A stretch of DNA of 64,000 nucleotides, from the NCBI RefSeq assembly GCF_020905375.1, contig NZ_JAJJBU010000019.1, forward strand, positions 1 through 64,000. The letters are read 5' to 3'. Origin of the DNA: Arthrobacter cryoconiti. Its GTDB lineage: Bacteria > Actinomycetota > Actinomycetes > Actinomycetales > Micrococcaceae. The notes under the pieces were generated by a model. That model saw only the letters and a program-made list of their open reading frames with translations. It had not been told where the DNA came from and did not search any database. Below are positions 1 through 64,000 of the stretch, in pieces (the stretch's first letter is position 1; each line of letters starts with the position of its first letter). The position numbers and the translations under genes are program-made.

Positions 1-266
1 GCCACAACAGTTACCACCACGCCACCCCACGCACACCCAAAACACTCTAAACACCCAAAAAGCCCCAAATACAGGCCAACAAGAGGGTATTTCCTGCAAA
101 TTTTCACCCATCCTGAGTAATTCAACCGGACCGGCCGTCAGGTTCGAATGCTGGCGGAATATGTTTGGTGCAGCGAGCCGTATCGGCTGTTGGCAGCTAG
201 CTGCTCAACGACTCGTTAGCATGGGCAGCAATGCAAGTAGTCAGTGCTAGTAGCTTGGAAGCTCCA

Positions 267-1076
267 ATGTTCGCTCCAACCGATCGTCCTTCGCGACCTG
301 GTCCATACCGGGGAGCCAGCTTATTGATGGCAGGGGCTGTTGCGCTCTCACTGGCAAGTTGCGGTGTATCGCTCGGAGTACCTGAGTCGAGCAGTTCCCC
401 ATCCCAGTTGCAGACATCTGGAAGTGCCACTTCACAGTCCAGTGCGGGGGAGGCCGCCGGTGCATCGAGCTCGTGGGCGTCAGCATCTCCGGGCGAATCG
501 ACGTCCCAAGCTACGGCGGCCCAGTGGAAAACATATACGGATCCCGCGAAGACACTCAGCTTTGAACTTCCCTCGGAATGGACTACTCAAGTGGCATCGG
601 CTGCCGGGAGTTCGTCTTTTGCTGTAGAGGTCAAGGATGCCGCCGGAATGAAGATGGCAACCCTTCAGACGAAGGGCAATGGTCTAGGCGGCGCCTGCGG
701 ACCAGACACCATGCGTCCGTACACCGTCCTTGCCAGCATTCCATTGAAGATTCCTGAGTACACGAAGGACCCCAATGCCCTTGAACCCCGTTTTGTCTAC
801 AGACTGATTCAAGGGGCCAACCATTTCTATGCTTCTTACGGTATTGCAGACCACCCTGCCGGCGCCGACGGAATGGCGTGTTTGGTTTACAACGCAGTAA
901 CCACTGACAAACTCGGCATCATCATGTTTGGTGATGTACCTCAATTTACGAGCGCACTTGAAGGTACGGCAGGAACTCGAGCCTTCACAACCATCGCGGA
1001 AGCACAGGCCTACATGAACACCGGCGAGTTCCAGAACATTGAAAGGATGATCACTTCCCTCAAGCTCCTGGGTTAG
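267..1076 (+). CDS. Putative secreted lipoprotein of unknown function
   Basis: The 269-residue product has a basic N-terminus, a hydrophobic stretch and a lipobox ending LSLASC (Cys32), so it should be exported, lipidated and anchored outside the membrane. A Ser/Thr/Ala-rich linker (about residues 36-85) leads to a globular domain containing TLSFELPSEWTTQV, which resembles the PsbP/LpqN-like fold of many actinobacterial lipoproteins; that match is an impression. The ATG at 267 is preferred over the in-frame ATG at 231 because GGAAG lies about 7 nt upstream and a shorter N-terminus suits a signal peptide. Its 3' end overlaps the convergent marR gene by 17 nt. Function unknown. Confidence 0.7.
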   Translation: MFAPTDRPSRPGPYRGASLLMAGAVALSLASCGVSLGVPESSSSPSQLQTSGSATSQSSAGEAAGASSSWASASPGESTSQATAAQWKTYTDPAKTLSFELPSEWTTQVASAAGSSSFAVEVKDAAGMKMATLQTKGNGLGGACGPDTMRPYTVLASIPLKIPEYTKDPNALEPRFVYRLIQGANHFYASYGIADHPAGADGMACLVYNAVTTDKLGIIMFGDVPQFTSALEGTAGTRAFTTIAEAQAYMNTGEFQNIERMITSLKLLG

Positions 1077-1527
1077 AACTTCGCCCTGCCACAGCGTCGC
1101 GCAACTTACCGGTGAGCTCCAACAGCGTCTGCATTTCAACATCACTGAGGCCCTCCTCCATGATGTTCATGATGTTTTGGACGTGAGCTCGGCCCACCTC
1201 TTTTTGCAGCTGAGCACCCGCCTCTGTGAGGCCGATCAGGACACCCCGACGGTCTCCCTCCGGTGTCTTACGCTGGATAAGTCCGCGCTCCTCCAGTCTG
1301 TCCACGAGACGGGAAATGCTTGGCTGGGTCAAAAGGACGTTGTCGTTAAGTTCATTCAAGCGCAGCCATCCGTTGGGACAGCGTGAGAGATTAAACAAGA
1401 CGTCATACTCCCGTCCTACCTTCTTGAACATGGGTTCCTTGTGGAGCTCGCGCATGACTGCTACCTGTGATCTCAGCAATGATTCCCAAGATTCCGTAGC
1501 CAGCCGGCGGTGCGACGCCGCGGACAC
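1060..1527 (-). CDS. MarR-family transcriptional regulator
   Basis: The 155-residue protein is the usual MarR length and has the family winged helix: recognition helix QPSISRLVDRLEERGL (about 68-83) and wing TPEGDRRGVLIGLTEAG (88-104), the signature DxR pattern. MarR proteins bind short palindromes as dimers and are usually released by phenolic or other small ligands. It starts 1 nt after the stop of the upstream LLM oxidoreductase gene, so the two are almost certainly co-transcribed. An MFS exporter is divergent from that pair, which suggests control of a detoxification/export locus. No specific ligand can be read from the sequence. Confidence 0.88.
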   Translation of the reverse strand: MSAASHRRLATESWESLLRSQVAVMRELHKEPMFKKVGREYDVLFNLSRCPNGWLRLNELNDNVLLTQPSISRLVDRLEERGLIQRKTPEGDRRGVLIGLTEAGAQLQKEVGRAHVQNIMNIMEEGLSDVEMQTLLELTGKLRDAVAGRSSNPGA

Positions 1528-1528
1528 C

Positions 1529-2686
1529 TTAGTTCACTTCCTTAGCGAACGGTGTGGGAATAGAACCTTCGAGATCAAGGGAGTCGGCAACATCGGCGTG
1601 GACCGCCTCGGCAGCCAGCTTGGCTGCCTTCCGCGCCGCAAACGTGGGGGCGTCGGGTATGTTGGCGGGGCGGTTAGCAGCGAATTCTTTGCGAAGGGTA
1701 GGCAAAACGTCCGAGCCAAAGAGATCCAGTTGTTCCAAGACAGTCTTCAACGGTAGCCCAGCGTGGTCTACGAGGAACAATTGCCGCTGGTAGTCGCCAA
1801 AATAGTCACGGAACGAAAGAGTCTTTTCAATTAGTTCCGCTGGGCTGCCTACCGTCAGGGGAGTTTGAGACGTGAAGTCCTCCATGGAAGGTCCGTGACC
1901 ATAGACGGGGGCATTGTCAAAGTAGGGCCGGAATTCATTGACGGCGGCCTGCGAATTTTTGCGGATAAAGAACTGACCGCCCAAGCCCACTACGGCCTGC
2001 TCTGCGGTGCCATGCCCATAATGGGCGTAGCGCTCACGGTAAAGCCCGATCAATTGCTGGTAGTGCTCCTTCGGCCAAAAAATATTGTTGGCAAAGAAGC
2101 CGTCGCCATAGTACGCGGCGATCTCTGCAACCTGAGGCGTGCGGATTGCGCCATGCCAGACAAAGGGGGCAACGCCGTCGAGCGGCCTGGGTGTTGATGT
2201 AAAGCCCCGCAAAGGTGTCCGGAATTTTCCGTCCCAGTTCACTACCTCCTCGTCCCAGAGGCGGCGCAGCAACGCATAGTTTTCAACGGTGAGTTCCACC
2301 GCGTCCTGATTGCTTTTGCCAAACCACGGGTAGACAGCTCCCATGTTGCCGCGGCCCAGCACGATGTCAGCGCGTCCGTCAGAAAGGTGCTGGAGCGTCG
2401 CGAAGTCCTCTGCGATCTTCACCGGATCGTTAGTGGTGATTAACGTGGTGGACGTGGAGAGAATGATGCTCCTCGTCTGCGCGGCAATGTACGCCAGAAT
2501 AGTTGTGGGGGAGCTCGGATAGAACGGCGGATTGTGGTGTTCGCCAGTGGCAAAGACATCCATGCCGATGTCCTCGGCATGCTTGGCTATCGTGGTGATA
2601 GCTTTCAGCCGTTCGTGCTCAGTGGGAGTGCGGCCCGTTGTCGGGTCCATTGTCACATCCCCTACACTGAAAATTCCGAACTGCAT
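1529..2686 (-). CDS. LLM-class flavin-dependent oxidoreductase
   Basis: A 385-residue luciferase-like monooxygenase fold: N-terminal MQFGIFSVGDV, the FATGEHHNPPF segment, STTLITTNDPVKIAEDFATLQHLSDGRADIVLGRG (typical of F420- or FMN-dependent LLM enzymes), and a C-terminal helical part. Cytoplasmic; substrate unknown, though family members oxidise or reduce small organic molecules using reduced flavin. The internal ATG at 2686 is chosen over 2716 because AAGAGG lies about 8 nt upstream and the protein then begins at the first beta strand. It forms a two-gene unit with the downstream MarR gene (1-nt gap), and its promoter must lie in the 222-bp region shared with the divergent MFS gene. Confidence 0.88.
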   Translation of the reverse strand: MQFGIFSVGDVTMDPTTGRTPTEHERLKAITTIAKHAEDIGMDVFATGEHHNPPFYPSSPTTILAYIAAQTRSIILSTSTTLITTNDPVKIAEDFATLQHLSDGRADIVLGRGNMGAVYPWFGKSNQDAVELTVENYALLRRLWDEEVVNWDGKFRTPLRGFTSTPRPLDGVAPFVWHGAIRTPQVAEIAAYYGDGFFANNIFWPKEHYQQLIGLYRERYAHYGHGTAEQAVVGLGGQFFIRKNSQAAVNEFRPYFDNAPVYGHGPSMEDFTSQTPLTVGSPAELIEKTLSFRDYFGDYQRQLFLVDHAGLPLKTVLEQLDLFGSDVLPTLRKEFAANRPANIPDAPTFAARKAAKLAAEAVHADVADSLDLEGSIPTPFAKEVN

Positions 2687-2908
2687 GGTACGAACCTCTT
2701 CTTCCAGACTTGCCAATTTACATGCGTTTGCATCTAATATAGCGCCGAATGCGTCTAAAGACCAAAATGTTCCCGGCGTTGCTCCTTTGGCGAACAGGAA
2801 TCCAATGCACCGTCGGCGATGGCTGCCCCGAAAGTTACTCTCCGGTACTAGGATTCAATAAGTGTTTTGTAATCCTCGTCACATGACCGGATGGTAGGAG
2901 CGGGCTTG

Positions 2909-4372
2909 ATGCAAAATAGCCGTATTTCCATGGCACGCCAAACAGGACCCACGGCGGCCGCGATCGTTGGTTTTTTGGTCCTCGTGGAACTCACCAGTGG
3001 CATTCTGCAGGGCTACTACACCCCGTTGTTGACGGACATAGCCCGGTTCCTTGGCATTCACGACGCCGACGTCAACTGGTTCGAAGCCGCACAGTTGATG
3101 GTCAGCGCACTCGTGGTCCCCGTGCTGGCCAAAATGGGCGACATGATTGGCCATCGGAAAGTTCTACTCATTTCCATGGCACTGACGGCTGCTGCCTCCT
3201 GGGGCGTCGCGTTCGCACCCAACTTTTGGCTCTTCATCATTGCCTGGGCTCTGCAGGGATTTTATGTCGTCTGGCTGCCATTGGAAATCGCATTAATTTA
3301 CAGCCGCTCACACAGCAGGCCCGACGGCGCCGCGCTGACCCGAAAATCGGCTGGCATCTTGGTAGGTGCTCTCGAATTTGGCGTGATCGTTGGGGCCCTA
3401 GCCGGTGGATTTATCGGGGGCGCGCTTGCCGGCAAACTGTGGCTGACGCTTATGATCCCAGCCATCGCCGTGACCCTCTGCTTCTTCGTAATCTTGTTCG
3501 GTGTTCCTGAATCCGCAAACCGGACCGGTGGCCGCATTGACACCGTTGGCCTGTCCATCATGACCCTGTCTCTACTGCTCATCACTGCCGGGTTGACGTT
3601 GATGCGCATCAATGGACCCGGCACATGGTGGGCTTGGGCCGCGGTTGCACTAGGCCTTGGCGCACTGGTTCCGTTTACGCGTCACGAATTAGGACACAAA
3701 GATCCATTGATCGACATCCGGCTCCTGCGCCAGCCCAGCATGTGGCCCGTTCAACTGACAGCGTTCCTATTTGGCGTTTCAGTCCTGGGTGCGCAGGCCC
3801 CACTGTCCACGTTCGCCCGCACGAACCCGCTCGAGGTCGGTTATGGGCTGGGGGCTAGCTCCGGATTGGTATCGATCCTGATCGGCGTCTATGTGCTCGG
3901 TTTGCTCGTGGGGGCGCTGATGTTCCCCGTCGTCACGAAATGGACGACGCCGAGGATCACCTTGATGGGCGCAGCTTTCCTTGTCGCTGTGGGTTACTTG
4001 CTCTTCCTACCATTCCACGATTCCATAGGCCAAGTGCTGGCTAATATGGCGGTGGCTGGTATCGGCAGTGGAGCGCTCGTGGCGGCGCTACCTTCAGCCG
4101 CGGCTGCAGCGGCACCCCTGACCCAGACAGGAATGGCCACAGGATTGACCAACGCCACCAAAACCATAGGCGGCGCATTTGCCTCCTGCGTCTTTGGCAT
4201 CGCGTTGGCCGGCCAGGCCCTTGGATCCCTTACCGCTGGTTCACAGAACACTGCCGCGCCACTGGCCGGCTACCTCCTCGTGTGGACTATATGCGGCGTA
4301 ACAGCATTGGTGGCGGCCGTGGCACTCTACTTCGTTCCAAAGCTCGCGTTTGGGGCAACACTGCCACACTAG
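2909..4372 (+). CDS. MFS drug exporter, DHA2-like
   Basis: A 487-residue, highly hydrophobic protein with roughly 14 predicted membrane segments, as in DHA2-type drug:H+ antiporters. The cytoplasmic loop 2-3 motif KMGDMIGHRKVLL is a recognisable MFS motif A (GxLaDrxGrkxxl). It should sit in the plasma membrane and export small molecules by proton antiport; substrate unknown. The start at 2909 is preferred to the in-frame ATG at 2891 because AGGAG (2896-2900) is 8 nt before it, while nothing resembling a ribosome site precedes 2891. It is divergent from an LLM oxidoreductase-marR pair, an arrangement typical of locally regulated efflux/detoxification. Confidence 0.85.
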   Translation: MQNSRISMARQTGPTAAAIVGFLVLVELTSGILQGYYTPLLTDIARFLGIHDADVNWFEAAQLMVSALVVPVLAKMGDMIGHRKVLLISMALTAAASWGVAFAPNFWLFIIAWALQGFYVVWLPLEIALIYSRSHSRPDGAALTRKSAGILVGALEFGVIVGALAGGFIGGALAGKLWLTLMIPAIAVTLCFFVILFGVPESANRTGGRIDTVGLSIMTLSLLLITAGLTLMRINGPGTWWAWAAVALGLGALVPFTRHELGHKDPLIDIRLLRQPSMWPVQLTAFLFGVSVLGAQAPLSTFARTNPLEVGYGLGASSGLVSILIGVYVLGLLVGALMFPVVTKWTTPRITLMGAAFLVAVGYLLFLPFHDSIGQVLANMAVAGIGSGALVAALPSAAAAAAPLTQTGMATGLTNATKTIGGAFASCVFGIALAGQALGSLTAGSQNTAAPLAGYLLVWTICGVTALVAAVALYFVPKLAFGATLPH

Positions 4373-4393
4373 TGATCACGTTCTAGAAGTGGC
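4363..4393. terminator. Possible bidirectional terminator hairpin
   Basis: Between the convergent MFS and RND genes: arms GCCAC/GTGGC with an inner CTAG/CTAG pairing. There is no clear U-run, so it is a weak call. Confidence 0.3.
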
Positions 4394-4404
4394 GTAAGGG
4401 CTGC

Positions 4405-7400
4405 TCAGTCAGTCGCTGCGCGTCGGCCGCGGATCTTCGGAATGGCGCCCGTAGTCCAGTCCTGAAATTCAGGTTTGGAATCCGAAGTGTGGGGGTTTGC
4501 CTCCGAATCGGAGCTGGAGCCAGAATCAGTGCCAGTGCTATCCGGCGCGGTTGGCTTGTGGACCACTTTGAGTGCCTTCATCAAATCATGTCGTTCCTTA
4601 CGCCCCTCTACAAGGCGGTACAAAACGGGGACCAGAATAAGAGTCAATAGCGTGGAGGAAATCAACCCACCTACGACGACCACGGCCAGCGGTTGCGAAA
4701 TGAATCCGCCACCACCCGTGACGCCCAGGGCCATGGGGGTCAGCGCAAAGATTGTAGCCAGCGCGGTCATAAGGATGGGACGAAGACGCTGGCGGGCACC
4801 ATGCTCGATCGCATCGGCAACGTTCATAGCGGGCCGGTCACCTGAGGGACGCCTGTATTGGTTGATGAGGTCAATGAGGACGATGGCATTGGTCACCACA
4901 ATCCCCACCAGCATCAGCATGCCGATCAGCGACGGAAGTCCCAAAGGAATGCCAGTAACCAGCAGCAGTGCAATGGCTCCTGTTGCGGCGAATGGAATGG
5001 AAACCAAGAGGATCAGCGGTTGGATCAGCGACTTGAACGCAGCCACCATGATGACATAAACAATTGCAATGGCGGCTAGCATCGCCAGTCCCAACTGCTG
5101 GAAAGACTCTGCCTGTTGTGTGGCAGCGCCGCCGAGGCTGGCAATGACGCCGGCGGGCAGTGTGGTTTCATCCAAACGTTTCTGGACATCCGCACTGAGC
5201 GAGCCCAGCGCATTCTCTTGAGGTGTCAGTGATACCGTCGCGGTGCGCTGCCCGTTGGAAGAAGTGAGCGTTAGCGGAGTATCCACCTGCTTGACAGTCG
5301 CCACCGAGGTTAGCGGAACCATCCCGGATGGTGTCGGGATCTGAGCCTCAGCCAAAGCGGCCACTGAATCAAAAGTGGTCCCAGCACCGACCAACACTTT
5401 GTAGTCTGTGGTGTCGATCCGCACAGTTCCTGCGGGGATGGGACTGACGGTAGCTGCGAGCATTCCAGTGATCTGCGATTCATCCAGCCCAGCGGCCACT
5501 GCCTTGGCCCTGTCGACGCTGACCTGCACGACAGGCTGAGCGGAGGAGAGGTTGCTATTCACGGACTGTGCGCCGGGGAGACCTGTCATAGCTTTGACCA
5601 GGAGATCGGAGGCCTGCTGGAGTTCGGCACCCGTGCTTGCCTTGACGGTGATATCCACGGTGCTGGAAGTGCCAAAGCCGCCGCCAGAAGCACCAAGCGA
5701 AATGTTTCCTGCATCCTTGATGGTTGCAATTTCTGTTCGCACAGTGTCTTGGAGTTTGACCTGATCAGCATCTGGATTGGTGATGACCTGGAAAGTAGCT
5801 TTTGATGCTCCGGAAGCTAACAATGCGGAGAAACCACTGGAACTGTTGCCGATGGTGACCTGTACATCCCGGACACCGTCAATGGCTGAGAGTTTAGTCT
5901 CCACCTTTTTGGCGGCCGCGTTGGTCACATCCAGGCTGGTACCCGGAGGCATGGACTGATTGACGCTCAGACTGTTTTGTCCGGTGTTACCAAGTAGGTT
6001 CGTGGGCAGAAGGGGTGTCATGGCCAGTGTGGCGCCCAAAACAATAACACCGGCTAGCAGCGTATAAAACGGATGTTTTTGGGTTTTGGCCAATATGGGA
6101 AGGTAGCCGCGTTGCAGCCAGGATTTGCGTTCCTTTTCTTCCACAACGCGTAGGAGAGCCTGCCCACTTAGGACAGCGCCGCCGTCGTCCGTGTGGACCG
6201 TCTGCTTGAGGAACCAGTAGGCCAGCACAGGTACGATCGTCAGCGAAACTAGGAGGGAAGCCACTAATGCAAACGTCACCGTCAGGGCAAACGGTCGGAA
6301 CAGTTCGCCGGCAAGGCTCCCCACAAAGGCGATGGGCAAGAATACGGCCACCGTGGTCAAGGTAGACGCCGTCACAGCTCCGGCTACCTCCCGGACTGCG
6401 GAGAGAATGGCCGCTTTCTTATCTTCGCCGTAGCCCATGTGCCGCTTGATGTTCTCAATGACCACAATGGAATCGTCCACCACCCGCCCAATGGCTATGG
6501 TCAACGCACCCAAGGTCAAGATGTTCAGCGAATACCCGGTGGCCCACAGTCCAATGAAAGTCACGAGGAGTGACAACGGGATGGAGATGGCAGTCACCAG
6601 AGTAGACCGGAGCGAGAGTAGGAAAATCAGGATCACCACGACGGCGAAGCCCAGTCCCAGCAGACCCTCCACCGTGAGATCGTGAATGGACTTTTCAATG
6701 AAGGGTGCCTGGTCCAAGACGGTCGTGAACTTGGTGTTATGGCCTAGTGAGGCTTCGATTTGGGGCAGCTGGGCGTTGATCTCTTTGGAGAGAGAAACCG
6801 TGTCCGCCGCAGGCTTTTTGGTGACCGATAAGGCAAGAGTGGCGACACCGTTAGTTCGCGTGATTGACGTGGTGGGATCGTCAGCGAGTGCCACGCTGGC
6901 CACGGAAGCGATGGTGGGTGCAGGGCCCTTGTTGCTTCCGGCCAGTGGCAGGGCGGACACGCTTTCTAGCGAATCCACGGGGCTGCCAGCCTGGATGGAA
7001 AGGGTCAGCCCATCATTGCTCAGCGTTCCCACAGGGATAAGCGAACCGTTGTTTTTCAAAGCAGAAGTGATAGATCCAGTGTTGACGCCCGCGGCCGCCA
7101 TTTTCGCTGGATCCGGCATAATCGCGATGTGCTGGGAATTGGCACCAGTCACGTCAGCGCTGCGTACGCCGTCGATCTTCATCAGTTTCGGCACTGCCAA
7201 GCGCTGCAAATCAGTGTTCAGCGCGGCCAGATCTTGGTCGGAAGAGACGGCAAGGAAGACAATCGGAAAGTCGGCGATACTTCCAGCAATGGGCTGAGGT
7301 TGGACTCCTGAGGGCAGCTGGGCGCTGACATTGGAGATGGCACGGTCAATCTGATTCCGTGCACGGTCCAGATTGGTGCCGTACGTGAAGGCGAGATTGA

Positions 7401-7674
7401 TGGTGGAGATACCGCTGCGCGAGGTTGAGGTGCTTGACTCTAGACCTTCAACGGCATTGAGCGCTGCTTCCAAGGGTGCGCTGACCTGTTTGTCGACCAC
7501 CTCAGGAGATGCCCCCGGCATGGCGGAAACCACGGTGATTTGGGGAAACTCAATGGATGGGATGAGCTCCTGCTTGAGGGAACCGAGCGTAATCACGCCG
7601 AACACCACCGCGAAGATGGTGATGAGCGCAATCAGTGCCCGGTTTGCCAAGGACAGTTTTGCCAAACGAAACAT
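4405..7674 (-). CDS. RND-superfamily efflux transporter (AcrB/HAE1-like)
   Basis: This 1089-residue protein follows the AcrB architecture: one N-terminal TM (ALIALITIFAVVFG), a large periplasm-like loop with paired porter domains starting ASPEVVDKQVSAPLEAALNAVEGLESSTSTSRSG, a TM2-6 block carrying the GRVVDDSIVVIENIKRH segment (Asp pair of the proton relay), a second extracytoplasmic loop and a TM8-12 block with GIVVTNAIVLIDLINQYR. The hydrophilic, Ser/Asp-rich tail (about 1035-1089) is low complexity. In Gram-negatives this family works with a membrane-fusion protein and an outer-membrane channel; here there is neither, so it probably acts alone in the single membrane. Cargo unknown. GGAAGTGG precedes the ATG. 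Monocistronic by context. Confidence 0.88.
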   Translation of the reverse strand: MFRLAKLSLANRALIALITIFAVVFGVITLGSLKQELIPSIEFPQITVVSAMPGASPEVVDKQVSAPLEAALNAVEGLESSTSTSRSGISTINLAFTYGTNLDRARNQIDRAISNVSAQLPSGVQPQPIAGSIADFPIVFLAVSSDQDLAALNTDLQRLAVPKLMKIDGVRSADVTGANSQHIAIMPDPAKMAAAGVNTGSITSALKNNGSLIPVGTLSNDGLTLSIQAGSPVDSLESVSALPLAGSNKGPAPTIASVASVALADDPTTSITRTNGVATLALSVTKKPAADTVSLSKEINAQLPQIEASLGHNTKFTTVLDQAPFIEKSIHDLTVEGLLGLGFAVVVILIFLLSLRSTLVTAISIPLSLLVTFIGLWATGYSLNILTLGALTIAIGRVVDDSIVVIENIKRHMGYGEDKKAAILSAVREVAGAVTASTLTTVAVFLPIAFVGSLAGELFRPFALTVTFALVASLLVSLTIVPVLAYWFLKQTVHTDDGGAVLSGQALLRVVEEKERKSWLQRGYLPILAKTQKHPFYTLLAGVIVLGATLAMTPLLPTNLLGNTGQNSLSVNQSMPPGTSLDVTNAAAKKVETKLSAIDGVRDVQVTIGNSSSGFSALLASGASKATFQVITNPDADQVKLQDTVRTEIATIKDAGNISLGASGGGFGTSSTVDITVKASTGAELQQASDLLVKAMTGLPGAQSVNSNLSSAQPVVQVSVDRAKAVAAGLDESQITGMLAATVSPIPAGTVRIDTTDYKVLVGAGTTFDSVAALAEAQIPTPSGMVPLTSVATVKQVDTPLTLTSSNGQRTATVSLTPQENALGSLSADVQKRLDETTLPAGVIASLGGAATQQAESFQQLGLAMLAAIAIVYVIMVAAFKSLIQPLILLVSIPFAATGAIALLLVTGIPLGLPSLIGMLMLVGIVVTNAIVLIDLINQYRRPSGDRPAMNVADAIEHGARQRLRPILMTALATIFALTPMALGVTGGGGFISQPLAVVVVGGLISSTLLTLILVPVLYRLVEGRKERHDLMKALKVVHKPTAPDSTGTDSGSSSDSEANPHTSDSKPEFQDWTTGAIPKIRGRRAATD

Positions 7675-7728
7675 GTATCCACTTCCATTGTGTCGTGCCG
7701 GTTCCGCTTAGCAGTTCGTCATGGAACT

Positions 7729-9228
7729 CTAGGCTTTGCCCGACTCCAAGAGCAGTGACTTTGCTGTGGAGGCGAGCGTCTGGTCAAACAAGTCTGCATT
7801 GTCATTGAGCGTGGTGCCATAGGTTGGCATCATCTCGCGTAATGAATCCTGCCATTCCAACTTGAACTTGCGAGGGAAGCATCGCTGCAGGAGTTCAAGC
7901 ATGATCGGGACAGCGGTGGACGCTCCCGGGGAGGCGCCCAGCAAAGCGGAAATGGTGCCATCTGAAGAGGTGATGACCTCGGTGCCAAACTGCAGAACCC
8001 CACCCTTCTTGGCGTCCTTCTTGATGATCTGGACACGCTGGCCGGCTGTAATGAGCTCCCAGTCCTTGCCATCGCCTTCCGGGAAGTACTCGTGAAGTGC
8101 ATCAAGTTTGCCAGCATGGGATTTGGTGACCTCGCTGACCAAATACTTCACCAAGTCCAGGTTGTCCTTGCCCACGGCCAGCATGGGGATGATATTGCCG
8201 GGACGAATCGATGCTGGCAGGTCCAGATAGCTGCCATTTTTTAGGTACTTGGTGGAGAAGCCGCCGTAGGGGCCGAAGAGTAGGGAGCGTTTGCCATCCA
8301 CGTATCGGGTGTCCAGGTGGGGAACTGACATGGGCGGGGCGCCCACTGACGCCTGGCCGTACACCTTGGCGCTGTGCTTTTTTGCAATGGACTCGTCGGT
8401 GCAGCGGAAGAATTGGCCGGAGACGGGGAAACCGCCAAAGCCCTTCCCTTCGGGAATGCCGGAGAGCTGGAGGAGATGGAGAGCGCCACCGCCGCCGCCG
8501 ATAAAAACAAACTTTGCCTTGATTCGCCCATGCTCACCGGAGGAGGGATGCCGGGTGAGAACATCCCACTGTCCATCGCTGGTGCGCGAGACATTAGTTA
8601 CATGGGTGCCGTAGTTGATCTCAACATTTTGGCGCCCCATGTAGCCGAGGAGTTCGCGAGTCAGCGCACCGAAATCAACGTCGGTGCCTTCGGCAGCGCG
8701 GGTGGCGGTGACCATCTGCTGGGGATCGCGGCCCTTCATTACCAAAGGAGTCCAGGCGGCGATCTGTGCCGGGTCTTCGGTGTACTTCATGGATGAGAAC
8801 AGCGGATTGGCGGAGAGCGCCTTGTGTCGGGCTTTGAGGAAAGTGCGGTGCTCTTGGCCAATGACGAAGCTCATGTGCGGCACAGTGTTGATGAAGCCTT
8901 TGGGGGAGCCGATTAGCTCGTTGTCCACCAAGTGGGCCCAAAATTGGCGGGAGAGCTGGAACTGCTCGTTGATCGCCAGGGCCTTCGTCGGATTGACGAC
9001 GCCGTCCTTGCCCATGGGTGAGTAGTTCAACTCACAGAGGGCGGAGTGCCCGGTGCCGGCATTATTCCAGGGGCTGGATGATTCCAGGCCCGGCTGATCG
9101 AGCTGTTCAAACAGCACGATCTTCAAGTCTGGTTCGAGTTGCCTGAGCATGGTGCCCAGCGTGGCGCTCATGATGCCGCCTCCGATGAGGACAACGTCAG
9201 CGTCTTTGGTGGTGGAAATGAAGGTCAC
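7729..9228 (-). CDS. mqo: Malate:quinone oxidoreductase
   Basis: A membrane-associated FAD enzyme oxidising L-malate to oxaloacetate and passing electrons to menaquinone, in place of or alongside NAD-malate dehydrogenase in the TCA cycle. The N-terminus has the FAD Rossmann motif [14 protein letters not shown], then [32 protein letters not shown], a highly characteristic Mqo segment. About 499 residues, the family length. I place the start at the GTG at 9228, which has GGAG 6 nt upstream; the TTG at 9234 would abut that ribosome site. Single-gene unit between the RND transporter and a binding protein, with no evident functional link to either. Confidence 0.95.
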
Positions 9229-9324
9229 GGTCAACTCCGGGTAGAGGCTCTTTCCTAGCGGTAGAAGCGTATCGCGGCGGACACTGGAAGCTTAAATCAG
9301 CGTCGTCCCTTTTCTGCGGTAATC

Positions 9325-11001
9325 CTAGCTTTTGGGAGTCAGTTTGACGGAGTTGAAGACCTCATTGAGCACCGGGCTGAGCGGGTAGTTTGCCACTCTG
9401 TCGGAGAGAGCCACCGCGGAAATGGGGAACACAATGGGGATCGCTGGGACGGTCGTGGCAATTTGTTTGTTGATGGAGTCATAGGCAGCATTGCGGTCAG
9501 GCCCGTTGGGCATGCTGCGGGCCCGCGTGATCTTGGACACCAGCTGTGGGTCTGCCAGTCCCAGTTCGGCATTGGGGGAACCGAACAGGCGCCCCACAAA
9601 ATTGTCCGGATCTGAATAACTGCCGTTCCAGCCCATCAGGCTCAATGCATGGTCCCCGGGGCTTGTGACGGCTTTAACGTATCCGGCGTTCCACGGGATC
9701 GGGACCGGCTTAATGTTCAGCCCAATCGCTGTCAATTCCTTGCCGATCTGCGCATAGACCTGTTCAGGCGTGGGCAAATACGTTCGGGAGACATTGGTGG
9801 GGTAATAGAACTTGATCTCTTCACCCTTGTAGCTGGACTGCGCTAAAAGGGCTTTTGCCTTGACGGGATCGTAGGAAATGCCTGGCACGGCATTGTTGAA
9901 ACCGCTGAGCTTTGGCGGGATGAACTGTGCCGTGGTGGCCGTACCCGCAATGAAAAACGTGCTTGCCAGCGATGATTTGTCGATCGCGGCGGCGATTGCC
10001 TCTCGAACTTTCAAATCTGCCATGAGGGGATTTGCTTGGTTTATTCCCACATACATCACTGAGAACGGATCCCGTTGGAGAACTTGTTTGCCGGCTTTGA
10101 TCAGCTTGTCAAAGTTGCTGGGCGTGACCGGGTCAAAACCGTCAAGGGTACCGTCTTCCAGGGCTGCCAGACGTGTTTCAGGTTGTTCATAAGTCATGAA
10201 TTTCAGTGTGGTGATCTGGCCTTTTTCCCCCCAATATGTGGGGTTTGCGGTCATAGTCACTACGCCGTCCTTGGACGATATGAAGCTGAACGGTCCGGTC
10301 CCGACAGGGTGAAGTGCGTACGTGGAGACTTTGTTGGAGCCCATGGTGGCGTTGAGGACGTTTGCGTTGCCTTTCTCCAGGGCGGTGGGGGAGGAGATGG
10401 CAAAGGCTGGCATGGTCATTGCCTGCAGGAAACCGGTCAGGCGCACTTTCAAGCCCACGGTGACCTGCAGGGGACCGTCTACGGTGCAGTTCTCGTAAAG
10501 GGAGTTGGCGCTGTTATCTGAGAATTCCCGGAATACCTGCTTGAACATAGAGAGGGATCCGTCGCCGCGCGTCGCATCCGGAAGTGTGTACCAGCGATTG
10601 AAATTGGCGCACACAGCGGCAGCATCGAAGGCTGTGCCATCTTGGAAAGTGACGCCCTTGCGCAGTGTGAATTGGTATTTTAGGCCGTCGTCTAGTTCTT
10701 TCCAGTCGGTGGCCAAACTGGCCTTCGGGGCGCCGGTTACGGGGTCGATGGTTACCAGGCCCTCGAGCACTTGCCGGGTGACGCGGTAAGATTCGGTGTC
10801 TGAAACGAGAGCTGGGTCCAAACCCGAAGGATCGGCACCCGTCCCAAAAGTGAAGGTCACGGGGGCGGCAGTGGCCGTCGTCGTTCCCGTCAGCGTGGGA
10901 TCTGGAGTGGCAGTGCAGCCGGCCGCGGCAAACAGTACGACGGCGGCCGAGGCCATGGCTTTGAGTATCGCCCTGCGTCTGTGGCCGGCCTGGGTTGGCA
11001 C
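9325..11001 (-). CDS. ABC transporter substrate-binding lipoprotein, family 5
   Basis: A 558-residue extracytoplasmic solute-binding protein of the peptide/nickel/oligopeptide class. A Tat-like or Sec signal (RRRAILKAMASAAVVLFAAAGC) ends in a lipobox Cys; the mature part has the SBP family 5 signature FTLRKGVTFQDGTAFDAAAVCANFNRW and LAALEDGTLDGFDPV. It captures a peptide-like ligand and hands it to an ABC permease, but no permease or ATPase genes are adjacent, so it is an orphan that must use components elsewhere. The GTG start at 11001 has a consensus AAGGAG at 11011-11016 (9-nt spacing); the upstream in-frame ATG at 11088 lacks one and would put about 29 extra residues before the signal peptide. 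Confidence 0.88.
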   Translation of the reverse strand: MPTQAGHRRRAILKAMASAAVVLFAAAGCTATPDPTLTGTTTATAAPVTFTFGTGADPSGLDPALVSDTESYRVTRQVLEGLVTIDPVTGAPKASLATDWKELDDGLKYQFTLRKGVTFQDGTAFDAAAVCANFNRWYTLPDATRGDGSLSMFKQVFREFSDNSANSLYENCTVDGPLQVTVGLKVRLTGFLQAMTMPAFAISSPTALEKGNANVLNATMGSNKVSTYALHPVGTGPFSFISSKDGVVTMTANPTYWGEKGQITTLKFMTYEQPETRLAALEDGTLDGFDPVTPSNFDKLIKAGKQVLQRDPFSVMYVGINQANPLMADLKVREAIAAAIDKSSLASTFFIAGTATTAQFIPPKLSGFNNAVPGISYDPVKAKALLAQSSYKGEEIKFYYPTNVSRTYLPTPEQVYAQIGKELTAIGLNIKPVPIPWNAGYVKAVTSPGDHALSLMGWNGSYSDPDNFVGRLFGSPNAELGLADPQLVSKITRARSMPNGPDRNAAYDSINKQIATTVPAIPIVFPISAVALSDRVANYPLSPVLNEVFNSVKLTPKS

Positions 11002-11180
11002 GTTTTGGTTCTCCTTGCGGCGGTGGGACTCCATCAGCCACTCATCATAGTGGCAGTTTCTTGGCAATGCCCGCACGGTCATTGTCACCGGACATTGTGC
11101 CCATGTCAGGTTCCCCGCTTAGCTTTGTGAACATCTTGGCGTTCTAGTCGGGTAGTATGGTTGACGTCCTAACGGACTTG

Positions 11181-11196
11181 GTGGCCTCAGGGCCAC
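11181..11196 (+). other. Perfect 6-bp hairpin just upstream of tRNA-Leu
   Basis: GTGGCC-TCAG-GGCCAC ends 3 nt before the first base of tRNA-Leu, in the presumed 5' leader; a TAGTAT -10-like box lies at 11153-11158. It may mark the precursor for processing or stop read-in; neither is shown. Confidence 0.45.
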
Positions 11197-11199
11197 CGC

Positions 11200-11281
11200 G
11201 CGCGAGTGGTGGAATTGGTAGACACGCAGGTTTTAGGTACCTGTGCCTTCGGGCGTAGGGGTTCAAGTCCCCTCTTGCGCA
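11200..11281 (+). tRNA. tRNA-Leu (UAG anticodon)
   Basis: Acceptor stem GCGCGAG pairs with CTTGCGC (one G-U). The anticodon arm CAGGT/ACCTG encloses TTTAGGT, giving anticodon UAG, which reads CUA and related Leu codons. A long variable arm (GTGCCTTCGGGCGT) confirms a class II tRNA, and the T-loop GTTCAAGTCCC is intact. The discriminator is A11281; CCA is not encoded. Confidence 0.96.
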
Positions 11282-11314
11282 CACAAATGAATGACTTCCG
11301 GCATTGCCGAGAAG

Positions 11315-11785
11315 TTAGTCAATCTCTAGATCGCGGCGAAGCTTGGCCACGTGCCCGGTGGCACGGACGTTGTATTGAGCCAGCGTAACCAAGCCGTCGC
11401 CGTCGACCACGATCGTGGAGCGGATCAGGCCTTCGTAGGTCTTGCCGTAATTTTTCTTCTCACCCCACGCTGCATATGCTTCGGCGACGGCGTGGTCCTC
11501 GTCCGCGAGAAGTGGGAACGTCAGTCCTTCCTGCTGTGCGAATTTCTTCAGCTTGGCCACTGGATCGGGGGAAATACCCACAACCTGGTAGCCGGCGCCA
11601 GCCAATGACGCCAGACTGTCGCGGAAGTCGCAGGCCTGCTTGGTGCACCCGGGAGTGGACGCGGCAGGGTAAAAATAGACCACAGTTTTTTCCGAGGCGA
11701 AGTCCGCCAACGAAGTGGTGCCGCCAGTGGCGTTAGGCAGAGTGAATGCGGGGGCGGTGTCTCCGGGGACAAGGCGTTCGGTCAT
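11315..11785 (-). CDS. bcp: Thioredoxin-dependent peroxiredoxin (PrxQ/Bcp)
   Basis: A 156-residue AhpC/TSA-family peroxidase that reduces H2O2 and organic hydroperoxides with thioredoxin electrons. The catalytic segment reads FYPAASTPGCTKQACDFRDS: peroxidatic Cys and resolving Cys five residues apart, the atypical 2-Cys PrxQ/Bcp arrangement. The start at 11785 (MTERLVPGDTAPAFTLPNA) is fixed by AAGGAG just upstream and by the family N-terminus; the reading frame runs open a further 51 codons upstream but that stretch is Arg/Pro/Phe-rich and unlike the family. It is flanked by tRNA genes and reads toward tRNA-Leu on the other strand. Confidence 0.93.
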   Translation of the reverse strand: MTERLVPGDTAPAFTLPNATGGTTSLADFASEKTVVYFYPAASTPGCTKQACDFRDSLASLAGAGYQVVGISPDPVAKLKKFAQQEGLTFPLLADEDHAVAEAYAAWGEKKNYGKTYEGLIRSTIVVDGDGLVTLAQYNVRATGHVAKLRRDLEID

Positions 11786-11982
11786 GGGATGCTCCTTGAG
11801 GATGGTGTGCCGCAAACGTCGAATGGAAAACTCGAATGGAAAAGGTGCAAGGCGCGGGGGCCTAGGACAGGAAAGCTCGGGGCAGGACAGAAAGATTCTT
11901 CGATTCATGTCAGCGTAGAACATTTCAGGGCAGAACATTTTTAGCCTAGGACAGCTCGGTCACTTAGTTCTATTTGGGCAAT

Positions 11983-12029
11983 AAAAAATCCGCTCCAACA
12001 CTGGAAATTACCAGTGCTGAAACGGACTT
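11983..12029 (-). terminator. Rho-independent terminator after tRNA-Lys
   Basis: On the minus strand a long stem, CAGCACTGG paired with CCAGTGTTG around TAATTT and extended by AAGTCCG/CGGATTTT, runs into TTTTTTATT directly after the tRNA. Confidence 0.75.
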
Positions 12030-12032
12030 TCT

Positions 12033-12108
12033 TGGTGCACCCCTCGGGACTTGAACCCGAAACCCATTGATTAAGAGTCAATTGCTCTGCCAATTGAGCT
12101 AGAGGTGC
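12033..12108 (-). tRNA. tRNA-Lys (CUU anticodon)
   Basis: Read on the minus strand: acceptor GCACCTC pairs with GGGGTGC (one G-U), D-arm GCTCAATTGGCAGAGC, anticodon loop CTCTTAA (CUU, codon AAG), T-arm TCGGGTTCAAGTCCCGA. The discriminator A is followed by an encoded CCA (12033-12035), unlike the other tRNAs in this window. Confidence 0.97.
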
Positions 12109-12480
12109 ATCTTGAGGCTGCTATGGATCACTCCGGCTTGTGTCCGATGTGTTCCCCGCAACGACATGAAACTATACTGGTTTTTTTGATGAGTGTGAAA
12201 TCGAAAGGTTGGGGTGAGGCGCAGATCACCCTTATGGGCTCATAGATCCTTGAATTCTAGGGTTTTTATCCGGTGTCATGGTCCGGGTGGGCGGGCAGAC
12301 GAGAGGGCGGGCACCAGCGCTAGCGCGCAGACGGTGGTTCCCAGCGCCAGCGCGCAGAAAATCCTCGGGACAGGCATTATGGCCGGGAGCAGGCGGGCCG
12401 CGTGCAGGGGCATCAGTACGAAAGTGTCCACTCTGTTGACATTGCTGGCCCACTTGAGCGCACAGTCATAGACTTCGGTC
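12109..12480. other. Upstream region of ilvD, no firm gene
   Basis: This 372-bp gap holds a near-perfect 17-bp direct repeat (12314-12330 and 12341-12357, one mismatch). On the minus strand it lies in a 45-codon frame (12413 down to 12276) that would give a single hydrophobic helix with the duplicated peptide CALALG/CALALV; there is no ribosome site before it and I do not call it a gene. The ilvD promoter must be here. A TTGACA occurs at 12436-12441 without a well-spaced -10 box. Confidence 0.4.
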
Positions 12481-14217
12481 ATGAGCGCCGAGACGAATTC
12501 TGAAGATGTTGTCCGCACTGCCGACGGGCGCCCGGATATCAAACCACGCAGCCGTGTTGTAACAGATGGTATTCATGCTGCGCCGTCTCGGGGCATGTTC
12601 CGTGCTCTTGGAATGGGTGACGATGACTTCTCCAAACCTCAAATCGGTATTGCTAGCTCGTGGAATGAAATCACTCCCTGCAACCTTTCCCTCAACAGGC
12701 TCGCTCAGGGGTCCAAAGAGGGCGTCTTTACGGCCGGGGGTTATCCCATGCAGTTCGGTACTATCTCCGTCTCAGACGGCATATCCATGGGTCATGAAGG
12801 CATGCATTTCTCCCTGGTCTCTCGTGAGGTCATTGCCGACTCCGTGGAGACGGTGATGATGGCCGAACGCTTGGACGGCTCAGTGTTGTTGGCCGGCTGT
12901 GATAAATCATTGCCAGGAATGCTCATGGCGGCCGCGCGGCTGAACCTAGCGAGTGTGTTCTTGTATGCCGGATCCATCATGCCCGGATTCGCCCAAATGG
13001 AGGATGGCAGCGAAAAGGAAGTCACGCTCATCGATGCTTTTGAAGCTGTCGGTGCCTGTGCTGCGGGAAAAATGAGTCTGAAGGATCTCGACGCTATTGA
13101 GCGGGCGATTTGCCCCGGAGAAGGCGCGTGCGGCGGGATGTACACGGCTAATACCATGGCGTGCATCGGCGAGGCCCTGGGCATGTCACTACCCGGTTCT
13201 GCCGCCCCGCCAAGTGCTGACCGCCGTCGTGACATGTATGCCCACAAATCCGGTGAGGCAGTGGTCAACCTCCTCCGCTTGGGCATCCGGGCCCGGGACA
13301 TCATGACGAAGAAGGCCTTTGAGAACGCGATCGCCGTCACGATGGCCTTTGGGGGATCGACGAATTCTGTCCTGCATCTTCTGGCGATCGCCCGGGAGGC
13401 CCAGGTTGACTTGAAGCTGGAAGACTTTAACCGAATCGGAGACAAAATCCCGCATCTCGGGGACCTGAAGCCGATTGGTCGCTACGTCATGTTTGATGTG
13501 GATAAGATCGGCGGGGTGCCAGTCATTATGAAGGCGCTGCTGGACGCCGGGCTCCTGCATGGCGACTGCCTGACCGTCACCGGCAAGACTGTCGCCGAGA
13601 ACCTCGCCGAGATCAATCCGCCGGACCCGGATGGAAAGGTGTTGCGCGCACTTGATAACCCCCTCCACAAGACCGGCGGCATCACCATCCTCCATGGTTC
13701 CATGGCGCCGGACGGGGCCGTCGTGAAGAGCGCCGGATTCGACCTTGACGTCTTCGAGGGCACGGCCAAGGTATTTGAGCGTGAGCAAGGCGCCCTCAAT
13801 GCTCTCGACAAGGGGGAAATCCATGCCGGAGACGTCGTCGTCATTCGCTACGAAGGTCCCAAGGGAGGCCCGGGAATGCGCGAGATGCTAGCCATTACCG
13901 GTGCCATTAAGGGGGCGGGCCTCGGCAAGGACGTCTTGTTGCTCACGGACGGGCGCTTCTCCGGCGGCACCACTGGATTGTGCATCGGCCACGTCGCCCC
14001 TGAAGCCGTCGACGCCGGACCCATCGCCTTCGTGCATGATGGTGACAGAATCCGTGTGGACATTGCGGCGCGCAGCTTTGATCTCTTAGTGGACGACGCC
14101 GAACTGGAGTCCCGCAGGATTGGCTGGGAACCGCTTGCCCCCAAGTTCACCTCCGGGGTCCTGGCTAAGTACGCAAAGCTGGTCAATAGCGCCTCTACGG
14201 GAGCATACTGCGGTTAG
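12481..14217 (+). CDS. ilvD: Dihydroxy-acid dehydratase
   Basis: A 578-residue Fe-S enzyme dehydrating 2,3-dihydroxy-isovalerate and -methylvalerate to the keto acids that IlvE transaminates to Val and Ile. Visible signatures: [18 protein letters not shown], the cluster Cys in [41 protein letters not shown], and C-terminal [14 protein letters not shown]. The ATG start gives the actinobacterial N-terminus, with [24 protein letters not shown] early on. No Shine-Dalgarno is visible before the ATG, so translation may be leaderless or weakly initiated. It is followed by a 450-bp regulatory region and is therefore probably not in the ilvBNC transcript. Confidence 0.97.
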
Positions 14218-14370
14218 TGCAGGCACTTTTTGGTATGAACGGCGTGCGAACGTGGTTCATACTGGGATTATCTTCGGCTTCTGGTTCCAGCCGTCAAATG
14301 CTAGACGTTGACGGTTTGATCTGGGTGGCTAGAAGAGCTTTATTGGACGGCTACATGCACATGACCACAG

Positions 14371-14389
14371 TGTGGACCATGCATCCACA
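14371..14389. promoter_or_regulatory. Palindrome upstream of the ilvB leader
   Basis: TGTGGA-CCATGCA-TCCACA is a perfect inverted repeat about 60 nt before the leader peptide. A possible promoter (TTGGAC 14343-14348, CACAGT 14366-14371, 17-bp spacing) would put the start of transcription on it. The adjoining TGTGAGAT (14391-14398) repeats half of the element seen before ndgR/leuC. An operator role is inferred. Confidence 0.4.
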
Positions 14390-14449
14390 TTGTGAGATGA
14401 ACGATGTGGTTGTTTGACACCCCTCACAGCAAAAGGAAAGACTACACAC

Positions 14450-14482
14450 ATGCACATATTGCTCGTAGTCGTCATTAGCTAG
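14450..14482 (+). CDS. ilvB leader peptide (attenuator peptide)
   Basis: A ten-codon reading frame, M-H-I-L-L-V-V-V-I-S-stop, preceded by AAAGGAAAG (14432-14440). Seven of ten residues, in one unbroken run, are Ile, Leu or Val, the three end products of the pathway. About 70 nt beyond its stop lies a terminator-like hairpin, and ilvB follows. Such peptides sense charged branched-chain tRNAs: when these are scarce the ribosome stalls on the run and transcription reads through. Leader peptides of this kind are known upstream of ilvB in Corynebacterium and other actinobacteria; here the peptide and hairpin are seen, the mechanism is inferred. Confidence 0.8.
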   Translation: MHILLVVVIS

Positions 14483-14554
14483 CGCGTGACGCGAAAAGGC
14501 CACACCCCAGGCCTAAGACTCTAATAACCAATAAGAGAACCTCGCAGCACGTGC

Positions 14555-14598
14555 ATACCCCTCGATAAGAGCCTGATGGCCGAGGGGTATTTCTGTTT
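14555..14598 (+). terminator. Attenuator terminator upstream of ilvB
   Basis: A perfect 10-bp stem (ATACCCCTCG at 14555-14564, CGAGGGGTAT at 14581-14590) with a 16-nt loop, followed by TTCTGTTT. It lies between the leader peptide and ilvB with no gene upstream to terminate, which fits conditional termination. A competing antiterminator was not obvious; AGGCC/GGCCT (14497-14514) could form an earlier hairpin. Confidence 0.75.
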
Positions 14599-14695
14599 CC
14601 ACCACCAGCGGCAACTCGTACAAACAGCGTGAACGACCCAATGATCGCCAGCAAAGAGAACTACCCAAAGCATGAGTTCCCCAAAGGAAGAACCG

Positions 14696-16585
14696 ATGAG
14701 TAAAGGATCGCCCGCCAGCCCTGCGCTGTTGGCAACCAAGTCCCACGGACACAGTGGCCACGTCGGAAGCAGCTCTGGCGTTCTTAGCCATACCGCAGCC
14801 ACCTCCGCAGTCATGGGTCCCAACAATGTCGTGGCGCCCGTGCAAATGTCCGGTTCCGAGGCACTCGTACGCTCGCTTGAAGAGCTTGGCGTCAAAGATA
14901 TTTTCGGGCTGCCAGGTGGTGCCATCCTTCCGACCTACGACCCCTTGATGGCGTCATCGCTGAACCATGTGCTGGTTCGCCACGAACAAGGCGCCGGCCA
15001 CGCAGCCCAAGGCTATGCAATGGTCACCGGCGAGGTGGGTGTATGCATCGTAACCTCGGGCCCAGGAGCTACCAACCTGGTCACCCCCATCATGGACGCC
15101 CACATGGATTCAGTTCCTCTGGTTGCCATCACAGGCCAGGTTTCCAGTGGTGTCATTGGTACGGATGCCTTCCAAGAGGCGGACATTGTTGGCATTACGA
15201 TGCCTGTCACAAAGCATTCCTATCTAGTCACCAACGCCCAAGATATTCCGCGCGTGCTAGCAGAGGCCTTTCATTTGGCTTCCACTGGCCGTCCAGGCCC
15301 GGTTCTGGTGGATGTTGCCAAAGACGCCCAGCAGGCCCAGATGACTTTCTCCTGGCCTCCCACGATCGAGCTTCCCGGCTACCGGCCAGTGGTCCGAGGT
15401 CATTCAAAGCAGCTACGGGAAGCGGCGCGGCTCATCCGTGAAGCCAAGAAGCCCGTTTTGTACGTTGGCGGCGGTGTGATCAAGGCCAATGCGTCAACGG
15501 AACTCTTGGCACTGGCCGAACTGACGGGCATCCCGGTAGCCACTACGCTCATGGCTCGCGGAGCCTTCCCCGACTCACACCAGCTCCATGTTGGTATGCC
15601 CGGGATGCATGGCTCCGTCTCTGCCGTCACTGCCTTGCAGCAGTCTGATCTACTCATCACGCTGGGAGCGCGCTTTGACGACCGCGTCACCGGGGTTCTC
15701 AAGAGCTTTGCGCCCTATGCCAAGGTGATTCATGCCGACATTGACCCCGCAGAAATTTCTAAGAATCGCACGGCGGACGTGCCGATTGTCGGCTCACTGA
15801 AGGAAATAATTCCGGACCTCAACGCGGCTGTGACCGCTGAGTTTGAGCAGCACGGCACACCGGATATCAGTGACTGGTGGGCGTTTCTGTCGAATCTGCG
15901 TGACACTTACCCTCTGGGCTGGACTGAGCCTGAGGACGGGTTGATGTCACCGCAGCGGGTCATCTCCCGGATTGGCGCGCTGACCGGCCCCGAAGCCGTC
16001 TATGCGGCAGGCGTTGGTCAGCACCAGATGTGGGCAGCACAGTTCGTCAAGTACGAGCGGCCCCGTTCCTGGCTGAACTCAGGAGGTGCAGGCACCATGG
16101 GATACGCGGTTCCGGCGGCCATGGGTGCCAAAGTGGGAAGTCCGGATCGCGTGGTTTGGGCGATCGACGGCGACGGCTGCTTCCAGATGACCAATCAAGA
16201 ATTGGCCACCTGCAGGATCAACAACATCCCCATCAAGGTTGCCATCATCAATAACTCTTCACTGGGCATGGTCCGCCAGTGGCAGACGCTGTTCTACAAC
16301 AGCAGGTACTCCAACACTGACTTGAATACCGGCCACGACACCATTCATGTCCCCGACTTCGTCAAGCTTGCAGATGCCTACGGCTGTGCGGGGCTGCGGT
16401 GCGAACGTGTTGAAGACCTCGACGCGACCATTGAGGCCGCTCTTGCTATCAACGACCGCCCCGTTGTGATCGATTTTGTGGTCAGCCCAGATTCAATGGT
16501 GTGGCCCATGGTGCCGTCCGGCGTCAGCAACGACCAAATTCAAGTGGCCCGCAACCTGACGCCCGTCTGGGAAGAAGAGGACTAA
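14696..16585 (+). CDS. ilvB: Acetolactate synthase, catalytic subunit
   Basis: A 629-residue ThDP/FAD enzyme condensing pyruvate with pyruvate or 2-ketobutyrate, the first common step to Val, Leu and Ile. Evidence: [17 protein letters not shown], catalytic Glu in [15 protein letters not shown], central FAD-binding domain with [11 protein letters not shown], and the ThDP motif [29 protein letters not shown] near the C-terminus. The ATG at 14696 has AGGA 7 nt upstream; the in-frame ATG at 14672 has a poorer site. A Ser/His/Gly-rich N-terminal extension of about 50 residues precedes the catalytic domain. First structural gene of ilvB-ilvN-ilvC, behind the leader peptide and attenuator. Confidence 0.97.
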
Positions 16586-16588
16586 GAG

Positions 16589-17101
16589 ATGACTCGACAC
16601 ACTCTTTCCGTTCTAGTGGAAGACAAACCAGGTGTTCTGACCCGTGTGGCCAGCATGTTTGCCCGCCGCGCCTTCAACATCAACTCACTAGCCGTGGGCC
16701 CAACCGAGATCAACGGGGTGTCCCGGATGACTGTTGTGGTCGATGCGGACGGCGAGCTGATTGAACAAGTTACCAAGCAACTGAATAAACTAGTCAATGT
16801 CATTAAGATTGTTGAACTGGTATCAGAGAACTCCGTGCAAAGGGACCACATCCTGGTCAAGGTACGCGCGGATGCCGCCACGAGACTGCAGGTCACCCAA
16901 GCCGCAGATCTCTTCCGCGCCTCGATCATCGACGTGTCCACAGACTCGCTGATCATTGAAGCCACAGGCCACCCGGACAAGCTGGCTGCTTTGCTGAACG
17001 TGCTGGAGCCTTTCGGCATTCGAGAAATCGTTCAGTCGGGCACCCTCGCCATTGGCCGAGGATCGCGCTCAATGAGTGACAGGGCGCTTCGCGCGTCCTA
17101 G
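16589..17101 (+). CDS. ilvN: Acetolactate synthase, regulatory subunit
   Basis: A 170-residue small subunit with an N-terminal ACT domain (HTLSVLVEDKPGVLTRVASMFARRAFNINSLAVGPTE) that binds valine and confers feedback inhibition, and a C-terminal ALS_ss_C domain (RDHILVKVRADAATRLQV onwards). It starts 3 nt after the ilvB stop, with AAGAAGAGGA overlapping the end of ilvB as ribosome site, consistent with translational coupling and matched subunit dosage. Confidence 0.97.
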   Translation: MTRHTLSVLVEDKPGVLTRVASMFARRAFNINSLAVGPTEINGVSRMTVVVDADGELIEQVTKQLNKLVNVIKIVELVSENSVQRDHILVKVRADAATRLQVTQAADLFRASIIDVSTDSLIIEATGHPDKLAALLNVLEPFGIREIVQSGTLAIGRGSRSMSDRALRAS

Positions 17102-17202
17102 CTTCGCAAACACTCGGGGGCTCCGCGCCCACCAGACGTCGGGAGCGGCAACGGAAAAGTAATCCTTAGTGCACTAGCCGCCCGCGGCACACATCGTTTT
17201 GA

Positions 17203-18267
<1,065 letters not shown>

Positions 18268-18279
18268 TCCCCAGACCCT

Positions 18280-18315
18280 CCCAAAAGTTAGCTCGCTAGC
18301 GAGCCAGCTTTTGGG
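18280..18315. terminator. Hairpin after ilvC
   Basis: Outer arms CCCAAAAG/CTTTTGGG enclose the self-complementary GCTCGCTAGCGAGC. It is strong but lacks a downstream U-run on the plus strand. Confidence 0.5.
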
Positions 18316-18327
18316 TCCCTCGGGGCT

Positions 18328-18398
18328 GTGGGCCCAGTGCTTCCAGTTCCTCGGGCGCGTGGGCCCAGTGCTTCCAGTTCCTCGGGCGCGTGGGCCCA
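18328..18398. repeat. 31-bp tandem repeat, 2.3 copies
   Basis: Two identical 31-bp units (18328-18358 and 18359-18389) abut, followed by 9 bases of a third. Each starts GTGGGCCCAG and ends CCTCGGGCGC. They lie in the non-coding stretch between ilvC and serA, between the two hairpins. Exact identity implies recent duplication or slippage. Confidence 0.95.
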
Positions 18399-18456
18399 AC
18401 ATTCGTGTGACGCAGCTCGCTTGCGTCGCCAGCGTGCCGGATTGTTACGGCGAGGA

Positions 18457-18491
18457 AGCCGGGCTCCCATAAACTGGAGTCCGGCTTTTTT
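18457..18491 (+). terminator. Rho-independent terminator between ilvC and serA
   Basis: AGCCGG-GCTCC ... GGAGT-CCGGCT followed by six T: a strong GC-rich stem with U-run, presumably ending the ilvBNC transcript 190 nt beyond ilvC. Confidence 0.85.
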
Positions 18492-18564
18492 GTTGGACAC
18501 GCTACTTAAAAACCATTCACCAAAATCCCCACCAGAACATATACGGAAGCTAAAGAGGTCACAG

Positions 18565-20160
18565 GTGAGCGCCACCAAGCCAGTAGTACTCCTCGCAGAG
18601 GAACTTTCACCCGCAACGATTGAGGCGCTAGGCCCCGATTTTGAAATTCGCCACACGGACGGAGCCGACAGGTCCGCTCTTCTTGCAGCCATTGTTGACG
18701 TTGATGCGATCTTGATTCGCTCTGCCACTCAAGTTGACGCTGAAGCGATTGCGGCCGCAAAGAACTTGAAAGTGATTGCCCGTGCCGGTGTGGGGCTCGA
18801 TAACGTAGATATCAAGGCCGCAACCCAGGCCGGGGTCATGGTGGTCAACGCGCCGACGTCGAACATTGTCTCTGCCGCGGAACTGACGATCGGGCACATC
18901 CTCTCTCTGGCCCGCCATATTCCGGCGGCGAGTACCGCGCTCAAGCACGGTGAGTGGAAGCGCTCCAAGTACACCGGTACGGAACTGCTGGAAAAGAAGC
19001 TGGGCATCATCGGCTTGGGGCGCATTGGGGCGCTCATCACTGAACGTGCCAAGGCCTTTGGTATGGAGATCATCGCCTACGATCCCTATGTCACCTCCGC
19101 CCGGGCTGCGAGCCTCGGTGTGAAGCTATTGAGCTTGGACGAGCTCTTGGAGCAATCCGACTTCGTCACAATTCATATGCCGAGAACGCCGGAAACTCTG
19201 GGCATGATCAGCACGGAAGCCTTCGCGAAAATGAAGAAGAGTGCTTACGTTATCAATGTTGCCCGTGGCGGTTTGGTGGACGAAGCAGCGCTGAACGTTG
19301 CCCTGCGCAACGGAGAAATTGCAGGGGCTGGCATCGACGTTTTCGTGAAGGAACCTGCCACGGATGTGGCCTTCCTGGAACTGGACAACGTCGTTGCAAC
19401 CCCCCACCTGGGTGCGTCGACCGGAGAGGCACAGGAAAAAGCGGGTGTTTCTGTAGCGAAGTCAGTCCGCCTGGCCTTGGCGGGCGAGTTGGTCCCGGAC
19501 GCCGTGAATGTAGCTGGTGGCGTGATCGCCCCGGATGTCCGTCCAGGTATTCCTCTGATTGAAAAGCTAGGCCGGATCTTTACCGCTCTCACCCATGCTT
19601 CTGTGACACAGATCGACGTTGAGGTGGCCGGTGAAATAGCTGCGCTGGATGTCAAGGCCCTAGAACTATCCGCACTCAAGGGGGTCTTCAAGGATATTGT
19701 TTCCGAGCAGGTCTCGTACGTCAATGCCCCCATCTTGGCTGAGCAACGCGGCATCGTCACCCGACTGATCACGACGGCCGACAGCGCCGACTACCGTAAT
19801 GTGTTGACCATCCGTGGCGCGCTCTCTGATGATTCCCAGATCTCTGTTTCGGGCACCCTGACCGGTCCCAAGCAGATCCAAAAGATTGTGGACGTCAACG
19901 GGTACGAGCTGGAGATCCCTATGAGCGATCACTTGCTGGTCATCTCTTACGCGGACCGTCCCGGCGTTGTTGGAACTCTGGGGCGTCTACTCGGAGAGAA
20001 CGACGTGAACATTGCCGGCATGCAGGTCGCCCGTAATAGTGAGGGTGGTCAGGCACTGGCGTTGATCACCGTGGACAGCTCTGTTCCGCAGAGTGTGCTG
20101 GAGGCCATCAAGGAAGAAATTGGGGCTACGATGGCCCGCGAGGTCGATCTAGAGGACTAA
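18565..20160 (+). CDS. serA: D-3-phosphoglycerate dehydrogenase
   Basis: A 531-residue long-form SerA oxidising 3-phosphoglycerate to phosphohydroxypyruvate, the committed step to serine. The NAD-binding domain holds LGIIGLGRIGALITERAKAFGMEIIAYDPY, the catalytic segment INVARGGLVDEAAL and VATPHLGASTGEAQEKA; an intervening domain and a C-terminal ACT domain (LLVISYADRPGVVGTLGRLLGENDVNIAGMQVAR) bind serine for feedback control. The open frame extends about 79 codons upstream through the tandem repeats and terminator, but the GTG at 18565, with AGAGG before it, matches the family N-terminus (SATKPVVLLAEELSP). Confidence 0.96.
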   Translation: MSATKPVVLLAEELSPATIEALGPDFEIRHTDGADRSALLAAIVDVDAILIRSATQVDAEAIAAAKNLKVIARAGVGLDNVDIKAATQAGVMVVNAPTSNIVSAAELTIGHILSLARHIPAASTALKHGEWKRSKYTGTELLEKKLGIIGLGRIGALITERAKAFGMEIIAYDPYVTSARAASLGVKLLSLDELLEQSDFVTIHMPRTPETLGMISTEAFAKMKKSAYVINVARGGLVDEAALNVALRNGEIAGAGIDVFVKEPATDVAFLELDNVVATPHLGASTGEAQEKAGVSVAKSVRLALAGELVPDAVNVAGGVIAPDVRPGIPLIEKLGRIFTALTHASVTQIDVEVAGEIAALDVKALELSALKGVFKDIVSEQVSYVNAPILAEQRGIVTRLITTADSADYRNVLTIRGALSDDSQISVSGTLTGPKQIQKIVDVNGYELEIPMSDHLLVISYADRPGVVGTLGRLLGENDVNIAGMQVARNSEGGQALALITVDSSVPQSVLEAIKEEIGATMAREVDLED

Positions 20161-20172
20161 GCCTGCCGAAAG

Positions 20173-20211
20173 CCGAAGTTGTGATTCCGGGAGCGGGGAT
20201 CGCGACTTCGG
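20173..20211 (+). terminator. Hairpin after serA
   Basis: CCGAAGTTGTGAT pairs along 13 bp (two G-U) with ATCGCGACTTCGG and is followed by TGTTT. Position and stability suit transcription termination. Confidence 0.65.
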
Positions 20212-20252
20212 TGTTTAACGACTAAGGTGAGTGCCGCCGTCGAACGTTACTC

Positions 20253-20345
20253 TGTGGTGGATGGGCTGCCGGAGCGGGGATGGATTTCCAGGGTCGCCCG
20301 CGACCCCAGAAACCTTACTGCCCGCGAGGGAGTTCATCCACCGCA
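20253..20345. other. Long structured element upstream of metG
   Basis: TGTGGTGGATG (20253-20263) pairs with CATCCACCGCA (20335-20345) over 11 bp, enclosing an inner hairpin GGGTCG-CCCG-CGACCC (20291-20306) flanked by TTTC/GAAA. I see no T-box or SAM-riboswitch core. Because metG looks leaderless, this may be a separate small RNA or a DNA structure; function unknown. Confidence 0.45.
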
Positions 20346-20384
20346 CATGCAGGGTCACGAATCTACGTTTCCCGTAATTCACGG

Positions 20385-20390
20385 TAAATT
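20385..20390 (+). promoter_or_regulatory. -10 box of a likely leaderless metG promoter
   Basis: TAAATT sits 6 nt before the metG GTG, the distance typical of leaderless actinobacterial transcripts, and no Shine-Dalgarno is present. The -35 region is not consensus. Confidence 0.45.
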
Positions 20391-20396
20391 CATAGG

Positions 20397-21971
20397 GTGA
20401 CATCAACTGACTCGGCCAAGACGCCTTACTACATCACCACTGCCATCACCTACCCGAACGGCGTTCCGCACATCGGACACGCCTACGAATACATCGCCAC
20501 CGACGCCATGGCACGCTTCAAGCGCCTGGACGGCTTTGACGTGATGTTCCTGACAGGCACCGATGAGCACGGCATGAAAATCGCACAGACGGCCGAGAAA
20601 GAGGGCATCACTCCCACCGAACTCGTCGACCGCAACGCGGCCGTCTACAAGGAAGCCCACGCGGTCCTTGGCATCAGTTACGATCGCTTCATCCGCACCA
20701 CGGATGCCGACCACTGCGCTGCATCTCAGGCCATCTGGAGAAAGATGGAAGAGGCCGGAGACATCTACCTTGGCAAGTATGAGGGCTGGTACTCGGTGCG
20801 CGACGAGGCCTACTACGGCGAAGATGAGACGGAACTTCGTGAAGACGGCAATCGCTACTCCAAGGTCACGGAAACTGTACTGACGTGGACTGAAGAGGAA
20901 AGTTACTTCTTCCGCCTCTCCAATTACCAGGACAAACTGCTGGCACTTTACGACGCCGAGCCCGACTTTGGTGCCCCACGCACGCGCTTCAACGAGGTCA
21001 TTAGCTTCGTCAAGGGTGGTCTGGAGGACCTCTCCATCTCCCGCACCACGTTTGACTGGGGAGTCCCGGTGCCGGGCGACGACAAACACGTCATGTACGT
21101 GTGGGTGGACGCGTTGACCAACTACCTCACCGGTGTTGGCTACCCGGATACGGATTCGGAGTCCTTCCGGAAGTTCTGGCCTGCTGACGTCCACGTGATC
21201 GGTAAGGACATTTCCCGCTTCCACGCCGTTTACTGGCCAGCGTTCCTGATGTCCGCGGGAATCGAGCTTCCCAAACGTGTCATGATCCACGGTTTCTTGC
21301 ACAACAACGGCGTGAAGATGTCCAAGTCCTTGGGCAATGTGGTGGCTCCCGCCGACTGGGTGGGGCAGTACGGTTTGGACCAAGTGCGCTTCTTCTTGCT
21401 GCGCGAGGTCCCGTTTGGTGCTGACGGTTCCTACAACCATGACGCCGTGGTGGGACGCATGAATTCCGACTTGGCTAACAACCTGGGTAACCTGGCGCAG
21501 CGCTCGTTATCGATGGTGGCAAAGAACTGCAACGCCACTGTGCCAGTACCCGGTCCACTCACGGCTGCCGACGAGGAAATGCTGGCTGCTGCCGGGGCAC
21601 TTCTTCCGCACGCTCGGGACTGTTACCAGGTACAGGATTTCCATGGTTCTCTGGAACGGATCTGGCATGTCTTGGGAGACACCAACGCCTACTTCGCCGA
21701 ACAAGCGCCGTGGGTGCTGCGCAAGACCGACGTCCCGCGCATGGAAACAGTGCTCTATGTGACCCTCGAGGTCCTGCGCATCGTCTCGATTCTGATCCAG
21801 CCGGTCATGCCGGATGCCGCCGCGAAGCTGCTGACGGTCCTGGGCCAGGGTGAGAGCTCTGACGAATCAGTGCGTCAATTCGCCGCGATTGGCACTCCGC
21901 TGGTCCCCGGCACGGTTCTGCCAGCTCCGACACCTATTTTCCCCAAGTACGAGGAGCCCGCAGAGGCATAG
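20397..21971 (+). CDS. metG: Methionyl-tRNA synthetase
   Basis: A 524-residue class I aminoacyl-tRNA synthetase charging tRNA-Met. It has the HIGH motif ([18 protein letters not shown], about 22-39), the connective-peptide region [14 protein letters not shown], and the KMSKS motif ([12 protein letters not shown]). The length matches the short actinobacterial form lacking the C-terminal dimerisation domain. The GTG start gives [22 protein letters not shown], with the family strand at residues 10-20. The gene follows serA after a hairpin and a structured 185-bp spacer. Confidence 0.97.
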
Positions 21972-22126
21972 TCCCGCACAAACCAAGAGTGGATTTTGGG
22001 TGAGCGTCCCCGGCACGGCGAAGTTCGACTGGGTAACGGTGACTTCTCCAACAGCTTCTCAAATGGCTTCTGTAGTGCCGGGGCCTCTGATGCGCCGGTA
22101 TGGATACTGCTGCTACGCTGGCCCGC

Positions 22127-22441
22127 ATGGATAACGTTGGCGGAGTGAGTCAACATCAACGGTTGCGCAAGATGGTGGGGCTAGCAGTGCCCATTACGGC
22201 AGTGCTGGCCGTCGCGACCGGGATCATGATTGCGTTGCTCGCGGATTCGTCCGCAAGCTATGGCTGGTTCGCCTACGCACCGTTGTCCAACGAAGTTTTT
22301 ACCGGCGACGGACTGATCTATATGGGCCCTTCCTCTAAGGTGGCCATAACCGTCACGGTAGGGGGACTGCTCCTACTCGCATTCTGGTCCGGATACCGCA
22401 CGGCTCTGCGGCGTGGACCCGTATCCAGGAACGACGCTTAG
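22127..22441 (+). CDS. Small membrane protein of unknown function
   Basis: About 104 residues with two membrane helices (LAVPITAVLAVATGIMIALLA near 20-40 and VAITVTVGGLLLLAFWSGY near 75-93) separated by an extracytoplasmic loop with SSASYGWFAYAPLSNEVFTGDGLIYMGP; the tail is basic. No Shine-Dalgarno precedes any candidate start; TACGCT lies 9 nt before the ATG at 22127, so leaderless expression is possible. The frame also opens at 22100. Similar short two-helix proteins are common in Micrococcaceae, but I do not recognise a named family. It converges on the ABC permease gene. Confidence 0.6.
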   Translation: MDNVGGVSQHQRLRKMVGLAVPITAVLAVATGIMIALLADSSASYGWFAYAPLSNEVFTGDGLIYMGPSSKVAITVTVGGLLLLAFWSGYRTALRRGPVSRNDA

Positions 22442-22465
22442 CGAACTGGCCCGCAGTTGGGTGGG

Positions 22466-25000
22466 TTAGTCCATGGCCAAACCTTCCACGGGTGAGAGCC
22501 GGGCGGCTCGGCGGGCAGGGATTACGGAGGCGAGCAATCCTGCGACTGCCGCAACGCCGACCACCAGCAGGATCTGGCCCCAAGGGACGACGGCGGTCAC
22601 GTGGGCAAACTGGCCCAGCGCGGCCTGTGCACCGGCCCAGCCGTACACCACTCCCAAGGCAGCGCCCAGGAGCGAGGCAACTCCCGCAATCAGAACGGCC
22701 TCCAGGGCGAGCATGCCGCGGAGTTGGCCGCGGGTTAGGCCCAGCGCTCGTAGTAGCGAGTTTTCCCGGGTACGTTCTAATACCGAGAGCGACAAGGTGT
22801 TAGCGACGCCGATCAAGGCTATGAAAACGGCTACCGCTAGCAACCCCGTGACGACGAGTAGAAGCAGATCGATGAGTTGGCTGAAGGTGGCCTTCTCCAA
22901 TACGGCTCCGGAAACTTGGTACTCGTTCAGATGCAGGGTGCCGGCAATTGCCGTGCGCATCGTCATCAGCTCAGCGGTGTTCAGTCCCGGTTGCGCCGAA
23001 ATCCAGACGATGCTCGGGTGCTCGAGCAACTGCGGGTCGGTTTCTTTCAAGGGGGCAAAGGAGTCCAAGGAGGCCAGCGCACCGAAGGTATCCGTGGTTG
23101 CCTGGGCAATCGTGACGTCGGTGCTCTGGGTGCCCGCCTGCAAACTACCAGAAACGGCCTTAGTTCCCTTTGGCATGATGACGGTGGTTCCCTTGGGACG
23201 GTTGTCTGCATTCGCCAGCAGAGTTTTAGCGTCTGCATCGGTCATCCCGTAAACCGGCATAAGTTCTTCACCAGCAGTGAGCGTACCTACCAATTTCAGG
23301 GCCGCGACAGCTTTCACCCCAGCTATTGAGCGGACTTTATCCACGTCTTGGGCGGTCATGATGCCGCTGTCCGCGCTCCCGGAATTTCCTCCTGCGCCAG
23401 GGTAGGACTCGGCAACAATATCTACTGGGTAGTGACCGTCCAGCGAAGTATCGAATGCTGATCGTGCTGTTGCGGCGCCCGTCATCATCATCGTCACAAG
23501 AGTCACGCCAATGAGCAGGGCCGATGCCGTGGCAGTGGTTCTGCGCGGATTTCGGACGGCGTTGGCAGCGGCCATTTTCCCCGGCACCCCTGCAGGACGT
23601 GCCAGCTTTCCGGCAAAAGCAACGAGTCGAGGAACGAACAAGCTTGCCGCCAGCAGAACTCCGACGAAGGAGGCCGCCCCGGCAGGGAGCGCCAGCAACA
23701 AAGATGAGTTGAGACCGCCGATAATGAGTCCGATCCCACCCAGGAGAATTAGCGCAACGCCGACGCCAAGCCTGACTCGACCGGCGGTCGTGTGGACGGT
23801 GGCGTCGTCGGACGGGCGCAGGGCCGCCAGTGGCGCTACCTTTGTTGCCGCGCGGGCCGGCACCAATGCCGCAAGCACGGTCAATAAGGTGCCGACGAGT
23901 AGTCCGGCGATGATGGCCGACGGCGGGACGGACAGGGTGGCAAACGCGAAGTCCGGGTTATTGCGCAGCAGAGCGACAACGGCGGACATGAGAGCAATGG
24001 CTGTGATCACGCCGAGTGCAGAAGCGACCAGGCCCACCACGAGGGCCTCGATCATCACTGAGCTGCGAATTTGGCGGCGGCTGGCACCGACGCAGCGTAG
24101 CAGCGCCAATTCGCGGGTACGTTGGGCCACTAGGACAGAGAACGTATTAGCGACCACGAGGGATGCGACCAAGAGAGCGACGCCGGCAAATGCCAGCAAC
24201 ACGATGGTTAGCTGGTCTTGCCCGCCGGTCAACACAGCAACTTGCGCCGTTGTCTTTTCGGCTGCGGTTTGGACGGTATTTGCTGGCTGATTCAGGGCTT
24301 GCGCCAGAGTGGACTTGGCTTCTGAGACGTTGGTGCCTGGCTTGAGCTTGAGCGTGAGGAGATCATACACCGATCCGGTGGTGGAAAGGCCCATAAGTGC
24401 TGCATTTGTGCCTTCAAACTGGGCAAAGGCGGAGCGCTGCGGGTCGCGGGATGTTGAGGTGATGGCGGTGATCGTCGCAGTGAGGGCTTTGGGGCTCACA
24501 GTGGTAGAAATGCCTTCAGCGTTACCGATGGGAGTAACAGAAGGTAAAAAGGTAACTGAGCTGCCCACCGAGAGCTTATTGCGATCGGCTGTGGTTTGAT
24601 CGACGCTCACCTGTGAATCAGTGGTGGGCCACGTGCCTGAGATGAGTGTTAGCGGTTCAAGCGAGGCCACCGGCGATGCGGTGCTCAACGCGGCACCCAG
24701 GGTGCTGTTCCCCACCCGAACTTGCGGGTAGATAGTGTGGCTGGCAAAAGATGCAGCCACAAGAGGAGAGGCCGCTACGGTGTCAACAGCGGACTGGGCT
24801 AATGGAAGCTGTCCACTGGGGGAGACGACGAGGTCAGCGGCGGCGTATGCCTCGCCAAGTGAGGCCTTCAATGACGCCGTGGAACTTGCATTGACCATGA
24901 GGGTGGAGGACAGGAACGTTACGGCCAGCAACACGGCCAAGGTGATGGCGATGAATCGCCTGGAGTGGGCTTTTAGTTGACTCAACGAAACCTTCAGCAT
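22466..25000 (-). CDS. ABC transporter permease, FtsX/MacB type
   Basis: An 844-residue permease with an N-terminal TM (RFIAITLAVLLAVTFLSSTLMVNA), a MacB-like extracytoplasmic domain, a first FtsX core (LTIVLLAFAGVALLVASLVVANTFSVLVAQRTRELALLRCVGASRRQIR), a second extracytoplasmic domain and a second FtsX core (LVVTGLLAVAVFIALIGVANTLSLSVLERTRENSLLRALGLTRGQLRGML). This duplicated form is usual in actinobacteria. Such mechanotransmission transporters expel lipids, lipoproteins or peptides, or act in envelope-stress resistance. It lies 3 nt downstream of its ATPase gene and close to a two-component system. Confidence 0.92.
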   Translation of the reverse strand: MLKVSLSQLKAHSRRFIAITLAVLLAVTFLSSTLMVNASSTASLKASLGEAYAAADLVVSPSGQLPLAQSAVDTVAASPLVAASFASHTIYPQVRVGNSTLGAALSTASPVASLEPLTLISGTWPTTDSQVSVDQTTADRNKLSVGSSVTFLPSVTPIGNAEGISTTVSPKALTATITAITSTSRDPQRSAFAQFEGTNAALMGLSTTGSVYDLLTLKLKPGTNVSEAKSTLAQALNQPANTVQTAAEKTTAQVAVLTGGQDQLTIVLLAFAGVALLVASLVVANTFSVLVAQRTRELALLRCVGASRRQIRSSVMIEALVVGLVASALGVITAIALMSAVVALLRNNPDFAFATLSVPPSAIIAGLLVGTLLTVLAALVPARAATKVAPLAALRPSDDATVHTTAGRVRLGVGVALILLGGIGLIIGGLNSSLLLALPAGAASFVGVLLAASLFVPRLVAFAGKLARPAGVPGKMAAANAVRNPRRTTATASALLIGVTLVTMMMTGAATARSAFDTSLDGHYPVDIVAESYPGAGGNSGSADSGIMTAQDVDKVRSIAGVKAVAALKLVGTLTAGEELMPVYGMTDADAKTLLANADNRPKGTTVIMPKGTKAVSGSLQAGTQSTDVTIAQATTDTFGALASLDSFAPLKETDPQLLEHPSIVWISAQPGLNTAELMTMRTAIAGTLHLNEYQVSGAVLEKATFSQLIDLLLLVVTGLLAVAVFIALIGVANTLSLSVLERTRENSLLRALGLTRGQLRGMLALEAVLIAGVASLLGAALGVVYGWAGAQAALGQFAHVTAVVPWGQILLVVGVAAVAGLLASVIPARRAARLSPVEGLAMD

Positions 25001-25003
25001 GGT

Positions 25004-25756
25004 CTATGCCCCCAGCTGTGCAAGCTTGGCCAGCACCGTCTCGGCCGTAGGATCGGCAATTTCCCCCACGAGTTCGCCGTCGTTCATGAGGATCACGCGG
25101 TCAGCATAGGACGCGGCGATGGGATCGTGGGTGACCATAATGATGGACTGCCCCATCTCCCGTGCGGCCCGCCGGAGCATGCCCAAAACTTCCGCACCGG
25201 AGCGAGAATCCAGGTTACCCGTGGGCTCATCACCGAAAATGACGTCCGGACGGGTGAGGAGTGCACGGGCAACGGCGACTCGCTGTTGCTGCCCTCCGGA
25301 GAGTTCATGAGGTTTGTGTGCAAGGCGATCGCGCAGACCCAAGGTGGTGGTTACGGAGGAGAACCACTGGGGATCAACCTTGGCGCCAGCAAGGGCAAGC
25401 GGCAACGTGATGTTCGCTTCGGCGGTGAGAGTGGGGACAAGATTGAAGGCTTGAAAGACAAAACCGATCCTGTCCCTGCGCAGTTGTGTTAGTGCTTTAT
25501 CGTTGAGGCGGGTCAGCTCAGTTTCACCAAGATGGATGGTGCCAGCCGTGACTGAATCAAGTCCGGCGAGGCAATGCATGAGGGTGGATTTCCCGGAGCC
25601 TGAAGGACCCATGATGGCGGTGAATTGGCCAGCCGGAAAATCGATATCCACGCTTTTTAGGGCGGCTACCTCGGTGTCGCCCTTGCCGTAACTTTTAGTC
25701 AATCCGCGGGCCTGAACCGCTAGATTGTGCTGTTTTTTCTCGGTGATGATCGTCAT
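25004..25756 (-). CDS. ABC transporter ATP-binding protein, LolD/MacB type
   Basis: A 250-residue ATPase with Walker A GPSGSGKST (about 51-59), Q-loop VFQAFNLVPTLTA, signature LSGGQQQRVAVARALL, Walker B VIFGDEPTGNLDS and H-loop VTHD. The LIVGDEPTGNLD-type sequence and the FNLVPTLT loop are typical of the LolD/MacB/FtsE subgroup. It powers the FtsX-type permease encoded directly downstream (3-nt gap). A response regulator and sensor kinase lie upstream on the same strand with a 117-bp gap, which suggests regulation of this transporter by that pair. Confidence 0.94.
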   Translation of the reverse strand: MTIITEKKQHNLAVQARGLTKSYGKGDTEVAALKSVDIDFPAGQFTAIMGPSGSGKSTLMHCLAGLDSVTAGTIHLGETELTRLNDKALTQLRRDRIGFVFQAFNLVPTLTAEANITLPLALAGAKVDPQWFSSVTTTLGLRDRLAHKPHELSGGQQQRVAVARALLTRPDVIFGDEPTGNLDSRSGAEVLGMLRRAAREMGQSIIMVTHDPIAASYADRVILMNDGELVGEIADPTAETVLAKLAQLGA

Positions 25757-25873
25757 GGCTTCAGCCTAATTGCGAGGTTATGCACAGCGAATCGGAGGAC
25801 GGGTTGATATCTGTGCCCGCCCGAGGGCGCAGCCTCCTACCCAGGGATGAGCCGGTCTGCATCGCCACTGGTT

Positions 25874-26578
25874 CTAGCCCGGCGTGACGATTCCGGTTTC
25901 GTAAGCTATCACAACTACCTGCACACGGTCCCGGGCTCCCAATTTGGCCAGAATGTGTCCTACATGGGTTTTTACCGTGGCCTCGGAAACGAACAACTGA
26001 AGGGCGATCTCGGGATTGGAAAGTCCGTTGGCGATGAGAACGAAGACCTCATGCTCGCGGGCGGTCAGCGACGCGACAGCGTTCGAAGCGGCGTCATTTG
26101 CCGGACTCGGCGCAGACAGTAGAGGAGCCACATGATCGAGCAGTCGGCGTGTAGTGGACGGGGCAATTACGGCGTCGCCGGCGAAAACGGTCCGGATGGC
26201 GCCGAGCAGTTCTTCCGGGGGAGCATCCTTGAGGAGGAATCCGCTGGCTCCGGCGTGGATGGCAGCCAGCGCATATTCATCCAAGTCAAAGGTTGTGAGC
26301 ACGACTATTCGCAGGCCGGACAGCCAAGACCCAACAGGGGCTACTTTGATCCGTTCCATGAGTCGACGGGTGGTCTCTATCCCGTCCATGCCGGGCATAC
26401 GAACGTCCATGAGCACCACGTCGGCGGCGGTTGAAGATAGCGCAGCTAAGGCTTCGTTCCCGTTCCCCGCTTCAACAACAACGCAGAGGTCCGGCTGGGA
26501 ATTGATCAGCATGCCGAATCCGGAACGCACCAATTGTTGGTCGTCCACGAGTGCTACGCGGATGGGTGTGCTTGTCAT
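25874..26578 (-). CDS. NarL/LuxR-family response regulator
   Basis: A 234-residue protein with a receiver domain (Asp12/Asp13 pocket, phospho-acceptor Asp58 in VVLMDVRMPGMDG, conserved Thr in VVLTTFD, Lys in GFLLKDAPP) and a C-terminal LuxR-type HTH (LTAREHEVFVLIANGLSNPEIALQLFVSEATVKTHVGHILAKLGARDR). It acts as a transcription factor when phosphorylated. Its ATG overlaps the stop of the kinase gene by one base (TAATG), so the two are translationally coupled. The adjacent downstream ABC transporter is the most likely target. Confidence 0.95.
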   Translation of the reverse strand: MTSTPIRVALVDDQQLVRSGFGMLINSQPDLCVVVEAGNGNEALAALSSTAADVVLMDVRMPGMDGIETTRRLMERIKVAPVGSWLSGLRIVVLTTFDLDEYALAAIHAGASGFLLKDAPPEELLGAIRTVFAGDAVIAPSTTRRLLDHVAPLLSAPSPANDAASNAVASLTAREHEVFVLIANGLSNPEIALQLFVSEATVKTHVGHILAKLGARDRVQVVVIAYETGIVTPG

Positions 26579-27921
26579 TAGAACTCCGTATAGGGGATGA
26601 AGATTGTGACGGCGAAACCGCCGCCGGCCAGTGGACCCGCCGACAGGCTTCCATCGTAAAGTTTGACGCGCTCCGCCATGCCGCGCAGGCCGTTCCCACC
26701 ATTTTGGGAGTGGGAGAGCCTGTAGTAAGGAGCAGGCTCAGCGGAGGCTGCGCCGTCGTAGTAACCAGGGGTGGGTCTCTGTCTTTGAAAGGATGAAGTT
26801 TTCGGGATGGAACCGGTACTTTGGCGCGATGCCGATGCACCTCTGCCATTGTCAGTGACCGTCACTTCTAGCCCCTGTGCTTTCCAGTTCAAGATTACGG
26901 TGGAACTGACGTTGGGCCCGGCGTGTTTGATCACGTTTGTCAGGCCCTCTTGGACGCAGCGGTACGCGGTCAGCTCAGCGCCGGGAGGGAGGGGTCTGCG
27001 TGCAGAGCCGACGACGGTGTAGGCGATGGGAAGACCTGTGGCACGGATACCTAAGAGGAGCTCGTCGAGATCGATGAGCCCAGGGAGCGGGCGGGTGGAC
27101 GCTTGCTCATCACCCCGCAGAACTCCCAGCAGACGGCGCATTTCCTGCAGTGATGACCTCCCAGTGCCTGCGATCGTGGCCAAGGTGGTCAGGGCAACCT
27201 CCGGGTTGGTGGCTGCTGCATAGCGGGCGCCGTCGGCCTGGGTAATGATGACTGACAGCGAATGCGCCACGATGTCATGCATTTCACGGGCGATGTGCGC
27301 TCTTTCGTCACTGGCCGCAAGCTCGCGTTCATGTGCCGCCTCAATTTCTAAACGGTGTGCACGATCAGAGAGCGCCTGCTCGCGCAGCCGCTTGGTGCGG
27401 GTGAGGTCTCCGGCTGTCCAGCTGAAGAGGACCAGAATCCAGAGGGCAAAGATCCAGACGACCCCATAGGGCAGCTCGGCCACTGATGCAGAAGAAAGAT
27501 CATAAATATAGCGTGTGACGAACATGACGGAGCCTATGAGCGCAAGCCCTAGCCCGCCAAGGCTTGCCCAACGGGGACCGAATGCGGCCAATGCGTAAAC
27601 GATGAGCGGCACGGAGATGTCCGCTACCGTAGGCGGCAGTGCAGTGGCCCATTGGAGGATGGCGACCCCGGCAACAATGAAACCAGCCGTGAGCGTGCGG
27701 GTGCGGCGCCATGCTAATGGAGCCACCAAGGCTGTGACGATAACGAGGACCGCGAGGGAATGCAGAAACGAGCCTGGATTGCTGAAGCTAAAGGGTGCCG
27801 CAACGAGCCACAGGAGCCCCGCGAGTGACAAGTCCACGGCAAAGCGATGCCGGGCGAACCAGTCGTAAATGGAGTGCGTGATCACGTCCTCAACTTTAGG
27901 GCGCTCTTGAGCATGGCGCAT
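26578..27921 (-). CDS. Membrane sensor histidine kinase, HisKA_3 type
   Basis: A 447-residue kinase: about five or six TM helices in the first 170 residues, with very short loops and no obvious extracytoplasmic sensor domain, then a HisKA_3 dimerisation domain with phospho-acceptor His215 (RAHIAREMHDIVAHSLSVIITQADGARYA), and a HATPase_c domain with VQEGLTNVIKHAG and VTVTDNGRGA; a low-complexity insertion (about 380-415) splits the ATPase region. The start at 27921 is chosen because the longer frame would run far into the upstream gene. The loop-poor sensor resembles intramembrane-sensing kinases that detect envelope stress, often through a neighbouring transporter. Confidence 0.88.
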   Translation of the reverse strand: MRHAQERPKVEDVITHSIYDWFARHRFAVDLSLAGLLWLVAAPFSFSNPGSFLHSLAVLVIVTALVAPLAWRRTRTLTAGFIVAGVAILQWATALPPTVADISVPLIVYALAAFGPRWASLGGLGLALIGSVMFVTRYIYDLSSASVAELPYGVVWIFALWILVLFSWTAGDLTRTKRLREQALSDRAHRLEIEAAHERELAASDERAHIAREMHDIVAHSLSVIITQADGARYAAATNPEVALTTLATIAGTGRSSLQEMRRLLGVLRGDEQASTRPLPGLIDLDELLLGIRATGLPIAYTVVGSARRPLPPGAELTAYRCVQEGLTNVIKHAGPNVSSTVILNWKAQGLEVTVTDNGRGASASRQSTGSIPKTSSFQRQRPTPGYYDGAASAEPAPYYRLSHSQNGGNGLRGMAERVKLYDGSLSAGPLAGGGFAVTIFIPYTEF

Positions 27922-27952
27922 CCAGCCACGGGTGGAGCTTGTTGCGTCTGGT

Positions 27953-29431
27953 TTAGTCCGGCGTTCCGGCTGTGGCAGTGATCCGATTGGCCATCGATTT
28001 AAAGATGATGCCGTGGAAGGGAAGAACGCCCAGCCAGTACAAGCGTCCGGACAAGCCACGCGGAATGAAGATGGCACGTTGGCGGAAGATGCTGCCACCG
28101 GTTGTCCCCGGCGCGGGGGTGACCTCAAATTCCAGCCACGCGCGGCCAGGAACGATCATTTCTGCCCGCAATCGCAATAACTGGCCACGCTCAAGCTTTT
28201 CTACACGCCACCAATCCACCGTGTCGTTGAGCTGCAACGAGGTGGGGCTTCTCCGTCCTCTCGCTAAGCCCACACCTCCCGCTAATTTATCCATCCAGCC
28301 ACGAACCGACCAGGCCAAGGGCATTGAATAGTAGCCGTGCTGGCCGCCGATCCCCTCAATGACGTCCCATACTTTCTCCGGGGGCGCCGCTGTCTCTTTC
28401 TTTCGTTCATCAGTGAAGACCGTCAGTCCGGCCCAATCGGGATCGCTGGGGAGAGGCTCGGCCGGAGCGCTGATCGCGTGGGCAGTGGCCCAGGTTGTGA
28501 GAACGTCGTCGGCTTCAATCTTCGCCAGCGCCAGCTCCACGGAACGCTTATATGGCGTTAGCCCGCCCTCCGGTGCTTGAATGTAGCGTTCAATGTCTCG
28601 TTCCTGCGCTACGCAATCGTGTTGGAGGGACTGGACCAAGGGAACAGCCAGTGCCCTCGGTACGGGAGTCACCAAATTGACCCATTGCGCGGCCAGCCAC
28701 GGTGTCAGCACAGGCAGCGGTATGACGACTGGGCGGCGGAATCCTGCTGCTTCTGCGTAGCTACACATCATTTCCGCGTAGGTGAGCACTTGTGGCCCAC
28801 CGATGTCGAAGGTGCGGTTCAGTTTTTTAGGCAGCCCGGCGGACTCAAGCAAGTAGTGCAATGCATCTCTGATGGCGATCGGCTGAACCTTATTGAGTAC
28901 CCATCGCGGTGCTGGCATCACGGGAAGCACATCCGTGAGGTGGCGGACCATTTCAAAGCTTGCCGATCCGGAACCAATGACTAAGCCTGCCTGAAGCACA
29001 GTGGTGGGTGTGCCGGAGGCCAGCAGAATCTCGCCCACTTCTTTACGAGAAGACAGATGTTTGCTGAGTTCTCCCTGTGGATGCAGCCCGGACAGGTAAA
29101 CGAGTCTCTCAACTCCCGACTCTCGAGAAGCTTTGCCCACGTTGATGGCGCACAGGCGTTCAATCTTGGCGAAGTCCTGGACCGAGCGGCCGCCGCCGGA
29201 CATCGAATGAACCAGGTAGTAGACAATGTCTGTTCCTTGGCAAAGAGCGTCGGCAGTGGCAGGGTCCTCTAATGAGCCTTCCACTACCTCCACCGTGTCA
29301 CTCCACGGCACATCCCGCAGTTTGCTCTTATCCCGCGTTAAGACCCGGACGGTGTGTCCGGCGTCGAGGAGTAGCGGAACTAGACGCCCACCAATATAGC
29401 CGGTGGCTCCGGCGACGGCGACGATGCTCAC
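27953..29431 (-). CDS. SDR-family NAD(P)-binding protein with DUF2867 domain
   Basis: A 492-residue fusion. The N-terminal atypical short-chain dehydrogenase has the Rossmann motif VAVAGATGYIGGRLVPLLLDAGHTVRVLTRD and YYLVHSMSGG; around 150-290 it resembles complex-I-assembly/NmrA-like SDRs. The C-terminal third (from about 330, with WAGLTVFTDERKKETAAPPEKVWDVIEGIGG) is DUF2867, a START/SRPBCC-like domain. The same fusion is widespread in actinobacteria; its substrate is not known. It is divergent from the carotenoid operon's MarR gene across a 149-bp AT-rich region, which may place it in the same regulon. Confidence 0.85.
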   Translation of the reverse strand: MSIVAVAGATGYIGGRLVPLLLDAGHTVRVLTRDKSKLRDVPWSDTVEVVEGSLEDPATADALCQGTDIVYYLVHSMSGGGRSVQDFAKIERLCAINVGKASRESGVERLVYLSGLHPQGELSKHLSSRKEVGEILLASGTPTTVLQAGLVIGSGSASFEMVRHLTDVLPVMPAPRWVLNKVQPIAIRDALHYLLESAGLPKKLNRTFDIGGPQVLTYAEMMCSYAEAAGFRRPVVIPLPVLTPWLAAQWVNLVTPVPRALAVPLVQSLQHDCVAQERDIERYIQAPEGGLTPYKRSVELALAKIEADDVLTTWATAHAISAPAEPLPSDPDWAGLTVFTDERKKETAAPPEKVWDVIEGIGGQHGYYSMPLAWSVRGWMDKLAGGVGLARGRRSPTSLQLNDTVDWWRVEKLERGQLLRLRAEMIVPGRAWLEFEVTPAPGTTGGSIFRQRAIFIPRGLSGRLYWLGVLPFHGIIFKSMANRITATAGTPD

Positions 29432-29535
29432 TTGGTTTCACCTGAAGGCATTTTGCAGTATCCCGAAGCTGTCACTGGAGCCCCATTTTCTGATCGTTGG
29501 GAGGAGTGGACTGTACAAATCCTCATGAGTAAACC

Positions 29536-29564
29536 ATTATGTATTTAGATTTTCTTATTATCAA
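29536..29564 (-). promoter_or_regulatory. Sigma-70-type promoter reading toward the SDR gene
   Basis: On the minus strand TTGATA (29559-29564) and CATAAT (29536-29541) are separated by exactly 17 bp in an unusually AT-rich stretch, about 100 nt before the SDR-DUF2867 start. The carotenoid operon must start within the same 149 bp, so MarR binding here could control both directions. Confidence 0.55.
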
Positions 29565-29580
29565 GTGATGGGAGCTAATT

Positions 29581-30120
29581 ATGGAGCACACCGGAAAACC
29601 GCCGATGCCCCAGATGCACCCAGCGACCTTGCTGATTCGACAGGTCTTGGTGCTTGGCGAATCCATTGAATATGCGGTACGCCGCGAAATGGGCCTCAAC
29701 GAGACAGACTTCCAAGCCATGCAGCACCTGATGAAGGATCCTGCCATGTCTCCTGGAGAGTTAGCCGCCAAGCTGCACCTGACAGCGGCAGCGACAACTA
29801 CCGTGGTGGACCGGCTGATCGCGAAGGGACACGTGATGCGTGAGCCGCACCCAACTGACCGCCGTCGCTGGCTTATCAAGCCCAGCGACGAGTCGGTGCG
29901 AAAAACCATGGCAACCATCATGCCCATGATCCTCAAGGTGGATGCAAAGGTGCGGGGGTATTCAGAAGAAAGTCAGGAGTCCATCGTCGATTTTTTTGAA
30001 AACATGGTTGACTACATGAACGAGCGGATTGACTGTTTGGAACAGGGGCGAGAACCCCAAGCCAACAGCAGGAAAAAAGCCACGGCAGAGGGGGACAAAT
30101 ATAATGTCCAGAGCCAGTGA
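29581..30120 (+). CDS. MarR-family regulator of the carotenoid operon
   Basis: A 179-residue MarR protein with recognition helix LHLTAAATTTVVDRLIAKGH (about 65-84) and wing REPHPTDRRRWLIKPS. GGGAG lies 6 nt before the ATG. It is the first gene of the crt operon and its end overlaps crtE by 17 nt. In Corynebacterium glutamicum a MarR-type regulator (CrtR) represses the homologous cluster and responds to isoprenoid diphosphates; a similar role is likely here, but this gene is co-directional with the operon rather than divergent. Confidence 0.85.
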   Translation: MEHTGKPPMPQMHPATLLIRQVLVLGESIEYAVRREMGLNETDFQAMQHLMKDPAMSPGELAAKLHLTAAATTTVVDRLIAKGHVMREPHPTDRRRWLIKPSDESVRKTMATIMPMILKVDAKVRGYSEESQESIVDFFENMVDYMNERIDCLEQGREPQANSRKKATAEGDKYNVQSQ

Positions 30121-31240
30121 GATGGACGCTACACGTCAGCAAACACTCTATCCCTGCCAGCAGACACCGACTCCTACGGTGAGTCAAGAGATGACGGAGC
30201 TGACGTGGGCGCAGTTCCAACCTCAAGTTGCGGGTGTACTGGATGACTACTTTAGCGCCGAGGGTGCGCGGGCTCGAGGCTACTCGGCCAACTTTGCGGC
30301 CATGTGGGATCGACTAGCCTCTAGTACTTCCGGCGGCAAGTGGCTGCGGCCTAGATTGGTACATCTTGCCTACCACGCCTTCGGTGGCAGGGAGGTTGAC
30401 TCCTGTGCGAAGCTGGCCGCATCCTTCGAGATGCTCCATGCGGCTCTAGTGGTCCATGACGATGTGATTGATAGGGACTTTGTTCGCCGAGGCAGTGACA
30501 CCCTGGGTGCTGTGTATCGGGATCTGGCCCTGATCGAAGGGCACAGTCAAGCCGACGCGGAACACGCTGGATACTCGGCTGCCATCATCGCTGGGGATCT
30601 TTTGTTAACGGGTTCTTTGCGGTTGGCCACCTCAGCATCCACAGGACATAGGAATAGCCCCCTGATTCTGGAAACAGTTCATGATGCCATTTTTGCCTCC
30701 GCAGCCGGGGAATTAGACGATCTTCTGTTCTCCCTCAGCGACTCCTCGCCGGGGTTGACGGAGGTACTGAGTATGGAGCGACTCAAAACGGCTGTCTACT
30801 CGTTTGAGGCGCCCTTACGTGCGGGGGCACTCATGGCCGGGCAGAGCGATGAGCTGGCCGGCGCGCTCGCGGAAGTGGGTCGTGACATTGGAATCGCCTA
30901 CCAGGTCATTGACGACGTCTTGGGAACATTTGGCGAATCGAGTGTGACGGGTAAATCTGTGGAGTCAGACCTGCGTGAAGGCAAACGGACCATCCTGACT
31001 ACTTACGCGGGCGGGTATGCAGCGGCATCCGCCATCATGGACGCCTTCCGCAAGGGTGACGCTGAGGCAGGCGTGGTCCGTGATGCCATGAAGGAGCTGG
31101 GGGCCGATTCCTACGCACTAACGCTTGCCTCCCGGCTAGTTGAGCAGGCGCTGGACAAAGCGCGGGAGCTTGATTTGCCGGAGACACTGATGGTGGATTT
31201 GACACAGATTTGCAACTACGTCCTGACAAGGAGGAACTGA
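30104..31240 (+). CDS. crtE: Geranylgeranyl diphosphate synthase
   Basis: A 378-residue trans-isoprenyl diphosphate synthase extending IPP/DMAPP to GGPP, the carotenoid precursor. First aspartate-rich motif VHDDVIDRD (DDxxD), second QVIDDVLG, with substrate-binding GGKWLRPRLVHLAYHAFGG. The ATG at 30104 has AGAGGGGGAC upstream and overlaps marR; the frame is open further upstream but lacks a site. Second gene of the operon marR-crtE-crtB-crtI-crtYe-crtYf-crtEb-phr. A FPP-type product cannot be ruled out from sequence, but the context calls for GGPP. Confidence 0.92.
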   Translation: MSRASEMDATRQQTLYPCQQTPTPTVSQEMTELTWAQFQPQVAGVLDDYFSAEGARARGYSANFAAMWDRLASSTSGGKWLRPRLVHLAYHAFGGREVDSCAKLAASFEMLHAALVVHDDVIDRDFVRRGSDTLGAVYRDLALIEGHSQADAEHAGYSAAIIAGDLLLTGSLRLATSASTGHRNSPLILETVHDAIFASAAGELDDLLFSLSDSSPGLTEVLSMERLKTAVYSFEAPLRAGALMAGQSDELAGALAEVGRDIGIAYQVIDDVLGTFGESSVTGKSVESDLREGKRTILTTYAGGYAAASAIMDAFRKGDAEAGVVRDAMKELGADSYALTLASRLVEQALDKARELDLPETLMVDLTQICNYVLTRRN

Positions 31241-31241
31241 C

Positions 31242-32147
31242 ATGGGCAGCGATATCCTCGGACACTATTCAACAACTGCGTCCCGCAGTGCCTCAGTGGT
31301 GATTGGCAGTTATTCGACGTCGTTCGGCTTGGCCTGCTGGCTGCTGGGGCGTAAAGAACGTCAAGACATTGAAAACATTTACGCTCTAGTGCGTGTGGCA
31401 GATGAGGTGGTCGACGGCGCTGCGGAGGCCGCCGGGCTGTGCCCTACGGAAGTAGAGGCCCAACTCGATGGGCTCGAACGCGAAACGGAGCATGCGCTCA
31501 AGATTGGCTACAGCACCAACATGGTGGTGCACGCATTTGCCGGGACGGCTCGCCGCTGTTCCATCGGGGTTGAGCTGACGCGGCCGTTTTTTGCTTCCAT
31601 GCGCACAGACTTGGCACAACACAGCCATTCGCCGGAGAGCCTGAAGGATTACATCTATGGCTCAGCGGAGGTTGTGGGCCTGATGTGCCTTGCGGTCTTT
31701 GAAACCATGGATGGGGCTACTGCAGGCCAGAATAATATCCAACTCACGGAATCTGCTCGCAGCCTAGGGGCCGCGTTCCAAAAAGTGAACTTTCTCCGTG
31801 ACCTCGGCGCCGACAGCACGGACCTGGGCAGACTGTACTTTCCGGGGCTTGATCCAAGCGCTTTCAACGACGGGCACAAACTTGCCTTGCTGGCGGATAT
31901 CCGCCATGACTTAGAAGTAGCCCGTTGGGGAATCCCTCTCTTAGCGCCACGCGCCCGGCTCGCGGTGCGTATGGCACACAACCTTTTCCTGGCTCTTGTG
32001 GTCAAACTCGAGCGGGTCCCTGCTGCGGAGCTAGTGACGCGACGTATCAGGGTGCCCGGATATCAAAAAGCGTATATAGCCCTCGGAGCCTGCGCAGGAC
32101 CCTGGCATCAGCGCAGCACCACATCTGTTCAGGAGTCTGGCCTTTGA
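31242..32147 (+). CDS. crtB: Phytoene synthase
   Basis: A 301-residue squalene/phytoene synthase joining two GGPP into 15-cis-phytoene. Substrate-binding motifs are RVADEVVDG (first DxxxD) and LRDLGADSTDLGRLYFP (second); GSYSTSFGLACWLL is the family N-terminus. It begins one nucleotide after the crtE stop (TGACATG) with AAGGAGG just upstream, and its stop is overlapped by crtI, so expression is coupled along the operon. Confidence 0.94.
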   Translation: MGSDILGHYSTTASRSASVVIGSYSTSFGLACWLLGRKERQDIENIYALVRVADEVVDGAAEAAGLCPTEVEAQLDGLERETEHALKIGYSTNMVVHAFAGTARRCSIGVELTRPFFASMRTDLAQHSHSPESLKDYIYGSAEVVGLMCLAVFETMDGATAGQNNIQLTESARSLGAAFQKVNFLRDLGADSTDLGRLYFPGLDPSAFNDGHKLALLADIRHDLEVARWGIPLLAPRARLAVRMAHNLFLALVVKLERVPAAELVTRRIRVPGYQKAYIALGACAGPWHQRSTTSVQESGL

Positions 32148-33904
32148 GCGCTAACAGCAATCGCTTCCGTCGGTTACCTTTCACCCGCAGCGAGCCCGCT
32201 CCCGGCATTCAACCCGTTAGAAACCAGCAGCCACATGGCGGAACGGAGTCCATTTCCGGTCCGTGCGTGGTGATCGGCGGAGGTATCTCAGGTCTGGCTA
32301 CAGCTGGTCTCTTAGCCCGCGACGGCTATCAGGTGACCGTTCTGGAAAAACAAGATGAACTGGGCGGGCGTGCCGGCCGCTGGAGCCATGACGGCTTCAC
32401 TTTCGATACTGGCCCATCCTGGTACCTCATGCCAGAAGTCATTGACCATTGGTTCAAAATGATGGGAACCAGTGCCGCAGCAGAGCTGGAACTGACGCCA
32501 CTGGACCCGGCTTACAAACTGTTCAGCGCTCCCGGCAGCTCAGCAACCACTTCGGAGGAAGTCCATACTGGCCGCGAGCGGGCCATGGCACTCTTTGATA
32601 CCCAACAGGCTGGTTCGGGGAAAGCGCTGGGTCGTTACCTCGATTCCGCTGCGCTTGCTTACACTTTGGCAAAGAAACACTTCCTGTATGACCCGTTCGG
32701 GACGTTGCGGCAACTGGCGAGCCCCGCGGTTCTTCGCCATGCGCCGCGGCTCGCTGGGCTACTGACCACTTCGTTACACCGCTTCGTTGCAGCCCGGTTC
32801 AAGAACCCACTGCAGCAAAAGATTCTTGGCTACCCTGCTGTCTTTTTAGGCACCAGCCCGTACAAAGCGCCGTCGATCTATCACCTGATGAGCCATCTTG
32901 ACCTTCAAGACGGAGTGCTTTACCCCCAAGGCGGATTCATTGAAGTTGTCAACGCGATGGAGCGCGTCATTCGTGCCTGCGGAGTAAGGATTGAGACAGG
33001 GGCTACTGCCACTGCCATCCTCACAACTGCTGATGGGAAGCGGCAACGCTGCGAGGCCGTGGAATGGAACGACGCCGAAGGGGGCCCGCGCAGGACGGCC
33101 GCCACTGTGGTGGTCGGGGCTTGCGATCTGCACCATGTGGAAACATCGTTGCTACCGCAAAATCTGCGTACGCAATCCGCGCGGAAATGGCGGCGAGCTG
33201 ATCCTGGGATTAGCGCCGTCTTGGTTTGCCTTGGAGTAAGCGGAGAGTTGGCGATGCTGGCACACCACAATCTCCTGTTCACGGAAGACTGGCAAGACAA
33301 TTTTTCCCGTATTCTTGGCGGCCAGGAGCTCTCCGAAACGACGTCGATCTATGTATGCCGTCCCAGCGCAACTGATTCATCTGTGGCGCCTGCGGGCAGT
33401 GAAAATTTGTTCCTTTTGATCCCCGCTCCCGCGTTGCCGCAATGGGGTAAGGGCGGTGTCGACGGGGACGGTTCAGCCATGGTGGAAAAGATTGCTGACG
33501 CAGCCATCGCTCAGCTTGGCGCATGGGCGGGCGTGGACGACTTGCCCGCACGCATTAGCGTCCGGAGGACTTTCGGGCCGGCAGATTTCGCCGAGAATTT
33601 CAACGCATTCCAGGGAAGTGCACTGGGACTGGCACATACGTTGCGGCAAAGCGCGTTCTTACGCCCTCCCAATAACAACCGAAAAGTTGCAGGACTCTTT
33701 TATGCCGGAAGTTCCGTCCGTCCGGGCATCGGAGTTCCACTGTGCATGATTAGCGCGGAAATCGTGCTCAAATCTGTCCGAGGTGACACTTCTGGGGGAC
33801 CATTGCCCGAACCGGATCCAGCAGATACGCCGGTCTCATCACGTGAGCGCGTTCTTCCCAATACGCCAGGAGACTCCCCGACTGCCGGAAAGGGGAGCCT
33901 CTAG
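32144..33904 (+). CDS. crtI: Phytoene desaturase
   Basis: A 586-residue FAD-dependent CrtI desaturase, converting phytoene to lycopene. The dinucleotide motif CVVIGGGISGLATAGLLARDGYQVTVLEKQDELGGRAG and the C-terminal AGLFYAGSSVRPGIGVPLCMISAEIV are diagnostic. I place the start at TTG 32144, overlapping the crtB stop (TTGA) with AGGAG 8 nt upstream. This leaves an unusually long N-terminal arm of about 40 residues before the FAD motif, and a Pro/Ser-rich tail after the conserved C-terminus. Its stop overlaps the crtYe GTG. Confidence 0.92.
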   Translation: MSANSNRFRRLPFTRSEPAPGIQPVRNQQPHGGTESISGPCVVIGGGISGLATAGLLARDGYQVTVLEKQDELGGRAGRWSHDGFTFDTGPSWYLMPEVIDHWFKMMGTSAAAELELTPLDPAYKLFSAPGSSATTSEEVHTGRERAMALFDTQQAGSGKALGRYLDSAALAYTLAKKHFLYDPFGTLRQLASPAVLRHAPRLAGLLTTSLHRFVAARFKNPLQQKILGYPAVFLGTSPYKAPSIYHLMSHLDLQDGVLYPQGGFIEVVNAMERVIRACGVRIETGATATAILTTADGKRQRCEAVEWNDAEGGPRRTAATVVVGACDLHHVETSLLPQNLRTQSARKWRRADPGISAVLVCLGVSGELAMLAHHNLLFTEDWQDNFSRILGGQELSETTSIYVCRPSATDSSVAPAGSENLFLLIPAPALPQWGKGGVDGDGSAMVEKIADAAIAQLGAWAGVDDLPARISVRRTFGPADFAENFNAFQGSALGLAHTLRQSAFLRPPNNNRKVAGLFYAGSSVRPGIGVPLCMISAEIVLKSVRGDTSGGPLPEPDPADTPVSSRERVLPNTPGDSPTAGKGSL

Positions 33905-34239
33905 TGGTCTACTTGCTGATACTGGTGGCACTGCTCGGATGCATGGCCTTGATAGACGCCCGCTTCAAGCTATTTGTGTTCGCCCGGCCCATGGCGGCAA
34001 TCACAGTACTGATGCTAGGCACCGCGTTTTTTCTGGGTTGGGATCTGTGGGCGATCGCGGGCGGAATTTTCTTACACCGTGAATCCTCGCTCATGACCGG
34101 CGTCATGTTGGCGCCGTCGCTGCCGTTGGAGGAAGCATTTTTCCTGCTCTTCTTGTCTTACCAAACAATGATCCTCTTCACCGCTATCATCCGCGTGCTG
34201 CACAGCAAACCCTGGCGAAAAGCGGGTGCCCCGGAATGA
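33904..34239 (+). CDS. crtYe: C50 carotenoid cyclase subunit (CrtYe/CrtYc-like)
   Basis: A 111-residue, three-helix lycopene-cyclase-domain protein (YLLILVALLGCMALIDARFKLFVFARP ... SLPLEEAFFLLFLSYQTMIL). PLEE(A/L)xFF is the conserved acidic motif of heterodimeric carotenoid cyclases. Such subunits work only as a pair with the next gene's product, cyclising the ends of the C50 intermediate. The GTG start overlaps the crtI stop (TAGTG); its own stop overlaps the next ATG (ATGA). Whether the ring is epsilon, beta or gamma cannot be read from sequence. Confidence 0.88.
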   Translation: MVYLLILVALLGCMALIDARFKLFVFARPMAAITVLMLGTAFFLGWDLWAIAGGIFLHRESSLMTGVMLAPSLPLEEAFFLLFLSYQTMILFTAIIRVLHSKPWRKAGAPE

Positions 34240-34544
34240 GCTACTTAGAACTGAACATAATATTTGTAGCTGTAGCCGCCTTGGTGCTGGCTGGCGGCCT
34301 CTGGCGCCGAGCCGGGCGTGCCACTGCGTTTATCGCGGTCTTGGTAGCTATTGGGGTGCTCTTCGTTCTGACCATTGTCTTTGATAACGTCATGATCGTT
34401 TCGGGGCTCTTCGACTATGGAGAGTCGAGCCTAAGCTGGGCGCGAATTGGACTCATGCCGCTGGAGGACCTGGCCTACCCGCTGGCGGGGGCCATGCTGC
34501 TGCCTGGCTTATGGTTGCTGTTTTCCCGTGGAAGGAAAGAATGA
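34236..34544 (+). CDS. crtYf: C50 carotenoid cyclase subunit (CrtYf/CrtYd-like)
   Basis: A 102-residue partner of the preceding subunit with three hydrophobic helices and the motif MPLEDLAYPLAGAMLLPG, matching the PxE(E/D) acidic motif of lycopene cyclase domains. VFDNVMIVSGLFDYGESSLSWARIG is typical of the second subunit. ATGA overlaps at both ends of the gene point to tight stoichiometric translation with crtYe and crtEb. Confidence 0.88.
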   Translation: MSYLELNIIFVAVAALVLAGGLWRRAGRATAFIAVLVAIGVLFVLTIVFDNVMIVSGLFDYGESSLSWARIGLMPLEDLAYPLAGAMLLPGLWLLFSRGRKE

Positions 34545-35389
34545 AGAATTTGATCCTGACTTCCCGGCCAATCTCCTGGGTCAACACGGCATATCCTTTT
34601 GCCGCCGCGTACTTTTTGGCCACTGGCCGCGTGGATTGGCTGCTCGTGCTGGGAACGGTGTTCTTCCTGTTTCCCTACAATTTGGCCATGTACGGCATCA
34701 ACGACGTCTTCGACTATGAATCGGACCTGCTCAACGCCCGCAAGGGAGGCGTGGAGGGTGCCGTCTTGGACCGCAGACACCATCGTTTCATTCTCTGGGC
34801 CGCACTGGTGTCCACAGCACCTTTTGTTGTGGTGCTGATGATCAGTGGCAATTGGGCAGCAAACGCTGTTCTAGTGTTTTCTCTTTTCGCCGTGGTCGCA
34901 TACAGCGCGCCGGGTCTACGGTTCAAGGAACGGCCCTTTCTTGATTCCTTGACATCCAGTACACACTTTGTCTCACCGGCACTTTATGGCCTGGTGCTGG
35001 CTCAAACACCATTGACGCCAAGCCTATGGGCCTTCTTATTGGCGTTCTTCCTCTGGGGAATTGGCAGCCACGCGTTCGGCGCAGTCCAGGACATAGTTCC
35101 TGACCGCTTGGGTGGCTTGGCATCGATCGGCACGGTTTTAGGGTCCCGGTTCACCGTATGGTTTTCCTTTCTGGCCTATACCGCCGCAGGCCTTCTGATG
35201 TTATGGACCCCGGTACCCTTCGCGGCGGTCCTTGCACTGCCGTACATGATCAATGTTGCACCCTATCTGACCGTTGCGGATGCTACTTCAGCCGCAGCCA
35301 ACGTAGCGTGGAAACGTTTTTTGTGGCTGAACTACCTCACCGGCTTCCTGGCCACCATGGCTCTCATTTGGCTGTATTTCAACTACTAA
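34541..35389 (+). CDS. crtEb: Lycopene elongase, UbiA-family prenyltransferase
   Basis: A 282-residue polytopic membrane prenyltransferase with the aspartate-rich motif YGINDVFDYESD (NDxxDxxxD), a second motif GAVQDIVPDRLGG and about eight helices. CrtEb adds two C5 units to lycopene, giving C50 flavuxanthin, which the CrtYe/CrtYf pair then cyclises. The ATG at 34541 overlaps the crtYf stop (ATGA) and has GGAAGGAAAG upstream. Its presence, with two cyclase subunits, is what makes this a C50 rather than a C40 pathway. Confidence 0.92.
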   Translation: MKNLILTSRPISWVNTAYPFAAAYFLATGRVDWLLVLGTVFFLFPYNLAMYGINDVFDYESDLLNARKGGVEGAVLDRRHHRFILWAALVSTAPFVVVLMISGNWAANAVLVFSLFAVVAYSAPGLRFKERPFLDSLTSSTHFVSPALYGLVLAQTPLTPSLWAFLLAFFLWGIGSHAFGAVQDIVPDRLGGLASIGTVLGSRFTVWFSFLAYTAAGLLMLWTPVPFAAVLALPYMINVAPYLTVADATSAAANVAWKRFLWLNYLTGFLATMALIWLYFNY

Positions 35390-35408
35390 AAGCTGCGGCT
35401 GTCCTTGC

Positions 35409-36800
35409 GTGAAAGGAACCATCATCTCCACCTCACTAATCTGGTTCAGAGACGATCTGCGGGTAACTGACAACCCCGCTCTCTTAGCTGCATGTAACGC
35501 CGGAAATGCCGTCGCCCTGTATGTTCTGGACGAGGAATCGCCAGGGGTGCGGCCGCTGGGGGGTGCCGGGCGTTGGTGGTTACATCATGCGCTAGAAGAC
35601 TTGCGCCTAGAACTAGAGCGGCTGGGGATCCCGCTGATCTTGCGCCGGGGTGCTGGAACCGGGGTTTTCTCCGACGTTATGGATGCCGTTGGCGCCACGT
35701 CGGCGTTCTGGAACCGCCGCTATGGTGGTGCAGAGCGCGCAGTGGACACCTCCGCTAAGGAATGGGCGGTCGAGCGCGGCCTACATGCCGAAAGCTTCCA
35801 AGCGTCACTTTTGCACGAACCCTGGCAAATTAGCACGGGGCAAGGGACCCCGTATCAGGTGTTTACCCCATTTTGGCGGGCCCTCTCAGCACTGAATTTC
35901 CGGGCGCCCTTGGATGCTCCCGATGCTGGCCACGGTTTTCTGGGTGCCCTTCCCGCATCTGATCGGCTGGGGGACTGGTCTTTACTTCCGGATGCTCCTG
36001 ATTGGGCGGGAGGTTTGCGCACAGCGTGGGACCCGACCGTAGCTGGGGGACGCGAAGCGCTGGCAGATTTCTTGGACGGGGTGGTAGATGACTATGCCGC
36101 GGACCGGGACCGACCAGATAAACCGGGAACTAGCCGGATCTCGCCTTACCTGCGCTGGGGACAGTTGAGCCCGTTTGAAGTGTGGCACTCCCTGACAGAC
36201 ACCCGCAGTGATGGAGCCGCCGTCTTCGCGTCCCAGCTGGGCTGGCGAGAATTCTGCTGGCACCAACTTTTCCACCACCCAACGCTGGCTACCGATAATC
36301 TGCGTCCACGATTTGACGACTATCCATGGAGATGGCCGTCGTCAAAGTCAGAGGGTAGCGCCGTCGAATCATCAGCGAACACGATGCTGCACGCCTGGCA
36401 GAAGGGATGCACCGGAATCCCTCTGGTGGACGCCGGACAGCGCGAGTTGTGGACCACCGGCTTCATGCACAATAGAGTCCGGATGGTTGCCGCAAGCTTC
36501 CTCGTGAAGAATCTCGGGATCCATTGGCGAGTGGGGGAGGAGTGGTTCTGGGACACCTTGGTGGATGCTGATGCTGCATCGAATCCGGCGAATTGGCAGT
36601 GGGTGGCTGGCTCAGGAGCGGACGCCTCACCGTTTTTTCGGATCTTCAACCCGTTGACGCAGGCTCGCAAGTTTGATCCGGAGAGCAAATATGTCAGTCA
36701 GTGGGTGCCGGAATTTCTTCTTCCCGGTTACCCGGAACCCATCGTGGATCTGTTGCAAACGCGCCGTGAGGCCTTGGCAGCTTACGATCTCACCAAGTAG
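35409..36800 (+). CDS. phr: Deoxyribodipyrimidine photolyase
   Basis: A 463-residue photolyase/cryptochrome: N-terminal antenna domain (LIWFRDDLRVTDNPALLAACN) and a C-terminal FAD domain with TGIPLVDAGQRELWTTGFMHNRVRMVAASFLVKNLGIHWRVGEEWFWDTLVDADAASNPANWQWVAGSGAD. It repairs UV-induced cyclobutane dimers using blue light. It starts 19 nt after crtEb with AAAGGAACC-type spacing and no terminator between, so it is probably the last gene of the carotenoid operon, coupling pigment synthesis with light repair. Confidence 0.94.
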   Translation: MKGTIISTSLIWFRDDLRVTDNPALLAACNAGNAVALYVLDEESPGVRPLGGAGRWWLHHALEDLRLELERLGIPLILRRGAGTGVFSDVMDAVGATSAFWNRRYGGAERAVDTSAKEWAVERGLHAESFQASLLHEPWQISTGQGTPYQVFTPFWRALSALNFRAPLDAPDAGHGFLGALPASDRLGDWSLLPDAPDWAGGLRTAWDPTVAGGREALADFLDGVVDDYAADRDRPDKPGTSRISPYLRWGQLSPFEVWHSLTDTRSDGAAVFASQLGWREFCWHQLFHHPTLATDNLRPRFDDYPWRWPSSKSEGSAVESSANTMLHAWQKGCTGIPLVDAGQRELWTTGFMHNRVRMVAASFLVKNLGIHWRVGEEWFWDTLVDADAASNPANWQWVAGSGADASPFFRIFNPLTQARKFDPESKYVSQWVPEFLLPGYPEPIVDLLQTRREALAAYDLTK

Positions 36801-36803
36801 GTT

Positions 36804-36820
36804 GTCTCAAATGCTGGGAT
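36804..36820. promoter_or_regulatory. Candidate NdgR/LtbR operator before leuB
   Basis: GTCTCAAATGCTGGGAT shares GTCTCA-N5-TG-R-GAT with the element between ndgR and leuC. It overlaps a perfect TCAAATG-N7-CATTTGA palindrome (36807-36827) and lies just before TTGACC (36824-36829); TAGCAT at 36849-36854 is 6 nt from the leuB ATG. Confidence 0.55.
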
Positions 36821-36860
36821 CATTTGACCATCATGTGGATGGTTTGGTTAGCATGAAAGC

Positions 36861-37913
36861 ATGAGCGCATTGATTGACATAGCAGTAATTGCTGGCGACG
36901 GCATAGGTCCGGAAGTTACAGCTGAGGCCGTGAAGGTGCTAAAGAAAGTCACGGCGTCCGAAGGCCTGAGTCTAAAATTGACTGATTATTTGCTCGGCGC
37001 CGAGCACTGGTTGGCAACAGGGGAGACTCTCTCGGAGGAGACCATCCAGGCTCTGCGCGGTCATGATGCCATCCTTTTTGGGGCAGTGGGCGCGGCTCCC
37101 GGGGACACCAGCATCCCGTCCGGGCTCATTGAGCGCGAGATGCTACTCAAGCTGCGTTTCAGCCTTGACCACTACGTCAACTTGCGCCCGTCCTTTCTGT
37201 ACGACGGCGTGGCCTCACCTTTAGCTCATCCGGGCACCATTGATTTTCTCGTGGTTCGTGAAGGAACCGAAGGGCCTTATGTTGGCAACGGTGGAGTCCT
37301 CCGAAAAGGGACTCCGCATGAAGTGGCAACAGAAGTCTCTGTGAATACTGCGTTTGGTGTGGAGAGAATCGTTCGAGACGGCTTCCGCCGAGCCAATGAG
37401 CGCCCACGCAAGAAGCTCACATATGTTCACAAGCACAATGTTCTGGTTTACGCCGGGCACCTGTGGAAGCGCACCATTGAAGCCATCGCCACGGAATACC
37501 CAGAGGTCAGCGTTGACTACCTGCACGTGGATGCTGCCATGATCTTCCTGGTCACCGATCCGGCGCGTTTTGATGTGATTGTCACCGACAACCTCTTTGG
37601 AGACATCATCACCGACCTTGCCGCCGCCGTCACCGGCGGTATTGGTCTTGCGGCATCCGGAAACATCAACATGGACCGAACAGCACCGTCGATGTTTGAG
37701 CCCGTCCATGGTTCGGCACCTGACATTGCAGGAAAACAAAAGGCCGATCCCAGTGCAGCGATACTCTCGGCTGCACTCTTGCTAGAACACCTCGGTCACG
37801 TTGGCGCCGCATCTCGTATTAAAGCGGCTGTTGCCTCTGACATCGCCATGCGCAATAGTGCCTCGCCACGGGCTACCAGCGTCGTCGGAGACGCAATCGC
37901 GCAAGCCCTCTGA
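36861..37913 (+). CDS. leuB: 3-Isopropylmalate dehydrogenase
   Basis: A 350-residue NAD-dependent enzyme oxidising and decarboxylating 3-isopropylmalate to 2-ketoisocaproate, the last leucine-specific step before IlvE. Signatures: [45 protein letters not shown] (substrate Arg), YVHKHNVL, and the metal/NAD segment [32 protein letters not shown] with [14 protein letters not shown]. No clear Shine-Dalgarno; a TAGCAT box 6 nt from the ATG suggests a leaderless transcript. The 17-bp element upstream links it to the leuC locus. Confidence 0.97.
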
Positions 37914-37949
37914 CGCCGTCGTGCCGGGCAGTGTGTAGGAGTAGGCTTT

Positions 37950-37966
37950 ATCCCATAGAGTGAATG
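37950..37966. promoter_or_regulatory. Weak copy of the leu element before ilvE
   Basis: ATCCCATAGAGTGAATG, read in reverse, matches TCA-N5-TGGGAT of the leuB element but loses the outer bases. It lies 112 nt before ilvE. Low confidence. Confidence 0.2.
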
Positions 37967-38077
37967 CATCGTAACCGAAATATTTGGTGCACGAGACTAT
38001 TCAAAGCACGGATTTTTAGCCCTAAACTCCGCCCAGGCTGGTACATCCAATGACGGGCGCAACCAAGTGGAGGAAGC

Positions 38078-39190
38078 ATGACCCAGACCCCAAATGAGCA
38101 CGCATTCGATAAGCAGCTCGCCACGAACCCGAAGAGCGATGCCGAACGTGAAGCTATTTTGGCCAACCCCGGATTTGGCGACTACTTCACCGACCACACG
38201 GCCGTCGTGGATTATAAAGTCGATGTGGACGGCGTCGGAGGCTGGTCAAATGCGCGCATCGAGCCATACGGACCCATTGCCATGGACCCGGCTGCATCTG
38301 TGCTGCACTATGGTCAGGAAATTTTTGAAGGTCTGAAGGCATACCGTCATGGCGACGGCTCAGTATGGAGTTTCCGGCCGGAAGCCAACGCTGCCCGCTT
38401 CAATACCTCGGCTCGCCGTCTGGCCCTGCCCGAGCTACCCGAAGAGATCTTCATTGAGTCTTTGCGCCAGCTCGTAGAGACAGATCAGGCGTGGGTCCCC
38501 TCCGGCGACGGCGAAGCTCTCTACCTGCGTCCGTTCATGATTGCGACTGAGGCGTTCCTGGGTGTCCGCCCCGCGCGCGAAGTCTCTTACCGGGTGATTG
38601 CCTCACCGGCCGGGAACTACTTCGGCGGAGAGCTCAAGCCGATCTCCATCTGGCTCTCAACCAACTACGCTCGCGCTGGTGAAGGTGGCACTGGTGAGGC
38701 TAAATGCGGTGGCAACTATGCGGCGTCGCTCGCGGCCCAGATGGAAGCCGAAGCGCAGGGCTGTAAGCAGGTCCTCTTCCTTGACCCGTTCAACGACAAC
38801 GCGATCGAAGAGCTGGGCGGGATGAACATCTTCTTCGTGTTCAAGGACGGACGTCTAGTAACTCCGGCACTCAACGGCCACATCCTGCACGGGATCACCC
38901 GTTCCTCCGTCATGCAGTTGGCTGCGGATCGGGGCTTGAAAGTCGAAGAACGCAAGATCACGATCGATGAATGGCGCGACGGCGTTGACTCCGGTGAGAT
39001 CACCGAAGCGTTCGCCTGTGGCACCGCGGCAGTGATCACCCCGATCGGTGAGTTGAAGACAGCCCAGGGCTCGATTGCTTCTCCTGGTTCCGGCGCTGGT
39101 GAGGTCACCATGGCCATCCGCGAGACGCTTCTGGGGATTCAGACAGGTGCTGTGGAAGATCTGCACGGCTGGCTGACCCGTCTGATCTAA
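38078..39190 (+). CDS. ilvE: Branched-chain amino acid aminotransferase
   Basis: A 370-residue class IV PLP aminotransferase making Leu, Ile and Val from their keto acids with glutamate. The N-terminus has [48 protein letters not shown]; the PLP-binding Lys is in [14 protein letters not shown] and the phosphate-binding loop in [15 protein letters not shown]. The length and N-terminal extension fit the BCAT type II group common in actinobacteria and eukaryotes. GGAGGAAGC lies just before the ATG. Monocistronic, followed by a hairpin shared with the convergent mscS gene. Confidence 0.97.
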
Positions 39191-39196
39191 GGCACG

Positions 39197-39229
39197 CCCC
39201 GCAAATCGGGTTTGGCTCATTTTGCGGGG
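39197..39229. terminator. Bidirectional terminator between ilvE and mscS
   Basis: CCCCGCAAA pairs perfectly with TTTGCGGGG. The right arm is part of the mscS coding end (codons for N-P-A-K), so the hairpin serves ilvE and is embedded in the neighbour's reading frame. Confidence 0.7.
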
Positions 39230-40254
39230 TTGGTCATTTCCCAACGCTGTCGAGGGATAGCGCCTTCGCCCTGTTGGACATGGGTGAGCATTGATTCGCG
39301 GACCAGGCAACGCAGCGTCCACAGTTCACCGCTGTCCTTGGCGCTGACGACTATACGTATCCGCACCATCCCGTTGACGGCGTCGGTGACTTCCAGCTTG
39401 CCCGTCCGGCCGTCCCATAGCGGAGTCCCTGCCAGTACGGAGTCTAAGTGTGCGCGGAGTTCGGGAACCGGGCTTTGCCAATCGAGGTCCAGTTCCACGC
39501 TGCCCATGATCTTGGGGCTGTTGCGGGTCCAGTTTTCAAACGGCGTTGTGGTGAAATACGTGGACGGCAAGATCAGCATCCGCTCATCCCAGACTCGGAC
39601 CACCACATAGGTCATGGTGATCTCCTCAATCCGGCCCCATAACCCTTCCACCACGACGACGTCGTCAATCCTGATCGCGTCGGTGAAGGCGAGTTGGACG
39701 CCGGCGAAAACGTTGGAGAGTGAGCTTTGCACGGCTAAGCCGGCCACAATGGAGATTAGTCCGGCAGATGCCAACAGTCCTGTGCCCAGTGCCCTGACCT
39801 CGGGGATGGTCAAGAGGACTCCGGCCACAGCTAATGTGATCAACAGTGCAGCAACGATGCGCCGGCCCAATGTGATTTGGGTGGTTAGACGGCGCATCCT
39901 GCGGTTGTCCTTGATGCGCGTGGAAAAATGGCGCAGGACCAGTCGCTCGGTGATTCCCAAGGTGGCCAGCGCCAGCCAGATAAGGGCGGCGATGAGCCCG
40001 AGCATCAAGACGAAGTCTGCCGGGGCGAACCATGGCTGCTTGGGAACGGTGTAATTCAATGCCATACGCACACCGACAAACAAGAAGACCCCGAAAACAG
40101 GATACTTTGCCTGCGCAGAGCGGCGGCGAAAGTCCACAATTTTGCGAAATAGACGATTTGAGACTGCCCGAAGGATCACGGTAAGCAACAGTGCGACCGC
40201 AATGGCTGCCAGGATTGCCAAAGCGGGCCTTATGAGTTCTTCCAGTTCTGCCAT
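39217..40254 (-). CDS. MscS-family mechanosensitive channel
   Basis: A 345-residue membrane protein with about four to five helices, the pore-lining helix around LASAGLISIVAGLAVQSSLSNVFAGVQLAFTDAIRIDDVVVVEG (Gly/Ala-rich, with the conserved (L/F)TDAIRIDD beta-domain start) and a cytoplasmic MscS C-terminal domain. It gates open under membrane tension to release solutes during hypo-osmotic shock, or conducts specific osmolytes. Monocistronic; its stop overlaps the ilvE terminator hairpin. Confidence 0.88.
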   Translation of the reverse strand: MAELEELIRPALAILAAIAVALLLTVILRAVSNRLFRKIVDFRRRSAQAKYPVFGVFLFVGVRMALNYTVPKQPWFAPADFVLMLGLIAALIWLALATLGITERLVLRHFSTRIKDNRRMRRLTTQITLGRRIVAALLITLAVAGVLLTIPEVRALGTGLLASAGLISIVAGLAVQSSLSNVFAGVQLAFTDAIRIDDVVVVEGLWGRIEEITMTYVVVRVWDERMLILPSTYFTTTPFENWTRNSPKIMGSVELDLDWQSPVPELRAHLDSVLAGTPLWDGRTGKLEVTDAVNGMVRIRIVVSAKDSGELWTLRCLVRESMLTHVQQGEGAIPRQRWEMTNPAK

Positions 40255-40444
40255 CCATCAATCGTGTCAGAGGACCCCGGGGTGCTGTCCAACTGGAGTG
40301 CGTGGCGAACCCGGGCAACGGCCCGCAATAAATTCTTGCGGGCACAGCGCCATTGTGGACGCACACTGGCATAGGATGCACAAAAAGACGTCACATGCGG
40401 CGCCGGAATGTCCACTGCGGAGACGCCGCCGGCAAGGAGTAACC

Positions 40445-41260
40445 ATGGATGAAGAGCAACGCCGGCGTGATCTAGGGAGCAATGACGCCCCGGTGGAGGA
40501 AGAGATTGAGGAAACCTTTGACCGCATCGTCGAGGAAGGCGCACAGCGGCTGAATCGTTCGTGGTTACAGGTGCTGGTGACAGGGGTTTTTGGTGGGGTT
40601 GAAGTTGGCTTGGGGGTCATGGCATACCTTGGCGTGGAGTACGCCACGGGCAGCAGGCTTTTAGCCGGGCTGGCGTTCGGGATTGGATTCATCGCACTTC
40701 TGTTAGCCAAGAGCGAACTTTTCACGGAAGGTTTTTTAGTACCCATCACCGCTGTTGTGGCTAAAGAGGCAACGTTGGGACAGCTGATGAAATTGTGGGG
40801 CGGAACCCTTGTGGCCAACCTCGCTGGCGGGTGGGTCTTCATGTGGGTGGTGATGCAAGCATTTCCACAATGGCGGGAGACCATTATTGATGCAGCGGCG
40901 CACTACGCTCTAGCGCCTTTGTCCTTGCAGACGGCGGCCCTGGCAGTGCTCGGCGGAAGCACCATCACGCTCATGACCCGCATGCAACACGGCACCGACT
41001 CCATGATGGCTAAGATTGTGGCCGCCGTGGGCGGCGGCTTCCTATTAGCGGGACTTCCACTGTTTCACTCCGTGTTGGATTCTTTGCTCATTTTTGGAGC
41101 CATTCATACGGGGGCACCTTTTGGCTACACACAGTGGCTGGGATGGTTTTGGTACACGGCGTTGCTGAACGTGGCGGGCGGGCTGGTGTTCGTTACGGCA
41201 CTGCGTTTGGTGCGCACCAAAGAGCTCATCAAAGAAAGCCGCGCTGACCCCGCGGTGTGA
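40445..41260 (+). CDS. Formate/nitrite transporter (FNT) family protein
   Basis: A 271-residue protein with six membrane helices and a charged, Glu-rich N-terminus (MDEEQRRRDLGSNDAPVEEEIEETFDRIVEEG). FGGVEVGLGVMAYLGVEYATG, LAKSELFTEGFLVPITAV and WGGTLVANLAGGW match the YfdC-like branch of the FNT family, which lacks clear proof of substrate. The start at 40445 has AAGGAG upstream; the frame is open further upstream but without a ribosome site. Oriented divergently from mscS. Confidence 0.85.
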   Translation: MDEEQRRRDLGSNDAPVEEEIEETFDRIVEEGAQRLNRSWLQVLVTGVFGGVEVGLGVMAYLGVEYATGSRLLAGLAFGIGFIALLLAKSELFTEGFLVPITAVVAKEATLGQLMKLWGGTLVANLAGGWVFMWVVMQAFPQWRETIIDAAAHYALAPLSLQTAALAVLGGSTITLMTRMQHGTDSMMAKIVAAVGGGFLLAGLPLFHSVLDSLLIFGAIHTGAPFGYTQWLGWFWYTALLNVAGGLVFVTALRLVRTKELIKESRADPAV

Positions 41261-41311
41261 TAGCACAGTACTGATCGGCCAGAAGGGGCGAATACCGGTA
41301 GACTTCCCCTC

Positions 41312-42088
41312 ATGCGTATAGCCCGATTTGTTGTTGATAATGACCCGATGTACGGCATTGTGGAAGGGGAAGATGGGAATGAAGTAGTCACCGTCATCAA
41401 AGGTGATCCCTTTTTCAACGGTGTGGAAACAACCACCATCAAGTACCCGCTGGCTGACGTCCGCTTGGTAGCCCCGATCATCCCTCGCAGCAAAGTCATC
41501 GGTGTAGGCCGCAACTTTGCCGAGCACGCACGCGAACTGGGCAACGAGGTCCCCGTGCACCCGCTCCTCTTTCTCAAGCCCAACACCTCGGTGGTAGGCC
41601 CCAACGAGCCGATCGTGATGCCGGAGTTCTCTGAGGAAGTATCCTACGAGGCTGAGCTCTGTGTCGTTATTGGCCGCATTTGCAAGGATGTGCCGGAGGA
41701 CCGCGTGGACGAAGTCGTTTTCGGCTACACCTGCGGCAATGACCTGACGGCCCGCGATGTCCAGAAAACGGATGGTCAATGGGCCCGTGCGAAGGGGTTC
41801 GACACCTCTGCCCCCCTGGGACCGTGGATCGAAACGGAGCTTGATCCGGACGACCTCACCATTCAGGGCCGCCTCAACGGTGAACTTCGACAGGACGGGA
41901 ACACCAACCAGATGGTGCGCAGTGTTCGCGAGCTTGTCTCGATCGTTTCGCAGGCGTTCACTCTCCTGCCAGGCGACGTCATCATGACTGGTACTCCGGC
42001 TGGTGTGGGTCTGTTGACCGAAGGAGATCGCTATGAAGTCGAGATCGAAGGCATCGGGCGTCTTTCCAACCCTGTGGTTAGGCGGTAG
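41312..42088 (+). CDS. Fumarylacetoacetate hydrolase-family protein
   Basis: A 258-residue FAH-domain enzyme: KVIGVGRNFAEHARELG, PLLFLKPNTSVVGPNEPI, metal ligands in VSYEAELCVVIG (ExE) and GNDLTARDVQ (Asp), and GDVIMTGTPAGVGLL. These Mg-dependent enzymes hydrolyse or decarboxylate 2-keto acids such as acylpyruvate or oxaloacetate. The N-terminal 60 residues (MRIARFVVDNDPMYGIVEGEDG) are the usual cap. The gene is commonly next to gltX in Micrococcaceae, where it lies here except for an intervening regulator relic. Substrate undetermined. Confidence 0.9.
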   Translation: MRIARFVVDNDPMYGIVEGEDGNEVVTVIKGDPFFNGVETTTIKYPLADVRLVAPIIPRSKVIGVGRNFAEHARELGNEVPVHPLLFLKPNTSVVGPNEPIVMPEFSEEVSYEAELCVVIGRICKDVPEDRVDEVVFGYTCGNDLTARDVQKTDGQWARAKGFDTSAPLGPWIETELDPDDLTIQGRLNGELRQDGNTNQMVRSVRELVSIVSQAFTLLPGDVIMTGTPAGVGLLTEGDRYEVEIEGIGRLSNPVVRR

Positions 42089-42402
42089 TCTGCCCTCCGT
42101 GAAGGTGACGGCGGAATGTTAAACGACCGGAATATGCGGCTCAGCGCGGATCAGCTTGGCCTCGACTAGGCGTCAACGTGTAAAGGAATCAACCAGAAGG
42201 ATTGCCGCGGCTATCGCGGCGAACCCCGCGCAGGTTGGCCCGGCTCCAGCTCCGATCAAAAGCTATCCATGGCGATGGCGTGAGCTGACGGCTGCGGAGG
42301 CCGCTGCACACCCAAAGAAGACCGTCCTGAAGGGCAGCGGAACGGCGCTTTTATTGATCCGTTGCATCGCGGTAGTCGCCACGTCGCCCGGCAAGGTGCG
42401 CA
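42089..42402. other. No recognisable gene
   Basis: This stretch after the FAH gene contains short frames (one of 102 codons at 42156-42464) with no ribosome site and no family resemblance. It may be further debris of the decayed regulator region. Confidence 0.5.
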
Positions 42403-43021
42403 GTGGTGGCAGCACAATCGCTGCAAGACCAGGTAGACCTCGCCCGCAATGCCGGAGCAGATAGCTGCCACGTGGTCATGTCACCGGGGTGGTCCATTTT
42501 GGTTCAGGATCGAGCGCCTTTCACTGTCATGGCCATGATGTCCGGAACCGCTTTCTTGGAAGCAGATAGCGGGCGCTTCGTTCTGGAAAAGGCGTGATGT
42601 CGTTGTGGTACGAGGGCCGGCCGCAAACACTTCGAGGGATGATCCCCTTCGGACCCAGGACGTCATCATCTATCCGGATCAGCGGTGTACGTCACCTCCC
42701 GGAGAAGATGTTTACACCAGCAGGACGAGTGGAATACGTACTTGGGGCCGCACCTCGGATGGTGCCACGACCATACTCATCGGCACTTATGAAAGCGATG
42801 CTGAGGTCGGAGCTGTAGTCACGAACGCATTGCCGAACGTTGCTGTGGTCCCGGCGGAGCAACTGAGCCCGACCCTGTTGGGATTCCTCTAAGAAGAAAT
42901 CATGACCTCGGCACCCGGGCAAGGGGGTGTGATCGACCGGCTGGCGGATGTTCTCATTGTCCATTCGATCCGCGCATGGGCGGCGCTGAACCCACAGGCC
43001 GCTAAACTGGTCTCACCATGA
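42403..43021 (+). pseudogene. Remnant of an AraC-family regulator (Cupin_6 domain)
   Basis: Three segments read together like the sugar- or drug-sensing cupin of actinobacterial AraC regulators: frame 1 from GTG 42403 (QDQVDLARNAGADSCHVVMSPGWSILVQDRAPFTVMAMMSGTAFLEADSGRFVLEK), a +1 shift near 42592-42600 into frame 2 (DVVVVRGPAANTSRDDP ... TTILIGTYESDAEVGAVVTNALPNVAVVPAEQLSPTLLGFL), then an in-frame TAA (42890) and continued homology (EEIMTSAPGQGGVIDRLADVLIVHSIRAWAALNP). The expected C-terminal HTH is absent: the frame ends inside the gltX start (ATGA). Two lesions plus truncation argue for a dead gene rather than a sequencing slip. Confidence 0.75.
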
Positions 43022-44517
43022 CTAATGCTGCTCAAATCCCCACTGTAAATGCGCAAACTCCCGTCCGGGTAAGGTTTTGTCCTTCTCCCACCGGTACGCC
43101 CCACGTGGGGTTGATCCGCACAGCCCTCTTTAACTGGGCCTATGCACGGCACACCGGCGGTAAACTCATTTTCCGCATCGAGGACACTGACGCCAAACGC
43201 GACTCCGAAGAAAGCTATGAACAGCTTCTGGATGGACTCAAATGGCTGGGCATCAGCTGGGACGAGGGCGTTGAAGTCGGCGGGCCGCATGAGCCGTACC
43301 GCCAGTCGCAGCGTGGAGACATCTACCGGGACGCTATTGAAAAGTTGATCGCCGGAGGACACGTATATGAGTCCTATTCCACGCCGGACGAAGTCGAAGC
43401 GCGGCACAAGACGGCTGGGCGGGACATCAAACTTGGCTACGATAATTTTGACCGTGACCTCTCCCAAGAGCAGATAGCCGCGTTCAAGGCGGAGGGTCGT
43501 TTGCCTGCGCTGCGCCTGCGCATGCCCGATGCGGACATCACCTTCACGGATTTGGTCCGGGGAGAGATCACCTTCAAGGCAGGATCGGTCCCGGATTACG
43601 CCGTCGTCCGGCCTAACGGTGCGCCGCTATACACCCTGGTGAACCCGGTGGATGATGCCCTGATGGGCGTCACCCATGTGCTGCGCGGGGAGGACTTGCT
43701 GTCCTCCACGCCGCGTCAGGTGGCCCTTTACCAGGCCCTGTATGAGGTGGGCATTGCCGAGCATATGCCGTTGTTTGGCCATTTGCCCTACGTAATGGGG
43801 GCAGGTAATAAGAAACTGTCCAAGCGTGACCCTGAGTCAAGCCTGTTCTTGCACCGGGACCGCGGCTTCATCCCCGAAGGACTTTTGAACTACCTCTCCT
43901 TGCTAGGCTGGTCGCTCTCTGCCGACGAGGACATTTTCACGGTGGAGCAGCTTGTCGCGAACTTTGACGTTCATGACGTTTTGGGCAATCCGGCGCGTTT
44001 CGACATCAAGAAGGCGGAGGCGATCAACGGCAATCATGTGCGTTTGTTGGAGGGCAGCGACTTCCGTAACCGGCTGGTGCCTTACCTCCAAGCCGCCGGG
44101 ATCGTGGGGGAGACCCTGACCCCGCGGGAGGAGGGGATTCTCACCGAGGCCGCTCCGCTTATCCAAGAGCGGATCACGCTTCTGGGTGAGGCTCCCGAGA
44201 TGCTCGCCTTCTTATTCAAGGCCGACGACGGCGTTGACGTGGCCGATGACGCTCGCAAGGGCATGCCCGAGAACCTCACTGAGGTCCTCGATGCCGCATT
44301 GGCGGCGTTGGCTCCGCTTGAGGAATGGACAGCGGAAAACATTCAGGGGGCATTGAAGTCGGCTCTGGTGGAGGGGTTGGGCGTCAAACCGCGTCTGGCA
44401 TTTGGCCCCGTCCGCACTGCGCTGTCCGGGCGTCGGATTTCCCCACCCTTGTTCGAGTCCATGGTGATCTTGGGCAAGGAGTCATCCTTGACACGACTAA
44501 AGTCCTTCAGGGGCTAA
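43018..44517 (+). CDS. gltX: Glutamyl-tRNA synthetase
   Basis: A 499-residue class I synthetase charging tRNA-Glu (and, in bacteria with GatCAB, mischarging tRNA-Gln). HIGH-type motif [65 protein letters not shown]-type motif [13 protein letters not shown]. The first ATG (43018) lies within the tail of the AraC relic. Tellingly, tRNA-Gln and tRNA-Glu genes follow about 0.9 kb downstream. The last residues read LTRLKSFRG. Confidence 0.96.
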
Positions 44518-44520
44518 ATT

Positions 44521-45312
44521 ATGGGCTTACACGCAGCACAAAATACTCCTGCCCCAGACGCCTCCGTGGGCTCTGGGGGATCGGTCAGGGGTGTTTTGTT
44601 TGATATTGATGACACTTTGGTGGATCTGCACGCTGCCATGAAAGTGGCCATGATCGCCGCCAGCAAACACATACTGCCCGCATTCACACAGGGGCAGTGG
44701 GACGGTTTCGCGGGCCTTTATATGGCCGACGCCGGAAAATACTACGATCGTTATATAGCCGGAGAATTCACGTTTTCACAACAGCGTGGGCTGAGAGCCC
44801 GCGAAGTGTTTGCGCACTTGGGAATTGACGGCTTTGACCAAGCTGCTGAAACGGTGTGGATCGAAGACTTTGAAAAAGCGCAGCCTGCTGCCATCAGGGC
44901 CTATCCGGACGTGGTCCCGGTACTCGATGCGTTGGATGCGATCGGCATCCCCTACGGGGCCGTGAGCAACAACGTCCATGGCTATCAACGCGCCAAGTTA
45001 GATCACGCCGGGCTTTCTCGAGTGAAAGTCTTGGTCGGGATTGACACGCTCAACGCGGCCAAGCCAGAACCCGAGGTCTTTTGGGAAGGTTGTCGCCTGC
45101 TGGGCACTGCCCCTGCCCAGACGCTCTACGTGGGGGATAACTATGTGATCGACGGAGCCGGGTCCGCCCAAGCTGGACTCAAGAGTTTTTGGCTCAATCG
45201 AAAAGGTGCCAGAACACCGCCCACAGCTGCTGCAGACCGGGTCTTGATGGTCTCCGGGCTGATGGAACTGCTGAGCGTCCTTCAGGAGCCAGCCGGGGTG
45301 TTCAACGGCTAG
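44521..45312 (+). CDS. HAD-superfamily hydrolase
   Basis: A 263-residue phosphatase-like protein: motif I GVLFDIDDTLVDLH (nucleophile and acid/base Asp), motif II VSNN, Lys in NAAKPEPEVFWEG and motif IV LYVGDNYVIDGAGSAQAGLKSFWLNR. The cap between motifs I and II is helical, as in subfamily IA. Substrate unknown. It begins 3 nt after the gltX stop with AGGGGC upstream, so it is co-transcribed with gltX. The first 22 residues are a flexible extension before motif I. Confidence 0.88.
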   Translation: MGLHAAQNTPAPDASVGSGGSVRGVLFDIDDTLVDLHAAMKVAMIAASKHILPAFTQGQWDGFAGLYMADAGKYYDRYIAGEFTFSQQRGLRAREVFAHLGIDGFDQAAETVWIEDFEKAQPAAIRAYPDVVPVLDALDAIGIPYGAVSNNVHGYQRAKLDHAGLSRVKVLVGIDTLNAAKPEPEVFWEGCRLLGTAPAQTLYVGDNYVIDGAGSAQAGLKSFWLNRKGARTPPTAAADRVLMVSGLMELLSVLQEPAGVFNG

Positions 45313-45441
45313 TGCGCGTGCCTGTAGAAGTGTACATTCGCGTTTTGGAGTCTGGGAAACTCTCAGGTATAGTTTTATCCCGGCGCGAGGGCCGATGAAG
45401 GACCGGGGAAACCCCTTGAATTCACGGCAGAACGTGGCCAT

Positions 45442-45513
45442 TGGGATATGGTGTAATTGGCAACACATCGGTTTCTGGTACCGACATTCTAGGTTCGAGT
45501 CCTGGTATCCCAG
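45442..45513 (+). tRNA. tRNA-Gln (CUG anticodon)
   Basis: Acceptor TGGGATA pairs with TATCCCA; the anticodon stem TCGGT/ACCGA encloses TTCTGGT (anticodon CUG, codon CAG); T-arm loop TTCGAGT. Discriminator G45513; CCA is not encoded. Confidence 0.96.
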
Positions 45514-45604
45514 CGCTTGCAAAAGCTGCTTTTTTCACTTGGCATACACGCGAAACTTCGGGTATTATCAACGAGGTTTTACAGGTAAAAAGTGAATGTA
45601 TTAG

Positions 45605-45677
45605 GGCCCCATCGTATAGCGGCCTAGTACGCTGCCCTCTCACGGCGGTAACGCGGGTTCGAATCCCGCTGGGGTCA
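45605..45677 (+). tRNA. tRNA-Glu (CUC anticodon)
   Basis: Acceptor GGCCCCA pairs with TGGGGTC (one G-U); the anticodon loop CTCTCAC gives CUC (codon GAG); T-arm GCGGGTTCGAATCCCGC. Discriminator A45677; no encoded CCA. Located 92 nt after tRNA-Gln. Confidence 0.96.
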
Positions 45678-45682
45678 CAAGC

Positions 45683-45714
45683 AAGGCCGGAAACCTACGG
45701 GATTCCGGCCTTTT
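45683..45714 (+). terminator. Rho-independent terminator after tRNA-Glu
   Basis: AAGGCCGGAA ... TTCCGGCCTT is a perfect 10-bp stem ending in TTTT, 6 nt after the tRNA. Confidence 0.9.
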
Positions 45715-45772
45715 GCATGCCCCCTGCGCGCGCTTGGGCGAGTATTCTCCGAGGGACTGGCATGATGAAGCT

Positions 45773-47563
45773 GTGAACCCGATTGAATCGCCCAAAGCCG
45801 CGGACGACGGCGTCGCCTCCTTTGCGCAAGAAGAAGCCGTTGCGCTGCTGGAACTTGTCCGCGACACCTTGGATTCTCTTCAACTCCCACTTGAACTTCC
45901 CGGAGCCGGTGAAGCCCGGAAAATATCCCGCGCCGCCGTTGGCCAATTGGACGACTACATTTTGCCACGGCACCGCAGTTTGGATGCGCCGCTGCTAGCC
46001 GTTGTGGGTGGCTCCACAGGAGCTGGTAAATCAACACTGGTGAATGCCTTAGCGGGCCACCCTGTGACCCGAGCCGGGGCCATCCGCCCCACCACTCGCC
46101 AACCTATCCTCCTCCACAACCCCGTGGATGCACACTGGTTCACCTCTACGCGCGTGCTGCCCACCCTTGCTCGCGTTAGTGGCTCGCTGGAGGGAGGCAA
46201 GACGCCAGCTAACCGGGCCGGCGCCACGCCGGATGCCACAGCCATGGGCTCGCTAGTGTTGGTGTCTGATCCTGCCATTCCGCCCGGCGTCGCACTTCTG
46301 GATGCTCCGGACGTCGATTCCGTGGCAAAAGAGAATCGCGAGCTTGCCACAACGTTGCTGGCGGCGGCGGATCTTTGGCTATTTGTCACTACGGCTAATC
46401 GGTACGCCGATGCTCTCCCCTGGAATCTGCTGGTGGATGCAGCAGGCCGGGACATCCTCGTGGCTGTGGTTTTGGACCGAGTTCCGGCTGGTGCGCAAGA
46501 GGAAATTAGCGCTGACTTGCGTGCCATGCTCTCCAGAGAAGGCCTGTCCGACTCCAGACTATTTGTTGTCCAAGAGGCGAAACTTGACGAGCTTGGGATG
46601 CTGCCTGCCGCTAGCGTAGCGCCGATCGTTGACTGGCTGGCAGGGATTGCCGCAGATTCGGCAGGGCGCAGTGAGATTGCCCGGCGCACCCTCCGGGGGG
46701 CGGTACGGATTCTTTCCGCAAAGGTTGAGGTGGTGGCTCACGCAGCACGGGAGCAAGACGCTGCCCGCAGACAGCTCGCAGAGGATGTTAGAGCGTCATA
46801 TGCGGCCGCGACGGTTCGCATCGGCAAAGCCACCAGCGACGGCACACTGCTGCGTGGCGAAGTGCTTTCCCGTTGGCAGGATTTTGTTGGAACCGGAGAT
46901 CTCTTCAGGGCCGTGGAAAGTGGGATCGGGCGTGTCCGGGACAGAATCGGTGCCTTCTTCAAGGGAGTCCCACCGCCAGCAGTAAAAGTTGAAACAGCCA
47001 TAGAAACGGGTTTGCTGGCGGTCATCGTGGACCAGGCTGCACGTGCGGCAGAAGACGCTGACCAACGCTGGCGTGCAAACCCGGCCGGCCGCGCTCTGCT
47101 CGGCGTCGACGACCTCGCGGGGGTCAGCCCGGAATTCCCGGAAGAAGTAGCCACGCAAATCCGCGCCTGGCAAGGCGATGTGCTGGCTCTGATACGGGGA
47201 GAAGGTGCAGCAAAACGTTCCCAAGCTCGCTGGCTGTCTTTCGGTGTCAACGGACTGGGTGTCATCTTGATGATTGTCGTCTTTTCACTGACCGGAGGGT
47301 TGACAGGCGCCGAGATCGGCATCGCGGGAGGTAGCGCGGTGGTGGGTCAAAAGTTGCTTGAAGCAGTGTTTGGCGAAGACGCTGTGCGGCGTTTGGTCAA
47401 AGAAGTCCGCCTCTCACTGCAAAAGCGTTGTGCAACCCTTTTGGAGCGGCAGCAGATAAGGTTCTTGGAACGAATTATGCTGCCGCCAGAAGGTGCACAA
47501 TCGCTGGAGGACCGCCTGGACGCTCAGGCGCTGCGACTGTCAGCTTTGGGGGCTGGCGCATGA
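45773..47563 (+). CDS. Membrane-anchored dynamin-like GTPase, first of a pair
   Basis: About 596 residues. P-loop GGSTGAGKSTLVNALAG (79-95), G2-like RPTTRQPILLHN, G3 LLDAPDVDSVAKENRELA (DxPD, resembling DxxG), and a weak G4 VVLDRVPAGA rather than NKxD. Long helical segments flank the GTPase domain, and the C-terminal part has paired hydrophobic helices (VNGLGVILMIVVFSLTGGLTGAEIGIAGGSAVVGQKLLEAVFG) typical of membrane-tethered dynamin-like or YfjP-type GTPases. The GTG at 45773 is taken as start; it lacks a good ribosome site. ATGA overlap with the next GTPase gene shows coupling. Confidence 0.82.
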   Translation: MNPIESPKAADDGVASFAQEEAVALLELVRDTLDSLQLPLELPGAGEARKISRAAVGQLDDYILPRHRSLDAPLLAVVGGSTGAGKSTLVNALAGHPVTRAGAIRPTTRQPILLHNPVDAHWFTSTRVLPTLARVSGSLEGGKTPANRAGATPDATAMGSLVLVSDPAIPPGVALLDAPDVDSVAKENRELATTLLAAADLWLFVTTANRYADALPWNLLVDAAGRDILVAVVLDRVPAGAQEEISADLRAMLSREGLSDSRLFVVQEAKLDELGMLPAASVAPIVDWLAGIAADSAGRSEIARRTLRGAVRILSAKVEVVAHAAREQDAARRQLAEDVRASYAAATVRIGKATSDGTLLRGEVLSRWQDFVGTGDLFRAVESGIGRVRDRIGAFFKGVPPPAVKVETAIETGLLAVIVDQAARAAEDADQRWRANPAGRALLGVDDLAGVSPEFPEEVATQIRAWQGDVLALIRGEGAAKRSQARWLSFGVNGLGVILMIVVFSLTGGLTGAEIGIAGGSAVVGQKLLEAVFGEDAVRRLVKEVRLSLQKRCATLLERQQIRFLERIMLPPEGAQSLEDRLDAQALRLSALGAGA

Positions 47564-49173
47564 GTCGGCATCGGGATATTCGGGTTGAATCTGCGCTGAC
47601 ACTCCGAATGGAGGCACTGAACCGCGCTCGAGAACTTGGAGAGGGGCGCCTGGAGGACGCTGCGCTCCAAGAAGTTTACGATGTTCTTGCCCGGGCCGCT
47701 ACGCGGCGTTCGTTGAGTGGCGAACACACTGTGGTGGGTTTTTTTGGGGCCACCGGTAGCGGGAAGTCCTCCCTTTTCAATGCTGTGACGGGTACTGATG
47801 TGGCACGGGTTGCCGTGCGACGGCCCACCACCAGCGAGCCACTTGCGTTGGTATGGGACCCTGTTGGAAGCTCCCCGCTTTTGGATTGGCTCCAGATTGC
47901 CGATCGCCGAGAGGGCCAGCCTGTACCCGGATTGACCAATGGTGGCGCCGGGTTGATACTTCTGGACCTGCCCGACTTTGATTCTGTGCAACGCTCCCAC
48001 CGGGAAACCGTGGAGCGGCTAGCAGGCCAAGTAGACGTACTGGTATGGGTTGTGGACCCACAAAAGTATGCAGATGCCGCCATCCACAATGACTTCATTC
48101 GCCCATTTTGCGCCCATGAGAGCGTCACGCTGGTGGTGCTGAACCAGGTGGATAAGCTGGCGCCATCGGAAGTGCCAGCCGTGGTGGAATCATTGGCCCA
48201 GATTCTGGCGAGTGATGGGTTAGCCAAAGCGTCAGTACTAACGGTTTCGGCAGTGACTGGGGTAGGAGTGGATGATCTGCGGGGCCGGATCGCCGAAGTC
48301 GTCAAGGCCAAAGTGGCCCAATCAGCCCGGCTTGCGGCAGACGTAGCAGTCGCTGCAGGGCGGCTCTCCGAGGCAGCAGGCGTGGGTACTCCGGCAGGCG
48401 TTCACCAGCAGAACCGTCAAGCGATGACAGCTGGGTTGGCGCAGGCTACCCACATTGAAACCGTGGTTTCCGCAGTCCGTGCGTCCCACCGCCTGGACGC
48501 ATCCCGCCATACCGGATGGCCGGTGACCCGGTGGATGTCACGGTTCCGGAAGGATCCGCTGCGTCGTCTGCGGCTCAAGCATGAGGCGGACGCGGGCCTC
48601 AAGCGGACCTCGTTGCCGCCCGCCGTTGCTGCGGAGTCTGCGCAGCTGGATTCGGCGGTTCGGGCTTTTGGTGATGCTGCCAGCGCTGGTTCTTCGGGTC
48701 CATGGCACGCGTCAATCCGGACAGCGGCCCGTTCGAATAGGGAGTCGCTACCGGACGCCCTGGATGTAGCCGTGGCGTCTTGCGATCTTAAAGCGAACGC
48801 CGGTCCTTGGTGGTGGCCGGTTTTTTCCATACTCCAATGGTTAGCCCTGTTGGTGGCGGTCGGCGGCCTAATCTGGCTGGGCGTCCTGACCATTTTGGGA
48901 TATCTCCAACTTCCTGTCCCCGACGTGCCGAAGACGCAGGGCTGGCCGCTGCCCACACTGATGCTCGTGACGGGCGTCGTTCTGGGCATCTTTTTAGCTG
49001 TGACTGCCAAGTTCTTTGCCGCAGCCGGTGCCAGAGGCAGGGCAAAGATGGCGAGGCGAAGACTTTTGCACAGTATTGAGGCCGTCGGTGAATCTTTGGT
49101 GGTAGAGCCGACGAGGACAGAAGTTGCCCGGTGCCTGGACTTTCAGCAAGCTCTGGCCCTCGCCGGCCGTTGA
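47560..49173 (+). CDS. Membrane-anchored GTPase, second of a pair (YfjP-like)
   Basis: A 537-residue Era/TrmE-type GTPase: P-loop GFFGATGSGKSSLFNAVTG (60-78), RPTTSEP, G3 LLDLPDFDS, G4 VVLNQVDKL (a proper NQxD), and a G5-like LTVSAVTGVGVDDL. The C-terminal region has two membrane helices (WWPVFSILQWLALLVAVGGLIWLGVLTILGYL and TLMLVTGVVLGIFLAV) followed by an amphipathic basic tail. Starts at ATG 47560 overlapping the previous stop. Both proteins together look like a two-GTPase membrane machine, comparable in organisation to tandem dynamin-like pairs; no function is proven for this family. Confidence 0.85.
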   Translation: MSRHRDIRVESALTLRMEALNRARELGEGRLEDAALQEVYDVLARAATRRSLSGEHTVVGFFGATGSGKSSLFNAVTGTDVARVAVRRPTTSEPLALVWDPVGSSPLLDWLQIADRREGQPVPGLTNGGAGLILLDLPDFDSVQRSHRETVERLAGQVDVLVWVVDPQKYADAAIHNDFIRPFCAHESVTLVVLNQVDKLAPSEVPAVVESLAQILASDGLAKASVLTVSAVTGVGVDDLRGRIAEVVKAKVAQSARLAADVAVAAGRLSEAAGVGTPAGVHQQNRQAMTAGLAQATHIETVVSAVRASHRLDASRHTGWPVTRWMSRFRKDPLRRLRLKHEADAGLKRTSLPPAVAAESAQLDSAVRAFGDAASAGSSGPWHASIRTAARSNRESLPDALDVAVASCDLKANAGPWWWPVFSILQWLALLVAVGGLIWLGVLTILGYLQLPVPDVPKTQGWPLPTLMLVTGVVLGIFLAVTAKFFAAAGARGRAKMARRRLLHSIEAVGESLVVEPTRTEVARCLDFQQALALAGR

Positions 49174-49225
49174 GCCTGGTGTAGCATCCACGTGCAGTGA
49201 CAGCCCGGACGCTGCACCAGGGTTC

Positions 49226-49816
49226 TTATCCGTGTGTCCAGCAGCCCAAGATTGTGGTGGCGATCTGGTACGCGAAGTCTGTGCGCGGGATCGCGTCGGG
49301 ACCCACGACCTCTTTCATTTTAGTGGCGTCCACATGCAAGGACATCGAGTCTTTAGCGAAAACGACCTGACCTATAGGCGACTGGTATCCGGGGAGTCCC
49401 AGATTCGCAAGACCTACAATGGGGTTGGCACTGACTTTACTCGCCAGATCTTTGGCCCCCGCCTGTGCTTTCTTCAGACCCTCGAATACTTGGACGGAAA
49501 GCTGAAGATTACCTTCGGGCAACGTGTAGTTGCAGGAGAACACCGAGCCGTCCCAGCTTTGCGTGGTGGCGGGCTTGGATCCTAAACCGAGGATCTTTTG
49601 CACGTTGTCTTTTACTTCGTCAGAGCAGATCATGGCGGCCGCAGGCGGAACCTCTGCCGTCGATGTAGAGGACCCGGCGGAAGTGTTGACACCGGCTCCT
49701 TGACTTGCAGGAGCCGGAAGGGCTGCAGAGTCGGAGTTTGGGGTTCCGCCGGCGCATCCGCTCAGCAATAAGGCTGTTGCCGCCACGGCCGCCCATCGGG
49801 GGTATCGCGTGTTCAT
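49226..49816 (-). CDS. Lipoprotein, DUF3558-like
   Basis: A 196-residue secreted lipoprotein: signal peptide with lipobox ALLLSGC (Cys21), Ser/Pro/Ala-rich linker (about 25-60) and a domain with a probable disulfide pair (CSDEVKDNVQKILGLG ... DGSVFSCNYTLPEGN), a pattern of the DUF3558 lipoproteins of actinobacteria. A third Cys lies near the C-terminus (ILGCWTHG). It is the last of four minus-strand genes for exported proteins (51835 to 49226) but is separated from the cupredoxin gene by 43 nt and could have its own signal. Function unknown. Confidence 0.75.
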   Translation of the reverse strand: MNTRYPRWAAVAATALLLSGCAGGTPNSDSAALPAPASQGAGVNTSAGSSTSTAEVPPAAAMICSDEVKDNVQKILGLGSKPATTQSWDGSVFSCNYTLPEGNLQLSVQVFEGLKKAQAGAKDLASKVSANPIVGLANLGLPGYQSPIGQVVFAKDSMSLHVDATKMKEVVGPDAIPRTDFAYQIATTILGCWTHG

Positions 49817-49859
49817 CTTCTTGCCTTTCTGAACTGTGTGAGGGGGTGGGCGTAGTGCA

Positions 49860-50276
49860 TTAGCGCACTGTCAGCACTCCATGCATGCCGGCGTTTCCGT
49901 CACTATGATAGGAGTAGATGCCAGCTTTCATGGGTGCTGTGAATGTGACCACGGCACCGTGGGGCACAGAAACATTGAAGCTGCTGCCGTCGTCGGCCGT
50001 TACAGAATGAGTAGCAGTATCCATATTCATCACCGTGACTGTGGAGCCGGCCGACACTGGCACGGCATTGGTGTATTTACCGGATTCGATGTGAATCATG
50101 CTGGCCATGGCATCGCCCGATGCCGTCATAGCGGGCATGGGAACGCTCGACGCCGGCATCTGGGCGGGCTGGCTGGAATTGTCAGCACCTGCTACACCGC
50201 AACCGCCTAGGCCCAACATGGCCGCCAGCGCCACAACTGTGACGAAACTTCTTTGCTTGTTCATTGTCTGTCCCAT
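49860..50276 (-). CDS. Degenerate cupredoxin-like lipoprotein
   Basis: A 138-residue lipoprotein (lipobox LGGC, Cys26) with a Met-rich linker (QMPASSVPMPAMTASGDAMASM) and a plastocyanin-like beta fold: TVTVMNMDTATHSVTADDGSSFNVSVPHG ... APMKAGIYSYHSDGNAGMHGVLTV. Compared with the canonical YxYHCxxHxxM motif, His90 and Met131 remain but the Cys is Ser125 and the second His is Asn128, so a blue type-1 copper site cannot form. It may bind Cu(I) through Met/His instead, or act structurally. The start could also be M5 (50264). Located between the sortase and the last lipoprotein. Confidence 0.78.
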   Translation of the reverse strand: MGQTMNKQRSFVTVVALAAMLGLGGCGVAGADNSSQPAQMPASSVPMPAMTASGDAMASMIHIESGKYTNAVPVSAGSTVTVMNMDTATHSVTADDGSSFNVSVPHGAVVTFTAPMKAGIYSYHSDGNAGMHGVLTVR

Positions 50277-50315
50277 CCAAAAGTTGTTTTTCGGCGGGCT
50301 GGAGCCCGTGTCAGG

Positions 50316-51026
50316 CTAAAGTGCGTGGCTAGAAATCAGATGGCCGAAGACGACGGTATTTTTCTTGAACTCACCGGAGGCGGGATCGTAACCATCACAG
50401 GTGATAAGCCGGATTTCAGCACGGTTGGTATTGCCGTAGATGTCAAGCGTAGGGAAGGTTGCTTTGAGGACTTCTGAGAGCTTGTCCACTTCAAATACGG
50501 CAACGGTGTTGTCGGCGCGTACGACCGAGAATTGCTGTCCCGGCTTCATCTCGTGCAAACGGTAAAAGATGCCAATGTTGGAGGATTCGGTATTGACATG
50601 ACCCAAAATCACTGACGGTCCTAGCTGACCTGGGGTCGGTGAATACTTGTACCATCCGCCCGGATCACCCTGCTTGACCCCAGGTATTTCCATACTGCCA
50701 TCCGCTGCTTGGCCCAGCGGGACCAATGAGATATTGATTCCGACGTCGGGTGCCTGCAAGCTGACAGGATCCGACGCTTCCAAAATAGGACCCGTGGTTG
50801 CTGGTTGGGCAGGTAGTACAGGTATAGGAGCGGCAGGGGATGTGGTGGGTGCCGCTGAGATACTGGGCGTTGCTACGGCTGACGATTGGACTGCCGCAGG
50901 AGCAGCGGCTGCATTCGACTGGTCTTGGGGGGCGCAGGCGGTGGTGCCGAACGCGATACTGGTAAGTAGGACGCCGGCCGCCGCGGATGCAGCAAGGCGC
51001 CCGCGGCGACTGGTGTTCTTATTCAT
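50316..51026 (-). CDS. Class F-like sortase
   Basis: A 236-residue extracytoplasmic transpeptidase. An N-terminal signal/anchor with a lipobox-like FGTTAC (Cys31) is followed by an Ala/Pro/Ser linker and a sortase domain starting ISLVPLGQAADGSMEIP. Catalytic His143 is in VILGHVN and Cys210 in IRLITCDGYDPASGEF; where class F enzymes usually have Arg (Y-R-D-N) this protein reads F-K-K-N, with Lys221 aligned to the Arg. Sortases cleave a C-terminal signal and link the protein to a nucleophile such as lipid II. The CHRD gene directly upstream (17-nt gap) encodes the likely substrate. Confidence 0.85.
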   Translation of the reverse strand: MNKNTSRRGRLAASAAAGVLLTSIAFGTTACAPQDQSNAAAAPAAVQSSAVATPSISAAPTTSPAAPIPVLPAQPATTGPILEASDPVSLQAPDVGINISLVPLGQAADGSMEIPGVKQGDPGGWYKYSPTPGQLGPSVILGHVNTESSNIGIFYRLHEMKPGQQFSVVRADNTVAVFEVDKLSEVLKATFPTLDIYGNTNRAEIRLITCDGYDPASGEFKKNTVVFGHLISSHAL

Positions 51027-51043
51027 GTGAAATCAGACCGCCG

Positions 51044-51835
51044 TTAGTTCTCTACGGTCTTCTTGCGGCGAAGAGCCACAAACGCACCGATTGCTAGGAC
51101 AAGCGCACCGGATCCGGCCATCAGGCCAAGCTCAGGTGACGTGCTGGTGCTTGTCTGAGCAACTGCCTGAGTTACTCCTGTGTCAGGAGCTCCACCAGGA
51201 ACAGCGCTCATCTGAGATGCAACCAAGGTCCCACACAGTGCGGGTGAGGTAGCAGCCAGCGGCAAGGAGGGTACCAAGTCGCTAGGTGCCTTTGCAGCTT
51301 CCGGTGAAAGTGTCGCCGGATCAAGACCGTGGACCACAACTACTGCGGTACCGGCCTTCAATGCCGTGATGGTGGCGGCGTTCATCGTGAAGGTGCGGTC
51401 GTACTTGTAAGCGGCACCCATGCCGCCTACTTTCAGATCCAATGCAGCTTTGTCGCTCGTGTCACCACTGGAAGAGAGTGTGGTGCCGATCTTTCCGTAG
51501 GCTGCTCCACCTTCGGTGGTGCTAATGACGCCATCTTTGTTGGCATCTGCGCCGGGGGCGGGGCAGGTGCCCATACCCTCGATGTGGATGTGCTGGACGT
51601 GGGGATATGCTGCATCATTGAAGGTTGCGGCAAGGCCACTGACGTTCTCGGTAACGTGTGCCTGATCCCCTGTCAGGGAGATCATGACGCTACCAGTCGC
51701 GCCGCTGCCATTGATGGCGCCCAAGTTGGCCTGGTAGGACGTGGTGCCACCATCGGCCATGGCCCCACCAGCGGAAAGTGAAACGGCGGCTAGTGCGAGC
51801 ACTGGCGCAATCAGGAAAGCGGATTTCTTATTCAT
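51044..51835 (-). CDS. CHRD-domain surface protein with EF-hand loop and putative sorting signal
   Basis: A 263-residue exported protein: signal peptide (residues 1-27), CHRD domain with YPHVQHIHIEGMGTC (79-91) and AVVVVHGLDPATLS (164-177), two lone Cys (91, 201) that could bridge, a canonical EF-hand-type loop DANKDGVISTTE (97-108), then APDTG (216-220), a hydrophilic spacer, a TM helix (about 237-255) and RRKK tail. APDTG-spacer-TM-basic resembles a sorting signal, though LPxTG motifs normally abut the helix. CHRD domains are found in secreted proteins of uncertain role. First gene of the surface cluster. Confidence 0.82.
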   Translation of the reverse strand: MNKKSAFLIAPVLALAAVSLSAGGAMADGGTTSYQANLGAINGSGATGSVMISLTGDQAHVTENVSGLAATFNDAAYPHVQHIHIEGMGTCPAPGADANKDGVISTTEGGAAYGKIGTTLSSSGDTSDKAALDLKVGGMGAAYKYDRTFTMNAATITALKAGTAVVVVHGLDPATLSPEAAKAPSDLVPSLPLAATSPALCGTLVASQMSAVPGGAPDTGVTQAVAQTSTSTSPELGLMAGSGALVLAIGAFVALRRKKTVEN

Positions 51836-52031
51836 CAGAAAATTCTCCTCATCTATGTAACGTTCCCTTGTCGGGGCGTCGGATATGGTTCGGAGCGCTC
51901 ATCGGTACGGATTGGTCAAAATGAAAATATCCTGAGTTTTTTCTGAAAAATGTTTGTGAAGGGCCATAAAAAGAGCAGATTCAGCGTGAAATTCGACACA
52001 GCGGAATTCGAGCGTGTGATGCACGGACTCT

Positions 52032-52571
52032 TTAGTTCGAGGCGTCCTGGGCCAAAGCATCCCGGACTTTCACCAATGTGCGTAGGTTGCGGGTGGTTGT
52101 CGTGCTCTTGTACTTGGCCTTGGCGCAGAGTTTGCTGAACGGGCTGTCCGTGGTGCCTCCGGCAGGTGCCAGCCATGCCAGTGCCTCGGGGCTCAACCGG
52201 CAAAGCTCCGTATCTTCTCTGCCTGCTTCCTCTAGGGCGTCAAGGGCCAGTGGATCACAGGAGAGCGTGAGGTAGCTATGGGTTTGTGGATCGTTCGCCG
52301 GATAGGGGCAGGCCATGATGATGTCGGCAAGCTGACGCGCCGTCAGGACCACTACCCACGCTTCATAGCCGAAGGTTCGCCGGAGGCATCCTTCCACAGT
52401 GGATTTAAGAGCGTCCGGGGCTGCATCTGAGACAGCAACGAAATTTCCGGATGCAAGCAGCGTTTTGACATCGGTGAGTCCCAGCGTTTCCAAGGCCGTG
52501 CGCAGCTCAGCCATCTTAAGGTTGACGCCGCCCACATTTACGCCACGAAGGAAAACTGCGTAACTGGTCAT
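52032..52571 (-). CDS. DUF1697-family protein
   Basis: A 179-residue cytoplasmic protein starting MTSYAVFLRGVNVGGVNLKMAELRTALETLGLTDVKTLLASGNFVAVSD, the hallmark of DUF1697 (about 170-180 residues). Two ferredoxin-like halves are expected. The C-terminus has TTTTRNLRTLVKVRDAL, also conserved. No biochemical role is established for the family. It lies alone between the surface cluster and ndgR. Confidence 0.88.
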   Translation of the reverse strand: MTSYAVFLRGVNVGGVNLKMAELRTALETLGLTDVKTLLASGNFVAVSDAAPDALKSTVEGCLRRTFGYEAWVVVLTARQLADIIMACPYPANDPQTHSYLTLSCDPLALDALEEAGREDTELCRLSPEALAWLAPAGGTTDSPFSKLCAKAKYKSTTTTRNLRTLVKVRDALAQDASN

Positions 52572-52610
52572 GGCACCACAGTACTGGGAGCGGGCCTCCG
52601 ATGGCAGGAC

Positions 52611-53330
52611 TCAGTCGCTCGTCTTACGCAGAGCGTCTGTGAGGATGCGCGAGGCGTTGCACACGATCTCCGCATGTAAGCGGCCAGGTTGACGGGTCAG
52701 GCGCTCGATCGGCCCGGAAATAGAGACGGCGGCGATCACTCGTCCCGAGGGGCCACGCACTGGAGCTGAAACGGAGGCTACTCCAGGCTCACGTTCGCCT
52801 AGGCTCTGGCCCCATCCGCGCCGTCGTACTCCAGCCAACACAGTGGGCGTAAAACGGGCACTTGCCAGCCCTTCGAGCAGACGTTCATGGTCTTCCCAAG
52901 CGAGCAACACCTGCGCGGCAGAGCCAGCCTTCATGGTCAATTGAGTGCCCACTGGAATGGTGTCGCGCAGACCGATGGGACGTTCTGCTGAGGCCACGCA
53001 CACACGCGAATCGCCCTGACGGCGGAAGATTTGCGCACTTTCACCCGTGGAGTCTCGCAATTGAAGCAAGACGGGCCCGGCGGCGGCAATGAGCCTGTCC
53101 TCTCCCGCTGCGGAGGCGAGCTCAACCAGTCTGCTGCCCAGCACAAAGCGACCCTGCATGTCACGGCTGACGAGCCTGTGATGAACCAAGGCCAGGGCCA
53201 AACGGTGAACCGTGGGACGGGCCAGCGAGGTAGCTGCAACCAGTTGAGCCAAGGTGGTAGGGCCAGCCTCCAGTGCATCAAGCACTAGGGCCGCTTTATC
53301 AATAACGCCAACACCACTAGAATTGTCCAT
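52611..53330 (-). CDS. ndgR: IclR-family regulator NdgR/LtbR-like
   Basis: A 239-residue IclR regulator beginning MDNSSGVGVIDKAALVLDALEAGPTTLAQLVAATSLARPTVHRLALALVHHRLV (wHTH) with a C-terminal effector domain (GDSRVCVASAERPIGLRDTIPVGTQLTMKAGSAAQVLLAW). The N-terminus is nearly signature-identical to NdgR of streptomycetes and LtbR of corynebacteria, which control leuCD (and leuB in C. glutamicum). The start at 53330 has no ribosome site; CAAAAT lies 6 nt before it with TTGCAT 17 bp further, a leaderless-type promoter whose spacer contains the putative operator, implying autoregulation. Divergent from leuC. Confidence 0.93.
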   Translation of the reverse strand: MDNSSGVGVIDKAALVLDALEAGPTTLAQLVAATSLARPTVHRLALALVHHRLVSRDMQGRFVLGSRLVELASAAGEDRLIAAAGPVLLQLRDSTGESAQIFRRQGDSRVCVASAERPIGLRDTIPVGTQLTMKAGSAAQVLLAWEDHERLLEGLASARFTPTVLAGVRRRGWGQSLGEREPGVASVSAPVRGPSGRVIAAVSISGPIERLTRQPGRLHAEIVCNASRILTDALRKTSD

Positions 53331-53344
53331 ATAATGATTTTGAC

Positions 53345-53361
53345 GTCTCATTATGTGAGAT
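53345..53361. promoter_or_regulatory. Putative NdgR operator between ndgR and leuC
   Basis: GTCTCATTATGTGAGAT is a near-palindrome (TCTCA-N5-TGAGA) abutting TTGACG (53340-53345) on the leuC side and lying in the spacer of the ndgR promoter. A related sequence precedes leuB. Confidence 0.6.
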
Positions 53362-53482
53362 GCAAATCGACTAGCTAGCATCTAGGGTTCGCAGGCTGGG
53401 ACAGTAGAAATATATTAACCACCGAGGGCCTCCTACAGCCGCCAAAGCGGCAGGGGCACTCATCTCTTGAAGGGAGCTGGCC

Positions 53483-54991
53483 GTGACCGGGGAAACCATA
53501 TCCGACGCGCAAGGCCAAGCACAGGCACCCGCTGGTTCAGCGGCGTTCCCGCGTCGGGCGGCGAAGACGCTCGCCGAAAAAGTTTGGCGCGACCACGTGG
53601 TCAAGCAGGGTGCGGGCAGCGGTGAGGCTGCGGAGCCCGATTTGCTGTACATCGACCTCCACCTCATCCACGAAGTCACATCGCCGCAGGCATTTGAGGG
53701 ACTACGTTTGGCTGGCAGGCCGCTGCGCCGCCCGGATCTGACCATCGCGACGGAGGATCACAACACTCCCACGCTGGCCATCGACAAGCCGATCGCGGAT
53801 CTGACCAGCCGGACCCAGATTCAGACATTGCGCAACAATTGCAAGGAATTCGGCGTGCGTTTGCACTCTCTAGGAGATGCCGAACAGGGTATTGTCCACG
53901 TGGTCGGTCCCCAACTGGGGCTGACCCAACCGGGGATGACGGTGGTCTGCGGAGACTCACATACGTCCACGCATGGGGCCGTTGGTGCGTTGGCCTTCGG
54001 GATCGGCACGTCCGAGGTTGAGCACGTCATGGCGACCCAGACCCTTCCGTTGAAACCGTTCAAGACGATGGCCATCAACGTCGATGGCACGTTGCGCCCC
54101 GGCGTGAGTTCCAAGGACATCATCTTGGCAATCATCGCTAAAATCGGCACCGGTGGCGGACAAGGATATGTGCTCGAATACCGGGGCTCGGCTATCCGTG
54201 CCCTGTCCATGGACGCCCGCATGACCATCTGTAACATGTCCATCGAAGCGGGGGCGCGGGCCGGGATGATCGCCCCGGATGAGATCACTTTTGACTATCT
54301 AAAAGGCCGCCCGCATGCCCCTGTTGGGGATGACTGGGACGCTGCCGTGGATTATTGGCGGTCCCTGGCTACCGAGGACGACGCCGAGTTCGACGCCTCG
54401 GTGACCTTGGACGCTGACACACTTGAGCCTTTTGTGACTTGGGGTACCAATCCTGGCCAGGGTGTTTCCTTGAACGACGCCGTCCCCTCTCCGGAGTCAT
54501 TCGGCGACGAGAACGCGAAGGCCGCCGCCGAACGAGCCCTGGCATATATGGACTTGGCAGCAGGCACACCCATGAAAGACATTCGCGTCGACACCGTGTT
54601 CCTGGGTTCTTGCACGAACTCCAGGATCGAGGATTTGCGGGCTGCCGCGGACGTCATCCGAGGCCGAGAAAAAGATCCGAATATTCGCATGTTGGTAGTG
54701 CCCGGATCCGCGAGGGTCCGCCTCGAGGCTGAAGCTGAGGGCCTAGATAAAGTCTTTTTGGCGTTTGGTGCTGAATGGCGTTTCGCTGGCTGCTCTATGT
54801 GCCTGGGCATGAACCCGGACCAGCTGGCCCCGGGAGAGCGCTGCGCGTCAACATCAAACCGCAACTTTGAGGGCCGTCAAGGTAAGGGCGGGCGGACTCA
54901 TCTGGTCTCGCCAGTTGTAGCCGCCGCGACCGCTGTCCGCGGGACGCTGAGCTCACCGTCGGATCTAGAACCTGCCATTAGCGCAGCGTAA
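53483..54991 (+). CDS. leuC: 3-Isopropylmalate dehydratase, large subunit
   Basis: A 502-residue [4Fe-4S] aconitase-family subunit isomerising 2- to 3-isopropylmalate. DHNTPT near 90, [35 protein letters not shown], and cluster ligands in [17 protein letters not shown] and [31 protein letters not shown] are visible. The GTG at 53483 has AAGGGAG upstream; an N-terminal extension of about 20 residues is rich in Ala. Followed by leuD after 12 nt. Confidence 0.97.
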
Positions 54992-55003
54992 GGAGCTATC
55001 ACC

Positions 55004-55603
55004 TTGGAAAAGTTCTCCTCTCACACCGGAATCGGTGTTCCGCTGCGCCAAAGCAACGTTGACACAGATCAGATCATTCCGGCTGTTTATCTCAAACGCA
55101 TCACTCGCACGGGGTTCGAAGACGCACTCTTCTCCAGTTGGCGAAAGAATCCGGACTTCATCCTCAACCGCAAGCCATACGACGCCGGTTCCGTGCTGGT
55201 TGCCGGCGCTGACTTCGGCACCGGGTCCTCCCGGGAACACGCGGTCTGGGCCTTGAAGGATTACGGTTTCAAGGCTGTGCTTTCCTCCCGGTTTGCCGAT
55301 ATTTTCCGTGGCAACTCAGGCAAAGCGGGTCTGGTGGCCGCAGAGCTTGCCCAGGAGGACATTGAACTGATCTGGAAGGAACTAGAAAACGCTCCGGGCA
55401 CGCAGGTGAGTGTGGATCTGCACAGCAAGATGGTCACCGCTGGCTCTGTTGTGGCACCATTCCAGATCGACGATTACACGCGCTGGCGCCTACTTGAGGG
55501 TCTTGATGACATCAGCCTGACGCTGCGGGACGAGCCAGCGATTACAGCGTTCGAAGCAACGCGACCGGCATGGAAGCCCACCACGTTGCCAGCGAAGAGC
55601 TAG
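55004..55603 (+). CDS. leuD: 3-Isopropylmalate dehydratase, small subunit
   Basis: A 199-residue LeuD subunit: [35 protein letters not shown], the swivel-domain motif [33 protein letters not shown]. It completes the LeuCD dehydratase. The start is a TTG at 55004, with AAGGAG at 54990-54995 overlapping the leuC stop (TAAGGAG), 8 nt away. leuB lies 17 kb away, so the leucine pathway is split. Confidence 0.96.
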
Positions 55604-55716
55604 CGCACTACTGGAAGGCCCGCCGGGCTAAAAGCCACAAAGACGGCCCACCGGGCTGACTGGCCGCCGGACTGGCCGCCGGGCGCTCCAGCCCAGCCCT
55701 GCGGCTAGTTGGTGCG

Positions 55717-55995
55717 TTAATGAATGGGCGGGTCCGGTGGCATAAACGGATCTGGCGGATACGATTCCGGGCCTCCGGGTGCTGATGGGTTAGGTGGCTG
55801 GAGTGGCTCCGGGGGAAAGGGTGCCGGCCCCGAAGGTTCTGGAGCTTCTGGCCCCGGCTCGGAGGGATCCGGGTGCCGCGGCGGCGCAGGCTCGGACGGC
55901 ACCGAAAAACCGGGTTCCGGCGAGTTAGGCCAAGGCATGGTGGGGCTGGGACTATTTGGTGCTTGTCCGGGAATTGTGGGTTCGTCGATGTTCAC
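55717..55995 (-). CDS. Proline-rich small protein
   Basis: A 92-residue protein of which over a third is Pro, with many Glu, Ser and Gly (NSPSPTMPWPNSPEPGFSVPSEPAPPRHPDPSEPGPEAPEPSGP). No signal peptide or TM; ends PPDPPIH. A purine-rich stretch with GAGAGG and AAGAG precedes the ATG. It is disordered and may be cytoplasmic or a linker-like surface peptide. The opposite strand gives a Gly/Ser-rich frame that is the mirror of this Pro/Glu/Ser coding and is not counted. Moderate trust that it is a gene; no family recognised. Confidence 0.5.
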   Translation of the reverse strand: MNIDEPTIPGQAPNSPSPTMPWPNSPEPGFSVPSEPAPPRHPDPSEPGPEAPEPSGPAPFPPEPLQPPNPSAPGGPESYPPDPFMPPDPPIH

Positions 55996-56283
55996 GACTC
56001 TTACCTCTCTTCTCCTTAGTGATGGACTGAGCGGTCGTGATACCCGCTCACCTCTGACACTAGTGAGGGTACTGGTTTAGGACAAGGACTCCCGCGGGAA
56101 AATCGGCAGGGCCTTGGCACAGGCTTCATCTGGGACAACTGGAGCTGTTGGGCCAAGGCGCGCTCGCCATTTGTGATACTTCCCGAATCCAAAACCGTGT
56201 CATTTCGGCATCGTGAGGCGAGAAACTATGCTTGACTCCAGACTCCGCCCGGATGGGGAGCATGCGGTGCGATTAAGGATTAG

Positions 56284-57627
56284 GTGAAGATGAGCAGGAT
56301 TCTGACGGTCAGAGGAGGAGTTCCGCTCAAGGGGCGGGTTACGGTACGTGGTGCCAAAAACTTGGTGCCCAAGGCTATGGTGGCTGCTTTATTGGGCAAC
56401 GCTCCTTCTACTTTGCGCAATGTTCCGGAACTAAAAGACGTCGACGTTGTGACCTCGCTGCTGCAAATTCACGGCGTGACAGTCCAAAAAGACCCGGTTA
56501 CCGGGGATCTGACACTTGATCCGTCCAACGCCAAGACGGCTTCCAGTTCGGAAATCAACACCCACGCCGGGGATTCCCGCATCCCCATCCTGCTCTGCGG
56601 GCCCTTGATTCACTCGATCGGCCACGCCTTCATCCCAGATCTTGGTGGGTGCAAGATTGGCGACCGGCCCATTGACTACCACCTGGAAGTCTTGCGCAAG
56701 TTCGGCGCCGTGGTCGAGAAAACGGGTGGCGGCATCCTGATCTCCGCACCGACCGGGCTGAAGGGCACCAAGATCAGCCTTCCCTACCCCAGCGTTGGTG
56801 CAACGGAGCAGGTTCTGCTTTCAGCCACAAGGGCTGAGGGCATTACAGAGCTCAGCGGGGCGGCGACGGAACCTGAAATCATGGACTTGATTGCTGTCTT
56901 GCAAAAGATGGGAGCGATCATCTCCGTCCAAACTGACCGCACCATCAGGATCGAAGGCGTAAAAGAACTCTCCGGCTATGTGCACACGGCGCTCCCGGAC
57001 CGCAACGAGGCCGCATCTTGGGCGTCAGCTGCGTTGGTCACAGGGGGTGACATCTACGTGGAGGGCGCTATCCAGCGCGACATGATGACGTTCGTCAATA
57101 CCTTCCGCAAGATCGGCGGCGGGATGGATATTCACGACGATGGCATCCGTTTTTACCACCCCGGCGGGGATTTGTTGCCCTTGGTCTTGGAAACGGACGT
57201 CCATCCCGGGTTTATGACCGATTGGCAGCAGCCGCTCGTCGTGGCCTTGACCCAGGCCCAGGGCGTTTCCATCGTGCATGAGACCGTCTATGAAAATCGC
57301 TTTGGCTTCACGCAGGCACTCGTTAGGATGGGAGCCAATATTCAACTCCACCGCGAATGCTTGGGCAGTATTCCGTGCCGTTTTGGCCAACGGAACTTCA
57401 TACATTCCGCCGTCATTTCTGGTTCTACACCGCTGACGGGGACCACCATTGATATTCCGGATCTACGGGGTGGATTTAGCCACATGATCGCAGCACTGGC
57501 CGCTAGTGGCACCTCCACTGTGACGGGGATTGACATCATCAGCCGTGGGTACGAAAGGTTCACCGACAAGCTCTCTGACCTGGGCGCGAATTTTGACGTC
57601 CATGACACCGACCGGGCATCGGTGTAG
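56284..57627 (+). CDS. murA: UDP-N-acetylglucosamine 1-carboxyvinyltransferase
   Basis: A 447-residue MurA adding enolpyruvate from PEP to UDP-GlcNAc, the first committed peptidoglycan step. VRGAKNLVPKAMVAALLG (substrate Lys/Asn), catalytic-loop Cys123 in LGGCKIGDRPIDYHLEVLRKFGA (so predicted fosfomycin-sensitive type, unlike the Asp form in mycobacteria), DRNEAASWASAALVTGG and LRGGFSHMIAALAASG. The GTG at 56284 is used; the ATG at 56290 is equally possible (AAGGAT lies between the two preferred distances). Start of a run murA-plsC-gpsA-ddl with 2-3 nt gaps or overlaps. The 288 bp upstream hold only its presumed promoter. Confidence 0.95.
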   Translation: MKMSRILTVRGGVPLKGRVTVRGAKNLVPKAMVAALLGNAPSTLRNVPELKDVDVVTSLLQIHGVTVQKDPVTGDLTLDPSNAKTASSSEINTHAGDSRIPILLCGPLIHSIGHAFIPDLGGCKIGDRPIDYHLEVLRKFGAVVEKTGGGILISAPTGLKGTKISLPYPSVGATEQVLLSATRAEGITELSGAATEPEIMDLIAVLQKMGAIISVQTDRTIRIEGVKELSGYVHTALPDRNEAASWASAALVTGGDIYVEGAIQRDMMTFVNTFRKIGGGMDIHDDGIRFYHPGGDLLPLVLETDVHPGFMTDWQQPLVVALTQAQGVSIVHETVYENRFGFTQALVRMGANIQLHRECLGSIPCRFGQRNFIHSAVISGSTPLTGTTIDIPDLRGGFSHMIAALAASGTSTVTGIDIISRGYERFTDKLSDLGANFDVHDTDRASV

Positions 57628-57629
57628 GG

Positions 57630-58451
57630 GTGAGCCCGGCTAAGCGCCCGTTCAAGCCACGGGGAATGTCTTGGAAGACTCGACTATTTTTCTCCTTCGT
57701 GGCCGACGTCGCCCGGCCTGTGATGAATGTGCTGATCGGCAAGCAATGGCAGGGGCTGGAAAAATTACCCACAGGTGAAGGCTTCATCGTGGTCCCTAAT
57801 CATTTTTCGGAGATTGACCCCATCGTGGTGGGCCACATGCTCTATAACCAGAATGTGATGCCGCATTTCTTGGCCAAAGATGGTCTCTTTAGCACTCCCT
57901 TCCTTGGATTCTTGCTTCGTGGCGCGCATCAGATCCGTGTTGAGCGAAGCGGTGCTGCGGCGGGGACATCCCTTGAAGCTGCCCAGAGAGTCCTTGACGC
58001 TAACGATGCCGTGGTCATCTACCCGGAAGGGACGCTGACACGGGACCCTGACTTGTGGCCCATGAAAGGGCGCACAGGTGCAGCCCGGCTGGCACTGGCA
58101 ACCGGTGCGAAGGTAATTCCGGTAGCCCACTGGGGTGCTCAGGAAGTGTTCCCCCGCTATGGGAAAGGTTTCAAAATTTTCCCGCGGAAACGGGCCCACG
58201 TGGTGGTCGGGGATCCAGTGGACTTGAGTGCCTTCATGGGTAAAACAGGGGATAAAGCCACGCTGGAAGCCATGACCGAAGTCATTATGAAAGACATCAC
58301 TGCGTTGTTGGAGCCACTGCGAGGGGAGAAAGCTCCCACCGAGCGCTGGGATCCGGCTGCTCACCAGCAATCGAGCCATGGCCGCTTTGTTGAACGAGGA
58401 ACGAAAAAGCCCAAGAACGCAGCGGACACGTCGGAAGCAGGAGAGAGCTAG
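57630..58451 (+). CDS. plsC: 1-Acyl-sn-glycerol-3-phosphate acyltransferase
   Basis: A 273-residue membrane-associated acyltransferase making phosphatidic acid. The NHxxxxD motif is VPNHFSEIDPIVVG (catalytic His/Asp), with FLLRGAHQIRVER (glycerophosphate site) and VVIYPEGTLT. It starts at GTG 2 nt after murA and its last base overlaps the gpsA start (TAGTG), so lipid and wall synthesis genes are translationally coupled. The hydrophilic tail (about 230-273) is Lys/Ser-rich. Confidence 0.93.
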   Translation: MSPAKRPFKPRGMSWKTRLFFSFVADVARPVMNVLIGKQWQGLEKLPTGEGFIVVPNHFSEIDPIVVGHMLYNQNVMPHFLAKDGLFSTPFLGFLLRGAHQIRVERSGAAAGTSLEAAQRVLDANDAVVIYPEGTLTRDPDLWPMKGRTGAARLALATGAKVIPVAHWGAQEVFPRYGKGFKIFPRKRAHVVVGDPVDLSAFMGKTGDKATLEAMTEVIMKDITALLEPLRGEKAPTERWDPAAHQQSSHGRFVERGTKKPKNAADTSEAGES

Positions 58452-59488
58452 TGAGTTATGTAGATGGCTTGGTGCCGGCAAAGATTGCAGTGCTGGGGGC
58501 CGGCAGCTGGGGAACCACGTTTGCCAAGATTCTCGGTGATGCCGCCCAAGGAACTGAGCGCAAGATAATTTTGTGGGGCCGCAGGGCGGAAGTGGTGGAG
58601 CAAATCAATGATCACCACCGCAACCCACGCTATCTCTCCAGCACTGAACTGCCCCTTAACATCACAGCCTCCACGGACATTTCTGCTGTGCTCAAGGACG
58701 CAGAGCTGGTGATTGTGGCGGTCCCTGCACAGACCCTGCGTGAGCAACTGCGCGGATGGGCGCCACACCTGGCCAAGGACGCCGTCGTCGTGAGTTTGAT
58801 GAAGGGGCTGGAACTGCACACCGACCAGCGGATGTCCCAAGTGATCATGGAAGAGCTTGGCTTGACGCCGAACCGGGTGGTAGTTGTCTCAGGGCCCAAT
58901 CTGGCGATGGAGATTGCCCGTCAAGAACCCACGGCATCTGTGGTGGCTTGCGCTGATGAAGAGACGGCAGGGTGGGTGGCTGCGGTCTGCACGCCGCCTT
59001 ACTTCCGCCCATACACCAACGCAGACGTGGTGGGCGTGGAAATCGGTGGGATCCTCAAGAACGTCATTGCCCTCTGCGTTGGTATTTGCGAGGGGCGCAA
59101 GATGGGGGACAACACCAAGGCGTCGGTCATCACGCGCGGTTTGGCGGAGACCACACGTTTGGCCTTGGCCTTAGGTGGCAAGGCAGAAACCCTGTCTGGG
59201 TTGGCCGGGCTGGGCGATCTTGTGGCGACGTGTTCCTCATCCCTGAGCCGTAACCATACTGCCGGGCGCATGCTGGGGGAGGGGCTCACCCTGGATGAGG
59301 TCAACAACCGGATGACGCAAACCGCTGAAGGTATTAAATCCGCGCGGGCCGTGAAGGACTTGGGCGCCAAAGTCGGTGTCGAGATGCCGCTTACGAACGC
59401 AGTAGTGGCAGTTCTGGAAGGTAAACTGAGCGTCGATGACCTAGGGCCGCTACTGCTGGCCCGTGAATTGAAATCCGAAGGCGATTAG
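58451..59488 (+). CDS. gpsA: Glycerol-3-phosphate dehydrogenase (NAD(P)+)
   Basis: A 345-residue enzyme reducing DHAP to sn-glycerol-3-phosphate, the backbone for PlsC-type acylation. Rossmann motif IAVLGAGSWGTTFAKILG, VVVSGPNLAMEIARQEPTASVVA, the catalytic Lys region VGVEIGGILKNVIALCVGICEG and LAGLGDLVATCSSSLSRNHTAG. GTG start overlapping the plsC stop. It directly supplies the pathway of the previous gene. Confidence 0.96.
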   Translation: MSYVDGLVPAKIAVLGAGSWGTTFAKILGDAAQGTERKIILWGRRAEVVEQINDHHRNPRYLSSTELPLNITASTDISAVLKDAELVIVAVPAQTLREQLRGWAPHLAKDAVVVSLMKGLELHTDQRMSQVIMEELGLTPNRVVVVSGPNLAMEIARQEPTASVVACADEETAGWVAAVCTPPYFRPYTNADVVGVEIGGILKNVIALCVGICEGRKMGDNTKASVITRGLAETTRLALALGGKAETLSGLAGLGDLVATCSSSLSRNHTAGRMLGEGLTLDEVNNRMTQTAEGIKSARAVKDLGAKVGVEMPLTNAVVAVLEGKLSVDDLGPLLLARELKSEGD

Positions 59489-59490
59489 AC

Positions 59491-60636
59491 GTGAGCACTG
59501 ATTCCCCTAGCGCAGGTGCCCCCGTGCCCGGGCGCATCAAAGTTGCTGTCCTTTTCGGCGGCCGGTCCAGTGAGCATGCCGTCAGCTGTGTCACTGCTGC
59601 AGGCGTGCTGGGTGCCATAGACAAGGACAAGTACGACGTCGTCGCGATCGGTATCGCTAAGAACGGCCAGTGGGTTTTGGCTGGCACTGAGATCGCAGAC
59701 TGGTCTTTGACCTCGGGAGCCATGCCTGAAGTTTCGCCCGCAGGAAGATCAGTGTCCCTGTCCCACCTGGGTGGCGGCCACCAGCTGGTGATCAGCGAAT
59801 CGAGCCGTGTTCCGGAAGAGCTGGGTGGCGTAGATGTGGTTTTTCCGCTGCTGCATGGGCCATGGGGTGAAGACGGAACCATTCAGGGGCTTCTGGAGCT
59901 TTCTGACACCCGCTACGTAGGTGCCGGTGTTGCTGCGTCCGCCATTGGGATGGACAAGCACTTCATGAAGGTCGTTTTTGAGGCCGCTGGGCTGGCAGTG
60001 GGACCGTACGTTGCTGTGAGCGACCGGGCATGGAGTGTGGACCCGGAGAGCGTGCGGGCAAAAGTAGCAGCACTGGGCTTCCCCGTATTCGTCAAGCCAG
60101 CGCGGGGAGGATCATCCATGGGGATTTCGAAAGTGGATGGCCCCGATGGCTTGGACTCTGCTATTGCAGAAGCCCGAAAGTACGATCTGAAACTGGTCAT
60201 CGAGGCCGGAATTACCGGGCGCGAAATTGAGGTGGCAGTCCTGGAAGGACGGGGTAGTGACAGGCCCCGCGTCTCGCTACCTGGGGAAATCTCAGTGGTG
60301 GATGGGACTCACCAGTTCTACGATTTCGACGCCAAATACGTCCAGGGTACCGCAGTCAACCTCAGCTGCCCCGCGGAGATGCCTGCGGTTGATATCTCCC
60401 GCGTGCGTGACCTGGCCGCCGTGGCATTTGATGCGGTGGGAGCGGAGGGTCTCTCCCGGGTGGACTTTTTCTATACGCCTTCCGGCGAGCTCATCATCAA
60501 CGAGATCAACACCATGCCAGGCTTCACGCCGTCGTCGATGTACCCGCAGATGTGGGCCGCATCAGGCCTTCCTTACCCACAGCTGATCGATGAACTCCTG
60601 CAGTTGGCACTCAGCCGCAAGATTGGCCTGCGGTAG
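59491..60636 (+). CDS. ddl: D-alanine--D-alanine ligase
   Basis: A 381-residue ATP-grasp enzyme joining two D-Ala for the peptidoglycan stem. VAVLFGGRSSEHAVSCVTAAGVL, LLHGPWGEDGTIQGLLELSDTRYVGAGVAASAIGMDKHFMKVVFEAAGLAVGPY, FVKPARGGSSMGISKV, and the Mg/D-Ala site GLSRVDFFYTPSGELIINEINTMPGFTPSSMYPQMW. GTG start 2 nt after gpsA; last gene of the envelope run. Whether it makes D-Ala-D-Lac can be excluded on its close Ddl-type features only tentatively. Confidence 0.95.
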   Translation: MSTDSPSAGAPVPGRIKVAVLFGGRSSEHAVSCVTAAGVLGAIDKDKYDVVAIGIAKNGQWVLAGTEIADWSLTSGAMPEVSPAGRSVSLSHLGGGHQLVISESSRVPEELGGVDVVFPLLHGPWGEDGTIQGLLELSDTRYVGAGVAASAIGMDKHFMKVVFEAAGLAVGPYVAVSDRAWSVDPESVRAKVAALGFPVFVKPARGGSSMGISKVDGPDGLDSAIAEARKYDLKLVIEAGITGREIEVAVLEGRGSDRPRVSLPGEISVVDGTHQFYDFDAKYVQGTAVNLSCPAEMPAVDISRVRDLAAVAFDAVGAEGLSRVDFFYTPSGELIINEINTMPGFTPSSMYPQMWAASGLPYPQLIDELLQLALSRKIGLR

Positions 60637-60743
60637 AAACGCCGCTCGCTTCCCCTCTCACCCCCCCGCACTCTCACCCCGCACTGCCAGGAGCTCACAT
60701 AATCACCGATCCAGCCCCGGATTCTTCGCCCACTATCACGTGG

Positions 60744-61838
60744 ATGAACCTCGGCGTGCCTGCGGAGGCGGCGTGGATCAGCGCCAGCGGGACCAAGCCG
60801 GCTAAGAACGTGGTCATGGCGGACGATTCCCTCACCGCTGATGATGCCTACCGTCTGGCGGTCCAAGGGACAGCAATTATGTTCACTGGCGATTACCACA
60901 ATGCTCGCCAGCTGCTCTCCGCGATGGCTCGGCGAATCCCTGGGGGTAAGAAGCACGACGGCGAAGAGGTCGCCATGGCCTTCTACCGTCACCGGCAGGG
61001 CAGATCCCAGCGTGCCAGAATTTTAGGATCGCTGCTAGTGCCCCTTCAGCCCGGACCCGCCGTTGCGTTGCGCCGTGCGCCCGCAGCGCAAGATGCGCTG
61101 CTAGCAGCCTTTGGGGATGTCGCAGGGCCCAGCGCCGTCTCACTTCAAGATGTCCTCGGTGCCATCGGCGCCCATGAGTGGCACAAAAATGGTGTGCGTG
61201 TTCAGGCTTTGGATGCTGTGATTTATCCGCACTACGGCACGTTTGCGCCGATCCGTAATGAATACCTGGACTTGGTGGCACAGGCACCGTTGCCGTCCAC
61301 TGTGCTAGCCGTTGACGTTGGCACTGGAACCGGAGTGCTGGCAGCCATTCTTGCCCGACGCGGTGTGAAGAAAGTTATTGCCACGGATACCGAACCTCGG
61401 GCCATTGCGTGCGCCGCGGAAAATATGGCACGACTGGGACTCGATGGACAAGTCCACGTGTTATTTGGCGACATGTTTGCCGGTATCAAGGCGCCGCTGA
61501 TCGTGTGCAATCCGCCGTGGCTGCCCGGTGCCGCCAATACGCTGCTTGATCACGCTGTCTACGACCCAAAAAGCCGCATGCTCAAGGCGTTCCTTGCTGG
61601 CCTTGGGAAACACCTTGAACCCGGGGGAGAAGGCTGGCTCGTCATCTCCGACCTCGCCGAGCATCTGGGATTGCGCTCACGCGAGGAATTATTGGGCTGG
61701 ATTGATGCTGGGGGTCTGCAGGTAGTGGACAGGATGGAAACGCCAGCCAGGCATCCGCGGTCCATGGATCACAAGGACCCCTTCTTTAGCGCCCGAACAC
61801 TTGAGATCACGTCCTTGTGGAGACTGCGTACGCGTTGA
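60744..61838 (+). CDS. Class I SAM-dependent methyltransferase
   Basis: A 364-residue protein with an N-terminal domain (about 1-160) and a C-terminal Rossmann methyltransferase: motif I VLAVDVGTGTGVLAAILARRG, ATDTEPRAIACAAEN, and NPPW (VCNPPWLPGA), the amino-methylating signature of N-methyltransferases such as PrmC, RlmG and RsmC. Substrate unknown. A strong AGGAG (60689-60693) is followed 5 nt later by ATA ATC in the same frame (60699), and homology-like sequence (ITDPAPDSSPTITW) continues to the first ATG at 60744; the original start may have mutated from ATG to ATA. Confidence 0.8.
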   Translation: MNLGVPAEAAWISASGTKPAKNVVMADDSLTADDAYRLAVQGTAIMFTGDYHNARQLLSAMARRIPGGKKHDGEEVAMAFYRHRQGRSQRARILGSLLVPLQPGPAVALRRAPAAQDALLAAFGDVAGPSAVSLQDVLGAIGAHEWHKNGVRVQALDAVIYPHYGTFAPIRNEYLDLVAQAPLPSTVLAVDVGTGTGVLAAILARRGVKKVIATDTEPRAIACAAENMARLGLDGQVHVLFGDMFAGIKAPLIVCNPPWLPGAANTLLDHAVYDPKSRMLKAFLAGLGKHLEPGGEGWLVISDLAEHLGLRSREELLGWIDAGGLQVVDRMETPARHPRSMDHKDPFFSARTLEITSLWRLRTR

Positions 61839-61858
61839 GAACTACTCTGGGGGTCTGC

Positions 61859-62350
61859 TTAGCCGGTAGCTGGCAGGTTTTCCACATCGGAGGGGCCCAC
61901 GCAGCCGCGTAGGCGCGGGAGCTTATTGGCGGCGCTGGAAAGCTGGGCCAAAACCGTGCTGGAATTGACTTTCTTCGGGTCCAAAAGAATTTCAGTGGCT
62001 GGCTCGCGGCCGTAAGTGGTGAGCGTCCAAGTGGGATCGCCTTCCTTGATCACCCAATCCACGCCGTTTACACCAACGCAAATATCCGTGGTGGGAGTGG
62101 GCGGGGTCACCCCGCATCGCAGGACAACCGTTGCGGGGTCTCCCCAAGCGGCCGTGGCCTGGCTGGAGGTGGTGCGCCGTCCGGCGTCGGCCAGTGCATC
62201 GGGAAGTGCCACCATCATCGGCGCGCACGCGGGATTGTTGGAATCTTTGGCCGAAGCCACCTCAACTGTTGAGGCGCAGCCACTCACGGCAAGGACAGTG
62301 ACGAGCAAAAACGGTAGGGCAGACAGTCGGGTCAAAGAGTTCGCACGCAT
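61859..62350 (-). CDS. DUF3515 lipoprotein
   Basis: A 163-residue lipoprotein (lipobox AVSGC, Cys25) with VALPDALADAGRRTTSSQATAAWGDPATVVLRCGVTPPTPT and a C-terminal LPRLRGCVGPSDVENLPATG, the DUF3515 pattern of actinobacteria, with conserved Cys residues likely bridging. Usually found next to ddl and thiL. Here it converges with the methyltransferase, 20 nt away. No role established. Confidence 0.87.
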   Translation of the reverse strand: MRANSLTRLSALPFLLVTVLAVSGCASTVEVASAKDSNNPACAPMMVALPDALADAGRRTTSSQATAAWGDPATVVLRCGVTPPTPTTDICVGVNGVDWVIKEGDPTWTLTTYGREPATEILLDPKKVNSSTVLAQLSSAANKLPRLRGCVGPSDVENLPATG

Positions 62351-62505
62351 GCTTCAAGCCTATCCGCTCAGATCTGCCCAGGTGGACAGGGTGTGCCTCG
62401 CTAGCTGCCACACCGGGTAGTCAGGCAGGTCACGGCAGCACAACGATGCAGAAAATAGCTAAGACTCTGAGGTAGAAACCAAGGTCAAGGTGAGAAGATG
62501 ACGCC

Positions 62506-63540
62506 ATGAGTGAAGAGAAAGTCGGGCCAGCGCTCAACCAGCGGCGCAGCAAGACTCGCCGGGTCATCGTGTTGGGCGTGCTCGCCGTGTTCGTGATTGC
62601 TGCTGTCGTCAGCGCGATGTTCGTCTACAACTTGGCTCATAGTTTTGACACAAAGACCCAAAAGATTAGCCAAGCCTTTCCCAATGATGCGTCCAGACCG
62701 CTCAAACCCACGGACGGTCCGGCGTCCGACGCGGTCAATATTTTGATGCTGGGCAGCGATAGCAGAGGCGATTCCCTGACCTTGGCCAAGCAGGGGCTGC
62801 CGTCGAACCAACGCTCGGACACCATGATCTGGATCCATATCCCGGCAGACCGAAAAAATATTTTCATGATGTCGATCATGCGTGACACCTGGGTGAACAT
62901 CCCCGGATTCGGCGAAGCAAAGATCAACGCAGCGATGGCGTACGGCGGGGTCCCGTTGGTGGTGGAAACCTTAGAAGGGCTGTTCAAGTCCCGAATAGAT
63001 CACGTGGCCATCGTTGATTTTGAAGGCTTCAAAGCGATCACCGACGCTTTAGGCGGTGTCACGGTTGATGTGCCGTTGCCGTTCACTTCCTATCAAAGTG
63101 GAGTAAAATTCGCGCAGGGCCCGCAAAAGCTCAATGGGGACCGGGCCCTGGACTTTGTCCGGGAGCGGTATGCGTTTAGCGACGGTGACTACCAGCGGGT
63201 GAAGGATCAGCAAATTTTCCTCAAGGCCGTTCTGAATACTGTCCTTACACCGGCAAACTTAGCGAACCCTGCTGCCCTGACAAACTTAGTCACCGAATTT
63301 TCGCCGTTCGTCAGTGTTGACCAGGGGCTGGACTCGGTCACGGCTGGGCAGTTAGCTTTGAGCCTGCGTAATATTCGTGGTCCTGACGTGCTTTCCTTCA
63401 CGCTGCCCACACTGGGGACCGGTACCAGCGCAGACGGGCAATCGATCGTCGTGCGCGATGACGCCGCCATTGCCGCTATCGGTTCGGCGCTGTCCACGGA
63501 CTCGCTCAAGGCCTACCTGAATACTGCCGGGCTGGGGTAA
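62506..63540 (+). CDS. LytR-CpsA-Psr (LCP) family protein
   Basis: A 344-residue type II membrane protein: short basic cytoplasmic tail, one TM helix (VIVLGVLAVFVIAAVVSAMFVYNL), and an extracytoplasmic LCP domain. Conserved residues: LMLGSDSRG (Asp), QRSDTMIWIHI, MSIMRDTWVNIPGFGEAKINAAMAYGG, and LDFVRERYAFSDGDYQRVKDQQIFLKAV with Arg residues that bind pyrophosphate. LCP enzymes transfer undecaprenyl-linked glycopolymers (teichoic acids or arabinogalactan-like) to peptidoglycan. ATGAGTG preceded by AAGGTCAAGGTGAG. Single gene. Confidence 0.93.
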   Translation: MSEEKVGPALNQRRSKTRRVIVLGVLAVFVIAAVVSAMFVYNLAHSFDTKTQKISQAFPNDASRPLKPTDGPASDAVNILMLGSDSRGDSLTLAKQGLPSNQRSDTMIWIHIPADRKNIFMMSIMRDTWVNIPGFGEAKINAAMAYGGVPLVVETLEGLFKSRIDHVAIVDFEGFKAITDALGGVTVDVPLPFTSYQSGVKFAQGPQKLNGDRALDFVRERYAFSDGDYQRVKDQQIFLKAVLNTVLTPANLANPAALTNLVTEFSPFVSVDQGLDSVTAGQLALSLRNIRGPDVLSFTLPTLGTGTSADGQSIVVRDDAAIAAIGSALSTDSLKAYLNTAGLG

Positions 63541-63718
63541 AAGCCCAGGCTGTAAGAAGATCATTCGTGCCGAGAATGGAGCCTGATCAGGAGCGCGGTC
63601 TTGTTGATGTTTTGTATGCGTGCGGCTCTCCAAAGAGACGCTTTCATTCCAGCTGGTAGGGGTCTAACGACCACCACTAGCTTCTGTCCTGCTGTCTTAG
63701 ATCACAGACACCTCGCGT

Positions 63719-63746
63719 TGGGAAGCCCTAGAATCTGCGCTTCCCA
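63719..63746. promoter_or_regulatory. Inverted repeat upstream of hutU
   Basis: TGGGAAGC and GCTTCCCA (8-bp perfect arms, 12-bp spacer) lie 78 nt before hutU. The spacer contains TAGAAT (63729-63734), a -10-like box, so a protein bound here would cover a promoter. Operator function is inferred. Confidence 0.4.
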
Positions 63747-63823
63747 CAAGGTTTGATTGGGGTTAGGACATAATTGCCGCGCCGTCGGCCTTCGGCTTTG
63801 AAACAACAGTTTAAGGAAACATC

Positions 63824-64000
63824 ATGGCAACCATGCATGACCCCTCCCGTAGTATCCGTGCAGCCCGTGGCACGGAACTCTCCGCGAAATCCTGGCAGAC
63901 CGAAGCTCCGCTGCGCATGCTCATGAACAATTTGGACCCGGAAGTTGCTGAGCGTCCCGAGGACTTGGTGGTGTACGGCGGCACAGGACGCGCTGCGCGC
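63824..64000 (+). CDS. hutU: Urocanate hydratase, 5' portion
   Basis: The first 59 codons, cut by the window end. [59 protein letters not shown] matches the start of urocanase, which converts urocanate to imidazolone propionate in histidine degradation. AAGGA (63813-63817) lies 6 nt before the ATG. The remaining hut genes should follow beyond the window. Confidence 0.93.

Follow-up and report, generated by a model that had tools for sequence, protein, structure and literature searches.

Among described enzymes, those of class F, with Cutibacterium acnes SrtF and the curated NCBIfam model NF033748, are the best-matching class for the sortase considered here. In the part of one account drawn on, C. 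acnes SrtF is said to use LPXTG and all sortases to use His-Cys-Arg (PMC13257024), and a 2026 paper, in the sections cited here, says that it is unknown what class F sortases do physiologically (PMC13251363). According to those sections, two genes for proteins with a transmembrane (TM) tail adjoin class F sortase genes in Actinoplanes missouriensis (srtF1/AMIS_11010 and srtF4/AMIS_36440); their products lack a classical pentapeptide and may, the authors suggest, be substrates, and for want of a known pentapeptide they were set aside and not analysed there. A strain without any of the four class F sortases showed no phenotype (PMC13251363). The CHRD domains of chordin, as far as the cited part of their structural description extends, were solved as superoxide dismutase (SOD)-like, with no metal visible (PMC13382577).

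Like those two A. missouriensis loci, the Arthrobacter cryoconiti locus described here joins a class F-type sortase to a TM-tail protein, and the sortase most likely fixes just this one neighbouring, putatively SOD-like protein to the cell wall. One sortase dedicated to one substrate is in itself an ordinary idea, but its form here is unusual: the signal is not LPXTG, the usual position lacks Arg, the enzyme probably carries a lipid anchor and the substrate appears to be SOD-like. The pairing is found in many related bacteria and suggests what a little-understood group of sortases recognises.

A cluster of four genes for exported proteins

The window, by which we mean the whole stretch of 64,000 nucleotides that was analysed, carries four consecutive minus-strand genes at 49226-51835 (Table 1), all with products predicted to be exported, just where an earlier note on this DNA had placed four such genes. 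Gaps calculated from the ORF coordinates are 17, 39 and 43 nt, going from the CHRD gene through the sortase and cupredoxin genes to the last lipoprotein gene, and the first confirms the spacing that the note had given. Under a PROSITE-like pattern the sortase, the cupredoxin-like protein and the last protein each have a lipobox, which the CHRD protein lacks. In Pfam and NCBIfam scans the sortase is identified firmly, the cupredoxin almost and the CHRD protein weakly.

Table 1. Features of the cluster, in coordinates of the window
Feature	Position	Strand	Basis
CHRD-like exported protein, predicted sortase substrate	51044..51835	-	263 aa ORF
His79 codon, first of the PHVQHIH His (H79, H82, H84)	51599..51601	-	57/57 homologues
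EF-hand-like loop DANKDGVISTTE, residues 97-108	51512..51547	-	weak EF-hand_5; conserved D97, G102, E108
His169 codon	51329..51331	-	57/57 aligned homologues
Sorting motif P-G-G-A-P-D-T-G, residues 213-220	51176..51199	-	P213, G215, T219, G220 45/45
CHRD C-terminal hydrophobic segment and basic tail	51050..51127	-	predicted helix 237-262; hydropathy
Class F-type sortase, predicted lipid-anchored	50316..51026	-	236 aa ORF; PF04203; NF033748; lipobox
Catalytic Cys210 codon (RLITC)	50397..50399	-	62/62 in alignment
Asn223 codon, SrtA Arg197 place	50358..50360	-	62/62 in alignment; aligned with SrtA Arg
Cupredoxin-like lipoprotein, type-1 Cu site incomplete	49860..50276	-	138 aa ORF; PF13473 25.6 bits vs cut-off 27
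Lipoprotein, PknH-ectodomain-like fold	49226..49816	-	196 aa ORF; predicted model, 4esq match

Conservation of the pair and of the cassette

Three sets of sortase loci were compared, none of them a random sample: 60 high-scoring Micrococcaceae stretches (E <= 3.5e-39, often several per genome, the window included), the 30 best-scoring loci of the class, and 60 spread loci hand-picked across the class. Close homologues of the four genes, in the same order, are found in Arthrobacter psychrochitiniphilus (locus L033), a close relative with a sortase 67% identical to that of the window, and in A. wenxiniae (L034), while 0/8 flanking window genes have a good match in these two or in other Micrococcaceae loci. 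The cluster is therefore more than a chance arrangement, and it is the cassette that has been kept, not its genomic place.

A CHRD gene immediately precedes the sortase gene in 42 of the 60 selected Micrococcaceae loci and in 10/60 of those picked across the class. The cupredoxin gene is present in 6/60 Micrococcaceae loci and the last lipoprotein gene in 19/60, all of them CHRD loci (for the latter 19/42, against 0/18 of the others; p 2.4e-4), and in some of its 19 loci the last lipoprotein gene stands upstream of CHRD. The core is the CHRD gene followed by the class F-type sortase gene, with the two lipoprotein genes optional; a conserved four-gene unit was rejected as the core on these counts, and the four-gene order, a check of which the earlier note had proposed, is not generally conserved.

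Of 148 genomes drawn from the family, 72 give a match to the sortase query (the weakest of these matches probably come from other classes of sortase) and 52 give one to the CHRD query; a by-eye comparison of the two lists finds a sortase match in 51 of those 52 CHRD-bearing genomes. The exception, genome G037, retains the CHRD gene with its motif, the cupredoxin and the lipoprotein, has no match to the sortase query, and gave no PF04203 match anywhere in the genome. This is the strongest fact against a dedicated pair, since it means that the CHRD protein may work without anchoring. In the locus in question (L248, G037:C8:23000-30043, positions 4892-7042) the genes run from the last lipoprotein through CHRD to the cupredoxin, and no sortase gene stands between CHRD and cupredoxin; a short frame at that place starts like the N-terminus of the sortase, as if the gene had been deleted.

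The sorting signal

The CHRD protein ends in ...VPGGAPDTG..., a linker, a hydrophobic segment and RRKK; the linker has 16 residues, against a median TG-to-helix distance of 11. The residues P213, G215, T219 and G220 are invariant among Micrococcaceae CHRD homologues, and residue 218 is variable. Across the three sets, a TM-tail protein is encoded directly upstream of the sortase in 121 of the 150 class F loci (the other 29 have none by the filter applied and stand outside the 121). The pattern P-x-G-x3-[TS][GA] occurs in 93 of these 121 tails and the strict form, P-x-G-x-x-x-T-G, in 91, that is, in 52/53 upstream tails of the Micrococcaceae, 18/24 of the best-scoring class loci and 21/44 of the spread set; upstream tails read, for example, MPGGAPGTGV, MPEGGADTGV or PVGGADTGV. 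As a control, 10 of the 145 other TM-tail ORFs in the same loci match the signal, and nine of these ten are read as further substrates. The APDTG that had been taken for the signal is thus present, but as part of a longer one rather than as the whole of it. Anchoring of the LPXTG type, as given for C. acnes SrtF in contrast to the tail beside the window sortase, was rejected: the CHRD tail does not contain the motif, and LPxTG or LAxT[GA] occurs in just 3/121 upstream tails, reading LAQTA, LAATA and LAATA, all outside the motif described here.

Run against the window's own genome, a profile of these tails finds the CHRD tail with E 5e-18 and a next best match at 0.57. Because only the CHRD tail matches well in its genome, a dedicated sortase-CHRD pair is well supported, and the proposal that the enzyme serves this one protein gains from both the single match and the conservation of the pair. 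Tails of this kind are already modelled by the NCBIfam family GVDTG_CTERM (NF058571), which at E <= 1 picks up 17 of the 20 Micrococcaceae tails scanned, the strongest at 1.4e-10; the window tail falls below its cut-off (15.5-17.8 vs 29), and those of the relatives L178 and L065 are above it. The possibility raised earlier of an undescribed system is hence partly right: literature searches for CHRD domain plus sortase found no paper joining the two, and those for sortase plus GADTG found none either, but the tails themselves have a model.

The sortase and its missing arginine

The enzyme scores 59.9 bits against PF04203 (cut-off 26.6) and 156.6 bits (E 3.6e-46) against the class F model NF033748, below the cut-off of 166; it is nearest to class F by far, though uncertified by that model. 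His143 and Cys210 are conserved in 62/62 aligned sortases, and at the start of strand 8, in the place of the catalytic Arg, Asn223 is found in all 62. Asn occurs at C+11..15 (counted from the catalytic Cys) in 146/150 class F loci and Arg at C+13 in 0/150, so that the replacement is class-wide and not a lone loss. An Arg at C-4 is present in 127/150 (60/60 Micrococcaceae, 30/30 best-scoring, 37/60 spread), whereas class E-type controls have Thr at C-4 (28/28) and Arg at C+9 (28/28; three further control loci gave no match). The second sortase of the window's genome is class E-like, with the canonical Arg. As a substitute for the missing residue the Arg at C-4 is weakened as a candidate, because 23/60 spread sortases have neither it nor an Arg at C+13. 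Literature searches for sortase plus catalytic arginine plus asparagine found no paper, and the sortase sequence, searched against the PDB, had no match. Set against the His-Cys-Arg rule printed in the cited part of PMC13257024, an Asn where the catalytic Arg is expected would be a mechanistic question in itself.

The sortase is probably lipid-anchored at its N-terminal Cys (Cys31 in the window), as judged from its lipobox behind a signal peptide. The lipobox is found in 39/60 Micrococcaceae, 1/30 best-scoring and 12/60 spread sortases, compared with 2.4% of shuffles; a looser pattern gives 50/60, 2/30 and 19/60.

Upstream partners extend beyond CHRD proteins. Four of four scanned Excalibur proteins are over the Pfam cut-off, and one more upstream protein (L132) had no match in a Pfam scan. 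A divergent branch of class F, in which the sortases lack the Arg at C-4 (L191-L195, L197, L201, L204, L206, L212) also has upstream TM-tail proteins; 4/4 of those scanned (L191, L195, L204, L206) are DUF4397 proteins, and the tails of the branch read approximately GVPAG or GVNSG, without the TG signal. The ratio of tails with the motif to tails without is 18:7 for sortases with Arg at C-4 and 3:16 for the others (Fisher p 2.7e-4); as the tree holds only one supported independent pair, the correlation is one at the level of clades and does not prove co-evolution.

It could be argued that the CHRD protein is a plain tail-anchored membrane protein beside a degenerate or inactive sortase, the two being kept together by common descent. 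The absent Arg, the retention of CHRD without a sortase in G037 and, in the cited part of PMC13251363, the lack of a phenotype in A. missouriensis after loss of its four class F sortases all fit such a reading, which we nevertheless consider unlikely, as His143 and Cys210 are conserved without exception, the P, G, T and G of the motif are kept in 45/45 homologues while adjoining residues vary, and the pairing recurs with unrelated substrates (CHRD, Excalibur, DUF4397).

A generalisation that we offer tentatively, judging it slightly more apt to fail than to hold, is that actinobacterial class F sortases are one-substrate enzymes which serve the upstream neighbour through P-x-G-x-x-x-T-G, with Asn for Arg, usually an Arg four residues before the Cys, and in Micrococcaceae many of them lipid-anchored. 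If true, it would name the substrates, and the rule by which they are recognised, for enzymes whose role has been unclear so far, and the longer signal together with a strict neighbour rule would make substrates such as those set aside in A. missouriensis testable.

The CHRD protein

The CHRD model PF07452 matches the window protein below its cut-off (E 0.018, 16.4 bits vs 24.1), and among homologues L178 (32.1), L207 (30.4) and L164 (26.2) are over it, L156 (24.1) is at it, L171 and L173 are under it, and scans of L157 and L161 gave no match. The motif H79-x2-H82-x-H84 and the residues H169, C91 and C201 are invariant in 57/57 aligned homologues; with H79/H82/H84 matched by eye to SOD H43/H46/H48 and H169 to H120, the order H79, H82, H84, H169, C91, C201 is presumably that of SOD H43, H46, H48, H120, C57, C146.

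An AlphaFold2 model built on three sequences is of low quality (pLDDT 44.8, pTM 0.47), with eight main strands. When this low-confidence model was used as a query, Foldseek listed Cu/Zn SOD in 46 of its top 50 rows (best E 1.6e-3) and 50/50 VIA-align rows had the SOD fold (best Z 8.5, 130 aligned, 3.8 A), among them Candida SOD5 (4n3t; Z 7.9, 119 aligned, 3.0 A). A CHRD profile search of PDB sequences returned no SOD and one unrelated chain (E 1.3), and hhalign against 11 Micrococcaceae SodC sequences gave a probability of 17% locally and 0.6% globally. The modelled domain appears to resemble Cu/Zn SOD in fold, a likeness supported in sequence by the agreeing order of the invariant His and Cys; chordin CHRD domains are SOD-like.

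These matches, SOD5 included, and the three His and disulfide kept in 57/57 could be taken to mean that the protein is an active surface SOD or a relative of the copper-only enzymes. By position it shares with Cu/Zn SOD, copper-only SOD5 included, the three copper His and the disulfide, but a test for the PF00080 ligands finds three of the four Cu His and not the full set of four Cu and Zn ligands: no His occurs between C91 and H169, and the window protein lacks the bridging His (H63) and the zinc ligands. PF00080 itself matches only L164 and L173, below its cut-off (E 0.008 and 0.0058), and we regard an active enzyme as very improbable. In place of the SOD zinc region there is an EF-hand-like loop, to which EF-hand_5 matches weakly (E 0.2 in the window, 0.057 at best in the trio) and in which D97, G102 and E108 are kept in 45/45 homologues.

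Alternatively, the CHRD protein could have a structural or adhesive part in the wall, its SOD-like fold and Ca2+ loop serving stability only and copper playing no role. Such a protein would agree with the chordin CHRD domains, which show no visible metal in the cited part of PMC13382577, with the Excalibur calcium-binding domain carried by other substrates of these sortases, and with the loss of ligands in the neighbouring cupredoxin; yet four His invariant in 57/57 go beyond what stability usually demands, and we hold this reading to be possible, though doubtful. Judging from the conserved ligands, we think of CHRD as a metal-binding wall protein rather than an active dismutase.

The two lipoproteins

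The third gene scores 25.6 bits against Cupredoxin_1 (PF13473; cut-off 27), and of the type-1 His-Cys-His-Met ligands the Cys is replaced by Ser125 and one His by Asn128. A working type-1 copper site was therefore rejected for the window protein, and its redox chemistry is doubtful; the suggestion that the two lipoproteins are metal or redox partners thus loses ground as far as the cupredoxin is concerned. The full ligand set is present in the cupredoxins of L044, L049, L053 and L054.

The model of the last lipoprotein (pLDDT 76.3, core >90) aligns with the PknH ectodomain (4esq; Z 12.2, 123 aligned, 2.4 A), DIP2269 (Z 10.4, 124 aligned, 4.0 A) and TiME (Z 10.0, 122 aligned, 2.9 A). In its predicted fold it resembles the PknH sensor domain, at 16% identity, but it is lipid-anchored and has no kinase. 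A DUF3558 label was rejected, PF12079 scoring 14.4 against a cut-off of 34.1 and the PknH-ectodomain fold being the better match. In L040, L045 and L046 a degenerate cupredoxin-like segment is fused to the PknH-like domain in one protein, which links the third and fourth genes.

Proposed system

As a whole, we regard it as rather probable that a sortase dedicated to the CHRD protein, with two lipoproteins as accessories, displays this metal-binding protein on the wall. After export, the CHRD protein would stay in the membrane through its C-terminal helix. The sortase, of class F type and probably tethered through a lipidated N-terminal Cys, would cleave PGGAPDTG between T219 and G220 and link the CHRD domain to a precursor of the cell wall. 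We infer this cutting and wall attachment; gene order, its conservation, the motif, the catalytic His and Cys and the unique tail match are read directly from the genomes. Once displayed, the CHRD domain would bind Cu(I) at the three His and Ca2+ at the loop, without acting as a dismutase. The cupredoxin-like and PknH-sensor-like lipoproteins, because they are fused in three relatives, would probably form a binding or sensing set of partners at the membrane rather than an electron-transfer chain.

Surroundings of the cluster

The 196-base gap upstream of the CHRD gene (51836-52031) is the likely promoter region, although a scan of the cluster found no promoter and no sigma-70-like match in that gap, and a terminator scan gave no more hits than in shuffles. 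Two CHRD genes lie near one class F sortase in L171, L161 and L095. On the plus strand of the window, two neighbouring genes for dynamin-like GTPases (45713-47563 and 47428-49173) converge on the cluster, and since the listed frames overlap, the second probably starts later than listed.
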